From: Candidatus Avelusimicrobium aviculae
GTDB lineage: Bacteria; Elusimicrobiota; Elusimicrobia; Elusimicrobiales; Elusimicrobiaceae
Direction of reading: 5' to 3'
Length of the DNA: 32,962 nucleotides
Assembly (NCBI GenBank): GCA_944324655.1
Contig: CALUXF010000019.1
Location: forward strand, 1 to 32,962
Shown here: in pieces, positions 1 through 32,962 of the stretch
Position numbering within the stretch: position 1 is the first letter of the stretch
Layout: each line of letters begins with the position of its first letter
Position numbers and translations under genes: made by a program
The notes under the pieces: generated by a model
Told to the model about the DNA's origin: nothing
Databases searched by the model: none
The model's input: the letters and a program-made list of their open reading frames with translations, nothing else

Positions 1-7
1 TAAATAT

Positions 8-56
8 GAAGATTTGGGGATACACACTCCATCCCTCGGGCTTACGCCCGGGGTTT
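8..56. repeat. Left copy of a dispersed hairpin repeat
   Basis: GAAGATTTGGGG lies at 8-19. A GC hairpin follows at 34-53 (CCTCGGGC, loop TTAC, GCCCGGGG), then TTT. The 20 bases CGGGCTTACGCCCGGGGTTT at 37-56 recur identically at 32898-32917, and the 12-mer recurs inverted at 32946-32957. The hairpin could also act as a weak terminator for a gene to the left. That it is a genome-wide repeat is inferred from only two copies. Confidence 0.5.
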
Positions 57-78
57 ATTGTGAGCAGTAGTTATAAAC

Positions 79-109
79 AAAAAAGGCTTGGAGCTTCCAA
101 GCCTTTTTT
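79..109. terminator. Strong bidirectional rho-independent terminator
   Basis: A perfect 13-bp stem (79-91 with 97-109) has loop AGCTT, with an A-run on the left arm and a T-run on the right, so it can work on both strands. It separates unknown sequence to the left from the pdp transcription unit. Confidence 0.85.
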
Positions 110-112
110 GTT

Positions 113-142
113 TTGAAAGTATTCTATTTTCAACCGTAAAAT
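113..142 (+). promoter_or_regulatory. Candidate sigma70-type promoter for pdp
   Basis: TTGAAA (113-118), an 18-base spacer and TAAAAT (137-142) lie just after the terminator and about 50 bases before the pdp start. TGCTATGCT at 142-150 is an alternative extended -10. Confidence 0.45.
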
Positions 143-192
143 GCTATGCTGAAAGTTCCAACAGGCAGTATAAATCTACGGAGGTGGCACCT

Positions 193-1506
193 ATGAGAAT
201 GATTGACCTGATTGCAAAAAAACGCGACAATAAATCTTTAACCGCGCAAGAGTTTGATTTCATCGCCCAAGCCGCGGCGAAAGGAACCGTTCCGGATTAC
301 CAACTTTCCGCTTTTTTAATGGCCTGTTTTTTAAATCCTCTTTCCGATAAAGAAACAGCCCTGCTCACCAAAGCCATGGCCTATTCTGGCGGGCGGCTGG
401 ATTTTTCAGACATAAAACTGCCTAAGACGGACAAACACTCCACCGGCGGCGTGGGGGACGGTATCTCTTTGGCCTTGGCCCCGCTGGTGGCTTGCATGGG
501 GGTGGCGGTTCCCATGATGTCCGGCCGCGGCTTAGGGCATACCGGCGGAACGCTGGATAAACTGGAATCCATGAAAAATTTTGAAGTGCGCGTCCCCGCC
601 AAATTGATACGCCGCCAAATTCAAAAATTAGGCGTGTGTATGTTTGGCCAAACCCAAGATTTAGCCCCGGCGGATAAAAAACTTTACTCTTTACGGGACG
701 CTACCTCCACCGTAGAAAGCCGCCCGCTTATTGTGGCCAGTATTCTTTCCAAAAAATACGCGGAAGGCGTAACCAGTTTGTTAATGGACGTTAAATACGG
801 ATCCGGCGCTTTTATGCAAAAACTGCCCGACAGCCGCAAGCTGGCCCGCGCGCTGGTAAATACGGCTAAATCATTGGGCCTTAAATGCCGCGCCCTGATT
901 ACCTATATGGACCAACCCCTAGGGCGCGCCGTGGGCAACGGCAATGAAATGCTTCAATCCATACGCATATTAAAAGGTGAAAAAGATTTGGCCCCTGATT
1001 TTTATGAACTTCTGTTGGAAACCGCCGCCCATATGCTGGTTATCAGCGGAAAACAAAAAGACACCGCTAAAGCCCGTAAATTATTGGAAGAAAAAATATC
1101 CAACGGGGAAGCCGCCGCCAAAATGCGCGAGATGATTAAATGGCAAGGGGCCAGCCCGCTGGCAATAGACGAACCGGAAAAATATTTTAAACCCGCCAAA
1201 TTAAAAGCGGTATTTACAGCCCCTCAAAACGGCTATGTAGCCCATATTGACGCTAAATTAACCGGTCAAGCCAGCGTATTGTTGGGGGCCGGCAGAAACC
1301 GCATGGAAGACTCCATTGATTACGGCGCCGGCATTTGGCTGCACAAAAAAGGCGGGGACGGCGTTAAAAAAGGGGACATAGTAGCCACTTTATACGCTTC
1401 CGATAAAGAACGCTTAAACGCCGGTTTAGACTTATTTGCCAAAGCAGTCACTTTCAGCAAAGCCAAGCCCAAACCCTATAAAATTATTAAGGAGATTATT
1501 AAATGA
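193..1506 (+). CDS. pdp: Pyrimidine-nucleoside phosphorylase (thymidine phosphorylase family)
   Basis: A 437-residue cytosolic enzyme of the nucleoside phosphorylase II family. It splits uridine, thymidine or deoxyuridine with phosphate into base and (deoxy)ribose-1-phosphate for nucleoside salvage. Seen in the sequence: the family N-terminus MRMIDLIAKKRD, the phosphate-binding stretch KHSTGGVGDG at about 81-90, and the signature SGRGLGHTGGTLDKLE at about 110-125. Length fits the family (430-440). The ATG at 193 was chosen over a TTG at 88 because GGAGG lies five to eight bases upstream and the upstream TTG sits inside the terminator hairpin. The gene ends in ATGA, overlapping the next gene by four bases. 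The N-terminus looks more like Gram-positive Pdp than E. coli DeoA. I cannot tell uridine from thymidine preference by eye. Confidence 0.93.
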   Translation: MRMIDLIAKKRDNKSLTAQEFDFIAQAAAKGTVPDYQLSAFLMACFLNPLSDKETALLTKAMAYSGGRLDFSDIKLPKTDKHSTGGVGDGISLALAPLVACMGVAVPMMSGRGLGHTGGTLDKLESMKNFEVRVPAKLIRRQIQKLGVCMFGQTQDLAPADKKLYSLRDATSTVESRPLIVASILSKKYAEGVTSLLMDVKYGSGAFMQKLPDSRKLARALVNTAKSLGLKCRALITYMDQPLGRAVGNGNEMLQSIRILKGEKDLAPDFYELLLETAAHMLVISGKQKDTAKARKLLEEKISNGEAAAKMREMIKWQGASPLAIDEPEKYFKPAKLKAVFTAPQNGYVAHIDAKLTGQASVLLGAGRNRMEDSIDYGAGIWLHKKGGDGVKKGDIVATLYASDKERLNAGLDLFAKAVTFSKAKPKPYKIIKEIIK

Positions 1507-2234
1507 AAAAATGGGCTCCGTTACTCATCTTATGCGCCGCCTGGGCGTGCAGCAGCGACGGCGGGGACAGTGAACCTTCCGCCGCTCCGGGGGATAAATA
1601 TTCCACCCCGCTGGGAGACGTTCTTGTCTCCCCGCTGGGCCATGGGTCCGTTATGTTAAGCTGGAACGGCAAAACCATTCAAATTGACCCGTTTAGCCAA
1701 GTGGCGGACTATACCCAGCTGCCGCCGGCGGATTTGCTGCTTATCACCCATGAACATTATGACCATTTAGATCCCGCCGCCTGGAAAGCAACCGTTACGC
1801 CGGACACGCAAATCATCGCCTCCGCCAAAGCGGCGGAGCAAATGGGCCCCTTCACGGTACAAACATTAAATAATGGGAACAGCGCTTCCTGGAATGGGTT
1901 AACGATACAAGCCGTACCAGCCTATAACCTGTGGCATAAACGGCCGGACGGAGGATTTTTCCACCCCAAGGGAGAGGGCAACGGCTATATACTGCACTTT
2001 GGAGATTTCCGCCTATATATAGGCGGAGATACGGAAAATATTGAGGAAATGGCTTCTTGGGCAGGGACAGATGTGGCTTTCCTGCCTAAAAACTTACCTT
2101 ACACCATGACGGATGAAATGTTTGTGGACGCGGCCAAGCGGCTTCAGCCCAAAAATTTATATCCGTACCATTACGAACAAGCCGATAAAGAAGCCCTGCA
2201 ACAAGCCGTAGGAGACAAAATTAAAATCCGTTAA
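1503..2234 (+). CDS. Metallo-beta-lactamase-fold hydrolase, probable lipoprotein
   Basis: 243 residues. The metal-binding motif HEHYDH is at 83-88, with further likely ligands Asp176 (GGDTE) and His223 (YPYHYE), as in the UlaG-like branch of the MBL fold. The N-terminus is a short hydrophobic signal followed by AAWAC and a Ser/Asp/Gly-rich linker. Cys16 could be lipidated, although Trp at -2 is a poor lipobox residue. The start overlaps the pdp stop by ATGA, and AAGGAG lies nine bases upstream, so the two are translationally coupled. Substrate is unknown. Pairing an envelope-located hydrolase with nucleoside salvage suggests, as inference only, breakdown of a phosphorylated or nucleotide-like compound outside the cytoplasm. 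Confidence 0.8.
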   Translation: MKKWAPLLILCAAWACSSDGGDSEPSAAPGDKYSTPLGDVLVSPLGHGSVMLSWNGKTIQIDPFSQVADYTQLPPADLLLITHEHYDHLDPAAWKATVTPDTQIIASAKAAEQMGPFTVQTLNNGNSASWNGLTIQAVPAYNLWHKRPDGGFFHPKGEGNGYILHFGDFRLYIGGDTENIEEMASWAGTDVAFLPKNLPYTMTDEMFVDAAKRLQPKNLYPYHYEQADKEALQQAVGDKIKIR

Positions 2235-2236
2235 TC

Positions 2237-2268
2237 AATCACCCCCCTTCGTCAAGAAGGGGGTGATT
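2237..2268 (+). terminator. Hairpin at the end of the pdp operon
   Basis: AATCACCCCC..CTTC pairs with GAAGGGGGTGATT (13 bp with one bulged C, loop about five bases), directly after the stop. It lacks a T-run, so it may be a processing or stability hairpin rather than a strict intrinsic terminator. Confidence 0.5.
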
Positions 2269-2367
2269 ACTGAATAGGTCTTGGCAGGAAAAAGCGGTTT
2301 CTTTATTTTAAATAAAACGTCTGTTTGTATACGCCTTTTGCCCCCGCCATAAGAAATGAATATTCAT

Positions 2368-2397
2368 AAAAAACCCTCGCCTTAAAAACGGGGGTTT
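2368..2397 (-). terminator. Terminator of the PAS-array gene
   Basis: Read on the minus strand, AAACCCCCG pairs with CGAGGGTTT (one G-T wobble) and a run of T follows. It lies about 20 bases past the stop of the gene at 2417. The rest of 2269-2416 shows nothing else I can support. Confidence 0.75.
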
Positions 2398-2416
2398 AAT
2401 ATGTTTGGCGGAAATA

Positions 2417-5400
2417 CTATTTTTTAACGCCTATCAAAGCGTAACCTTCGCAATTTCCGTCCGCGTCTTTTACGGCAAAGGCGTCCCAGTCGGTAGAAAC
2501 ATAGGTTTCATCTTCTGTTTGCAAATCCATACGAAGCCTAAACGCCTTGGCCGAGCCGTCTTGCGACGCCGCCTTAAATGCCGCGCGCGTGGAGGCCGGC
2601 TTGTGTATAAAGCGGTCAAAAAACTCCATTTTTACCGGCACCCGGCAACCAGTAGCCTCTATAAAGGCCGCGTTGGCGGAACGAATGCGGTAATCCAGCC
2701 CAATCATAACGGCAGGGAAGTCCATATAATCCAAGGTGCGCGTTAAACTTTGGGAAGTCTCGCTCACTGCTTTACCGGCCTGGCGCAATTCTATGCGCAA
2801 GCTCAGCATACGCGCCATTAACCCTATAAGCTCCTCGGCACCCGGCTCAAAAGAGCGCCGCGCCTGCCGGGACGCAAAACACAACGCTCCCGCCGGTTTA
2901 CCCGCCACACAAATGGGGGCCGCAATAAGGGCGGAAAATTCTTTGCGTTTATGCACGCAGCGGGTACAAGAAGTATTTCCTAAATCCGGGAACAGGGCTA
3001 CATTGTCATCTAATACATCTTGCAGGCATTCCTCAATAGGGAAATCCATATACCGCTGGATATTAAAATCATTTTGGGTTACATACACCACGCTCATCTC
3101 CGCCGCGCCGGAGTCCGCAAAGCGGACCACCATGCCCACTTCCGCCTTAAATACACGCTGCCCAAAGGCCAGTATTTTGTCTACCCATTCGGTAATAGAA
3201 AGATTGGGTTGGTGGCTGATGTCGTACAATTCACGCACGCGCCCATCCTGCTCTTGCTTTTCGCTTACGTCTTTAATCCAAATGACGGCCTCGTCCCGCC
3301 CGGTGATGGGGGTGACGGTAGCCTCGTAGGAGAACACATGCCCATTTTCACTTAATGTAAAATCAAAATGCGTGGTAATATTGATGGACAGCGCCTCTTT
3401 AATAGCGAACAATTCTTTGGAGGCCACTTCCTCCGGCCAATAGTCTGCCGGCACTTTGCCCACAAACCGCTGGGCCGCCTGTTTATTGGTTAAATAATCT
3501 AAGTTAGAATATACTTCCAATACCAGGCCGTTGTTATCCGTCTTCAAATAGATCCCGGGCAGCGCCTGGCGCACGCTGCGCAGCTCCTGCGCCTGCTGGG
3601 AATCCTGCGCCAGTTTATCCAACTGGGTAGAAATATCCCGCACCACAACCAGGGCTGTACCGTGGGAGGCAAAATCTAAAGGAACCATCGTAATTTCCGC
3701 ATTAAAGCGGGTCCCGTCTTTACGGAATACGCTGGCGGAAAAATTCAGTCTTCCCTCTTGAAAGAACTGCGCTTCCAACCCTTGCAGCCACTGCAGTGTT
3801 TTAGCGGAAGGGCGTTCCCCCGGTTTTACAAACAGGTCTTTAAATTGCAGACGCACCAGCTCATCGTGCGTATACTCCAACATTTTAGACAAAAACTTAT
3901 TGGCTTGCTCCACCCGGCCAAAAGAACCTTTTTGAGCTTCTATAGAGAAAACCACTCCGTCCGTAGCGTCCAACAAAGCGTTTAACTGGGCGGAACGTTC
4001 CTCTAAAATTTTCATAATCTGCCGGTGAAACGCCAAATTGCGAAGCACAAATAAATAACTTCCGTCCGCTTCTTTAAAAGCATTTAAGCGCACGGCCACC
4101 GTTTCCAAACTATTGGATAAACGCAAATTATATTCCCGGTTATCCAAATCGCCTTCCGCAGACAAAGAACCCAAATCTTCCCGCAAAGAAGCGGCGCTGT
4201 CTTCGTCAAATAAGCTGAAAAGGCCCTTGCCCAGCAATTCGTTTTGGTCCAGCTGGCATAAAGAGCAGAACAAATCATTGCATTGCGTAATCTTAAATAA
4301 CGTATTACACACGGCATAGGGTTCCGTTTTAGGCAACATGATTTTTGCCGAAACAGGCGGCGCCGGCGGGCAAAGCGGGTTACGTAAAGCTTGGGCGGCC
4401 AAAGAAGCATCCACCCCGGCGTTTTTTTTCTTTCTAATCACCCGGCGGGCGGTACCCGAAGTATGCCCTTTCCCCGCGGGAGGAAGCGGAGCCTTTGGCG
4501 CAGCGGGCGGAACGGCCAAACTCACCTGCTGTTTAGGCACCAAATACACCACATAATCCGCTTCTACGCTGCCGTCTTTGGTATCCCGGCGGTTGATAGG
4601 CTCAAAAGTAACATCTAAATGTATTTGGCCTTCCCCGTCAATACGGCCGGGAAATTTATTTTTTGCTTTTTCAAAATCAAAGACATATTCCATGGTGGCG
4701 CTGTTTCCTTGGCGAAGCTCTTTGCGAACGGACAGCGTCATGGCGGGTTTTAAATACACGTTGCGATAAAAGTTTTTATCTTCCGCCCCGAAATGGAATA
4801 ACTCCCGGCAGGAACGGTTCATTACCGTAATATAACCCTTGCTGTTCATTACCAACGCCGGGATAACGGCGCTTTCAAAGGCGGCGCGGAAATTTTCCCG
4901 TTCGGTTTTCAGGTCCCGCAATACACGGTTGGAGGAAGTAACGTCCCGAATAAAACAAATGACAATTCTTCTTCCTAAATAGCGTGACGCCATGGCGGCA
5001 AATTCCGTTTCCACACGGTGCCCGTCCGGCCGGATAAAATGCACTTCAATAGAAGACTGGGCGTCTCCTATATTATTTAAAATGGCTTCATAATGTTCCT
5101 GCACAAAAATCTTATGGTCTTGGGATACCATATCCAACAACACCCGCTGCTGCATGTCTTCTTCTAAAGAAAAACCCAATATATGAGCGGCGGCCCGGTT
5201 GGAATAAATAATTTTTCCGTCTTCCAATATAACAATACCCTCCCGGGCATTTTCCAACAATAAGGTGTTCTTGTCATTGGCCTCGCGGATTTGTTTTTCC
5301 ATTTTTGTTTTGGCCGTGATATCCTCAGACACCATGAGCAAGTAATCGGGCGTTCCGTCCGGCAAAAACACGGGAGTCTTTACCGTATGCATGATTTTTA

Positions 5401-7549
5401 CACCCTCATTAGCGGTGGAAATAAGTTCCTGCGGAACATTTAATTCTTTTCCGCTTTCAAATACTTTCTGGTCCGCTGAGGCTAAAAACTCGGCCTGTTC
5501 GGGCGTAATGTCTTGCCGGTAATGGTTTTTTCCTATCACTTCGGCAGATTGGGCCCCAAAAAGGCTTTCGCTCTTTTTATTCCATAAAATATATTTTCCC
5601 TCATAATTTTTAACGGAAAGAGCCAACGGCAAGTTATCTATTACCGTTTGCAGGAAGTTGCGTGTTTTAATGACTTCCTGTTCCTGTTGTTTCTTTTCGG
5701 TAATATCCTCAGCCAGCGTGAGCATCATAAAAGGGTTGCCTTTCTGGTCATACACGGGAACTTTAATCAAGTGCAAAAGTACTTTGCTGCCGCGGCGGGT
5801 GGTATACCACTCGGCAGGGATATCCAACACTTTCCCTTCGGCGAAGATAGCTTTCTCGCGTTTACCGTAAAAGTTGTTTTCTTCCTTATATTCCGTCTCA
5901 TCCAAGAAAATTTCGTGCGCTTTTTTATTAATAAAAAACATTTTGTTGTTCACGCCGCGGGCGTAAATAGCCAAAGGCGCGTTATCCAACACCGCTTGGC
6001 GGAAGTTGTGCGCTTCGGCCAAGCGGATTTCCTGTTCTTTCTTTTCCGTAATATCCTCGGCCAGCGTCAAAACGAAATTTAACTGGTTTACCTCATCCTT
6101 AACGGGAACCTTAATTAAGTGAAAAAGCTTATGTTTTCCATCCGCAGCCACATATTTTTCCTCTGGAATATCTAAGGTTTTCCCTGTTGTTAAAATGGAA
6201 AATTCTCTTCCTAAATAAGAGGCAACGTCTTCCTTGCTTTCATGCGGAAGGGCGCCGTTGGAAGCAAAAGACTGGGCATCCATTTTGCCAAACATGCTGG
6301 TGCAGCTTTTATTGCGCAGCAACATGTGCCCATCGCTCGCCCGGGCATACAAACCAATCGGCGCGTTATCTACAATGGCTTGCAACAACTTATTCATGCG
6401 CACAATTTCTTTTTCCTGCTTGCGGCGCTCGGTAACATCCTCCGCTATAGACAAAACCATAGGTTCCGGCCCGGTTTTGGTAAGAGGGACCTTAATCATA
6501 TGAATAATGCGCGTGTTGCCGGCCCGGTCCACATATACTTCATCGGGATATTCCTGCACTTTTCCGGTACGTAAAATTTCTTGTTCCCGGTCGTGGTAGG
6601 CGTCAATCAATTCACGGGTTTGTTTAGCATGGGGAGAATTGGCAAAACGGGGCTGCACTTCATTAAAAATTACTTGGCTTTGTTTATTAAAAAACGTCAT
6701 GCGGCGGTCCGCCGTGCGGGTATACAATCCCACCGGAACGTTATCTACTATGGCCTGCAGCAAATTGCGCATTTGAACGGTTTCCTGCTCCTCACTCAGG
6801 CGGTTGGTAATATCCTCGTACACGGTTAGAATATAAGCCATTTCTCCGGTGGGGGCGGAAGCCGGCACTTTGCTGACGCACAAGGTTCTTTCCTTGCCGG
6901 CGGCGTCTACAAAACGCATATGAGCGTTTGCGCGCGCTTTGCCGGAATCCTTTACTTCCTGGTCCATCACTTCTAAAGAATTTAAAATAGCCGCAGGCAG
7001 AAAAGGATACACTTCCTTGCCAAGCAACTCAGAAGCGGGATGACCAAATAATTCTTCGGCCTTTTTATTCCACAGGCAACATTCTTCTTTCAAATTTTGC
7101 ACGCTTACGGCAAAGGGGTATTGGTCCACCACATTGCGCAAGAAACACCGTTCCTCCTCCGCGCTTGCCAGTGCGGAAGTTTCTTCTAACGTTAATAAAC
7201 CATATCCCCCGTATACACTGGCCCCTAGCGTGACTTTTCTTTTCTGTGATTTTTGGTCTGTTATTTCTTTTAAAATTTTAGAACCTGTTTTTCCGGTCAA
7301 TAAAGAAATAACATCTTTTCCGCTTAGGCCAAAATCCGCCATATTTCCGCCTTCAAAAGGTTTTTTGACCCCTTTCAACAATAACCCCGCCAACGAATTG
7401 GCAAAAGCAATATGTCCCTTACCATCTACCAGCAAAGCCGCCAAGGGTAAACGTTCCATAAAAAATAAAACACCGCGGGTAAAACCTTCAGGCTGGGAGG
7501 AGGCATTTTCCTCCGGTTCAGAAAATAAGGCGTATAAATTTTTGGTCAT
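2417..7549 (-). CDS. Giant cytosolic multi-PAS/GAF protein with no output domain
   Basis: 1710 residues, no signal peptide or membrane segment. I count about twelve PAS-type units: roughly 25-125, 134-255, 262-380, 387-505, 515-622, 632-755, 764-880, 887-1005, then a Pro/Ala/Lys-rich linker (1007-1070), 1072-1185, 1188-1315, 1325-1435. A GAF domain follows (about 1440-1590), then a last PAS (1600-1710). Units 2-6 share QA(I/V)xDNxP near the start and a closing (S/A)EDIT-type PAC motif joined by coiled-coil-like linkers. I see no histidine kinase H-box or ATPase, and no GGDEF, EAL, HTH, PP2C or cyclase motif. Family knowledge: PAS and GAF domains bind ligands or cofactors and dimerise. The output here is probably in trans, or the protein is a scaffold. 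GGGGAA precedes the ATG. It is divergent from the secreted Cys-rich genes. Confidence 0.85.
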   Translation of the reverse strand: MTKNLYALFSEPEENASSQPEGFTRGVLFFMERLPLAALLVDGKGHIAFANSLAGLLLKGVKKPFEGGNMADFGLSGKDVISLLTGKTGSKILKEITDQKSQKRKVTLGASVYGGYGLLTLEETSALASAEEERCFLRNVVDQYPFAVSVQNLKEECCLWNKKAEELFGHPASELLGKEVYPFLPAAILNSLEVMDQEVKDSGKARANAHMRFVDAAGKERTLCVSKVPASAPTGEMAYILTVYEDITNRLSEEQETVQMRNLLQAIVDNVPVGLYTRTADRRMTFFNKQSQVIFNEVQPRFANSPHAKQTRELIDAYHDREQEILRTGKVQEYPDEVYVDRAGNTRIIHMIKVPLTKTGPEPMVLSIAEDVTERRKQEKEIVRMNKLLQAIVDNAPIGLYARASDGHMLLRNKSCTSMFGKMDAQSFASNGALPHESKEDVASYLGREFSILTTGKTLDIPEEKYVAADGKHKLFHLIKVPVKDEVNQLNFVLTLAEDITEKKEQEIRLAEAHNFRQAVLDNAPLAIYARGVNNKMFFINKKAHEIFLDETEYKEENNFYGKREKAIFAEGKVLDIPAEWYTTRRGSKVLLHLIKVPVYDQKGNPFMMLTLAEDITEKKQQEQEVIKTRNFLQTVIDNLPLALSVKNYEGKYILWNKKSESLFGAQSAEVIGKNHYRQDITPEQAEFLASADQKVFESGKELNVPQELISTANEGVKIMHTVKTPVFLPDGTPDYLLMVSEDITAKTKMEKQIREANDKNTLLLENAREGIVILEDGKIIYSNRAAAHILGFSLEEDMQQRVLLDMVSQDHKIFVQEHYEAILNNIGDAQSSIEVHFIRPDGHRVETEFAAMASRYLGRRIVICFIRDVTSSNRVLRDLKTERENFRAAFESAVIPALVMNSKGYITVMNRSCRELFHFGAEDKNFYRNVYLKPAMTLSVRKELRQGNSATMEYVFDFEKAKNKFPGRIDGEGQIHLDVTFEPINRRDTKDGSVEADYVVYLVPKQQVSLAVPPAAPKAPLPPAGKGHTSGTARRVIRKKKNAGVDASLAAQALRNPLCPPAPPVSAKIMLPKTEPYAVCNTLFKITQCNDLFCSLCQLDQNELLGKGLFSLFDEDSAASLREDLGSLSAEGDLDNREYNLRLSNSLETVAVRLNAFKEADGSYLFVLRNLAFHRQIMKILEERSAQLNALLDATDGVVFSIEAQKGSFGRVEQANKFLSKMLEYTHDELVRLQFKDLFVKPGERPSAKTLQWLQGLEAQFFQEGRLNFSASVFRKDGTRFNAEITMVPLDFASHGTALVVVRDISTQLDKLAQDSQQAQELRSVRQALPGIYLKTDNNGLVLEVYSNLDYLTNKQAAQRFVGKVPADYWPEEVASKELFAIKEALSINITTHFDFTLSENGHVFSYEATVTPITGRDEAVIWIKDVSEKQEQDGRVRELYDISHQPNLSITEWVDKILAFGQRVFKAEVGMVVRFADSGAAEMSVVYVTQNDFNIQRYMDFPIEECLQDVLDDNVALFPDLGNTSCTRCVHKRKEFSALIAAPICVAGKPAGALCFASRQARRSFEPGAEELIGLMARMLSLRIELRQAGKAVSETSQSLTRTLDYMDFPAVMIGLDYRIRSANAAFIEATGCRVPVKMEFFDRFIHKPASTRAAFKAASQDGSAKAFRLRMDLQTEDETYVSTDWDAFAVKDADGNCEGYALIGVKK

Positions 7550-7661
7550 ATATTATCGTTCCCCGTAATAGGCGAAATTTTGCTAATAAAAACATATACT
7601 CCTTTTTATATTAATAAATTACTTTTAAATAAAGCAACCGTTTTTGCTCTGTAGAAAATGC

Positions 7662-7689
7662 TTGAAAGATGTTTCAAAATTCGTATACT
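7662..7689 (+). promoter_or_regulatory. Promoter of the first secreted Cys-rich gene
   Basis: TTGAAA (7662-7667), a 16-base spacer and TATACT (7684-7689) give a good sigma70-like match and a leader of about 67 bases. A second TATAAT at 7711-7716 has no clear -35. Confidence 0.55.
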
Positions 7690-7720
7690 ATATTTAGTAG
7701 CAAAAGTATGTATAATTAAA

Positions 7721-7735
7721 GTTGTTGTTGTTGTT
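7721..7735 (+). repeat. (GTT)5 microsatellite in the leader
   Basis: Five exact GTT units lie between the predicted promoter and the SD of the gene at 7763. Copy-number change would alter leader length but not a reading frame. Confidence 0.8.
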
Positions 7736-7762
7736 TTATTCCACTTTTGACAGGAAGTGCGT

Positions 7763-8875
7763 ATGAAAAAACTATTTATAACAGGGCTGATGGTTGCCAT
7801 GGTGCCTTGCGCTTATGTACAAGCGGAAGTTATTCAAACCATTAACTTTAACCCTGCACGTTTAGGCCAATATGAACGCTTGAAAGTGTCTGAAAAGGCA
7901 ACTTTCCAAGGGGGCTTGACGGCGCAGTCCATGCAAGTACGTTCCGCCGGAACAGTCAGCATTAACGAAAGCGAGTCAGACGCTTTAGCCTATGACATTC
8001 CGTTATTGGACGGCCGCAAAGGAAAAAATGACGGAGCCGCAGTGTTAAGCACTTTTCCAGCGACGCCTACATTGGATTTTGGCGGAGCCTGTTTTTCTTC
8101 TTTAGAAAACTGCGTTTCTTCCAGCAGCACGGGGAACTTAAACGTTAAGTTCAACGGGGGCGCCGCCCGGTTTGTGGGCCCCAGCGGGTATAACGATCCG
8201 GCCAGCCGCATTAACCAAATCACCACGGACGCAAACCGTTTGCGTTTGGAAAGCGTATACGCCACGGTAAAAGGAGAATTAAATATTACCGGGGTGGGAG
8301 CTTTTTCATACCGTAATTTAGGTAACCCCTCCACGCCATTAAGACTTGCCGGGAACTGGGTGCCGCTTCCCAGCACGGATGGAGTAGATTCCAACCAATT
8401 ATTGTGGGAAACGCGCAAAACGGTAAAACACCCGGATAAGGGCGGCGAAAGCGTTAAGATTTTGGTTTTAGCGGGTACTGGGAAAATCCAACCCGATAAT
8501 ATTCCACCAAGCTGTCCTTCACAGCCCTGTCCTAATGGACAACAAGGGTCCATCTATTATTCTTGGAACGCTACTTCTAAGAAATGTGTAGAGAGCTATC
8601 GGACCTGTGTACTCAAACCCTCTCCAGCTCCGGAAGTTGCGACTTATTCCTATAAATTAACTTATACAGCACCAACAGTAGTACCGGGGCTTAAATGCGA
8701 AACTACTTGCTGGGCCACGATGACTGACATTGGGAAGCCTATTACACCTAGTGACTTAAACCCCAAATGTACAGCGGCTAATGTAGGTTTCGTTTGCAAA
8801 CTGGGAAGAGCCGAAGTCACCATGTCAGGAAAAACCGGCGAACGCTGTTTACAATATACTTGTACAAAAGATTAA
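7763..8875 (+). CDS. Secreted Cys-rich protein of unknown function
   Basis: 370 residues. A clear signal peptide (MKK, hydrophobic core, cleavage likely after AYVQA at about residue 21) is followed by a Ser/Thr/Gly/Asn-rich, beta-type N-terminal half with only two or three Cys. The C-terminal 120 residues carry about eleven Cys (PSC..QPC..KKC..RTC, KC..TTC, then a final YTCTKD), suggesting a disulfide-bonded module in the periplasm or outside the cell. ATG at 7763 was chosen because AGGAAG lies five bases upstream; the in-frame GTG at 7757 overlaps that SD. I recognise no known family. The next gene, also secreted and Cys-rich with CT(K/R) motifs, may be a relative or partner. It is divergent from the giant PAS gene, so the two could share regulation. 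Confidence 0.75.
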   Translation: MKKLFITGLMVAMVPCAYVQAEVIQTINFNPARLGQYERLKVSEKATFQGGLTAQSMQVRSAGTVSINESESDALAYDIPLLDGRKGKNDGAAVLSTFPATPTLDFGGACFSSLENCVSSSSTGNLNVKFNGGAARFVGPSGYNDPASRINQITTDANRLRLESVYATVKGELNITGVGAFSYRNLGNPSTPLRLAGNWVPLPSTDGVDSNQLLWETRKTVKHPDKGGESVKILVLAGTGKIQPDNIPPSCPSQPCPNGQQGSIYYSWNATSKKCVESYRTCVLKPSPAPEVATYSYKLTYTAPTVVPGLKCETTCWATMTDIGKPITPSDLNPKCTAANVGFVCKLGRAEVTMSGKTGERCLQYTCTKD

Positions 8876-8880
8876 TTCAT

Positions 8881-8907
8881 CCCCCCTTGGAAACAAGGGG
8901 GTTTTTT
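8881..8907 (+). terminator. Rho-independent terminator 1
   Basis: CCCCCTTG and CAAGGGGG close a small loop and six T follow, five bases after the stop codon at 8875. Confidence 0.9.
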
Positions 8908-8920
8908 ATGGTTCACTTTC

Positions 8921-8947
8921 CCCGGCTACCTGCTTGCCGGGTTTTTT
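8921..8947 (+). terminator. Rho-independent terminator 2 (tandem)
   Basis: CCCGGC (8921-8926) pairs with GCCGGG (8936-8941), followed by six T. It is a second terminator in tandem with the one at 8881, isolating the next gene from read-through. Confidence 0.8.
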
Positions 8948-8948
8948 A

Positions 8949-8978
8949 TTGACAACTTTTTCTGTAATACACTAAACT
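8949..8978 (+). promoter_or_regulatory. Promoter giving a near-leaderless transcript
   Basis: A perfect TTGACA (8949-8954) begins at the end of the terminator T-run. With 18 bases spacing, TAAACT (8973-8978) is the best -10. Transcription would start within about three bases of the ATG at 8988, leaving no room for an SD. Confidence 0.55.
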
Positions 8979-8987
8979 ATATGTATT

Positions 8988-9617
8988 ATGAAAAACTTTC
9001 TTTATGCCGTCAGCGGGTTATTATTGTTTCAGGCTGTTTTATGGGCAGAAAGCACGCCGCAGGGAAAAGTTAAAACCCAGCGCGGGGCCCCCCAATATTT
9101 ATCGGTAGACCCTATGGATGTAACGGATTCCTGCCCCGGCGGCAACATTATGCAACCCTTTTCCTGCACCAAAGACCAACCGGACGGTTTTACCTGTTTT
9201 GACGTGTCTATCGTACAGGGTGACCCCATCCCCACGGAGCGTTACGAACTGTTAGACGAAACCCTGCAACCCGAAGACGTAAGCGCGGAACCCCAATGCT
9301 TAAATAAAGAGCCAACTTGTGAATCTTTTTTAAAACAATTAAATTATAATTTAGATTTTTCCTGGTTTATTACCAACTATCCTTCTTCCTCGTTTCCGGA
9401 ATGCGGCAAAACCTATACCTGTACACGCATTGTATGTTATTTTCCGCCAGAGAAAGAAAGTGGGGAAACGGCCAGCCAAAAACTTTCCTGCGTGTACAAA
9501 AAACACCAGCGTTTCTTTGTAGGAAGCGAAATAACCTGTACCCGCACCTTTAAAGGCCAAACGCTTCCCCCCGCCCCTAAGCAAATAGAGAAGAAAGAAA
9601 ACACCCTGTCTTTATAA
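8988..9617 (+). CDS. Second secreted Cys-rich protein, unknown function
   Basis: 209 residues with a clean signal peptide (MKNFLYAVSGLLLFQAVLWA, cleavage after about 20). About ten Cys are spread through the mature part (DSC, FSC, FTC, PQC, PTC, PEC, YTC, IVC, LSC, ITC), mostly spaced in pairs, so several disulfides are likely. FSCTKD and YTCTR resemble the YTCTKD end of the preceding protein, a possible shared module. The C-terminus is short and charged (EKKENTLSL). No SD is visible and the predicted start of transcription falls almost on the ATG. No family recognised; there is no lipobox and no sortase-type tail. Confidence 0.7.
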   Translation: MKNFLYAVSGLLLFQAVLWAESTPQGKVKTQRGAPQYLSVDPMDVTDSCPGGNIMQPFSCTKDQPDGFTCFDVSIVQGDPIPTERYELLDETLQPEDVSAEPQCLNKEPTCESFLKQLNYNLDFSWFITNYPSSSFPECGKTYTCTRIVCYFPPEKESGETASQKLSCVYKKHQRFFVGSEITCTRTFKGQTLPPAPKQIEKKENTLSL

Positions 9618-9643
9618 GACTATTTTTATCATACGGTATACAA

Positions 9644-9674
9644 AAAAATCCTCCAGCCACACTGGAGGATTTTT
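9644..9674. terminator. Bidirectional terminator after the second secreted protein
   Basis: A perfect 13-bp stem AAAAATCCTCCAG / CTGGAGGATTTTT with loop CCACA lies 27 bases after the stop at 9617. Confidence 0.9.
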
Positions 9675-9735
9675 ATATATAAAAACAGCCTGGCAAAAAA
9701 ATTTCTTCTATTTTATGCACTGATTTATTCCAATA

Positions 9736-9761
9736 AAAAAGCGGTTTTTAAACCGCTTTTT
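9736..9761 (-). terminator. Terminator of the 57-aa small gene
   Basis: A 12-bp stem AAAAAGCGGTTT / AAACCGCTTTTT with a two-base loop overlaps the minus-strand stop codon at 9760-9762. On the minus strand T residues continue past the stem. This is good support that the small gene is real. Confidence 0.8.
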
Positions 9762-9933
9762 AATTGTCATTTTTATGGGAGATGCGTTTTTTCTGTTTTT
9801 TGACGCAAGGACTATTAGGGAAAAATGAGACAATATCCCACTCTATTTTTTTAAAGAAAGCACCTACGCTGCCAGCCGCTACGGAACGCTCGGTAAGGCT
9901 GTCCTGTCGGTCCGGTTCTTGTTCTGTTTCCAT
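9760..9933 (-). CDS. Small 57-residue protein, unknown function
   Basis: A short gene supported by its signals: AGAGG six bases before the ATG at 9933, and a rho-independent terminator at the stop. The product begins METEQEPDRQD (acidic), has a central aromatic stretch with Phe-Phe and Trp (about 26-39), a single Cys43 and a very basic tail (KKQKKR then His/Lys/Asn/Asp). No signal peptide or full-length membrane helix. The acidic-to-basic charge split could suit binding to a nucleic acid or a protein partner, but that is only inference. Upstream lies a very AT-rich stretch with several TATAAT-like hexamers. The minus-strand ORF in another frame here is a shadow. Confidence 0.6.
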   Translation of the reverse strand: METEQEPDRQDSLTERSVAAGSVGAFFKKIEWDIVSFFPNSPCVKKQKKRISHKNDN

Positions 9934-10198
9934 ATTCCGCCTCTTTTACATAGATATAATAAACTATATTATATATATTATAATAGTAAAAAAATATTAT
10001 ATAAAATAATATAAAAATATTGTTTAAAAATAAAACCCCCGTCATAAAATAATCTACACTCTATACACTCAGCCATTGTGTTAAGCCGTGTTTGGGCAAC
10101 AGTACGGCTCAACCGGCTAACTCAGCCCGGAATCTCTTTTCAATCAGTCTTATCATAAGAAAAAATTTATTTTTGTTTTTTGGGTTAAAAGGCCAAAC
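9934..10198. other. AT-rich intergenic region with no supported gene
   Basis: 9951-10035 is almost pure A/T and contains several TATAAT-like hexamers on both strands, probably the promoter zone of the small minus-strand gene. 10084-10109 can form a weak hairpin (AGCCGT/ACGGCT, 14-base loop). I see no ORF with an SD and no recognisable RNA gene. Confidence 0.5.
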
Positions 10199-10231
10199 AA
10201 AACCCCCCCCTTATAAAAAGGAGGGGGTTTT
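10199..10231 (-). terminator. Terminator of the pilin-like gene
   Basis: AAAACCCCC (10199-10207) pairs with GGGGGTTTT (10223-10231), 12 bases after the minus-strand stop at 10244, with T-rich sequence beyond. Confidence 0.85.
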
Positions 10232-10243
10232 ATAAGAAGATTT

Positions 10244-10747
10244 TTAGAAGTTTGCCGGCGGGGTGCCTTCTAACAAATCCAAAGAATCGCAAATAGCAAT
10301 GCTTTTTTCATTTTCTCCTTTACAGGCCAGCGAACGTTTGGCCCCCGTACCCGTTCTATACGGATTCCAAATGCGGTATTTATAGTCCCCGGCATTACGT
10401 ATAGCCGTAGCGCTGGCGCAAGAAGTGCCAAATATACGGTTTGTGGCGGCCGTACCGATATTCTCTCCTAATTTATAGGTAAAGGTTTTGCCTACTACCG
10501 TTTTGGTGTTTCCCGCTCCGGGCATATCCACAATTAACTTGCTAAACGAGGGAGGACATTCCAAATGTGCGGCGTAATAGGCGTAAGTGGCGTCATTAAT
10601 AGACTTAATAACAGCCATAGCCTCCACCGCGCGGGAACGCTCTATGCTGCGCGAGTAATTGGGCAATGCGATAGACGTTAAAATACCAATAATCAGCACA
10701 ACCGTTAAGAGTTCAATTAATGTGAAACCTTGTTTGGATAATCTCAT
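10244..10747 (-). CDS. Type IV pilin-like / pseudopilin protein
   Basis: 167 residues starting MRLSKQGFTLIELL. The prepilin peptidase site is Gly|Phe, with the invariant Glu at +5 of the mature protein, then a hydrophobic helix (about 8-30) ending in ALPNYSRSIERSRAVEA, as in class III pilins and GspG-like pseudopilins. The globular part has four Cys, possibly disulfides, and no closer family call is possible. Two in-frame ATGs exist. I chose the one at 10747 because AAAGGAG sits six bases upstream; the ATG at 10753 abuts the SD. Its promoter overlaps the end of dapL. PilT, which could retract such a pilus, is encoded at 25763-26857. Related diderm anaerobes often carry many scattered pilin-like genes. 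Confidence 0.88.
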   Translation of the reverse strand: MRLSKQGFTLIELLTVVLIIGILTSIALPNYSRSIERSRAVEAMAVIKSINDATYAYYAAHLECPPSFSKLIVDMPGAGNTKTVVGKTFTYKLGENIGTAATNRIFGTSCASATAIRNAGDYKYRIWNPYRTGTGAKRSLACKGENEKSIAICDSLDLLEGTPPANF

Positions 10748-10771
10748 ACTCATCTCCTTTTATTTGCTCTC

Positions 10772-10800
10772 ATTGTAGCAAATATAAGTATATGCTTTAA
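10772..10800 (-). promoter_or_regulatory. Promoter of the pilin-like gene (extended -10)
   Basis: On the minus strand TTAAAG, 17 bases, then TGC-TACAAT (10777-10772) gives transcription about 18 bases before the chosen ATG, with the SD in the leader. The core TTTGCTACAAT resembles elements before smpB and the Gfo/Idh/MocA gene. Confidence 0.55.
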
Positions 10801-12026
10801 AATTGAAGTTTAGCCAAACGTTCGGCCGCCTCTTGAGTAAGTTGGGGCGTATTAAAGGCCGTTAAGCGGAAAAACCCTTCCCCGCAGGAACCAAACCCCA
10901 CCCCCGGCGTACCGATGACATGGGCCTGTGTTAAAAGTTTATCAAAAAACGCCCAAGAATCAAGCCCTTTAGGGGTTTTTAACCAAATATAAGGGGCGTT
11001 TTCCCCGCCGTAGGCTTGTAAGCCCGCCTTTTTTAAGCCCTGCAAAATAACTTGCGCGTTCTTTAAATACAGTTCAATATTTTGGCGGATTTGCTGCTGC
11101 CCCTGCGGAGTATAAACCGCCTGGGCCCCACGCTGCACAATATAAGGAACCCCGTTAAATTTAGTGGTTTGGCGGCGCAGCCATAAATTATTTAAAGCCA
11201 CTTCCTCTCCGCCGGCGGTATGGCCCTTTAATTGTTTGGGAACCACGGTATAGGCACAGCGCGTACCCGTAAAGCCGGCCGTTTTGGAAAAAGAGCGGAA
11301 CTCTATCGCCACGTCTTTCGCGCCGGGGATTTCATAAATACTGTGTGCAATGCCCGGCTGGGTGATGAAAGCCTCGTAAGCGGAGTCATACAAAATAATG
11401 GAATGGTTTTCCTTCGCCCAATCCACCCATTTCTTTAAATCCTCAACCGTTAAAGCGGTGCCCGTTGGGTTGTTGGGGGAACACAAATACACCAAATCCA
11501 CCCGTTCTTTGGGCAAAGCGGGCACAAAATTATTTTCAGCCGTACACGGCAGGTATACCACCCCTTCAAACAGCCCTTCCACAAAATTACCCGTACGCCC
11601 CGCCATGACATTGGTGTCTAAATAAACGGGATAAACCGGGTTTTGTATGGCAATGCGGCAGGAAGAAGAGAAAATTTCCTGGATGTTGGCCACATCGCTT
11701 TTGGCGCCGTCGCTCACAAAAATTTCATCGGCTTCCAAATCAATATTGCGGGCTGAATAATCGTGTTTTAGAATATCTTCACGCAAAAAAGCATAACCCT
11801 GTTCCGGGCCGTAGCCGCGGAAAGTTTCCGTTTGGCCCATTTCGTCCACCGCTTTGTGCATGGCTTCCAGCACCGCCGGAACCAGCGGGCGGCTCACGTC
11901 CCCGATGCCCAAACTAATTAAATTGGCTTTTGGGTTGGCTTGTTTAAAAGCCTCCCTTTTTTTGGCAATCTGGGAAAACAAATATCCCCCGGGAAGTTTC
12001 AAATAGTTTTCGTTTACCTGTGTCAT
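10797..12026 (-). CDS. dapL: LL-diaminopimelate aminotransferase
   Basis: 409 residues, class I/II PLP aminotransferase. It converts tetrahydrodipicolinate plus glutamate to LL-2,6-diaminopimelate in one step, bypassing the succinyl/acetyl DapD-C-E route to lysine and peptidoglycan. Seen: the family N-terminus [25 protein letters not shown] (about 38-48), [17 protein letters not shown] (183-189), YDSAYEAF, and the PLP-binding lysine in [12 protein letters not shown] (Lys248). The start is the ATG at 12026, which overlaps the dapF stop as ATGA; the upstream in-frame GTG sits one base from its SD and is less likely. Coupling to dapF gives adjacent pathway steps on one mRNA. Confidence 0.96.
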
Positions 12027-12862
12027 AATTCGCTTTTCCACTCTCCTTCAAAGATTTCTTCCGCCGGGCCTGTCATAAAAATATTTTTCTGTTCGGGCCA
12101 GTCTATCAGCAAGTCCCCCCCGTCCAGCTTAACGGTCACCCGGCGCTCGGTCTTGCCGTTAATTACCGCGGCCACCACGCTGGCGCAGGCGCCCGTGCCG
12201 CAGGCGCGCGTAATGCCGGCGCCGCGCTCCCATACGCGCATACGCAGCGTTTTTTTATCTATAACAGTTACAAACTCCACATTGGTTTTAGCGGGAAAAG
12301 CGGCGTTCTTTTCCACCAATGGCCCCAATTCGCGCAGCTGGGCATATTCCACGTCCGGCCCAAACATTACAAAATGCGGGTTTCCCATGGAAACGGCCGT
12401 GCCGTAACGCACCGTGCCGCCGATTTCCAAAGGTACGTCCACCGCCGTATCAGTAGGGTCTCCCGTCATCGGGATTTGGCCTCTTAACAGGCGGGGTATC
12501 CCCATATCCACGCTGACCAAGCCCAAGTGGGAATCTTTAATTTCCGTTTTAATGGGGCCGGCCAAAGTTTCCAGGGTAAGAGTAGTTTTATCGGTAAGCC
12601 CCTCTTTTCTGGCAAACAGAGGAACACAGCGGGAAGCGTTGCCGCACATTTCCGCTTCGGAACCGTCACTGTTAAAAATTTTCATGCATAAATCGGCCGA
12701 TTCAGAAGGCAACACCAAAACCAAGCCGTCCGCACCAATGCCCAAATGCCGGTCACACAGTTTTTGGGCAGCGGTAAACGAATTTTGTATTTTTTCTTTA
12801 AATCCGTTCACTAAAATAAAATCGTTACCTAAACCGCTGTATTTGGTAAATTTCATAGTCAT
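12023..12862 (-). CDS. dapF: Diaminopimelate epimerase
   Basis: 279 residues. Converts LL-diaminopimelate to the meso form for peptidoglycan cross-links and lysine. The two catalytic cysteines of this cofactor-independent racemase are present: Cys73 in MCGNASRC and Cys221 in ACGTGACAS. The N-terminus [12 protein letters not shown] fits the family. ATG at 12862 has GGAG three bases upstream; ATG at 12856 has the same SD nine bases upstream and matches the usual MKFTK start, so either is possible. TACAAT at 12881-12886 (minus) is a candidate -10. It shares a short divergent intergenic region with the nitroreductase gene. Confidence 0.96.
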
Positions 12863-12945
12863 TTTCTCCCATATCTGTTTATTGTATAAAAAACGCCGGA
12901 ATTTTTGATAATATATTTTTAATGTATGTATACAGGAGCCTTTTT

Positions 12946-13488
12946 ATGGAATTAGAAAAAGTAATACAAGAACGCCGCAGCGTACGTAAATATCAGGAAA
13001 AACCGGTAGAGCGTGAAAAAATAAACGCCTGTTTGGACGCGGCGCGGCTGGCGCCGTCCGCCTGTAACTCCCAGCCTTGGCATTATATTGTAATTGACGA
13101 CCCAAAAGTAAAAGAAGATTTTTGCAAAGAAGCCTTCAGCGGGGTATACGCCATGAGCAAATGGGCCGAAAAAGCCCCCGTATTAGTGGCCGTAGTATCG
13201 GACAAAGGCAATTTTACCAGCCGTATTGGGAATTTTTTCCGCCGGACGGAATTTTATTTGGTGGACCAAGGCATCTCCGGCGAGCATTTTGTGCTTCGCG
13301 CGCATGACTTAGGCCTAGGCACCTGCTGGATAGGATGGCTGAACAGCGACAAGGCCGAAAAATTCTTCCACCTGCCCAAAAGCAAAAAAATTGAACACTT
13401 AATTGCCGTAGGCTACCCTGCGGAAACGCCGGACCCGCGCCCGCGGGAAACGCTGGAAAATATGGTTTCTTACAACGAATACAAATAA
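12946..13488 (+). CDS. Nitroreductase-family FMN oxidoreductase
   Basis: 180 residues. The typical FMN-binding start ERRSVRKYQEKPV (about 9-21) and the SACNSQPW motif place it in the nitroreductase superfamily, as do LGLGTCWIGW and the closing (A)VGYPAE. These enzymes use NAD(P)H and FMN to reduce nitro, quinone or enone substrates; the actual substrate cannot be read from sequence. The ATG at 12946 was chosen because AGGAG lies seven bases upstream; an in-frame ATG at 12922 would add eight residues with no SD. It is transcribed alone, divergent from dapF, and followed by hairpins. Confidence 0.88.
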   Translation: MELEKVIQERRSVRKYQEKPVEREKINACLDAARLAPSACNSQPWHYIVIDDPKVKEDFCKEAFSGVYAMSKWAEKAPVLVAVVSDKGNFTSRIGNFFRRTEFYLVDQGISGEHFVLRAHDLGLGTCWIGWLNSDKAEKFFHLPKSKKIEHLIAVGYPAETPDPRPRETLENMVSYNEYK

Positions 13489-13491
13489 TCC

Positions 13492-13519
13492 AACAATTCC
13501 CCGCTTTCCGGGAATTGTT
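13492..13519 (+). terminator. Hairpin after the nitroreductase gene
   Basis: AACAATTCCC.CG pairs with CGGGAATTGTT (11 bp, one bulge) directly after the stop. It has no T-run, so the termination class is uncertain. Confidence 0.55.
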
Positions 13520-13543
13520 AGATGATTCCATTTTCCCGCCGCA

Positions 13544-13573
13544 TAAAAAAGCCCCGCTTTTCAAAACGGGGCT
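13544..13573 (-). terminator. Terminator of the glycosyltransferase gene
   Basis: On the minus strand AGCCCCG pairs with CGGGGCT and six T follow, right after the stop at 13579. Confidence 0.88.
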
Positions 13574-13578
13574 GATTT

Positions 13579-14799
13579 TTATTGGGCTGTTTTTTCAAAC
13601 TTTTCTTTAAACCATTTAATGACCCAGTCCGGCTTGTAGTCAATAATTTTACGGTTATGCGGCGCGTAGCTTTCCGGCGGGGCCATGATTTGTTTTTCTT
13701 GGGGCAGGCGCGGGTAAAAATAATCCGTCACCACCTCTATATTAGGGTACCACAAATTATGCACTTTTTTGTCCACCCAATGCTGTAAACCCAAATTGGG
13801 CAGATTTAACCCGGCGGAAGCCGCCCAAAAGACAGAGTTTACCGCTATCACATACACCGTAAAACGCTGTTTTAACAAGGCCAGCAGGTGCCAGGTTTCA
13901 TTAATAGCCAATTTTTTAATGTCTACTTCAAAATAACTCAGGTTCTCCAGCGGGCCGCCTTTGGTAACGCTCATGACAAAATATCCTTCTTCTATCAGTC
14001 CGCGGGCTAGGTCCCCCATATGCGGGTAAGTATACGAGGAACCGCGCGAGTCCAACTGTAAAAACACAATGCCTTTCTTTTCCCGCGCGCGGGAGGATAC
14101 CTCATCAAACGCAGCCTGCACGGCAGGAGAAGGCGTTTGCGGGAAATACATCAGCGGGGAGGGAACCCCTTTGGGGGCGGGCAGGCCGAACGTTTCAAAC
14201 AAACTTTTTACGCGGTGGGAAATATGTACGCCGTAATCATAATAAACGGGAACCGTCAAAAAGCCTTCGGGAATATCTTTAAAAGCGGCGGAATAATCAT
14301 AATTTTTCCATATCAAGGGGTGGCGCTGGCCTTGGAAATAAAACACTTTTTCAAAATGCGGGTTATTTTCCAACAGCTTGCCTACCAGCGGGGAGTTATT
14401 GCGGTCAAACGCGCCCCCCACATACGCATAAAAAGGTAAATTAGGATATTTTTGTTTTAGGGCTTGCAGCATAGGGGTGGTGTATAAATAGTCCCCTATC
14501 CCCATAAAGAAAATGAGAGCCAGGCCTTTTACCTGGGGGTTAGTATGGAGGGCGTTGTCAAAATTATAATACACATGTTCCCGGCGGTAGAGCGGGCGGG
14601 AAATGCGGTACCAGTTTGTATTAATGGGAAGCGTTTCCTTATCAACCGGCGCGCAAGGCGCGTCAAAACGGTACCAAACGGGCGTACGGGACGGAATAAA
14701 AAAGAAAATTTTGTGCCCCAGCCAGCGCAGTACTTCATAAACCACGCAAACCGGGCGGTGCTTATACAGCCAATGGCGGAAAGAATGTTTTGCGGTCAT
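13579..14799 (-). CDS. GT9-like (heptosyltransferase-type) glycosyltransferase
   Basis: 406 residues. The N-terminal Rossmann-like core GLALIFFMGIGDYLYTTPML followed by LKQKYP matches the start of glycosyltransferase family 9 (LPS heptosyltransferases and relatives). The C-terminal region AVNSVFWAASAGLNLPNLGL corresponds to the donor-binding loop of that family. An N-terminal extension of about 80 residues (aromatic and basic) precedes the core and may bind membrane. Expected role: adding a sugar to a surface glycan. Donor and acceptor are unknown. The ATG at 14799 has GAGGGGG about eight bases upstream; the TTG at 14850 is unlikely. Unusually, that SD lies in the 3' arm of the upstream terminator hairpin. 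Confidence 0.75.
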   Translation of the reverse strand: MTAKHSFRHWLYKHRPVCVVYEVLRWLGHKIFFFIPSRTPVWYRFDAPCAPVDKETLPINTNWYRISRPLYRREHVYYNFDNALHTNPQVKGLALIFFMGIGDYLYTTPMLQALKQKYPNLPFYAYVGGAFDRNNSPLVGKLLENNPHFEKVFYFQGQRHPLIWKNYDYSAAFKDIPEGFLTVPVYYDYGVHISHRVKSLFETFGLPAPKGVPSPLMYFPQTPSPAVQAAFDEVSSRAREKKGIVFLQLDSRGSSYTYPHMGDLARGLIEEGYFVMSVTKGGPLENLSYFEVDIKKLAINETWHLLALLKQRFTVYVIAVNSVFWAASAGLNLPNLGLQHWVDKKVHNLWYPNIEVVTDYFYPRLPQEKQIMAPPESYAPHNRKIIDYKPDWVIKWFKEKFEKTAQ

Positions 14800-14801
14800 A
14801 T

Positions 14802-14841
14802 AAAAAGCCCCCTCTTTGGTATAGTGTACCAAAAAGGGGGC
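14802..14841 (-). terminator. Terminator of the DUF362 gene, overlapping the next gene's RBS
   Basis: A 15-bp inverted repeat with one mismatch (14807-14821 with 14827-14841) and loop TAGTG is followed on the minus strand by TTTTT, 20 bases after the DUF362 stop. Its 3' arm contains GAGGGGG, the SD of the glycosyltransferase gene starting at 14799. Confidence 0.85.
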
Positions 14842-14850
14842 CGTAACCAA
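14823..14850 (-). promoter_or_regulatory. Candidate promoter embedded in the terminator hairpin
   Basis: On the minus strand TTGGTT (14850-14845), a 16-base spacer and TACACT (14828-14823) would start transcription near 14816, just before the SD, making a leader of about 17 bases that lacks the 5' arm of the hairpin. The match is only moderate. Confidence 0.35.
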
Positions 14851-14861
14851 AAGCGGGAAAA

Positions 14862-15830
14862 TTAATCTATGGTAACCAATTCGTATTCGTCATTTCCCAT
14901 GCCCAATTCTTTCATATAGGAAAGCTGGCGCAATCCCTCGCGGGACTCTATGCGCTCTTTTAAATCATGGCTTTCCTCATCGGGCAGGGCGTATACCATG
15001 TCTACGGAGGCTTTGTCTATGGCAAGCAAATCGGTAGACGCCAAAATGCCGATGTTGCGCGTTTTGGGTTCCGCGGCGGACGTACCGGCACAATCACAAT
15101 CCACGGACATATTGCGCAGTACGTTAATATACACAATGTTTTTGCCAAAATGGTCCGTAACGGCTTTGCCGCCTTCCACCATGTTCTCCATAAATTTAGC
15201 TTTGCTGTCGCGCCATAAGTCGCTGCCTTGACTGCCGTGCAGCAGGGCCTTTCCTACTTTACCGTCCGCGCAGCCAATAGAAATGTTTTTGAGCGAACCG
15301 CCAAAACCGCCCATGGTATGCCCTTTAAAATGCGTGAGCACTACCATAGAATCATAATTGAGCAAATTCTTACCAACGGACATTTCTTTAAAATGCTTTC
15401 CCCCTTTAATGGGAAGCATTACAGCGCCGTCTTCGTCCATAATATCCACGGGGCAGAAATCCCAGCCGTTGATTTCAATGGTTTTGCGGTGGGCCTCGGT
15501 GGTATGGCGGCCGCCTTCATACAAGGTGTTGGTTTCCACCAAGTTGCTGTTGGGGATATGCTGCTGGAGTCCTTTTACCATATAAGGCGGAATAATGTTA
15601 GGACCGTGCGGCTCCCCGGTGTGCACTTTAATGGCCACTTTACCCTGTATGTTTTGGGAAATTTTGTCATAAATTTTAACCAATCCCTCCGGGCTGATGT
15701 CTTTGGTAAAATACACCACGGCCGGCTGGCTGGTTTGCTCAGCGGTAGGGGCATCTTCTTTTGTTTGGGAATCAGTGCAGGCGGCTGCCAACAAGCCTAA
15801 CCCCGCCAAACAAATTACTGCTTTATTCAT
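14862..15830 (-). CDS. DUF362-domain lipoprotein
   Basis: 322 residues. The N-terminus MNKAVICLAGLGLLAAAC is a signal peptide ending in a lipobox-like AAAC (Cys18), followed by a Thr/Gln/Glu/Ser linker. The rest is a DUF362 domain: GKVAIKVHTGEPHGPN, the central THFKGHTMGGFGGSLKN, GCADGKVGK, and the conserved DCDC pair near 260 followed by IGILASTDLLAIDKASVD. DUF362 proteins are often linked to iron-sulfur or redox proteins, but their reaction is unknown. No ferredoxin CxxCxxC cluster is visible here. ATG at 15830 is set by AGGAGG five bases upstream; the reading frame further upstream has no supported start. It is divergent from the PFOR gene, which hints at a redox link. Confidence 0.85.
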   Translation of the reverse strand: MNKAVICLAGLGLLAAACTDSQTKEDAPTAEQTSQPAVVYFTKDISPEGLVKIYDKISQNIQGKVAIKVHTGEPHGPNIIPPYMVKGLQQHIPNSNLVETNTLYEGGRHTTEAHRKTIEINGWDFCPVDIMDEDGAVMLPIKGGKHFKEMSVGKNLLNYDSMVVLTHFKGHTMGGFGGSLKNISIGCADGKVGKALLHGSQGSDLWRDSKAKFMENMVEGGKAVTDHFGKNIVYINVLRNMSVDCDCAGTSAAEPKTRNIGILASTDLLAIDKASVDMVYALPDEESHDLKERIESREGLRQLSYMKELGMGNDEYELVTID

Positions 15831-15867
15831 AAAGTTCCTCCTTATCATAAAAATGCCTATGTTATTT

Positions 15868-15898
15868 ATTGTACTGCTTGGAGTGGCTCCAAAGTCAA
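15868..15898 (-). promoter_or_regulatory. DUF362 promoter with a palindromic operator candidate
   Basis: On the minus strand TTGACT (15898-15893) and TACAAT (15873-15868) are 19 bases apart. The spacer contains the perfect inverted repeat TTGGAG-TGG-CTCCAA (15878-15892), placed where a repressor would block polymerase. 38 bases separate the -10 from the ATG. Confidence 0.5.
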
Positions 15899-15957
15899 GC
15901 ATTTTTTGGGCCGGGAAAACAGGGGGAGACTCTTTCTTACCGGTCGGTAAATAAAGT

Positions 15958-15987
15958 TTGCCAAATACAAGGGTAAAGTTATACAAT
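15958..15987 (+). promoter_or_regulatory. Promoter of the PFOR gene
   Basis: TTGCCA (15958-15963), 18 bases, TACAAT (15982-15987). Transcription would start near 15994, giving a leader of about 83 bases with two hairpins. Confidence 0.5.
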
Positions 15988-16015
15988 ATACATAGACTGG
16001 GTTTCAGCCCGGTTT

Positions 16016-16040
16016 CCCGCATCCGTTTTTGCGGGGTTTT
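16016..16040 (+). promoter_or_regulatory. Terminator-like hairpin in the PFOR leader
   Basis: CCCGCA (16016-16021) pairs with TGCGGG (16030-16035), followed by GTTTT. A smaller hairpin (ACTGGG/CCCGGT) lies just upstream at about 15996-16013. Together they look like an attenuator, but no coding leader peptide is evident. Confidence 0.4.
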
Positions 16041-16076
16041 ACCGTTTTATTTTACGCAAAAGGAGACTTCTCTAAT

Positions 16077-19000
16077 ATGGCAAAACTAGTTGCTATGGAC
16101 GGCAACGGCGCAGTATCCCACGTCGCCCATGCTACCAACGAAGTAATCGCTATCTACCCGATTACCCCTTCTTCCACGATGGGTGAAATCTGCGACGCGA
16201 AAAGCGCCAAAGGTGAAACCAACATTTGGGGCAACGTTCCCATGGTGAGCGAGCTTCAATCCGAAGGCGGCGCTTCCGGCGCGGTGCACGGTTCTTTAAC
16301 CGCCGGCGCTTTAACCACCACTTTCACCGCTTCCCAGGGTTTACTGTTGATGATTCCCAATATGTACAAAATTGCCGGGGAACTCACGCCGACCGTATTT
16401 CACGTGTCCGCCCGCGCGGTAGCTACCACCGCTCTTTCTATTTTTGGTGACCATTCCGACGTAATGGCCGTACGCCAAACCGGCTGGGCCATGCTCTGCT
16501 CTGACAATCCGCAGGAAGCCATGGACATGGCGCTTATTTCCCAAGCGGCCACCTTGCGCGCCCGCGTGCCTTTCTTGCATTTCTTTGACGGTTTCCGCAC
16601 CAGCCATGAGCTGAACATGGTGGAACCCCTCACCAAAGAACAAATGCACGAAATGATTAACGACGAGCTGGTAGCCGAACACAAATCCCGCGGTTTAAAC
16701 CCGGAACACCCCACCGTGCGCGGCACCGCCGCCAACCCGGACGTGTACTTCCAGGCGCGTGAAGCCGTAAACAAATTTTACAACGCCGTACCCGGCATTG
16801 TAAAAGAAGAAATGGCCAAGTTTGAAAAAATGACCGGCCGCAAATATGACCTCTTCCAATACGTAGGCGACGCCGATGCTGAACGCTTAATCGTTATCAT
16901 GGGTTCCGGCGCGGACGTAGCCCAAAACGCCGTGGAAGCCATGAAAGGCCAAAAAGTGGGCGTACTGAAAATTAAACTTTTCCGCCCCTTCAGCATTGCG
17001 GATTTTGTGCGCGTCATTCCCAACACGGTTAAGAAAATCGCCGTTATGGACCGCACCAAAGAACCCGGCTCCTTGGGCGAACCTTTGTTCCAGGACGTAT
17101 GCGCCGCTTTCTTGACGGACGAAGCCAAAGCCAAATTCCCGTCTACCCCGCTCATCATCGGCGGCCGCTATGGTATTGGCTCTAAAGACTTCACCCCGTC
17201 TCACGTAAAAGCCATTTTTGACAACTTGGCCGCTGCCGAACCCAAAAAAGGCTTTACCGTTGGTATTAACGACGATTTAACCCACAACTCCTTACCGGAA
17301 ACCAAATTGGAAAGCAAAGCCGCTTCCGACATTTTTGCCGCTTTGTTCTACGGTTTAGGTTCCGACGGTACCGTAGGCGCCAACAAAAACACCATGAAAA
17401 TCATCAGCGCCAACGGTTTCTTTGCCCAAGGGTACTTTGTGTACGACTCTAAAAAATCCGGTTCCATGACCACGTCCCACATCCGCTTTGGCAAAAACTA
17501 CATCCGCGCTCCGTATTTAATCCAATCCGCTGACTTCATCGGCGTGCATATGTTTGACTTCTTGGATAAATACGACGTGCTGGGCAAAGCCAAAGAAGGC
17601 GCCACCGTGCTCATCAACGCTCCGTACAGCGCAGACGAACTTTGGAACCACTTAACGGCTGAAGTACAAAAAATCATCATTGACCGCAAACTGAAAGTGT
17701 ACACCATTGACGCTTCCGAAATTGCGCTCAAAACCGGCATGGGCAGCCGCACCAACACCATCATGCAGACGGCCTTCTTCGGCATTGCGGGCGTAATCCC
17801 CACCGAAAAAGCCATCGCCGACATTAAAGAAGCCATTAAGAAAACCTATTCTAAAAAAGGCGAAGAAGTGGTAAAGAAAAACTATGTAGCGGTAGACGCG
17901 GCCTTAGCCGGATTGCATGAAGTAAAATACCCGGCGCAAGTCACCTCCACCCTGCATACCAAAGCTCCTGTTCCGGCCAGCGCCCCGGCGTTTGTAAAAG
18001 ACGTTTTGGGCGAAATGATTGCCGGCCGCGGGGACGAGCTGCCCACTTCCGCCATGCCGGAAGGCGGCGTATATCCTACCGCCACCACGCAGTATGAAAA
18101 ACGCAACATCGCCATTATGGTGCCCCAGTGGGACCCGAACACCTGCATACAGTGCGGTTTCTGCTCCCTGGTGTGCCCGCATGCGGCTATCCGCATTAAA
18201 GCCTATGACGCGGCCGATTTGAAAGACGCCCCCAAAACCTTTAAATCCGCCGACGGCAAGGGCGATATCGCCGGGCTCAAATTCACCGTACAAGTAGCGG
18301 TGGAAGACTGCACCGGCTGCGGCGCCTGCGTATTTAACTGCCCGGCTAAAAACAAAGAAAACCCGGAAAAGAAAGCCCTCAATATGGTGCATCAGCTTTC
18401 CGTACGGGAAGACGAAATTGACAATTTCGCTTTCTTCTTGGGCTTAAAACAAGCCGATGTAAAAACCAAAAAAGAATCCGTAAAAGGCTCTCAGTTCCGC
18501 CAGCCGTTGTTTGAATTCTCCGGCGCGTGCGCGGGCTGCGGCGAAACCCCTTACGTGAAACTCTTAACCCAGCTGTTTGGGGACCGCTTGGCCGTTGCCA
18601 ACGCCACGGGCTGCTCCTCCATCTACGGCGGAAACCTGCCCACCACCCCTTACTGCAAACGCCCGGACGGCAAAGGGCCGGCGTGGTCCAACTCCTTGTT
18701 TGAAGACAATGCGGAGTTCGGCTTGGGTATGCGCCTGGCTTTTGACCAGCTCAACCACGATGCCAAAGCCGCTTTAACCGCGGCCAAAGAAGGCGGTTTA
18801 AAAGAACACGCCGCTTTGATTGACGCCGTTTTGAACGCTGACCAATCCACCGACGCGGGCATTGAAGCCCAGCGCAAAAACGTGGCGGATTTGAAAGCCA
18901 TCTTGCAAAAAGGCGCCGAAAAAGGCTGCGAAGAATGCAAACGCCTCTTGAGCTTGGCGGATTATTTGGTTAAAAAATCCGTCTGGATTTTGGGCGGTGA

Positions 19001-19646
19001 CGGCTGGGCCTATGATATCGGCTACGGCGGTTTGGATCACGTACTCGCCAGCGGCAAGAACATCAAAATCTTGGTACTGGATACGGAAGTATACTCCAAC
19101 ACCGGTGGTCAAATGTCCAAAGCTACGCCTTTAGGCGCCAAAGCCTTGTTCGCTGCGGGCGGCAAAACCATGCCGAAGAAAGACTTGGGTATGATTGCCA
19201 TGACCTACGGCAACATCTATGTAGCGCAGGTAGCTATGGGTGCCAACATGAACCAAACCATTCAGGCCTTGGCGGAAGCGGACGCTTACGACGGCCCGGC
19301 TTTGGTAATTGCTTACTCCCACTGCATTGCGCACGGGATTGATATGTCCAAAGGTATGGGCGAAGCCAAACGCGCCGTACAAGCCGGCCGCTGGATACTA
19401 TACCGCTTCAACCCGGAAGCCCGCTACGAAGGCAAGAACCCCTTGCATGTGGACAGCCCGCTGACTGCCCCCACCTTGCCGTTGGCCGATTATATGAGCG
19501 GCGAAAACCGCTTTAAAGGCTTAATGCGCGATAACCCGGAATTGGCCCAGCAGTTAATTAAACGCGCCGAGTCCGAATACGCCTGGAGACGCGACCTGTA
19601 CAAACAACTGGCCGCTATGGTCCCGGCGGAAAAGGTAGAAAAATAG
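16077..19646 (+). CDS. nifJ: Pyruvate:ferredoxin (flavodoxin) oxidoreductase, single chain
   Basis: 1189 residues, the usual length of the one-chain homodimeric PFOR. It oxidises pyruvate with CoA to acetyl-CoA and CO2, reducing ferredoxin: a central energy step in anaerobes. Domain order seen: pyruvate-binding N-terminus with YPITPSS (27-33); middle domains; a 2[4Fe-4S] ferredoxin segment (Cys690/693/696/700 and Cys745/748/751/755); further Cys in GACAGCGE and ATGCSS for the proximal cluster; and the thiamine-diphosphate motif GGDGWAYDIG (973-982) with EVYSNTGGQMSK. ATG at 16077 follows AAGGAG by about 11 bases and gives the family N-terminus; the frame upstream lies in the leader. Its codons look strongly biased toward GC-ending triplets, suggesting high expression. 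Confidence 0.97.
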   Translation: MAKLVAMDGNGAVSHVAHATNEVIAIYPITPSSTMGEICDAKSAKGETNIWGNVPMVSELQSEGGASGAVHGSLTAGALTTTFTASQGLLLMIPNMYKIAGELTPTVFHVSARAVATTALSIFGDHSDVMAVRQTGWAMLCSDNPQEAMDMALISQAATLRARVPFLHFFDGFRTSHELNMVEPLTKEQMHEMINDELVAEHKSRGLNPEHPTVRGTAANPDVYFQAREAVNKFYNAVPGIVKEEMAKFEKMTGRKYDLFQYVGDADAERLIVIMGSGADVAQNAVEAMKGQKVGVLKIKLFRPFSIADFVRVIPNTVKKIAVMDRTKEPGSLGEPLFQDVCAAFLTDEAKAKFPSTPLIIGGRYGIGSKDFTPSHVKAIFDNLAAAEPKKGFTVGINDDLTHNSLPETKLESKAASDIFAALFYGLGSDGTVGANKNTMKIISANGFFAQGYFVYDSKKSGSMTTSHIRFGKNYIRAPYLIQSADFIGVHMFDFLDKYDVLGKAKEGATVLINAPYSADELWNHLTAEVQKIIIDRKLKVYTIDASEIALKTGMGSRTNTIMQTAFFGIAGVIPTEKAIADIKEAIKKTYSKKGEEVVKKNYVAVDAALAGLHEVKYPAQVTSTLHTKAPVPASAPAFVKDVLGEMIAGRGDELPTSAMPEGGVYPTATTQYEKRNIAIMVPQWDPNTCIQCGFCSLVCPHAAIRIKAYDAADLKDAPKTFKSADGKGDIAGLKFTVQVAVEDCTGCGACVFNCPAKNKENPEKKALNMVHQLSVREDEIDNFAFFLGLKQADVKTKKESVKGSQFRQPLFEFSGACAGCGETPYVKLLTQLFGDRLAVANATGCSSIYGGNLPTTPYCKRPDGKGPAWSNSLFEDNAEFGLGMRLAFDQLNHDAKAALTAAKEGGLKEHAALIDAVLNADQSTDAGIEAQRKNVADLKAILQKGAEKGCEECKRLLSLADYLVKKSVWILGGDGWAYDIGYGGLDHVLASGKNIKILVLDTEVYSNTGGQMSKATPLGAKALFAAGGKTMPKKDLGMIAMTYGNIYVAQVAMGANMNQTIQALAEADAYDGPALVIAYSHCIAHGIDMSKGMGEAKRAVQAGRWILYRFNPEARYEGKNPLHVDSPLTAPTLPLADYMSGENRFKGLMRDNPELAQQLIKRAESEYAWRRDLYKQLAAMVPAEKVEK

Positions 19647-19665
19647 TTTGAAGTAAGAGAAGTCT

Positions 19666-19702
19666 AACCCCCCCGGTTGGAATACCAACCGGGGGGTTTC
19701 TT
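19666..19702 (+). terminator. Terminator of the PFOR gene
   Basis: AACCCCCC..CCGGTTGG pairs with CCAACCGGGGGGTT around loop AATA and is followed by TTTCTTT, 20 bases after the stop. Nothing further is recognised in 19703-19900. Confidence 0.92.
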
Positions 19703-19900
19703 TGAATAAAGATGCCCGCAGCATTGCAGTTAAACACACCGCTTGGCCCGTTAGATTGTTTGGCCTGCTGTTTTTGTTGCTAAGCGCTTAAGCCGCAGGG
19801 TGTTTTTCCTTCTTATTGTCTAATCCAATTCACCCAAAACAAAGCCCCGTGTAAATTTTCCGCCTTTCTTCTTAAAACACCTACTTTTTTCCCTTGCTTT

Positions 19901-19911
19901 TTTGCTAGAAT
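19901..19911 (+). promoter_or_regulatory. Extended -10 promoter of the oxidoreductase operon
   Basis: TTTGCTAGAAT contains TGn plus TAGAAT, an extended -10, 20 bases before the start. No good -35 is visible, which extended -10 promoters tolerate. Confidence 0.5.
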
Positions 19912-19930
19912 AACCCCAATAGGAGGACGC

Positions 19931-21037
19931 ATGAAAACAATTAATGTGGCTGTTATCGGTTTTGGGTTTATGGGTAAAACCCACACCTATGGATATCAAA
20001 CCATCCCTTTATTTTATGAGCCTGATTTTCAGGTTCGCCTGGCTGCCGTGTGCGCCAGCCGTTACCAAAACGCCTTGGCCGCCAAAGAGCGCTACGGCTT
20101 TGCCCATGCCGCGCATGATTTAGACGAAATTTTATCCCTTCCCGATATAGACGTAATAGATATTTGTACTCCTAACGCTTTGCATACGCAGGCCATTTTA
20201 AAAGCCTTGGACGCAAAAAAGCACATTTATTGTGAAAAACCCGTGGCTTGCGGCCCGCAGGAAACCGCCCGCATCTTGGCGCACCCTAACTTAAACAGCG
20301 TGACCACGCAAACCGTTTTTAACAACCGTTTTACTCCAGCCGCCAAACTGGCTAAAGAATTTATGACACAAGAACGCCTGGGCCGTATTTTATCTTTCCG
20401 CGCGCATATGATTATGCCTTCCAACGTGGACGCGCAAAAACCCATGCGCTGGCGCAACAGCCGCCAAACGGCGGGCGGAGGGGTGTTGTATGATTTGGGC
20501 GCGCATGTAATGGACATGCTTACTTGGTTGGCAGGCCCCGTGGCACGCGTGTACACAAAAAACCAAACCGCCTACGCCACCCGGCCGGACGAAAACGGAC
20601 GCCCCGTACCCGTGGATACGGACGACGCCTCCTACTCTATCATCACTTTATCCAATGGCGCAGTGGGCACAGCCGAAGCTAACAAACTGGCTACCGGAAC
20701 CAATACGGATTTATACATAGAAATTCATGGGGAAAAGGGCGCCTTAAAGCTGGATTTTATGGACCCGAATTGGCTGTATTTTTACGACGCGCAAGACCCG
20801 CACCCCGGCTACAAAAAAATAGAAACCGTACAGAAATACCCCGCGGGGACGGACTTTCCCCCCGCGCGCCACCCCATGGGCTGGATACGCGCCCATGCGG
20901 ATTGTTTGTATGAATTTCTGCGCGCTGTACATGAAAACCGCCCCGCGGCCCCTTCTTTGCAAGACGGGTTATATGTGCAAAAATTGCTGGACGCTATGTA
21001 CCAATCCGCCCAAGAAAATAGGGAAATTACACTATGA
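19931..21037 (+). CDS. Gfo/Idh/MocA-family NAD(P)-dependent oxidoreductase
   Basis: 368 residues. The N-terminal Rossmann fold has VIGFGFMGKTH (GxGxxG, about 8-18). The EKP motif that holds nicotinamide and substrate is in YCEKPV, and GGGVLYDLGAHVMD supplies the usual catalytic-site histidine region. The C-terminal half is the alpha/beta sheet domain that binds sugars or cyclitols. Family members oxidise or reduce sugars, inositols or sugar acids; the substrate cannot be fixed here. AGGAGG four bases before the ATG is a strong SD. The stop overlaps the ankyrin gene as ATGA, so the two proteins are made together. Confidence 0.9.
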   Translation: MKTINVAVIGFGFMGKTHTYGYQTIPLFYEPDFQVRLAAVCASRYQNALAAKERYGFAHAAHDLDEILSLPDIDVIDICTPNALHTQAILKALDAKKHIYCEKPVACGPQETARILAHPNLNSVTTQTVFNNRFTPAAKLAKEFMTQERLGRILSFRAHMIMPSNVDAQKPMRWRNSRQTAGGGVLYDLGAHVMDMLTWLAGPVARVYTKNQTAYATRPDENGRPVPVDTDDASYSIITLSNGAVGTAEANKLATGTNTDLYIEIHGEKGALKLDFMDPNWLYFYDAQDPHPGYKKIETVQKYPAGTDFPPARHPMGWIRAHADCLYEFLRAVHENRPAAPSLQDGLYVQKLLDAMYQSAQENREITL

Positions 21038-21747
21038 ACAAAAAAATAACTATATGCATTATTATATTGTTGGTATGCGCCTTGGCGTGGAGTTACCGCC
21101 AAAAACGCCAAGAACAACTGGCCGCCACTTTAATTGCGGACGCTTACGCCGGGGATTTAATTGCCGTTAAAAATGACTTGGAAGACGGAGCCCCCCTGGA
21201 TTACACCCTGCTGTTTGAAGACGAGGAACGCCAATACGCCGGGGCGGATTTTACCGCCTTGCACGCGGCGGCTTCGGGCGGGAATGAAGATATTATCAAT
21301 TTATTTTTAGACGAGGGCCTTTCCATTGACGGGCAAACCCCGCACGGCTGGACGCCGCTTTTTGTGGCCGTGCGCGACGGACGGGCCGAAGCCGCCAAAC
21401 TGCTTGTTTTCCGCGGTGCCAACCCCAACCTGCCCACCGATACCGGTGCCACCCCGCTTATTATGGCGGTAACGCAAAAATTCCCCACCGAAAAACAACG
21501 CCTGGATTTGGTAACCTATCTGTTAAAACGCGGGGCGGACCCAAACCTCTCTACCCAAAACGGGTTGGACGCATTATTTTTTGCCGCCTCTTACCAAAAA
21601 AACCCGGAATTGGTAGCCCTATTGTTGGAATACGGTGCCGATACCCAAACCGAGAATTACAAAAAACTGCTAAAACTGCTAAAAACCCGCACGGATAAAG
21701 AGAGTAAAAAAATAGCCGCCCTGTTACAAAAAGCGGTTAAAAAATAA
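21034..21747 (+). CDS. Membrane-anchored ankyrin-repeat protein
   Basis: 237 residues. An N-terminal hydrophobic segment (about 5-20) with basic residues after it acts as an uncleaved anchor or signal, so the repeats probably face the periplasm. Four to five ankyrin repeats follow at about 35-65 (degenerate), 72-100, 105-133, 138-172 and 177-206, with the usual G.TPL..A and LL..GA.PN.  signatures. A basic Lys-rich tail closes the protein. Translation is coupled to the upstream oxidoreductase (ATGA overlap). Ankyrin repeats bind proteins; the partner may be the oxidoreductase or an envelope protein, but topology makes direct contact uncertain. Confidence 0.85.
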   Translation: MNKKITICIIILLVCALAWSYRQKRQEQLAATLIADAYAGDLIAVKNDLEDGAPLDYTLLFEDEERQYAGADFTALHAAASGGNEDIINLFLDEGLSIDGQTPHGWTPLFVAVRDGRAEAAKLLVFRGANPNLPTDTGATPLIMAVTQKFPTEKQRLDLVTYLLKRGADPNLSTQNGLDALFFAASYQKNPELVALLLEYGADTQTENYKKLLKLLKTRTDKESKKIAALLQKAVKK

Positions 21748-21772
21748 CAACTCTCTTATGCTAATTGCCGAT

Positions 21773-21803
21773 AAAAAACCTACCGTTTTAAGGTAGGTTT
21801 TTT
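21773..21803. terminator. Bidirectional terminator
   Basis: A perfect 12-bp stem AAAAAACCTACC / GGTAGGTTTTTT with a seven-base loop lies between two convergent units, the ankyrin gene (+) and the HEFSH membrane protein (-), and can serve both. Confidence 0.9.
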
Positions 21804-21843
21804 ATCTTCCACACAGTTATGCTCAAATCAGATTTTAAAACAT

Positions 21844-22608
21844 TTATTTTTTGCCGGACAACCGGTCCCACAGGTTGCCGCTGGAACGGCCGGTAAACGG
21901 GTCCCGCTCGTAATCCTGCGCTGTTATACGCACGGTGGAAGCGGGCGGCACCGCCGCTTGGCGCCAAGGGTCCGGCTTTAAATCCTGGCGCATAAAGTCA
22001 TTCAAATGCTCCCAATAATACCACAGACAATAAAAGGCCAGCACCAAGCACACCGCCGCCGCAAAATAAAACAGGCTGGCAAAAACCTTATCCCATTCCA
22101 GCAGGCCGAGGGGTTTTAACATATAATACCAATCCCCCGGCGTTCCCGGCCCGGAGGAGCTGACCATGTCGGAAGACGTCAAATGCAAGCTCATCGCGCG
22201 CGCGTCCGCGCAATAACGCGCGGTGGAATACCAACACCCCGCCCAATAATACCATACCAACACGGAAGGCCACCTCCCCCCCGGTATGCGCCAGCACAGC
22301 CACAACAACACCGCGGGCAACAGCGCTTCGGCCATAGGCCCGGCCCACAAGCCGACGGTCTGGCTGTGGGTAAGCCCCCAGGCAATACGGTGGGAAAACT
22401 CATGCACTAAATAAATGGGAAAATAAACAAAAACGTTATCAAACAAAAGGGTCAGGGGCCAAACATCACGCCACAAAAATAACAGCCAAGAAGCCAAAAT
22501 AACCCCCAACAAAGATACCCAAGTCCACTTAAAAGCTAATGGGCTTTGGCGGGAAGCGTCAATAAATGAAAAAAAGTCCCGAAATAATGCTTTTATTTTT
22601 TGAAACAT
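21844..22608 (-). CDS. Membrane protein with HExxH motif, possible intramembrane metalloprotease
   Basis: 254 residues, 4-5 hydrophobic segments (about 29-47, 52-70, 86-106, 115-130, 174-198) and a soluble Pro/Arg-rich C-terminus. HEFSH at 69-73 sits at the end of a membrane helix, as in M50/site-2-protease-type enzymes, and GPMAEALLP follows where those proteins have conserved glycines. The classic NPDG third-ligand motif is absent; Asp159 in GTPGDW is a possible substitute. It is therefore either a divergent M50-like peptidase or an inactive relative. The start overlaps the queH stop by 16 bases, implying coupled translation, although the functions show no obvious link. Confidence 0.65.
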   Translation of the reverse strand: MFQKIKALFRDFFSFIDASRQSPLAFKWTWVSLLGVILASWLLFLWRDVWPLTLLFDNVFVYFPIYLVHEFSHRIAWGLTHSQTVGLWAGPMAEALLPAVLLWLCWRIPGGRWPSVLVWYYWAGCWYSTARYCADARAMSLHLTSSDMVSSSGPGTPGDWYYMLKPLGLLEWDKVFASLFYFAAAVCLVLAFYCLWYYWEHLNDFMRQDLKPDPWRQAAVPPASTVRITAQDYERDPFTGRSSGNLWDRLSGKK

Positions 22609-23186
22609 ACATCTTCTTTCTCTTTTTTACCACGGTTTTGAGCGGCCTGCAAACTAAACCGGCAGCCACAGTATTGCTGGGAATAAAAATTCAGCTCTTT
22701 CCATACCGCGCGGCGGGCTTCCTCTAAACCGTTGCGGCGCCAGTTGGTTTCGTTATAAACCACCCCTTCCTGCGCGCAAGCCGCGCGGGCGGCCGCGTTT
22801 ACCTGCTCCATATCTTTATAGCGAGATACCCCCAGTACGGAAGATATTTCCTCAAAACCATGTTCCTTGGCGTATTGCGCCGCCTTTTTAAGGCGCATAA
22901 AAAAACACACGCTGCAGCGTTTGCCGCGTTCAGGCTCGTTCTCCAACCCGGTGACCAAACGTTCCCATTCCTGGGGTTCGTAAGGCAGTTCCACAAAATG
23001 AATGCCAAAATGCGCACAGGCGCGCTTTTGCTCGTCCCGGCGTTTTTCATATTCGCTAAGCGGATAAATATTGGGATTATAAAATAAGAGGGTTACGTCC
23101 AACCCTAAGGCCGCCGCGCGGGAAAGTACCCCCCCGGAACAGGGAGCGCAGCAAGAAAGCAACAATAATTTTTTAGCGTTTGGCAT
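22593..23186 (-). CDS. queH: Epoxyqueuosine reductase QueH
   Basis: 197 residues. Catalyses the last step of queuosine synthesis on tRNA, epoxyqueuosine to queuosine, and replaces the cobalamin-dependent QueG. Family (formerly DUF208) motifs are all present: SCCAPC (Cys12, 13, 16), the NIYP..EYEKR segment, ERGKRCSVCFFMRL, and NFYSQQYCGC near the C-terminus. The cysteines form the 4Fe-4S and neighbouring metal site plus the redox disulfide. ATG at 23186 gives the normal N-terminus; the longer frame runs into the rpsA terminator. No SD is visible, and a TACACT -10 ends seven bases before the ATG, so the mRNA may be leaderless. Followed by, and overlapping, the HEFSH protein gene. Confidence 0.93.
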   Translation of the reverse strand: MPNAKKLLLLSCCAPCSGGVLSRAAALGLDVTLLFYNPNIYPLSEYEKRRDEQKRACAHFGIHFVELPYEPQEWERLVTGLENEPERGKRCSVCFFMRLKKAAQYAKEHGFEEISSVLGVSRYKDMEQVNAAARAACAQEGVVYNETNWRRNGLEEARRAVWKELNFYSQQYCGCRFSLQAAQNRGKKEKEDVCFKK

Positions 23187-23192
23187 ATTTAC

Positions 23193-23198
23193 AGTGTA
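23193..23198 (-). promoter_or_regulatory. -10 element predicting a leaderless queH mRNA
   Basis: Minus-strand TACACT followed by GTAAAT and then ATG puts the first transcribed base on the A of the start codon. It lies after the rpsA terminator, so queH needs its own promoter. No consensus -35 was found. Confidence 0.4.
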
Positions 23199-23203
23199 CA
23201 AAA

Positions 23204-23237
23204 TAAAAACCCGCCGGTATTTACGCCCGGCGGGTTT
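23204..23237 (-). terminator. Terminator of the ftsQ-to-rpsA unit
   Basis: A perfect 11-bp stem AAACCCGCCGG / CCGGCGGGTTT with a nine-base loop and further T on the minus strand lies 17 bases after the rpsA stop. Confidence 0.92.
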
Positions 23238-23253
23238 AGTCAATCATATCTAA

Positions 23254-24447
23254 CTATTCGGCGTCTTTGGTATCTTCTTCCTGCGTTTTGAAAGAATCTT
23301 GCAAGAGCTGGCCCAGCGTAGGGCGCGGAGCCTGTTTTAGATACTGGGCAACCACTTTACGGTTTTGAACCTGGTCATATTTCTTGACGGAAAGGTTTAC
23401 CGTAAAAGTTTCCGGGTTGACGCCCACTACCAAAGTGGTGATGGTATCGCCTTCTTTGGCGGTAAAATCACGCCCCATTTCAAACGGGCTGATGAAACCT
23501 TTGGTATTGTTTTTGCCGATGGTGCATTCCACCCCTTCTTCAGACACCTTGGTTACCGTGGCTTTCACAGAGCTCTTGTACGGATAGCGGCGTTTCAAAG
23601 CGTCGGCCGGGTTGAGGAATAATTGTTTCAAACCAAATTCCAATTTGGGGGTTTCTTTGTCCAAGCGGATTAATTTGGCTTTCAAGCGCTGGCCGCGGCG
23701 GAAATTGGCAATGGCGGTTTCAGCGTCTTTCCAGGCAACGTTTTCCAACGTAACAATGCCTTCAATGCCGTGGAAGCGAAGGAATAATTTATCCTTATCC
23801 ACTTTAGCCACCACTACGCGCAAAACATCACCTTCTTTAATTTCGCTTAATACCTGGGTGCGGCGGACGGCTTCGTCCTCTTCCAACACTTGTTTGCGGG
23901 AAACAATCAGTTTCTGTTTTTCTTTAGAAAACTCTACAATCTGGGCTTTAATTTTAGCGCCCACGGGCAGGTAATGTTTATAGGCGGTGTGAAGCTCAGA
24001 CAAAGAAAGCGGCATAAATCCGCTTACGCCAAAAACTTCCACAATGTATCCCCCTTTCACCGTTTGCAAAATAACGCCTTTTACGCGTTCTTTGGCTTCA
24101 TAGGCTTTTTTGCATACATCCCAGCCTAAATATTCCAACGCTTTTTTGTGAGATAAAATAGCGGGTCTTTCATCAGAACCTTTTTTAACGAGTACTGCGG
24201 AAACCTTATCGCCGGCGGCCGGCAAAGTTTTTCCTTCAAAATCAGACACGGGGATAGCCCCTTCTTTTTTGGTTCCGGTATCCACTAAAATATTATCCTG
24301 CGTTACCTGCACAACGGTTACTTCTACAATTTCCCGTTTGTTCAGTTTCTCCGATAAAGACTCTTGCTGCGCAATTAACTGGTCCATCGTCATTTCTTGT
24401 TCGTTAATTGTTTCTTCCGTGGTTTTAATTTCTTCGTTTGTAGTCAT
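23254..24447 (-). CDS. rpsA: Ribosomal protein S1 (four S1 domains)
   Basis: 397 residues with four S1 RNA-binding repeats at about 39-101, 119-185, 205-275 and 292-356, shorter than the six-domain E. coli protein. S1 helps the 30S subunit capture and unfold mRNA, especially with weak SD sites. The N-terminal 35 residues are acidic (Glu/Thr/Gln-rich) and the C-terminus is charged. It follows cmk and plsC; cmk-rpsA linkage is a common bacterial arrangement and supports the assignment over a general S1-domain protein. GGA lies close to the ATG, and a 7-bp hairpin sits just upstream (24461-24484), a candidate site for S1 autoregulation. Confidence 0.9.
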   Translation of the reverse strand: MTTNEEIKTTEETINEQEMTMDQLIAQQESLSEKLNKREIVEVTVVQVTQDNILVDTGTKKEGAIPVSDFEGKTLPAAGDKVSAVLVKKGSDERPAILSHKKALEYLGWDVCKKAYEAKERVKGVILQTVKGGYIVEVFGVSGFMPLSLSELHTAYKHYLPVGAKIKAQIVEFSKEKQKLIVSRKQVLEEDEAVRRTQVLSEIKEGDVLRVVVAKVDKDKLFLRFHGIEGIVTLENVAWKDAETAIANFRRGQRLKAKLIRLDKETPKLEFGLKQLFLNPADALKRRYPYKSSVKATVTKVSEEGVECTIGKNNTKGFISPFEMGRDFTAKEGDTITTLVVGVNPETFTVNLSVKKYDQVQNRKVVAQYLKQAPRPTLGQLLQDSFKTQEEDTKDAE

Positions 24448-24460
24448 AAGTCCTTATTTA

Positions 24461-24484
24461 CAGTCCGTCGCATGGTGCGGACTG
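24461..24484 (-). promoter_or_regulatory. Hairpin in the rpsA leader
   Basis: CAGTCCG (24461-24467) and CGGACTG (24478-24484) form a perfect 7-bp stem with a ten-base loop, 13 bases before the rpsA start. No T-run follows, so it is not a terminator. Confidence 0.5.
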
Positions 24485-24496
24485 CGTAATCCTCCG

Positions 24497-25090
24497 TTAG
24501 ATATTAATTGATATAATTGCGTCCATTATTTCGTTTGCAAAACGTTTGTACTGCTCTTTGGGTTCTTGGGCAGGGTCCTGCCGCAAGTGCATTACCGTGC
24601 CAAATTTCACCCGTATGCGGCGCACCCACGGCCAACCAAAAGTGCCCTCCACCTTTACAGGCAGCACCGGCGCCTGGGTATGATACACCAAGTAGCCTAT
24701 GCCGCTTTTCGGTTTGCGGGGTTTGCCGTCTTTAGAGCGGGTTCCTTCCGGAAACATTACAATACTTTGCCCTTTCTCCAACGCGCGCACCACTTCTTTT
24801 AAGGCGCCAAAATCGCCGATTGTGCGGGTACGGTCCACCGGGATATAGCCGCTGCGGCGGAAAAACCACCCCAGCCCCGGCACGGCAAATAACTCTTTTT
24901 TGGCAACGAAGAGGGAATCACGCACCAACCCCGCGAACGAGCCGATTGCCGGCGGATCCGCGTTGGAAAGGTGGTTGCCCGCTATAATGAGGGCCCCGGT
25001 TTTGGGGATGTTTTCCAACCCCTCTACCTTAAAGTCATAACAGGTTTTAAAAAAGATCCTTGCTAATAATTTTACCAAATTAAGAAGCAT
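24497..25090 (-). CDS. plsC: 1-acyl-sn-glycerol-3-phosphate acyltransferase
   Basis: 197 residues. Acylates lysophosphatidic acid to phosphatidic acid at the inner face of the membrane. The acyltransferase motifs are clear: NHLSNAD (His40 and Asp45 of the NHx4D motif, 39-45), GYIPVDR at about 81-87, and FPEGTRS at 113-119. A hydrophobic, basic N-terminus likely binds the membrane. The start overlaps the cmk stop by 11 bases. Length and motifs fit short PlsC proteins; acyl-donor preference is not visible. Confidence 0.93.
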   Translation of the reverse strand: MLLNLVKLLARIFFKTCYDFKVEGLENIPKTGALIIAGNHLSNADPPAIGSFAGLVRDSLFVAKKELFAVPGLGWFFRRSGYIPVDRTRTIGDFGALKEVVRALEKGQSIVMFPEGTRSKDGKPRKPKSGIGYLVYHTQAPVLPVKVEGTFGWPWVRRIRVKFGTVMHLRQDPAQEPKEQYKRFANEIMDAIISINI

Positions 25091-25760
25091 ACTGGGAAAT
25101 CTTCTCCGTCACAAAGTCTATCACTTGCTGCATGCTTAAGCGGGAAGTGTCCACCACCACGGCGTCTTCGGCCGGTTTCAGCGGGGCCACGGCGCGGTGG
25201 CTGTCACGCCAGTCCCGCTCTTTAATAGAAGCCAAAATGGCCTCGTATTCAACGGGTTTGCCGGCTTCTTGCAGTTGTTTTACGCGGCGGTTGGCGCGTT
25301 CTTCGGCGGAAGCGTCTAAATAAAATTTTAACTCGGCATCCGGGAAAACCACGGTGCCAATATCGCGCCCTTCCATCACTACTCCGCCTTCCTGGCCCAC
25401 TTCGCGCTGGCGCTGGGTCAGCACCGCGCGCGCCTCTTTATTGGTGGAAACTTTGCTGGCAACATTGCCCACTTCTTCTAAGTGCAATTTGGAGCCCAAA
25501 AATTCCCCGTCCACCAGCATTTTTAACGCGCTGGAAGGCTGGCGTTCAAACGTGAATTTTAAATTTTGTGCCAAAGCCAGCACCTCATCGTGGGAGGAAG
25601 GATCCACCCCTTTTTCAAACACTTTATAGGCAAGCGCACGGTACATTTCCCCCGTGCTTAAAAAACCGTATCCTAATTTAGCCGCAACGGCCAGGCCGAC
25701 AGAAGATTTCCCCGTGCCGGCCGTGCCGTCTATCGCTATTAATAAACCTTTCTCGCGCAT
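25080..25760 (-). CDS. cmk: Cytidylate kinase
   Basis: 226 residues, typical for the family. Phosphorylates CMP and dCMP with ATP, recycling the CMP freed by lipid and RNA turnover. The P-loop GTAGTGKSS is at 12-20, FLSTGEMYRA contacts the base, and EGRDIGTVVFPDA is the conserved NMP-binding segment. The Arg-rich lid is in RANRRVKQL. Only two bases separate it from the pilT stop, and it overlaps plsC, so it is clearly within an operon. The pairing of cmk with phospholipid synthesis (CMP-releasing) is sensible. Confidence 0.96.
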   Translation of the reverse strand: MREKGLLIAIDGTAGTGKSSVGLAVAAKLGYGFLSTGEMYRALAYKVFEKGVDPSSHDEVLALAQNLKFTFERQPSSALKMLVDGEFLGSKLHLEEVGNVASKVSTNKEARAVLTQRQREVGQEGGVVMEGRDIGTVVFPDAELKFYLDASAEERANRRVKQLQEAGKPVEYEAILASIKERDWRDSHRAVAPLKPAEDAVVVDTSRLSMQQVIDFVTEKISQYAS

Positions 25761-25762
25761 GA

Positions 25763-26857
25763 TTAATTCTCACCCGCTACGGCTAAGCTGTCCGTTACGC
25801 CGCGGATAGCCAACATGATAGCGTCCGGAGAAGTGGCCGCGGAAGTGGCCGTTTCCATATCAATAGCCCCTTCTTGATAAAGTTTAGCCAAAGCTTGGTC
25901 AAAGGTTTGCATCCCGTAAAAAGCGCCATTTTGCATTTGTTTTTGGATGTCGCTGGGTTTATTTTCCATAATCAGCTTGCGGATTTGAGGAGTGGAAACC
26001 ATAATTTCCAGCGCGGGGCGCATACCGGGTTTTATAGTAGGCAGCAAACGCTGGCAAACAATACCGCGGATTAATTCAGACAGCTGCAAACGCACTTGGG
26101 CGTGCTGTTCCACCGGGAAAGCGTCCGTTAAACGGGAAAGCGTCTGCGTAACGTTTACCGTGTGCATGGTACCCAATACCAGCTGCCCGGTTTCCGCCGC
26201 GCCGATGGCGGCTTTCATTACCTCTCCGTCGCGCAATTCACCGATTAACACGACATCCGGGTCCTGACGCATGGCCGCGCGCAAAGCGCTGGTATAAGAA
26301 GGCGTATCCACCCCCAGCTCTAACTGGCTGATGATGCAGCGGTTTTCCGTATGAATAAATTCTACGGGGTCTTCCACTGTTAAGATATGGCCGGTACGGG
26401 TTTGGTTGATATAATCCACCATGGCGGCTAAGGTGGAGGTTTTACCGGAACCGGTCATACCCGTCACCAAAATTAAACCGCGGCGGTTTTCAGCCATTTT
26501 TTTAAGTACGTCTCCCGGAAGGTGGAATTCTTCAAAGGTAGGGATTTTAAGAGGGATGTGGCGTATAGCCATACAAATTTTGCCCATTTGGCGAAACACG
26601 TTAAAACGAAAACGCCCGTAGGATTTGGCGTCTAAAGAAAAGTCTACGGAACTATACTGCTCAAAAATTTTGCGTTCGCGGTCACCCATACAGGCATAGG
26701 CCATTTTTTTGGCTTCATCGTTAGGAATAAAGCTGTCGTCAATGGGTTTAATCTGACCGTTCAAACGCACAAAAGCGTTGGAATTTCCGCGAATATGCAA
26801 ACCGCTGGCGCGGTTATCCACTACCGTTCTAAGCAAACTCTGTAATCCTACTGCCAT
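25763..26857 (-). CDS. pilT: Type IV pilus retraction ATPase PilT
   Basis: 364 residues. A hexameric secretion-type ATPase that disassembles type IV pili, giving twitching motility and DNA uptake. Seen: an N-terminal domain with HIRGNSNAFVRLNG (about 21-34), Walker A GMTGSGKT (133-140), Asp box TVEDPVEF (160-167), Walker B DVVLIGELRD (201-210) and His box GTMHTVN (His232). It is closer to PilT than to PilB because of its length and lack of a PilB N-domain or tetra-Cys site; PilU is an alternative. GGAGG precedes the ATG by seven to eight bases. It sits between ftsZ and cmk, an unusual neighbour for a pilus gene. Confidence 0.93.
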   Translation of the reverse strand: MAVGLQSLLRTVVDNRASGLHIRGNSNAFVRLNGQIKPIDDSFIPNDEAKKMAYACMGDRERKIFEQYSSVDFSLDAKSYGRFRFNVFRQMGKICMAIRHIPLKIPTFEEFHLPGDVLKKMAENRRGLILVTGMTGSGKTSTLAAMVDYINQTRTGHILTVEDPVEFIHTENRCIISQLELGVDTPSYTSALRAAMRQDPDVVLIGELRDGEVMKAAIGAAETGQLVLGTMHTVNVTQTLSRLTDAFPVEQHAQVRLQLSELIRGIVCQRLLPTIKPGMRPALEIMVSTPQIRKLIMENKPSDIQKQMQNGAFYGMQTFDQALAKLYQEGAIDMETATSAATSPDAIMLAIRGVTDSLAVAGEN

Positions 26858-26876
26858 AGAATATCCCTCCGGGTTA

Positions 26877-28025
26877 TTATTTCCGGCCCTTTTTTCTTCT
26901 TAAAAACGCCGGGATGAGCATATCGTCTTCCGGCGCGGCGGGTTTAGGCTCGTCAAACCCCGCCAAAACAGTTTCCTGCAAAGCATTGCGTTTAGCGCCT
27001 GCCGCCATGTCCGGCAATGGACGGCGGACATTATACAAATTGGCTTTTTCCGCGCTGAAACCGGTGGCAATCACCGTTACTTTAAATACGCCGTTCAGCG
27101 TGGAATCATACGAATGGCCAAACATTACGATGGAATCGTTACTGGCATACTGGCGGATTAAATTCATCACTTCCCCTTGCTCCAGCAAGGTCAAGTCCTC
27201 TTCCGCCAAAAAGTGGACAATAAAACCTTTTGCGCCGCGGATATCGGCATTTTCCAACAACGGGGAAGAAATGGCCTTTTTTACCGCCTGTAAATGGCGG
27301 CCGGGCCCGCTGGCTTCCCCTATGCCGATAAGCGATTTTTGGGAGCGGCACATCACTTTGCGTATATCGTTAAAATCTATATTTACTTCGCCCGGTTTGG
27401 TAATCACTTCCGATATTCCCTGCACCGCCTGCAAAAGCACTTCATCCACCATTTTAAACGCGTCGCGGGAAGAAGTTTCCGGGTCTATGTTGGCAAACAG
27501 TTTTTCATTAGGCACAATAATCATGGAATCCACATACTTTTGCATTTCCTTAATGCCTTCGTCTGCCTGCCTTTCACGCACGTAACCTTCAAAATTAAAC
27601 GGACGGGTAACCACGCCCACTACCAATAAATCGTCGCCATATAAATCTTTGGCCAGTTTAGCCAAATACGGCGCCACGCCCGTACCCGTGCCGCCGCCCA
27701 TACCGGCCGTGATAAACAGCAAATCACACTGGCCGATAATAAGTTTTAATTTTTCTTCGGATTCTTCCGCCGCCAGCTTGCCACGTTCCGGGTCTCCCCC
27801 AACGCCTAAGCCTTTGGTGATTTTTTCGCCCACTTGCACCAAATAAGGGGCCTTGTTGCGGCGCAGGTCTTGCGCGTCCGTATTAACGGCAATAAAATCC
27901 ACGTCTTTTAAGCCGCTTTCCACCATGTGGTTAATTGCGTTGCCGCCGCCGCCCCCAACGCCAATTACTTTTATTTTGGCTTTTTTGGTTTCAAATAAAT
28001 CGGCCGGCATAAATAAATTCTTCAT
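26877..28025 (-). CDS. ftsZ: Cell division protein FtsZ
   Basis: 382 residues. Tubulin-like GTPase that forms the division ring. The nucleotide-binding GVGGGGGNA (22-30), the tubulin signature GGGTGTG (110-116), NTD (48-50) and the T7-loop region VNIDFNDIRKVM with catalytic acidic residues are all present. The C-terminal linker is very short, and the end DDMLIPAFLRRKKGRK is the conserved peptide that binds FtsA. ATG at 28025 follows AAGGAGG by five bases; the in-frame TTG at 28040 lies before the SD. Eleven bases separate it from the ftsA stop. Confidence 0.98.
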   Translation of the reverse strand: MKNLFMPADLFETKKAKIKVIGVGGGGGNAINHMVESGLKDVDFIAVNTDAQDLRRNKAPYLVQVGEKITKGLGVGGDPERGKLAAEESEEKLKLIIGQCDLLFITAGMGGGTGTGVAPYLAKLAKDLYGDDLLVVGVVTRPFNFEGYVRERQADEGIKEMQKYVDSMIIVPNEKLFANIDPETSSRDAFKMVDEVLLQAVQGISEVITKPGEVNIDFNDIRKVMCRSQKSLIGIGEASGPGRHLQAVKKAISSPLLENADIRGAKGFIVHFLAEEDLTLLEQGEVMNLIRQYASNDSIVMFGHSYDSTLNGVFKVTVIATGFSAEKANLYNVRRPLPDMAAGAKRNALQETVLAGFDEPKPAAPEDDMLIPAFLRRKKGRK

Positions 28026-28036
28026 AAAAGCCTCCT

Positions 28037-29287
28037 TCAACCGCCAAACAAGTTGAAGTTTTTAAACGCTTTGCCTATTTTCCCAAAGAAAGAAGCGTCT
28101 TTATCAAAACCTTCCCGGGAATAATCTTCCACCCCGCCTCCCTGGCACGTATACAGCGCCAGCGCCATGGCAGTAGAATATTTAGGCTCAAAAAATTCTT
28201 CGTCAGAAGTTAATAAATCACGCTGCACTCCGCCCAACCGGACTTCCTTCATTCCTAAAATATTAATGCAGTGGTCCGTTACGCCGGGCAGCAAGCTGCC
28301 CCCGCCCGTCAGCACGCCCAACATAGGAAAGTCCTTATAACCGGACTGTTCCACACAGCGGCGGATGTACTCAAACAATTCTTCCGTGCGGGGCTGGATA
28401 ATATCCAAAATAAAACTCTTTTTAATATTGTGTATGGTGCGCCCGTCTAAAGAAGGAACGGGGATTTCGCCGTCTTCATCCAAAGACGTGGGGAAAGAAA
28501 CGCCGTATTTTTCTTTAATGTCCTGCGCGTTTTGGCGGCTGGTGCGAAGCCCGCAGGAAAGATCCCGGGTAATTAAATCACACCCGTAAGGAATATCACG
28601 GGAAAATTTTAAAATGCCGTCAATATAAATACCCACGGACATGGTTTCCCCGCCCAAATCTATTACCATGGCGCCCAGTTCCTTTTCTTCTTGGGTCAGC
28701 ACGGCATCCCCCAGCGGAACCAAACCGTAAACGATATTATCTATGCGGTAACCGGGGCGCTGTATGGCTTTGGCTAAATTGTTCAAATGCGTGGAAGAAC
28801 CCGTGGTAATATGCACGTCCACTTCCAATAAAGAACCTTCCATCCCTTCCGGGTTGGAAATACCTTTTTGTTTGTCTATGGCAAAACCTTGGGGGATTAC
28901 GTTGATGATTTCGTTATCATTCTTAATGGGCATGGCTTTGGCGTTCTCTATGGCCAGAGCCATATCCGCCTGGGTAATTTCCTTGTCTAAGCGGGAAATA
29001 TTGTACGTACCGTGGTTGGAAAAAGACTCCAAGTGAGAACCGCGCACGCCCACCACTAGGGTGGAAACATCTTGGTTCAATTCACGCTCTATACTGCCCA
29101 GCACGTGCTGCACGGCGGCGGAAGTTTCACGTATATCCAACACCACCCCCCCGCGCAAGCCCTTGCAGGGAACGCTGCGCCCCGCCAGTACCTGTAAAGT
29201 TCCGGTTTCGTAATCCTGCGCGGCGGCGATACACGTCATTTTGCCGCTGCCTATATCTAAACCTGCAATGATATTTGTTTTAGCCAT
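28037..29287 (-). CDS. ftsA: Cell division protein FtsA
   Basis: 416 residues. Actin-like ATPase that tethers FtsZ to the membrane and recruits later division proteins. Seen: AGLDIGSGKMTCIAA at the N-terminus (phosphate 1), the 1C-domain region, AMVIDLGGETMSVGIY (phosphate 2), and LTGGGSLLPG (adenosine motif). The C-terminal FFGKIGKAFKNFNLFGG is a typical amphipathic membrane-targeting helix. ATG at 29287 was chosen: it begins MAKTNIIAGLDIG, with AGGGG about eight bases upstream. The longer frame would overlap the ftsQ stop. Confidence 0.96.
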   Translation of the reverse strand: MAKTNIIAGLDIGSGKMTCIAAAQDYETGTLQVLAGRSVPCKGLRGGVVLDIRETSAAVQHVLGSIERELNQDVSTLVVGVRGSHLESFSNHGTYNISRLDKEITQADMALAIENAKAMPIKNDNEIINVIPQGFAIDKQKGISNPEGMEGSLLEVDVHITTGSSTHLNNLAKAIQRPGYRIDNIVYGLVPLGDAVLTQEEKELGAMVIDLGGETMSVGIYIDGILKFSRDIPYGCDLITRDLSCGLRTSRQNAQDIKEKYGVSFPTSLDEDGEIPVPSLDGRTIHNIKKSFILDIIQPRTEELFEYIRRCVEQSGYKDFPMLGVLTGGGSLLPGVTDHCINILGMKEVRLGGVQRDLLTSDEEFFEPKYSTAMALALYTCQGGGVEDYSREGFDKDASFFGKIGKAFKNFNLFGG

Positions 29288-29315
29288 AAAACAACCCCTA
29301 AATCCATTATAAAAC

Positions 29316-30122
29316 TTATTGGTCAATCTGTGTTAAAAAAACTTGGCCGTTTTCAAAAAAACGGAAATCCATTTTTTGAGGTCCTTTCTCATTGCGGCGG
29401 CACCAATCTATAATTTGAGCCGCCCGGCGGGACTTTTCTTTCAGCTGGCGGGCCGGGCCAAATTCTATTACGGTCCCGTCAGGCATATGCATAGAAACGG
29501 CGTCTTTTGTTAAATTAAAACGCAAAAAAGCGAAAGAAAGTTCTTTTTCCAACCGCAACGTGTTTTGTACCAGTTCCACAAACTCACCGGATAATTTCTC
29601 CGGCACTTTGCCTTCCAGCTCCACAAACGGAACCGGGTTTTCCAACACGGCGGAATTATCGGCATACACGGTGCTGTCGTTATCTATGTAACGCACGGTT
29701 CCGCCCGGCAAAACAAATTTTGCCACCGGGGAACGCCTCTCAACATGTATCTTTAACGCGTCGGAAAATAAACCGCGGCTTACGTTTACCTCACGCAGCA
29801 TAGGGTATTTTTTTACCAGCTGTTCTTGTAAATCCGCCGCCTGTTTAGCCGTAAAGGGTTTATTTAGTTTGCTTTTCCCCAAAGACTGCAGCTCTTTATA
29901 TAAAGCGCCTTCCGCCCCGCAAACCTCTACCTTTTTGGGTTGCCAGTTAGATAAATCAGACGAGGCATACGCTTTATAGCTTTTGCTTAAGCCTACGCAA
30001 ACCGCCGCCAAAATAAAAAGGGAAAATAAGATAATAGAAAAACGTTTTAAGCCCTTACCGCGCCGCCGGGGAGTTCTTTTACTTACAAAAGATGACGGCC
30101 GATAATAATCATACTTTTTCAT
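29316..30122 (-). CDS. ftsQ: FtsQ/DivIB-type cell division protein
   Basis: 268 residues. A basic cytoplasmic N-terminus (KRTPRRRGKGLKR), one membrane helix (about 27-47), then a POTRA-like domain (about 60-135) and the FtsQ beta domain. Topology, length and the position directly before ftsA make the call; overall similarity is weak, as usual for FtsQ. The start is the ATG at 30122. The reading frame extends further, but those extra residues would be translated from the tRNA-Leu gene at 30147-30229 and can be discarded. No clear SD precedes it, so translation may be weak. Confidence 0.85.
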   Translation of the reverse strand: MKKYDYYRPSSFVSKRTPRRRGKGLKRFSIILFSLFILAAVCVGLSKSYKAYASSDLSNWQPKKVEVCGAEGALYKELQSLGKSKLNKPFTAKQAADLQEQLVKKYPMLREVNVSRGLFSDALKIHVERRSPVAKFVLPGGTVRYIDNDSTVYADNSAVLENPVPFVELEGKVPEKLSGEFVELVQNTLRLEKELSFAFLRFNLTKDAVSMHMPDGTVIEFGPARQLKEKSRRAAQIIDWCRRNEKGPQKMDFRFFENGQVFLTQIDQ

Positions 30123-30146
30123 GTGCTTAAAACCAAAAAGAAAAAA

Positions 30147-30229
30147 TGGGCGGAAAGGGAGTTGAACCCTTAAGGACTTTCGTCCACACGGTCCTGAGCC
30201 GTGCGCGTCTGCCATTCCGCCACCCGCCC
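30147..30229 (-). tRNA. tRNA-Leu (anticodon CAG)
   Basis: 83 bases, class II. Acceptor stem GGGCGGG/TCCGCCC with discriminator A, D arm, anticodon stem CACGG/CCGTG with loop CTCAGGA (anticodon at 30194-30196), long variable arm GGAC-GAAA-GTCC, T arm AAGGG-TTCAACT-CCCTT. CCA is not encoded and must be added. A T-rich tract follows. It reads CUG codons and lies between smpB and ftsQ, in the same direction. Confidence 0.97.
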
Positions 30230-30317
30230 ATCACAAAACATATTATAGAAAATTTTTCAAATTCTTGCCACTTTATTTTATTAAGCCTAAACCATCGCGC
30301 CAAAATACAGCCACGGG

Positions 30318-30788
30318 TTAGAAACGGATTTTATTTTTAAAATTTTGTTCCATTTCACGGTTTAAATCCCGCTTCTTGATGGATTCACGCTTATCAAATA
30401 AATGTTTCCCTTTAGCCAAGGCCAGTTTTACTTTGGCCCAACCGTTTTTAAAATATACTTCCAGCGGAACCAAAGCGTAACCTTTTACCTCCGCCTTGGA
30501 CGCCAGTCTGCGTATTTCTTTTTTGTTTAACAACAGGCGGCGCGGGCGGGTGGGGTCAGGCTCGGTAAGCGAGTTAAATTTATACGGCTTAACGTGCATA
30601 TTGTATACATACGCTTGTCCGTTTTCCACACGCACAAAAGCCCCCTCCAGGCTAAGCTCTTTCTGGCGGATAGACTTTACCTCCGCCCCTAAAAGCTCCA
30701 GCCCGGCTTCAAAAGTTTCTTCAATAAAAAACTCGTGAAACGCTTTGCGGTTGGTGCATACCACTAAAACAGATTGCTTGCTTGGCAT
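30318..30788 (-). CDS. smpB: SsrA-binding protein SmpB
   Basis: 156 residues. Binds tmRNA and delivers it to stalled ribosomes for trans-translation. The beta-barrel core is recognisable: HEFFIEETFEAGLELLGAEVKSIR near the N-terminus, LSLEGAFV, YNMHVKPY, and the RPRRLLLNKKEI loop. The basic tail DKRESIKKRDLNREM is the segment that enters the decoding site. Start: the ATG at 30788, with no SD. TATGAT ends seven bases upstream within an extended -10 (TGCTATGAT), so the transcript may start at the A of the ATG. No tmRNA gene was recognised in the window. Confidence 0.96.
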   Translation of the reverse strand: MPSKQSVLVVCTNRKAFHEFFIEETFEAGLELLGAEVKSIRQKELSLEGAFVRVENGQAYVYNMHVKPYKFNSLTEPDPTRPRRLLLNKKEIRRLASKAEVKGYALVPLEVYFKNGWAKVKLALAKGKHLFDKRESIKKRDLNREMEQNFKNKIRF

Positions 30789-30794
30789 GGTTAT

Positions 30795-30805
30795 ATCATA
30801 GCAAA
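30795..30805 (-). promoter_or_regulatory. Extended -10 promoter, leaderless smpB
   Basis: Minus strand TTTGCTATGAT: TGn plus TATGAT, then ATAACC and the ATG. Standard spacing puts +1 on the first base of the start codon. Confidence 0.55.
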
Positions 30806-30848
30806 TTTTAAGACGGCAAAACTGCTTACGGCGCTTGAAAACGGAAAC

Positions 30849-30874
30849 AAAAAGACCCCCGAAAACCGGGGGCC
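30849..30874 (-). terminator. Terminator of nadB
   Basis: On the minus strand GGCCCCCGG-TTTT-CGGGGGTC forms a GC stem followed by TTTTT, 19 bases after the nadB stop. Confidence 0.88.
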
Positions 30875-30892
30875 TTACGCAAAATACAACGG

Positions 30893-32440
30893 CTATTTAT
30901 CCGTTACATAATGACAGCCGATAGACTGCGGGTTTTTTAACGCCGCGTAGGTAATTAACAAGGCCGTCTGCACGCCGTTACGCAAGTCCAGCAATTCCTG
31001 GCACAATGAATTGCCTTTATAGAAAGAGTCAATTTCATTATGCAAGTGGCGCAATATTTTTTCCGCACGGCTTAAATGGGTGCGGCTGCGCATCAACCCC
31101 ACGTAATTCCACATGGTGCTTTTAAGGGTGGCCAAATCTTGCTTTACCAGGTTAATATCCGGTGTTTCCCGCGGGATGACCCATTCCTTAGGCTGGGGTA
31201 AACAGAACGTTTGAGAAGCGATGTCCTTGGCGTCTTCCTGCGCGCACAAGTAACCCATGCCCACCGCCTCCAATAAAGAGGTGCTGGCCAAACGGTTAGC
31301 GCCGTGGTAGCCCGTGCAGGCCGTTTCCCCAATGGCGTTTAAATTTAAAATATTGGTGCGGCCTTGGGGCGTAGCGTAAACCCCCCCGCAAAAATAGTGG
31401 GCGGCCGGAACCACGGGAATAGGTTCTTTAGTTAAATCCACCCCGCCTTCCAAACATTTTTTGTAAATGGCCGGGAAGCGGTTTTTGGTAAACTCCGCCG
31501 GTTCATGCGAAATATCCAAATACACGCAATCATGCGAAGTTTTTAGCCGTTCTTCCTCTATGGCGCGGGCCACGATGTCGCGCGGGGCCAAGTCTTTGAG
31601 TTCATGATAACGGGGCATGAACGCTTCCCCGTTTACGTTACGCAGAACAGCGCCCTCCCCGCGGAGCGCCTCAGAAATTAAAAAGTTTTTGCCTTTGGCA
31701 AATACCGTGGGGTGAAATTGCACAAATTCCATATTCATCACGCGCGCCCCCACACGGTACGCCATCGCCACGCCATGCCCATACGCATGGGTGGAATTGG
31801 TGGTATGGCGGTACACCTGCCCTATCCCGCCGGTGGCCAAAACGGTTTTCTTGGCCACAATGGCGTATACCTCGCCGCTTTGGTTATCCAGCACGTAAGC
31901 GCCAAACACGGTAAGCGGGTGGTAACGGTCCAAAATATTGGTGGAAGAGTGGGATAAGGTTAATAAATCAATGGCGGAAGTATATTCTTTAATGGTAATA
32001 AGCGGGTTTTGCGTTACCGCTTTTTGAATGGCCGTAAGCAAAGCGTGCCCGGTGGTGTCTTTGGAATAAATAATGCGGTTCTTGCGGTGCGCGCCCTCAC
32101 GCGTAAAGCAAAGGTTGCCTTTTTCGTCCCGGTCAAAATTGGCGGGGGCTTCTTTTAAAAAAATCTCTTTAACCGCTTGGCAGCCGGCTGTGGAAAGCGT
32201 GCGGACGGCTTCATCATTACATAAATGGGCGGTAGCCATTTGTACGTCTTCCAGCAAATCCTGCATAACCAAGTTGGGTTCGTACACAATACCGCCCTGG
32301 GCCAAATCACTGTTTGCGTCAGACAAAGGGCCGCAGCACAGCATAATGGTACGCAGGCCTTTTTTGGCGGCCTGGTGCGCATATACACAGCCCGCCACAC
32401 CGGCGCCTATAACTAAACAATCCGTTGTTATTGTTTTCAT
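30893..32440 (-). CDS. nadB: L-aspartate oxidase
   Basis: 515 residues. FAD enzyme making iminoaspartate from aspartate for NAD synthesis; in anaerobes fumarate can replace oxygen as acceptor. Seen: the dinucleotide fold VIGAGVAGCVYA (10-21), the NSDLAQGGI flavin segment (43-51), HRKNRIIYSKDTTGHAL, the active-site QFHPT and EALRGEGAVLRN motifs, and ACTGYHGANRLASTSLLEA near the C-terminal part of the FAD domain. The C-terminal helical domain carries MWNYVGLMRS. NadB versus succinate dehydrogenase/FrdA is decided by these C-terminal motifs. No nadA or nadC is in the window. No SD; a TATAAT is six bases upstream of the ATG. Confidence 0.92.
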   Translation of the reverse strand: MKTITTDCLVIGAGVAGCVYAHQAAKKGLRTIMLCCGPLSDANSDLAQGGIVYEPNLVMQDLLEDVQMATAHLCNDEAVRTLSTAGCQAVKEIFLKEAPANFDRDEKGNLCFTREGAHRKNRIIYSKDTTGHALLTAIQKAVTQNPLITIKEYTSAIDLLTLSHSSTNILDRYHPLTVFGAYVLDNQSGEVYAIVAKKTVLATGGIGQVYRHTTNSTHAYGHGVAMAYRVGARVMNMEFVQFHPTVFAKGKNFLISEALRGEGAVLRNVNGEAFMPRYHELKDLAPRDIVARAIEEERLKTSHDCVYLDISHEPAEFTKNRFPAIYKKCLEGGVDLTKEPIPVVPAAHYFCGGVYATPQGRTNILNLNAIGETACTGYHGANRLASTSLLEAVGMGYLCAQEDAKDIASQTFCLPQPKEWVIPRETPDINLVKQDLATLKSTMWNYVGLMRSRTHLSRAEKILRHLHNEIDSFYKGNSLCQELLDLRNGVQTALLITYAALKNPQSIGCHYVTDK

Positions 32441-32446
32441 ACATAT

Positions 32447-32452
32447 ATTATA
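32447..32452 (-). promoter_or_regulatory. -10 element before nadB
   Basis: A perfect TATAAT on the minus strand, then six bases and the ATG at 32440, predicting a leaderless start. No acceptable -35 at 16-18 bases, and the region is AT-rich, so chance is possible. Confidence 0.35.
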
Positions 32453-32525
32453 TATAAATTAAAATCCCGCAACAGAAAAATGACTTGCTTTTTTGTTTTT
32501 ATTTTATTATTATATATGCCCCCTT

Positions 32526-32555
32526 TTTACAAATGTATATAAAATTTGATATAAT
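32526..32555 (+). promoter_or_regulatory. Strong promoter of the small-peptide unit
   Basis: TTTACA (32526-32531), 18 bases, then TATAAT (32550-32555). Predicted start near 32562, with a leader of about 72 bases. Confidence 0.65.
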
Positions 32556-32570
32556 TTTTATGTAAGAAAA

Positions 32571-32625
32571 TTCTCCTGTGCCTGAAAAGACGCAGAACGA
32601 TTTTTAAAAAGGAAAAATAGGAGAA
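32571..32625 (+). promoter_or_regulatory. Leader able to sequester the ribosome-binding site
   Basis: TTCTCCT (32571-32577) is perfectly complementary to AGGAGAA (32619-32625), which contains the SD of the following ORF. Between them CTGTG and CGCAG can form an inner stem. The predicted structure would keep translation off until opened by a ligand, RNA, protein or temperature. Confidence 0.5.
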
Positions 32626-32633
32626 ACAAGAAA

Positions 32634-32735
32634 ATGAAAAGAATGAACAACATCTTGGAAGCTGTAGCCAAAGCGTTGGTGAAAGTGGGCGAAAACGTAA
32701 GCGGCGCCAACTACATCACCTCCCGCCACGACTAA
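32634..32735 (+). CDS. 33-residue small peptide of unknown function
   Basis: ATG at 32634 with AGGAG about ten bases upstream. The product starts MKRMNNILEAVAKALVKVG, which would form an amphipathic helix, and ends GANYITSRHD. It lacks Cys and a signal peptide. The layout (short amphipathic leader plus a polar core) recalls AgrD-type signal precursors or membrane-active peptides, but there is no direct homology I can claim. After TAA the same frame stays open for 20 more codons (32736-32795, including KESLKSKQF and GQIPPADR) before TGA. It has its own promoter and terminator; a neighbouring processing gene might lie beyond the window. Confidence 0.5.
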   Translation: MKRMNNILEAVAKALVKVGENVSGANYITSRHD

Positions 32736-32788
32736 TCCAAAGAATCGTTGAAAAGTAAGCAGTTTGAAGCCGGCCAGATACCCCCGGC

Positions 32789-32820
32789 GGACAGGTGAGA
32801 AGATCTTTCTTCCCCTGTCT
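32789..32820 (+). other. Hairpin in the 3' part of the small-peptide transcript
   Basis: GACAGG and CCTGTC bracket an imperfect inner stem (GAGAAGA with TCTTTCTTC), overlapping the end of the in-frame continuation. No T-run follows, so it is not a terminator. Confidence 0.4.
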
Positions 32821-32853
32821 AAAACAGCCGAAAACAATTTGAAACATTACTTG

Positions 32854-32883
32854 AAACGCGGCCCGAAAGCCGCGTTTATTTTT
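32854..32883 (+). terminator. Terminator of the small-peptide unit
   Basis: AAACGCGG pairs with CCGCGTTT around an eight-base loop and is followed by ATTTTT. It fixes a predicted transcript of about 320 bases. Confidence 0.8.
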
Positions 32884-32894
32884 GGCATGAAACT

Positions 32895-32957
32895 CCCCGG
32901 GCTTACGCCCGGGGTTTCTTTCTATACGAACAATTTCATTGTTCGCCCCAAATCTTC
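32895..32957. repeat. Right copy of the hairpin repeat
   Basis: Perfect hairpin CCCCGGGC-TTAC-GCCCGGGG (32895-32914) then TTT; a second perfect hairpin CGAACAAT-TTC-ATTGTTCG (32927-32945); then CCCCAAATCTTC (32946-32957), the reverse complement of 8-19. It lies five bases from the window end. Confidence 0.55.
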
Positions 32958-32962
32958 TTTTC

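Follow-up and report, generated by a model that had tools for sequence, protein, structure and literature searches.

An unannotated small-protein gene with a leader predicted to pair with the Shine-Dalgarno sequence and a structured 3′ region in one genus of gut Elusimicrobiota

A small-protein gene in Elusimicrobiota

The right end of a contig of Candidatus Avelusimicrobium aviculae, a genome of 1.62 Mb assembled in 53 contigs, contains an unannotated small-protein gene (positions 32526–32883) that, judged by sequence comparison, is almost certainly real. Its products constitute a new, previously undescribed family of proteins of 28–34 residues from one genus of gut Elusimicrobiota. Coordinates refer to the window, the whole stretch of 32,962 nt that was analysed. 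A preliminary description of this DNA had proposed a complete unit composed of a promoter, a leader blocking the Shine-Dalgarno (SD) sequence, an open reading frame (ORF), a structured 3′ region and a terminator; all these parts were confirmed in position and are conserved in relatives. Annotation of such short genes is difficult when only a single genome is considered, and almost no members of the group have been cultured.

The ORF is conserved and under purifying selection

The ORF (32634–32735, plus strand) comprises 33 codons and encodes MKRMNNILEAVAKALVKVGENVSGANYITSRHD. Of the 37 genomes of the genus that were first searched with the peptide, 19 contained a homologue; the order's remaining genera yielded none. 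A combination of covariance-model, nadB-flank and profile searches raised the count to 38 of 66 same-genus genomes, with homologues found in no other genus. True matches among these 66 genomes were separated from the remaining ones by a wide gap in E-values (≤2.4e-15 versus ≥0.08). Additionally, when about 85,000 species genomes were scanned, 29 loci were returned; where the title was informative it named an Elusimicrobiota assembly, in almost every case an uncultured one, and the rest were titled only "uncultured bacterium". Five carriers overlooked by the first searches were found through their nadB flanks (loci L160, L166, L170, L155 and L163 of genomes G074, G081, G075, G089 and G085, respectively). 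Conversely, covariance-model matches in genomes G023, G003, G201 and G037 were discarded as false, there being no homologous ORF at those places.

Each of the 32 fully read loci has a frame open from ATG to stop, over 28–34 codons, and start, stop and SD are kept without exception. Pooling nine close pairs, we counted 55 changes in 169 synonymous sites and 21 in 668 nonsynonymous sites, giving a pN/pS of 0.096, and pN was lower than pS in 493 of 496 pairs. The small gene is therefore, in addition to being single copy and syntenic, slowly evolving and under strong purifying selection. Invariant profile positions, numbered on the window peptide, are A12, G19, N21, G24 and Y27, and the conserved segment reads G-[E/D/A]-N-[V/I]-x-G-[A/S]-[H/N]-Y. 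The peptide had no credible Pfam, NCBIfam or PDB-profile match, and literature searches turned up no account of a gene of this kind in Elusimicrobiota. The structured nature of the transcript could suggest that the frame is a chance ORF within a non-coding RNA, a reading that deserves hardly any credence and is already contradicted by the low pN/pS, by a frame that is open in every carrier, and by the persistence of the ORF where the 3′ structure is missing (see below).

A helix is predicted for residues 3–32 with a mean pLDDT of 73, values being high only over about residues 11–20 and the model being weak in the C-terminal half. In agreement with the amphipathic ORF first described, the hydrophobic moment of the window peptide was matched by only 0.7% of shuffles, and an amphipathic helix was also obtained for most of the members tested. 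Transmembrane segments are absent from the family (19-residue windows reach a mean hydropathy of 0.25–1.09 at best; GRAVY from −0.45 to 0.26), and its profile has no conserved Cys or double-Gly. An N-terminal amphipathic helix followed by a short polar tail recalls, in outline only, the precursors of secreted or processed signal peptides, such as those of the agr kind, one of the functions contemplated initially. We regard this function as very unlikely, given the lack of those conserved residues, the lack of any NCBIfam or Pfam match beyond chance, the AgrD profile included, and the lack of a credible PDB match. Likewise, AgrB was found in none of the 66 genomes, in a search whose control set responded in just a single genome, scoring under the cut-off, and no transporter, peptidase or kinase is linked to the gene in relatives.

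Genomic context and inheritance

The gene nadB (L-aspartate oxidase, named from its sequence; 30893–32440, minus strand) lies outside the unit and is its divergent neighbour in nearly all carriers, having been recognised upstream in 31 of 32 loci; the divergent arrangement occurs in the 18 relatives whose flanks were read. In genome G084, about 3 kb separate the small gene from nadB. On the 3′ side, wherever the contigs of the same 18 relatives extend far enough, the near neighbour is in most cases encoded on the opposite strand and is most frequently pilin-like, and none of the relatives with flanks read has a same-strand downstream gene close enough for a shared transcript; the unit is a monocistronic gene. 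A leader peptide controlling a downstream gene was considered and rejected, because in relatives the gene close by on the 3′ side is transcribed towards the unit. The search for an adjacent peptidase or transporter, suggested in the preliminary description, was also negative in the relatives with flanks read.

We compared the distribution of the gene with a nadB tree of 60 species, on which carrier state required 4 changes, versus 18.5 in shuffles. This pattern fits a gene that would be ancestral to the genus and would then have been lost in about four clades. In non-carriers, the unit is cleanly absent from the nadB flank, and other sequence is found directly beside nadB; on visual inspection this is mostly the terminal part of a different gene together with its terminator. 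The small-gene loci of G089 and G085 (L155 and L163) are nearly identical and their nadB proteins clearly differ (branches of 0.08 and 0.10), a mismatch that may reflect recombination, transfer or a binning error.

The unit occupies the right end of its contig, and the sequence from 32887 onward recurs at 15 contig ends of this genome, the present end among them. A copy of this repeat in another genome encodes an IS200-like transposase (PF01797, E 3e-20; Y1 transposase family). The right edge of the window, from 32887 on, is thus the end of an IS200-like transposon and lies outside the unit, and the repeated element likely caused the assembly break at this place. Both ends of the window (32887–32962 and about 34–59) are ends of this repeated element, and the copy adjoining the small gene begins right behind its terminator. 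A hairpin at 32895–32914, considered as part of the unit, was assigned to this neighbouring element and rejected. Elsewhere in the window, positions 2417–7549 on the minus strand contain an ORF of 1710 residues with repeated sensor-like segments, PAS-type by eye. A search for tRNA and tmRNA genes found nothing at the unit and only a tRNA-Leu elsewhere, and a search of a phage collection gave no match.

Promoters and a leader predicted to pair with the Shine-Dalgarno sequence

The main promoter (32526–32555, plus strand), TTTACA-18-TATAAT with a TG before the −10, matches the consensus in 11 of 12 positions, as befits the strong promoter previously noted, and transcription would start near 32562. 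A tandem promoter-like element lies upstream on the same strand (32485–32513), consisting of TTGCTT (32485–32490), 17 nt and TATTAT (32508–32513). Such a second element with TTGC, about 40 nt upstream, is present in 25 of the 32 homologous loci, compared with 0.8 expected from shuffling.

The plus-strand leader contains an anti-SD, TTCTCCT (32571–32577), complementary to the SD region AGGAGAA (32619–32625, with the SD AGGAG at 32619–32623). The seven Watson–Crick pairs so formed are equalled in 0.75% of dinucleotide shuffles of the leader, and in the ensemble predicted for the window sequence the SD is about 99% paired. The exact pairing of leader and SD reported before was hence corroborated, except that it begins some 10 nt past the inferred transcription start and not at the first bases of the RNA. 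At least six contiguous Watson–Crick pairs between leader and SD region occur in 25 of 32 loci, and in 22 of the 32 the SD is less than 30% open when folding of the full-length RNA is predicted. Both features whose conservation the preliminary description had proposed to examine in relatives, the ORF and the leader pairing, are therefore conserved. The pairing is missing from five species (G014, G012, G066, G007 and G021), which form one supported clade of the nadB tree and whose SD region is AGGAGGA. In one group of loci the anti-SD sits within a GATAAG/CTTATC hairpin, and predicted folding leaves the SD mostly open in G024 and G064. Covariation cannot prove the pairing between SD and anti-SD, because the SD core is invariant. 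Together, these predictions suggest that the leader probably restrains translation in most species.

Type I toxin mRNAs characteristically hide their SD by means of an anti-SD located close by (PMC6733600), raising the possibility, already entertained in the preliminary description, that the peptide is a membrane toxin and the sequestering leader keeps its primary transcript inert. The SD is predicted to be occluded in the primary transcript of 25 of 32 loci, this occlusion being lost in one clade, and the size and amphipathic helix of the peptide fit a toxin loosely. Nevertheless, we consider a type I toxin–antitoxin system decidedly unlikely, since the peptide is not hydrophobic and has no transmembrane window; antisense promoter-like sites appear in only three of 32 loci, with no place common to all and none in the other 29; and the gene is single copy, clade-inherited and slowly evolving.

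A three-way junction in the 3′ region

Downstream of the ORF, the plus strand can form a three-way junction (32759–32828), with a closing helix (32759–32765 with 32822–32828), a second helix (32769–32773 with 32784–32788) and a long hairpin (32790–32819). It is followed by an intrinsic terminator with its T run (32854–32883, the terminator itself spanning 32854–32877). The whole RNA is predicted to be more stable than its shuffles (z of −2.67), in keeping with the structured 3′ region and terminator of the preliminary description.

Carriers were modelled separately as clades A and B, as a joint MAFFT alignment misplaced the second helix between them. Both clades have two adjacent hairpins inside a short closing helix, built from different sequences: GCCGG/CCGGC and GACAGG/CCTGTC in one clade, and GCCAAG/CTTGGC and GACGGG/CCCGTC in the other. 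Among the seven sequences of clade B, changes on both sides were observed in 8 of 28 pairs, a value reached by none of 500 shuffles, and slid structures performed worse; clade A is nearly invariant and gives little covariation information. A further alignment, in which one row (L086) is in reverse-strand orientation, was left out of this covariation result. From this comparison, the 3′ module is very probably a selected RNA structure. It gives one strong match per genome, and searches of Rfam (E up to 10) produced chance matches only, none at gathering score. In the non-carrier G023, a hairpin at an unrelated place with no ORF (L089:300–400; GACGGGAAGGAA...TTCCTTTCCCGTC) resembles the long hairpin of the module.

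Of the 37 carriers inspected on the 3′ side, 34 have the junction. The three others (G089, G085 and G075) retain promoter, leader, ORF and terminator, and no genome was seen with the module and no ORF. Because these three carriers keep the ORF without the junction, the peptide is the conserved core of the unit and the RNA module an accessory, a description that may understate the role of the junction, given its strong conservation where present.

A regulatory RNA, the third function initially proposed, survives in part, as a possible second activity of the 3′ module. The transcript would then be a dual-function RNA, encoding the peptide and using its junction either to regulate in trans or to sense a ligand or protein. 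Covariation within clade B, the presence of the single-copy junction in most carriers, and a long hairpin whose sequence is partly common to both clades are consistent with this proposal, as is the selection acting on the ORF, which would be translated. However, the junction is missing from three species that have the ORF, its unpaired positions are not the same in clade A as in clade B, leaving no visible conserved seed or ligand pocket, and it belongs to no Rfam family at gathering score. Furthermore, Hfq was not detected in the 66 genomes of the genus with a search that was positive in five known control genomes. As Hfq is undetected and the unpaired positions are unconserved, a classical trans-acting sRNA is less likely, albeit not impossible, and we hold a dual function in general as possible but doubtful. 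One specific version, in a genus with no detectable Hfq, is that SD occlusion chooses between the peptide and an independent sensing or regulating 3′ module, lineages having separately dropped either the leader switch or the module; this appears fairly unlikely. If the dual-RNA reading were true, these separate lineage losses would represent a natural dissection of a dual RNA.

Proposed mechanism and comparison with known systems

Our best guess, partly by analogy, is that the unit is an mRNA whose translation is throttled and whose product is a small helix, either soluble or binding to a surface. A short mRNA would be made from one or two housekeeping-type promoters, and its 5′ anti-SD would fold onto the SD once both are transcribed, keeping translation low until a ribosome, an RNase, a protein or stress opens the block. 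The 3′ junction could shield the 3′ end or dock a protein. The product would be a cytosolic amphipathic helix acting in trans, the likeliest mode being binding to a single protein partner or to the membrane surface, a step proposed by analogy with VcdP of Vibrio cholerae, a small protein that binds a protein partner, citrate synthase (PMC8672173). Whether the small protein works through a cellular partner, and not as a toxin or signal, seems to us evenly balanced. Comparative genomics settles the reality of the gene, not its partner. Some natural variants lack the leader switch and others the 3′ RNA module, making the role of each part directly testable.

RNAIII of Staphylococcus aureus, a structured RNA of over 500 nt from the agr locus with C-rich target-pairing loops, encodes delta-haemolysin, a small peptide that forms an amphipathic helix. 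The Elusimicrobiota unit is similar in its amphipathic helical peptide and structured RNA, but has neither that length nor the C-rich target-pairing loops or an agr locus. SR1/SR1P of Bacillus subtilis and SgrS of Gram-negative species are also small RNAs encoding a small protein, with a peptide and RNA architecture that differs from that of the unit. Both appear as dual RNAs in one source (PMC8672173), and SR1P and GapA are named in the title of another (PMC8152036). In the type I toxin mRNA of the aapA/IsoA system of Helicobacter pylori, an upstream anti-SD hides the SD (PMC6733600), as predicted here, whereas our unit has no conserved antisense promoter, no long-distance lock between its 5′ and 3′ ends is evident, and its peptide family is unrelated as far as tested. 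VcdRP of V. cholerae is a dual-function RNA: its protein, VcdP, binds citrate synthase, its RNA, VcdR, pairs with targets, and the paper lists Hfq among its keywords (PMC8672173). Unlike VcdRP, the Elusimicrobiota unit has no detected Hfq or conserved seed, and its 3′ module is missing from some carriers; the two are alike in being short transcripts that encode a small protein of roughly 30 residues, VcdP having 29 (PMC8672173).
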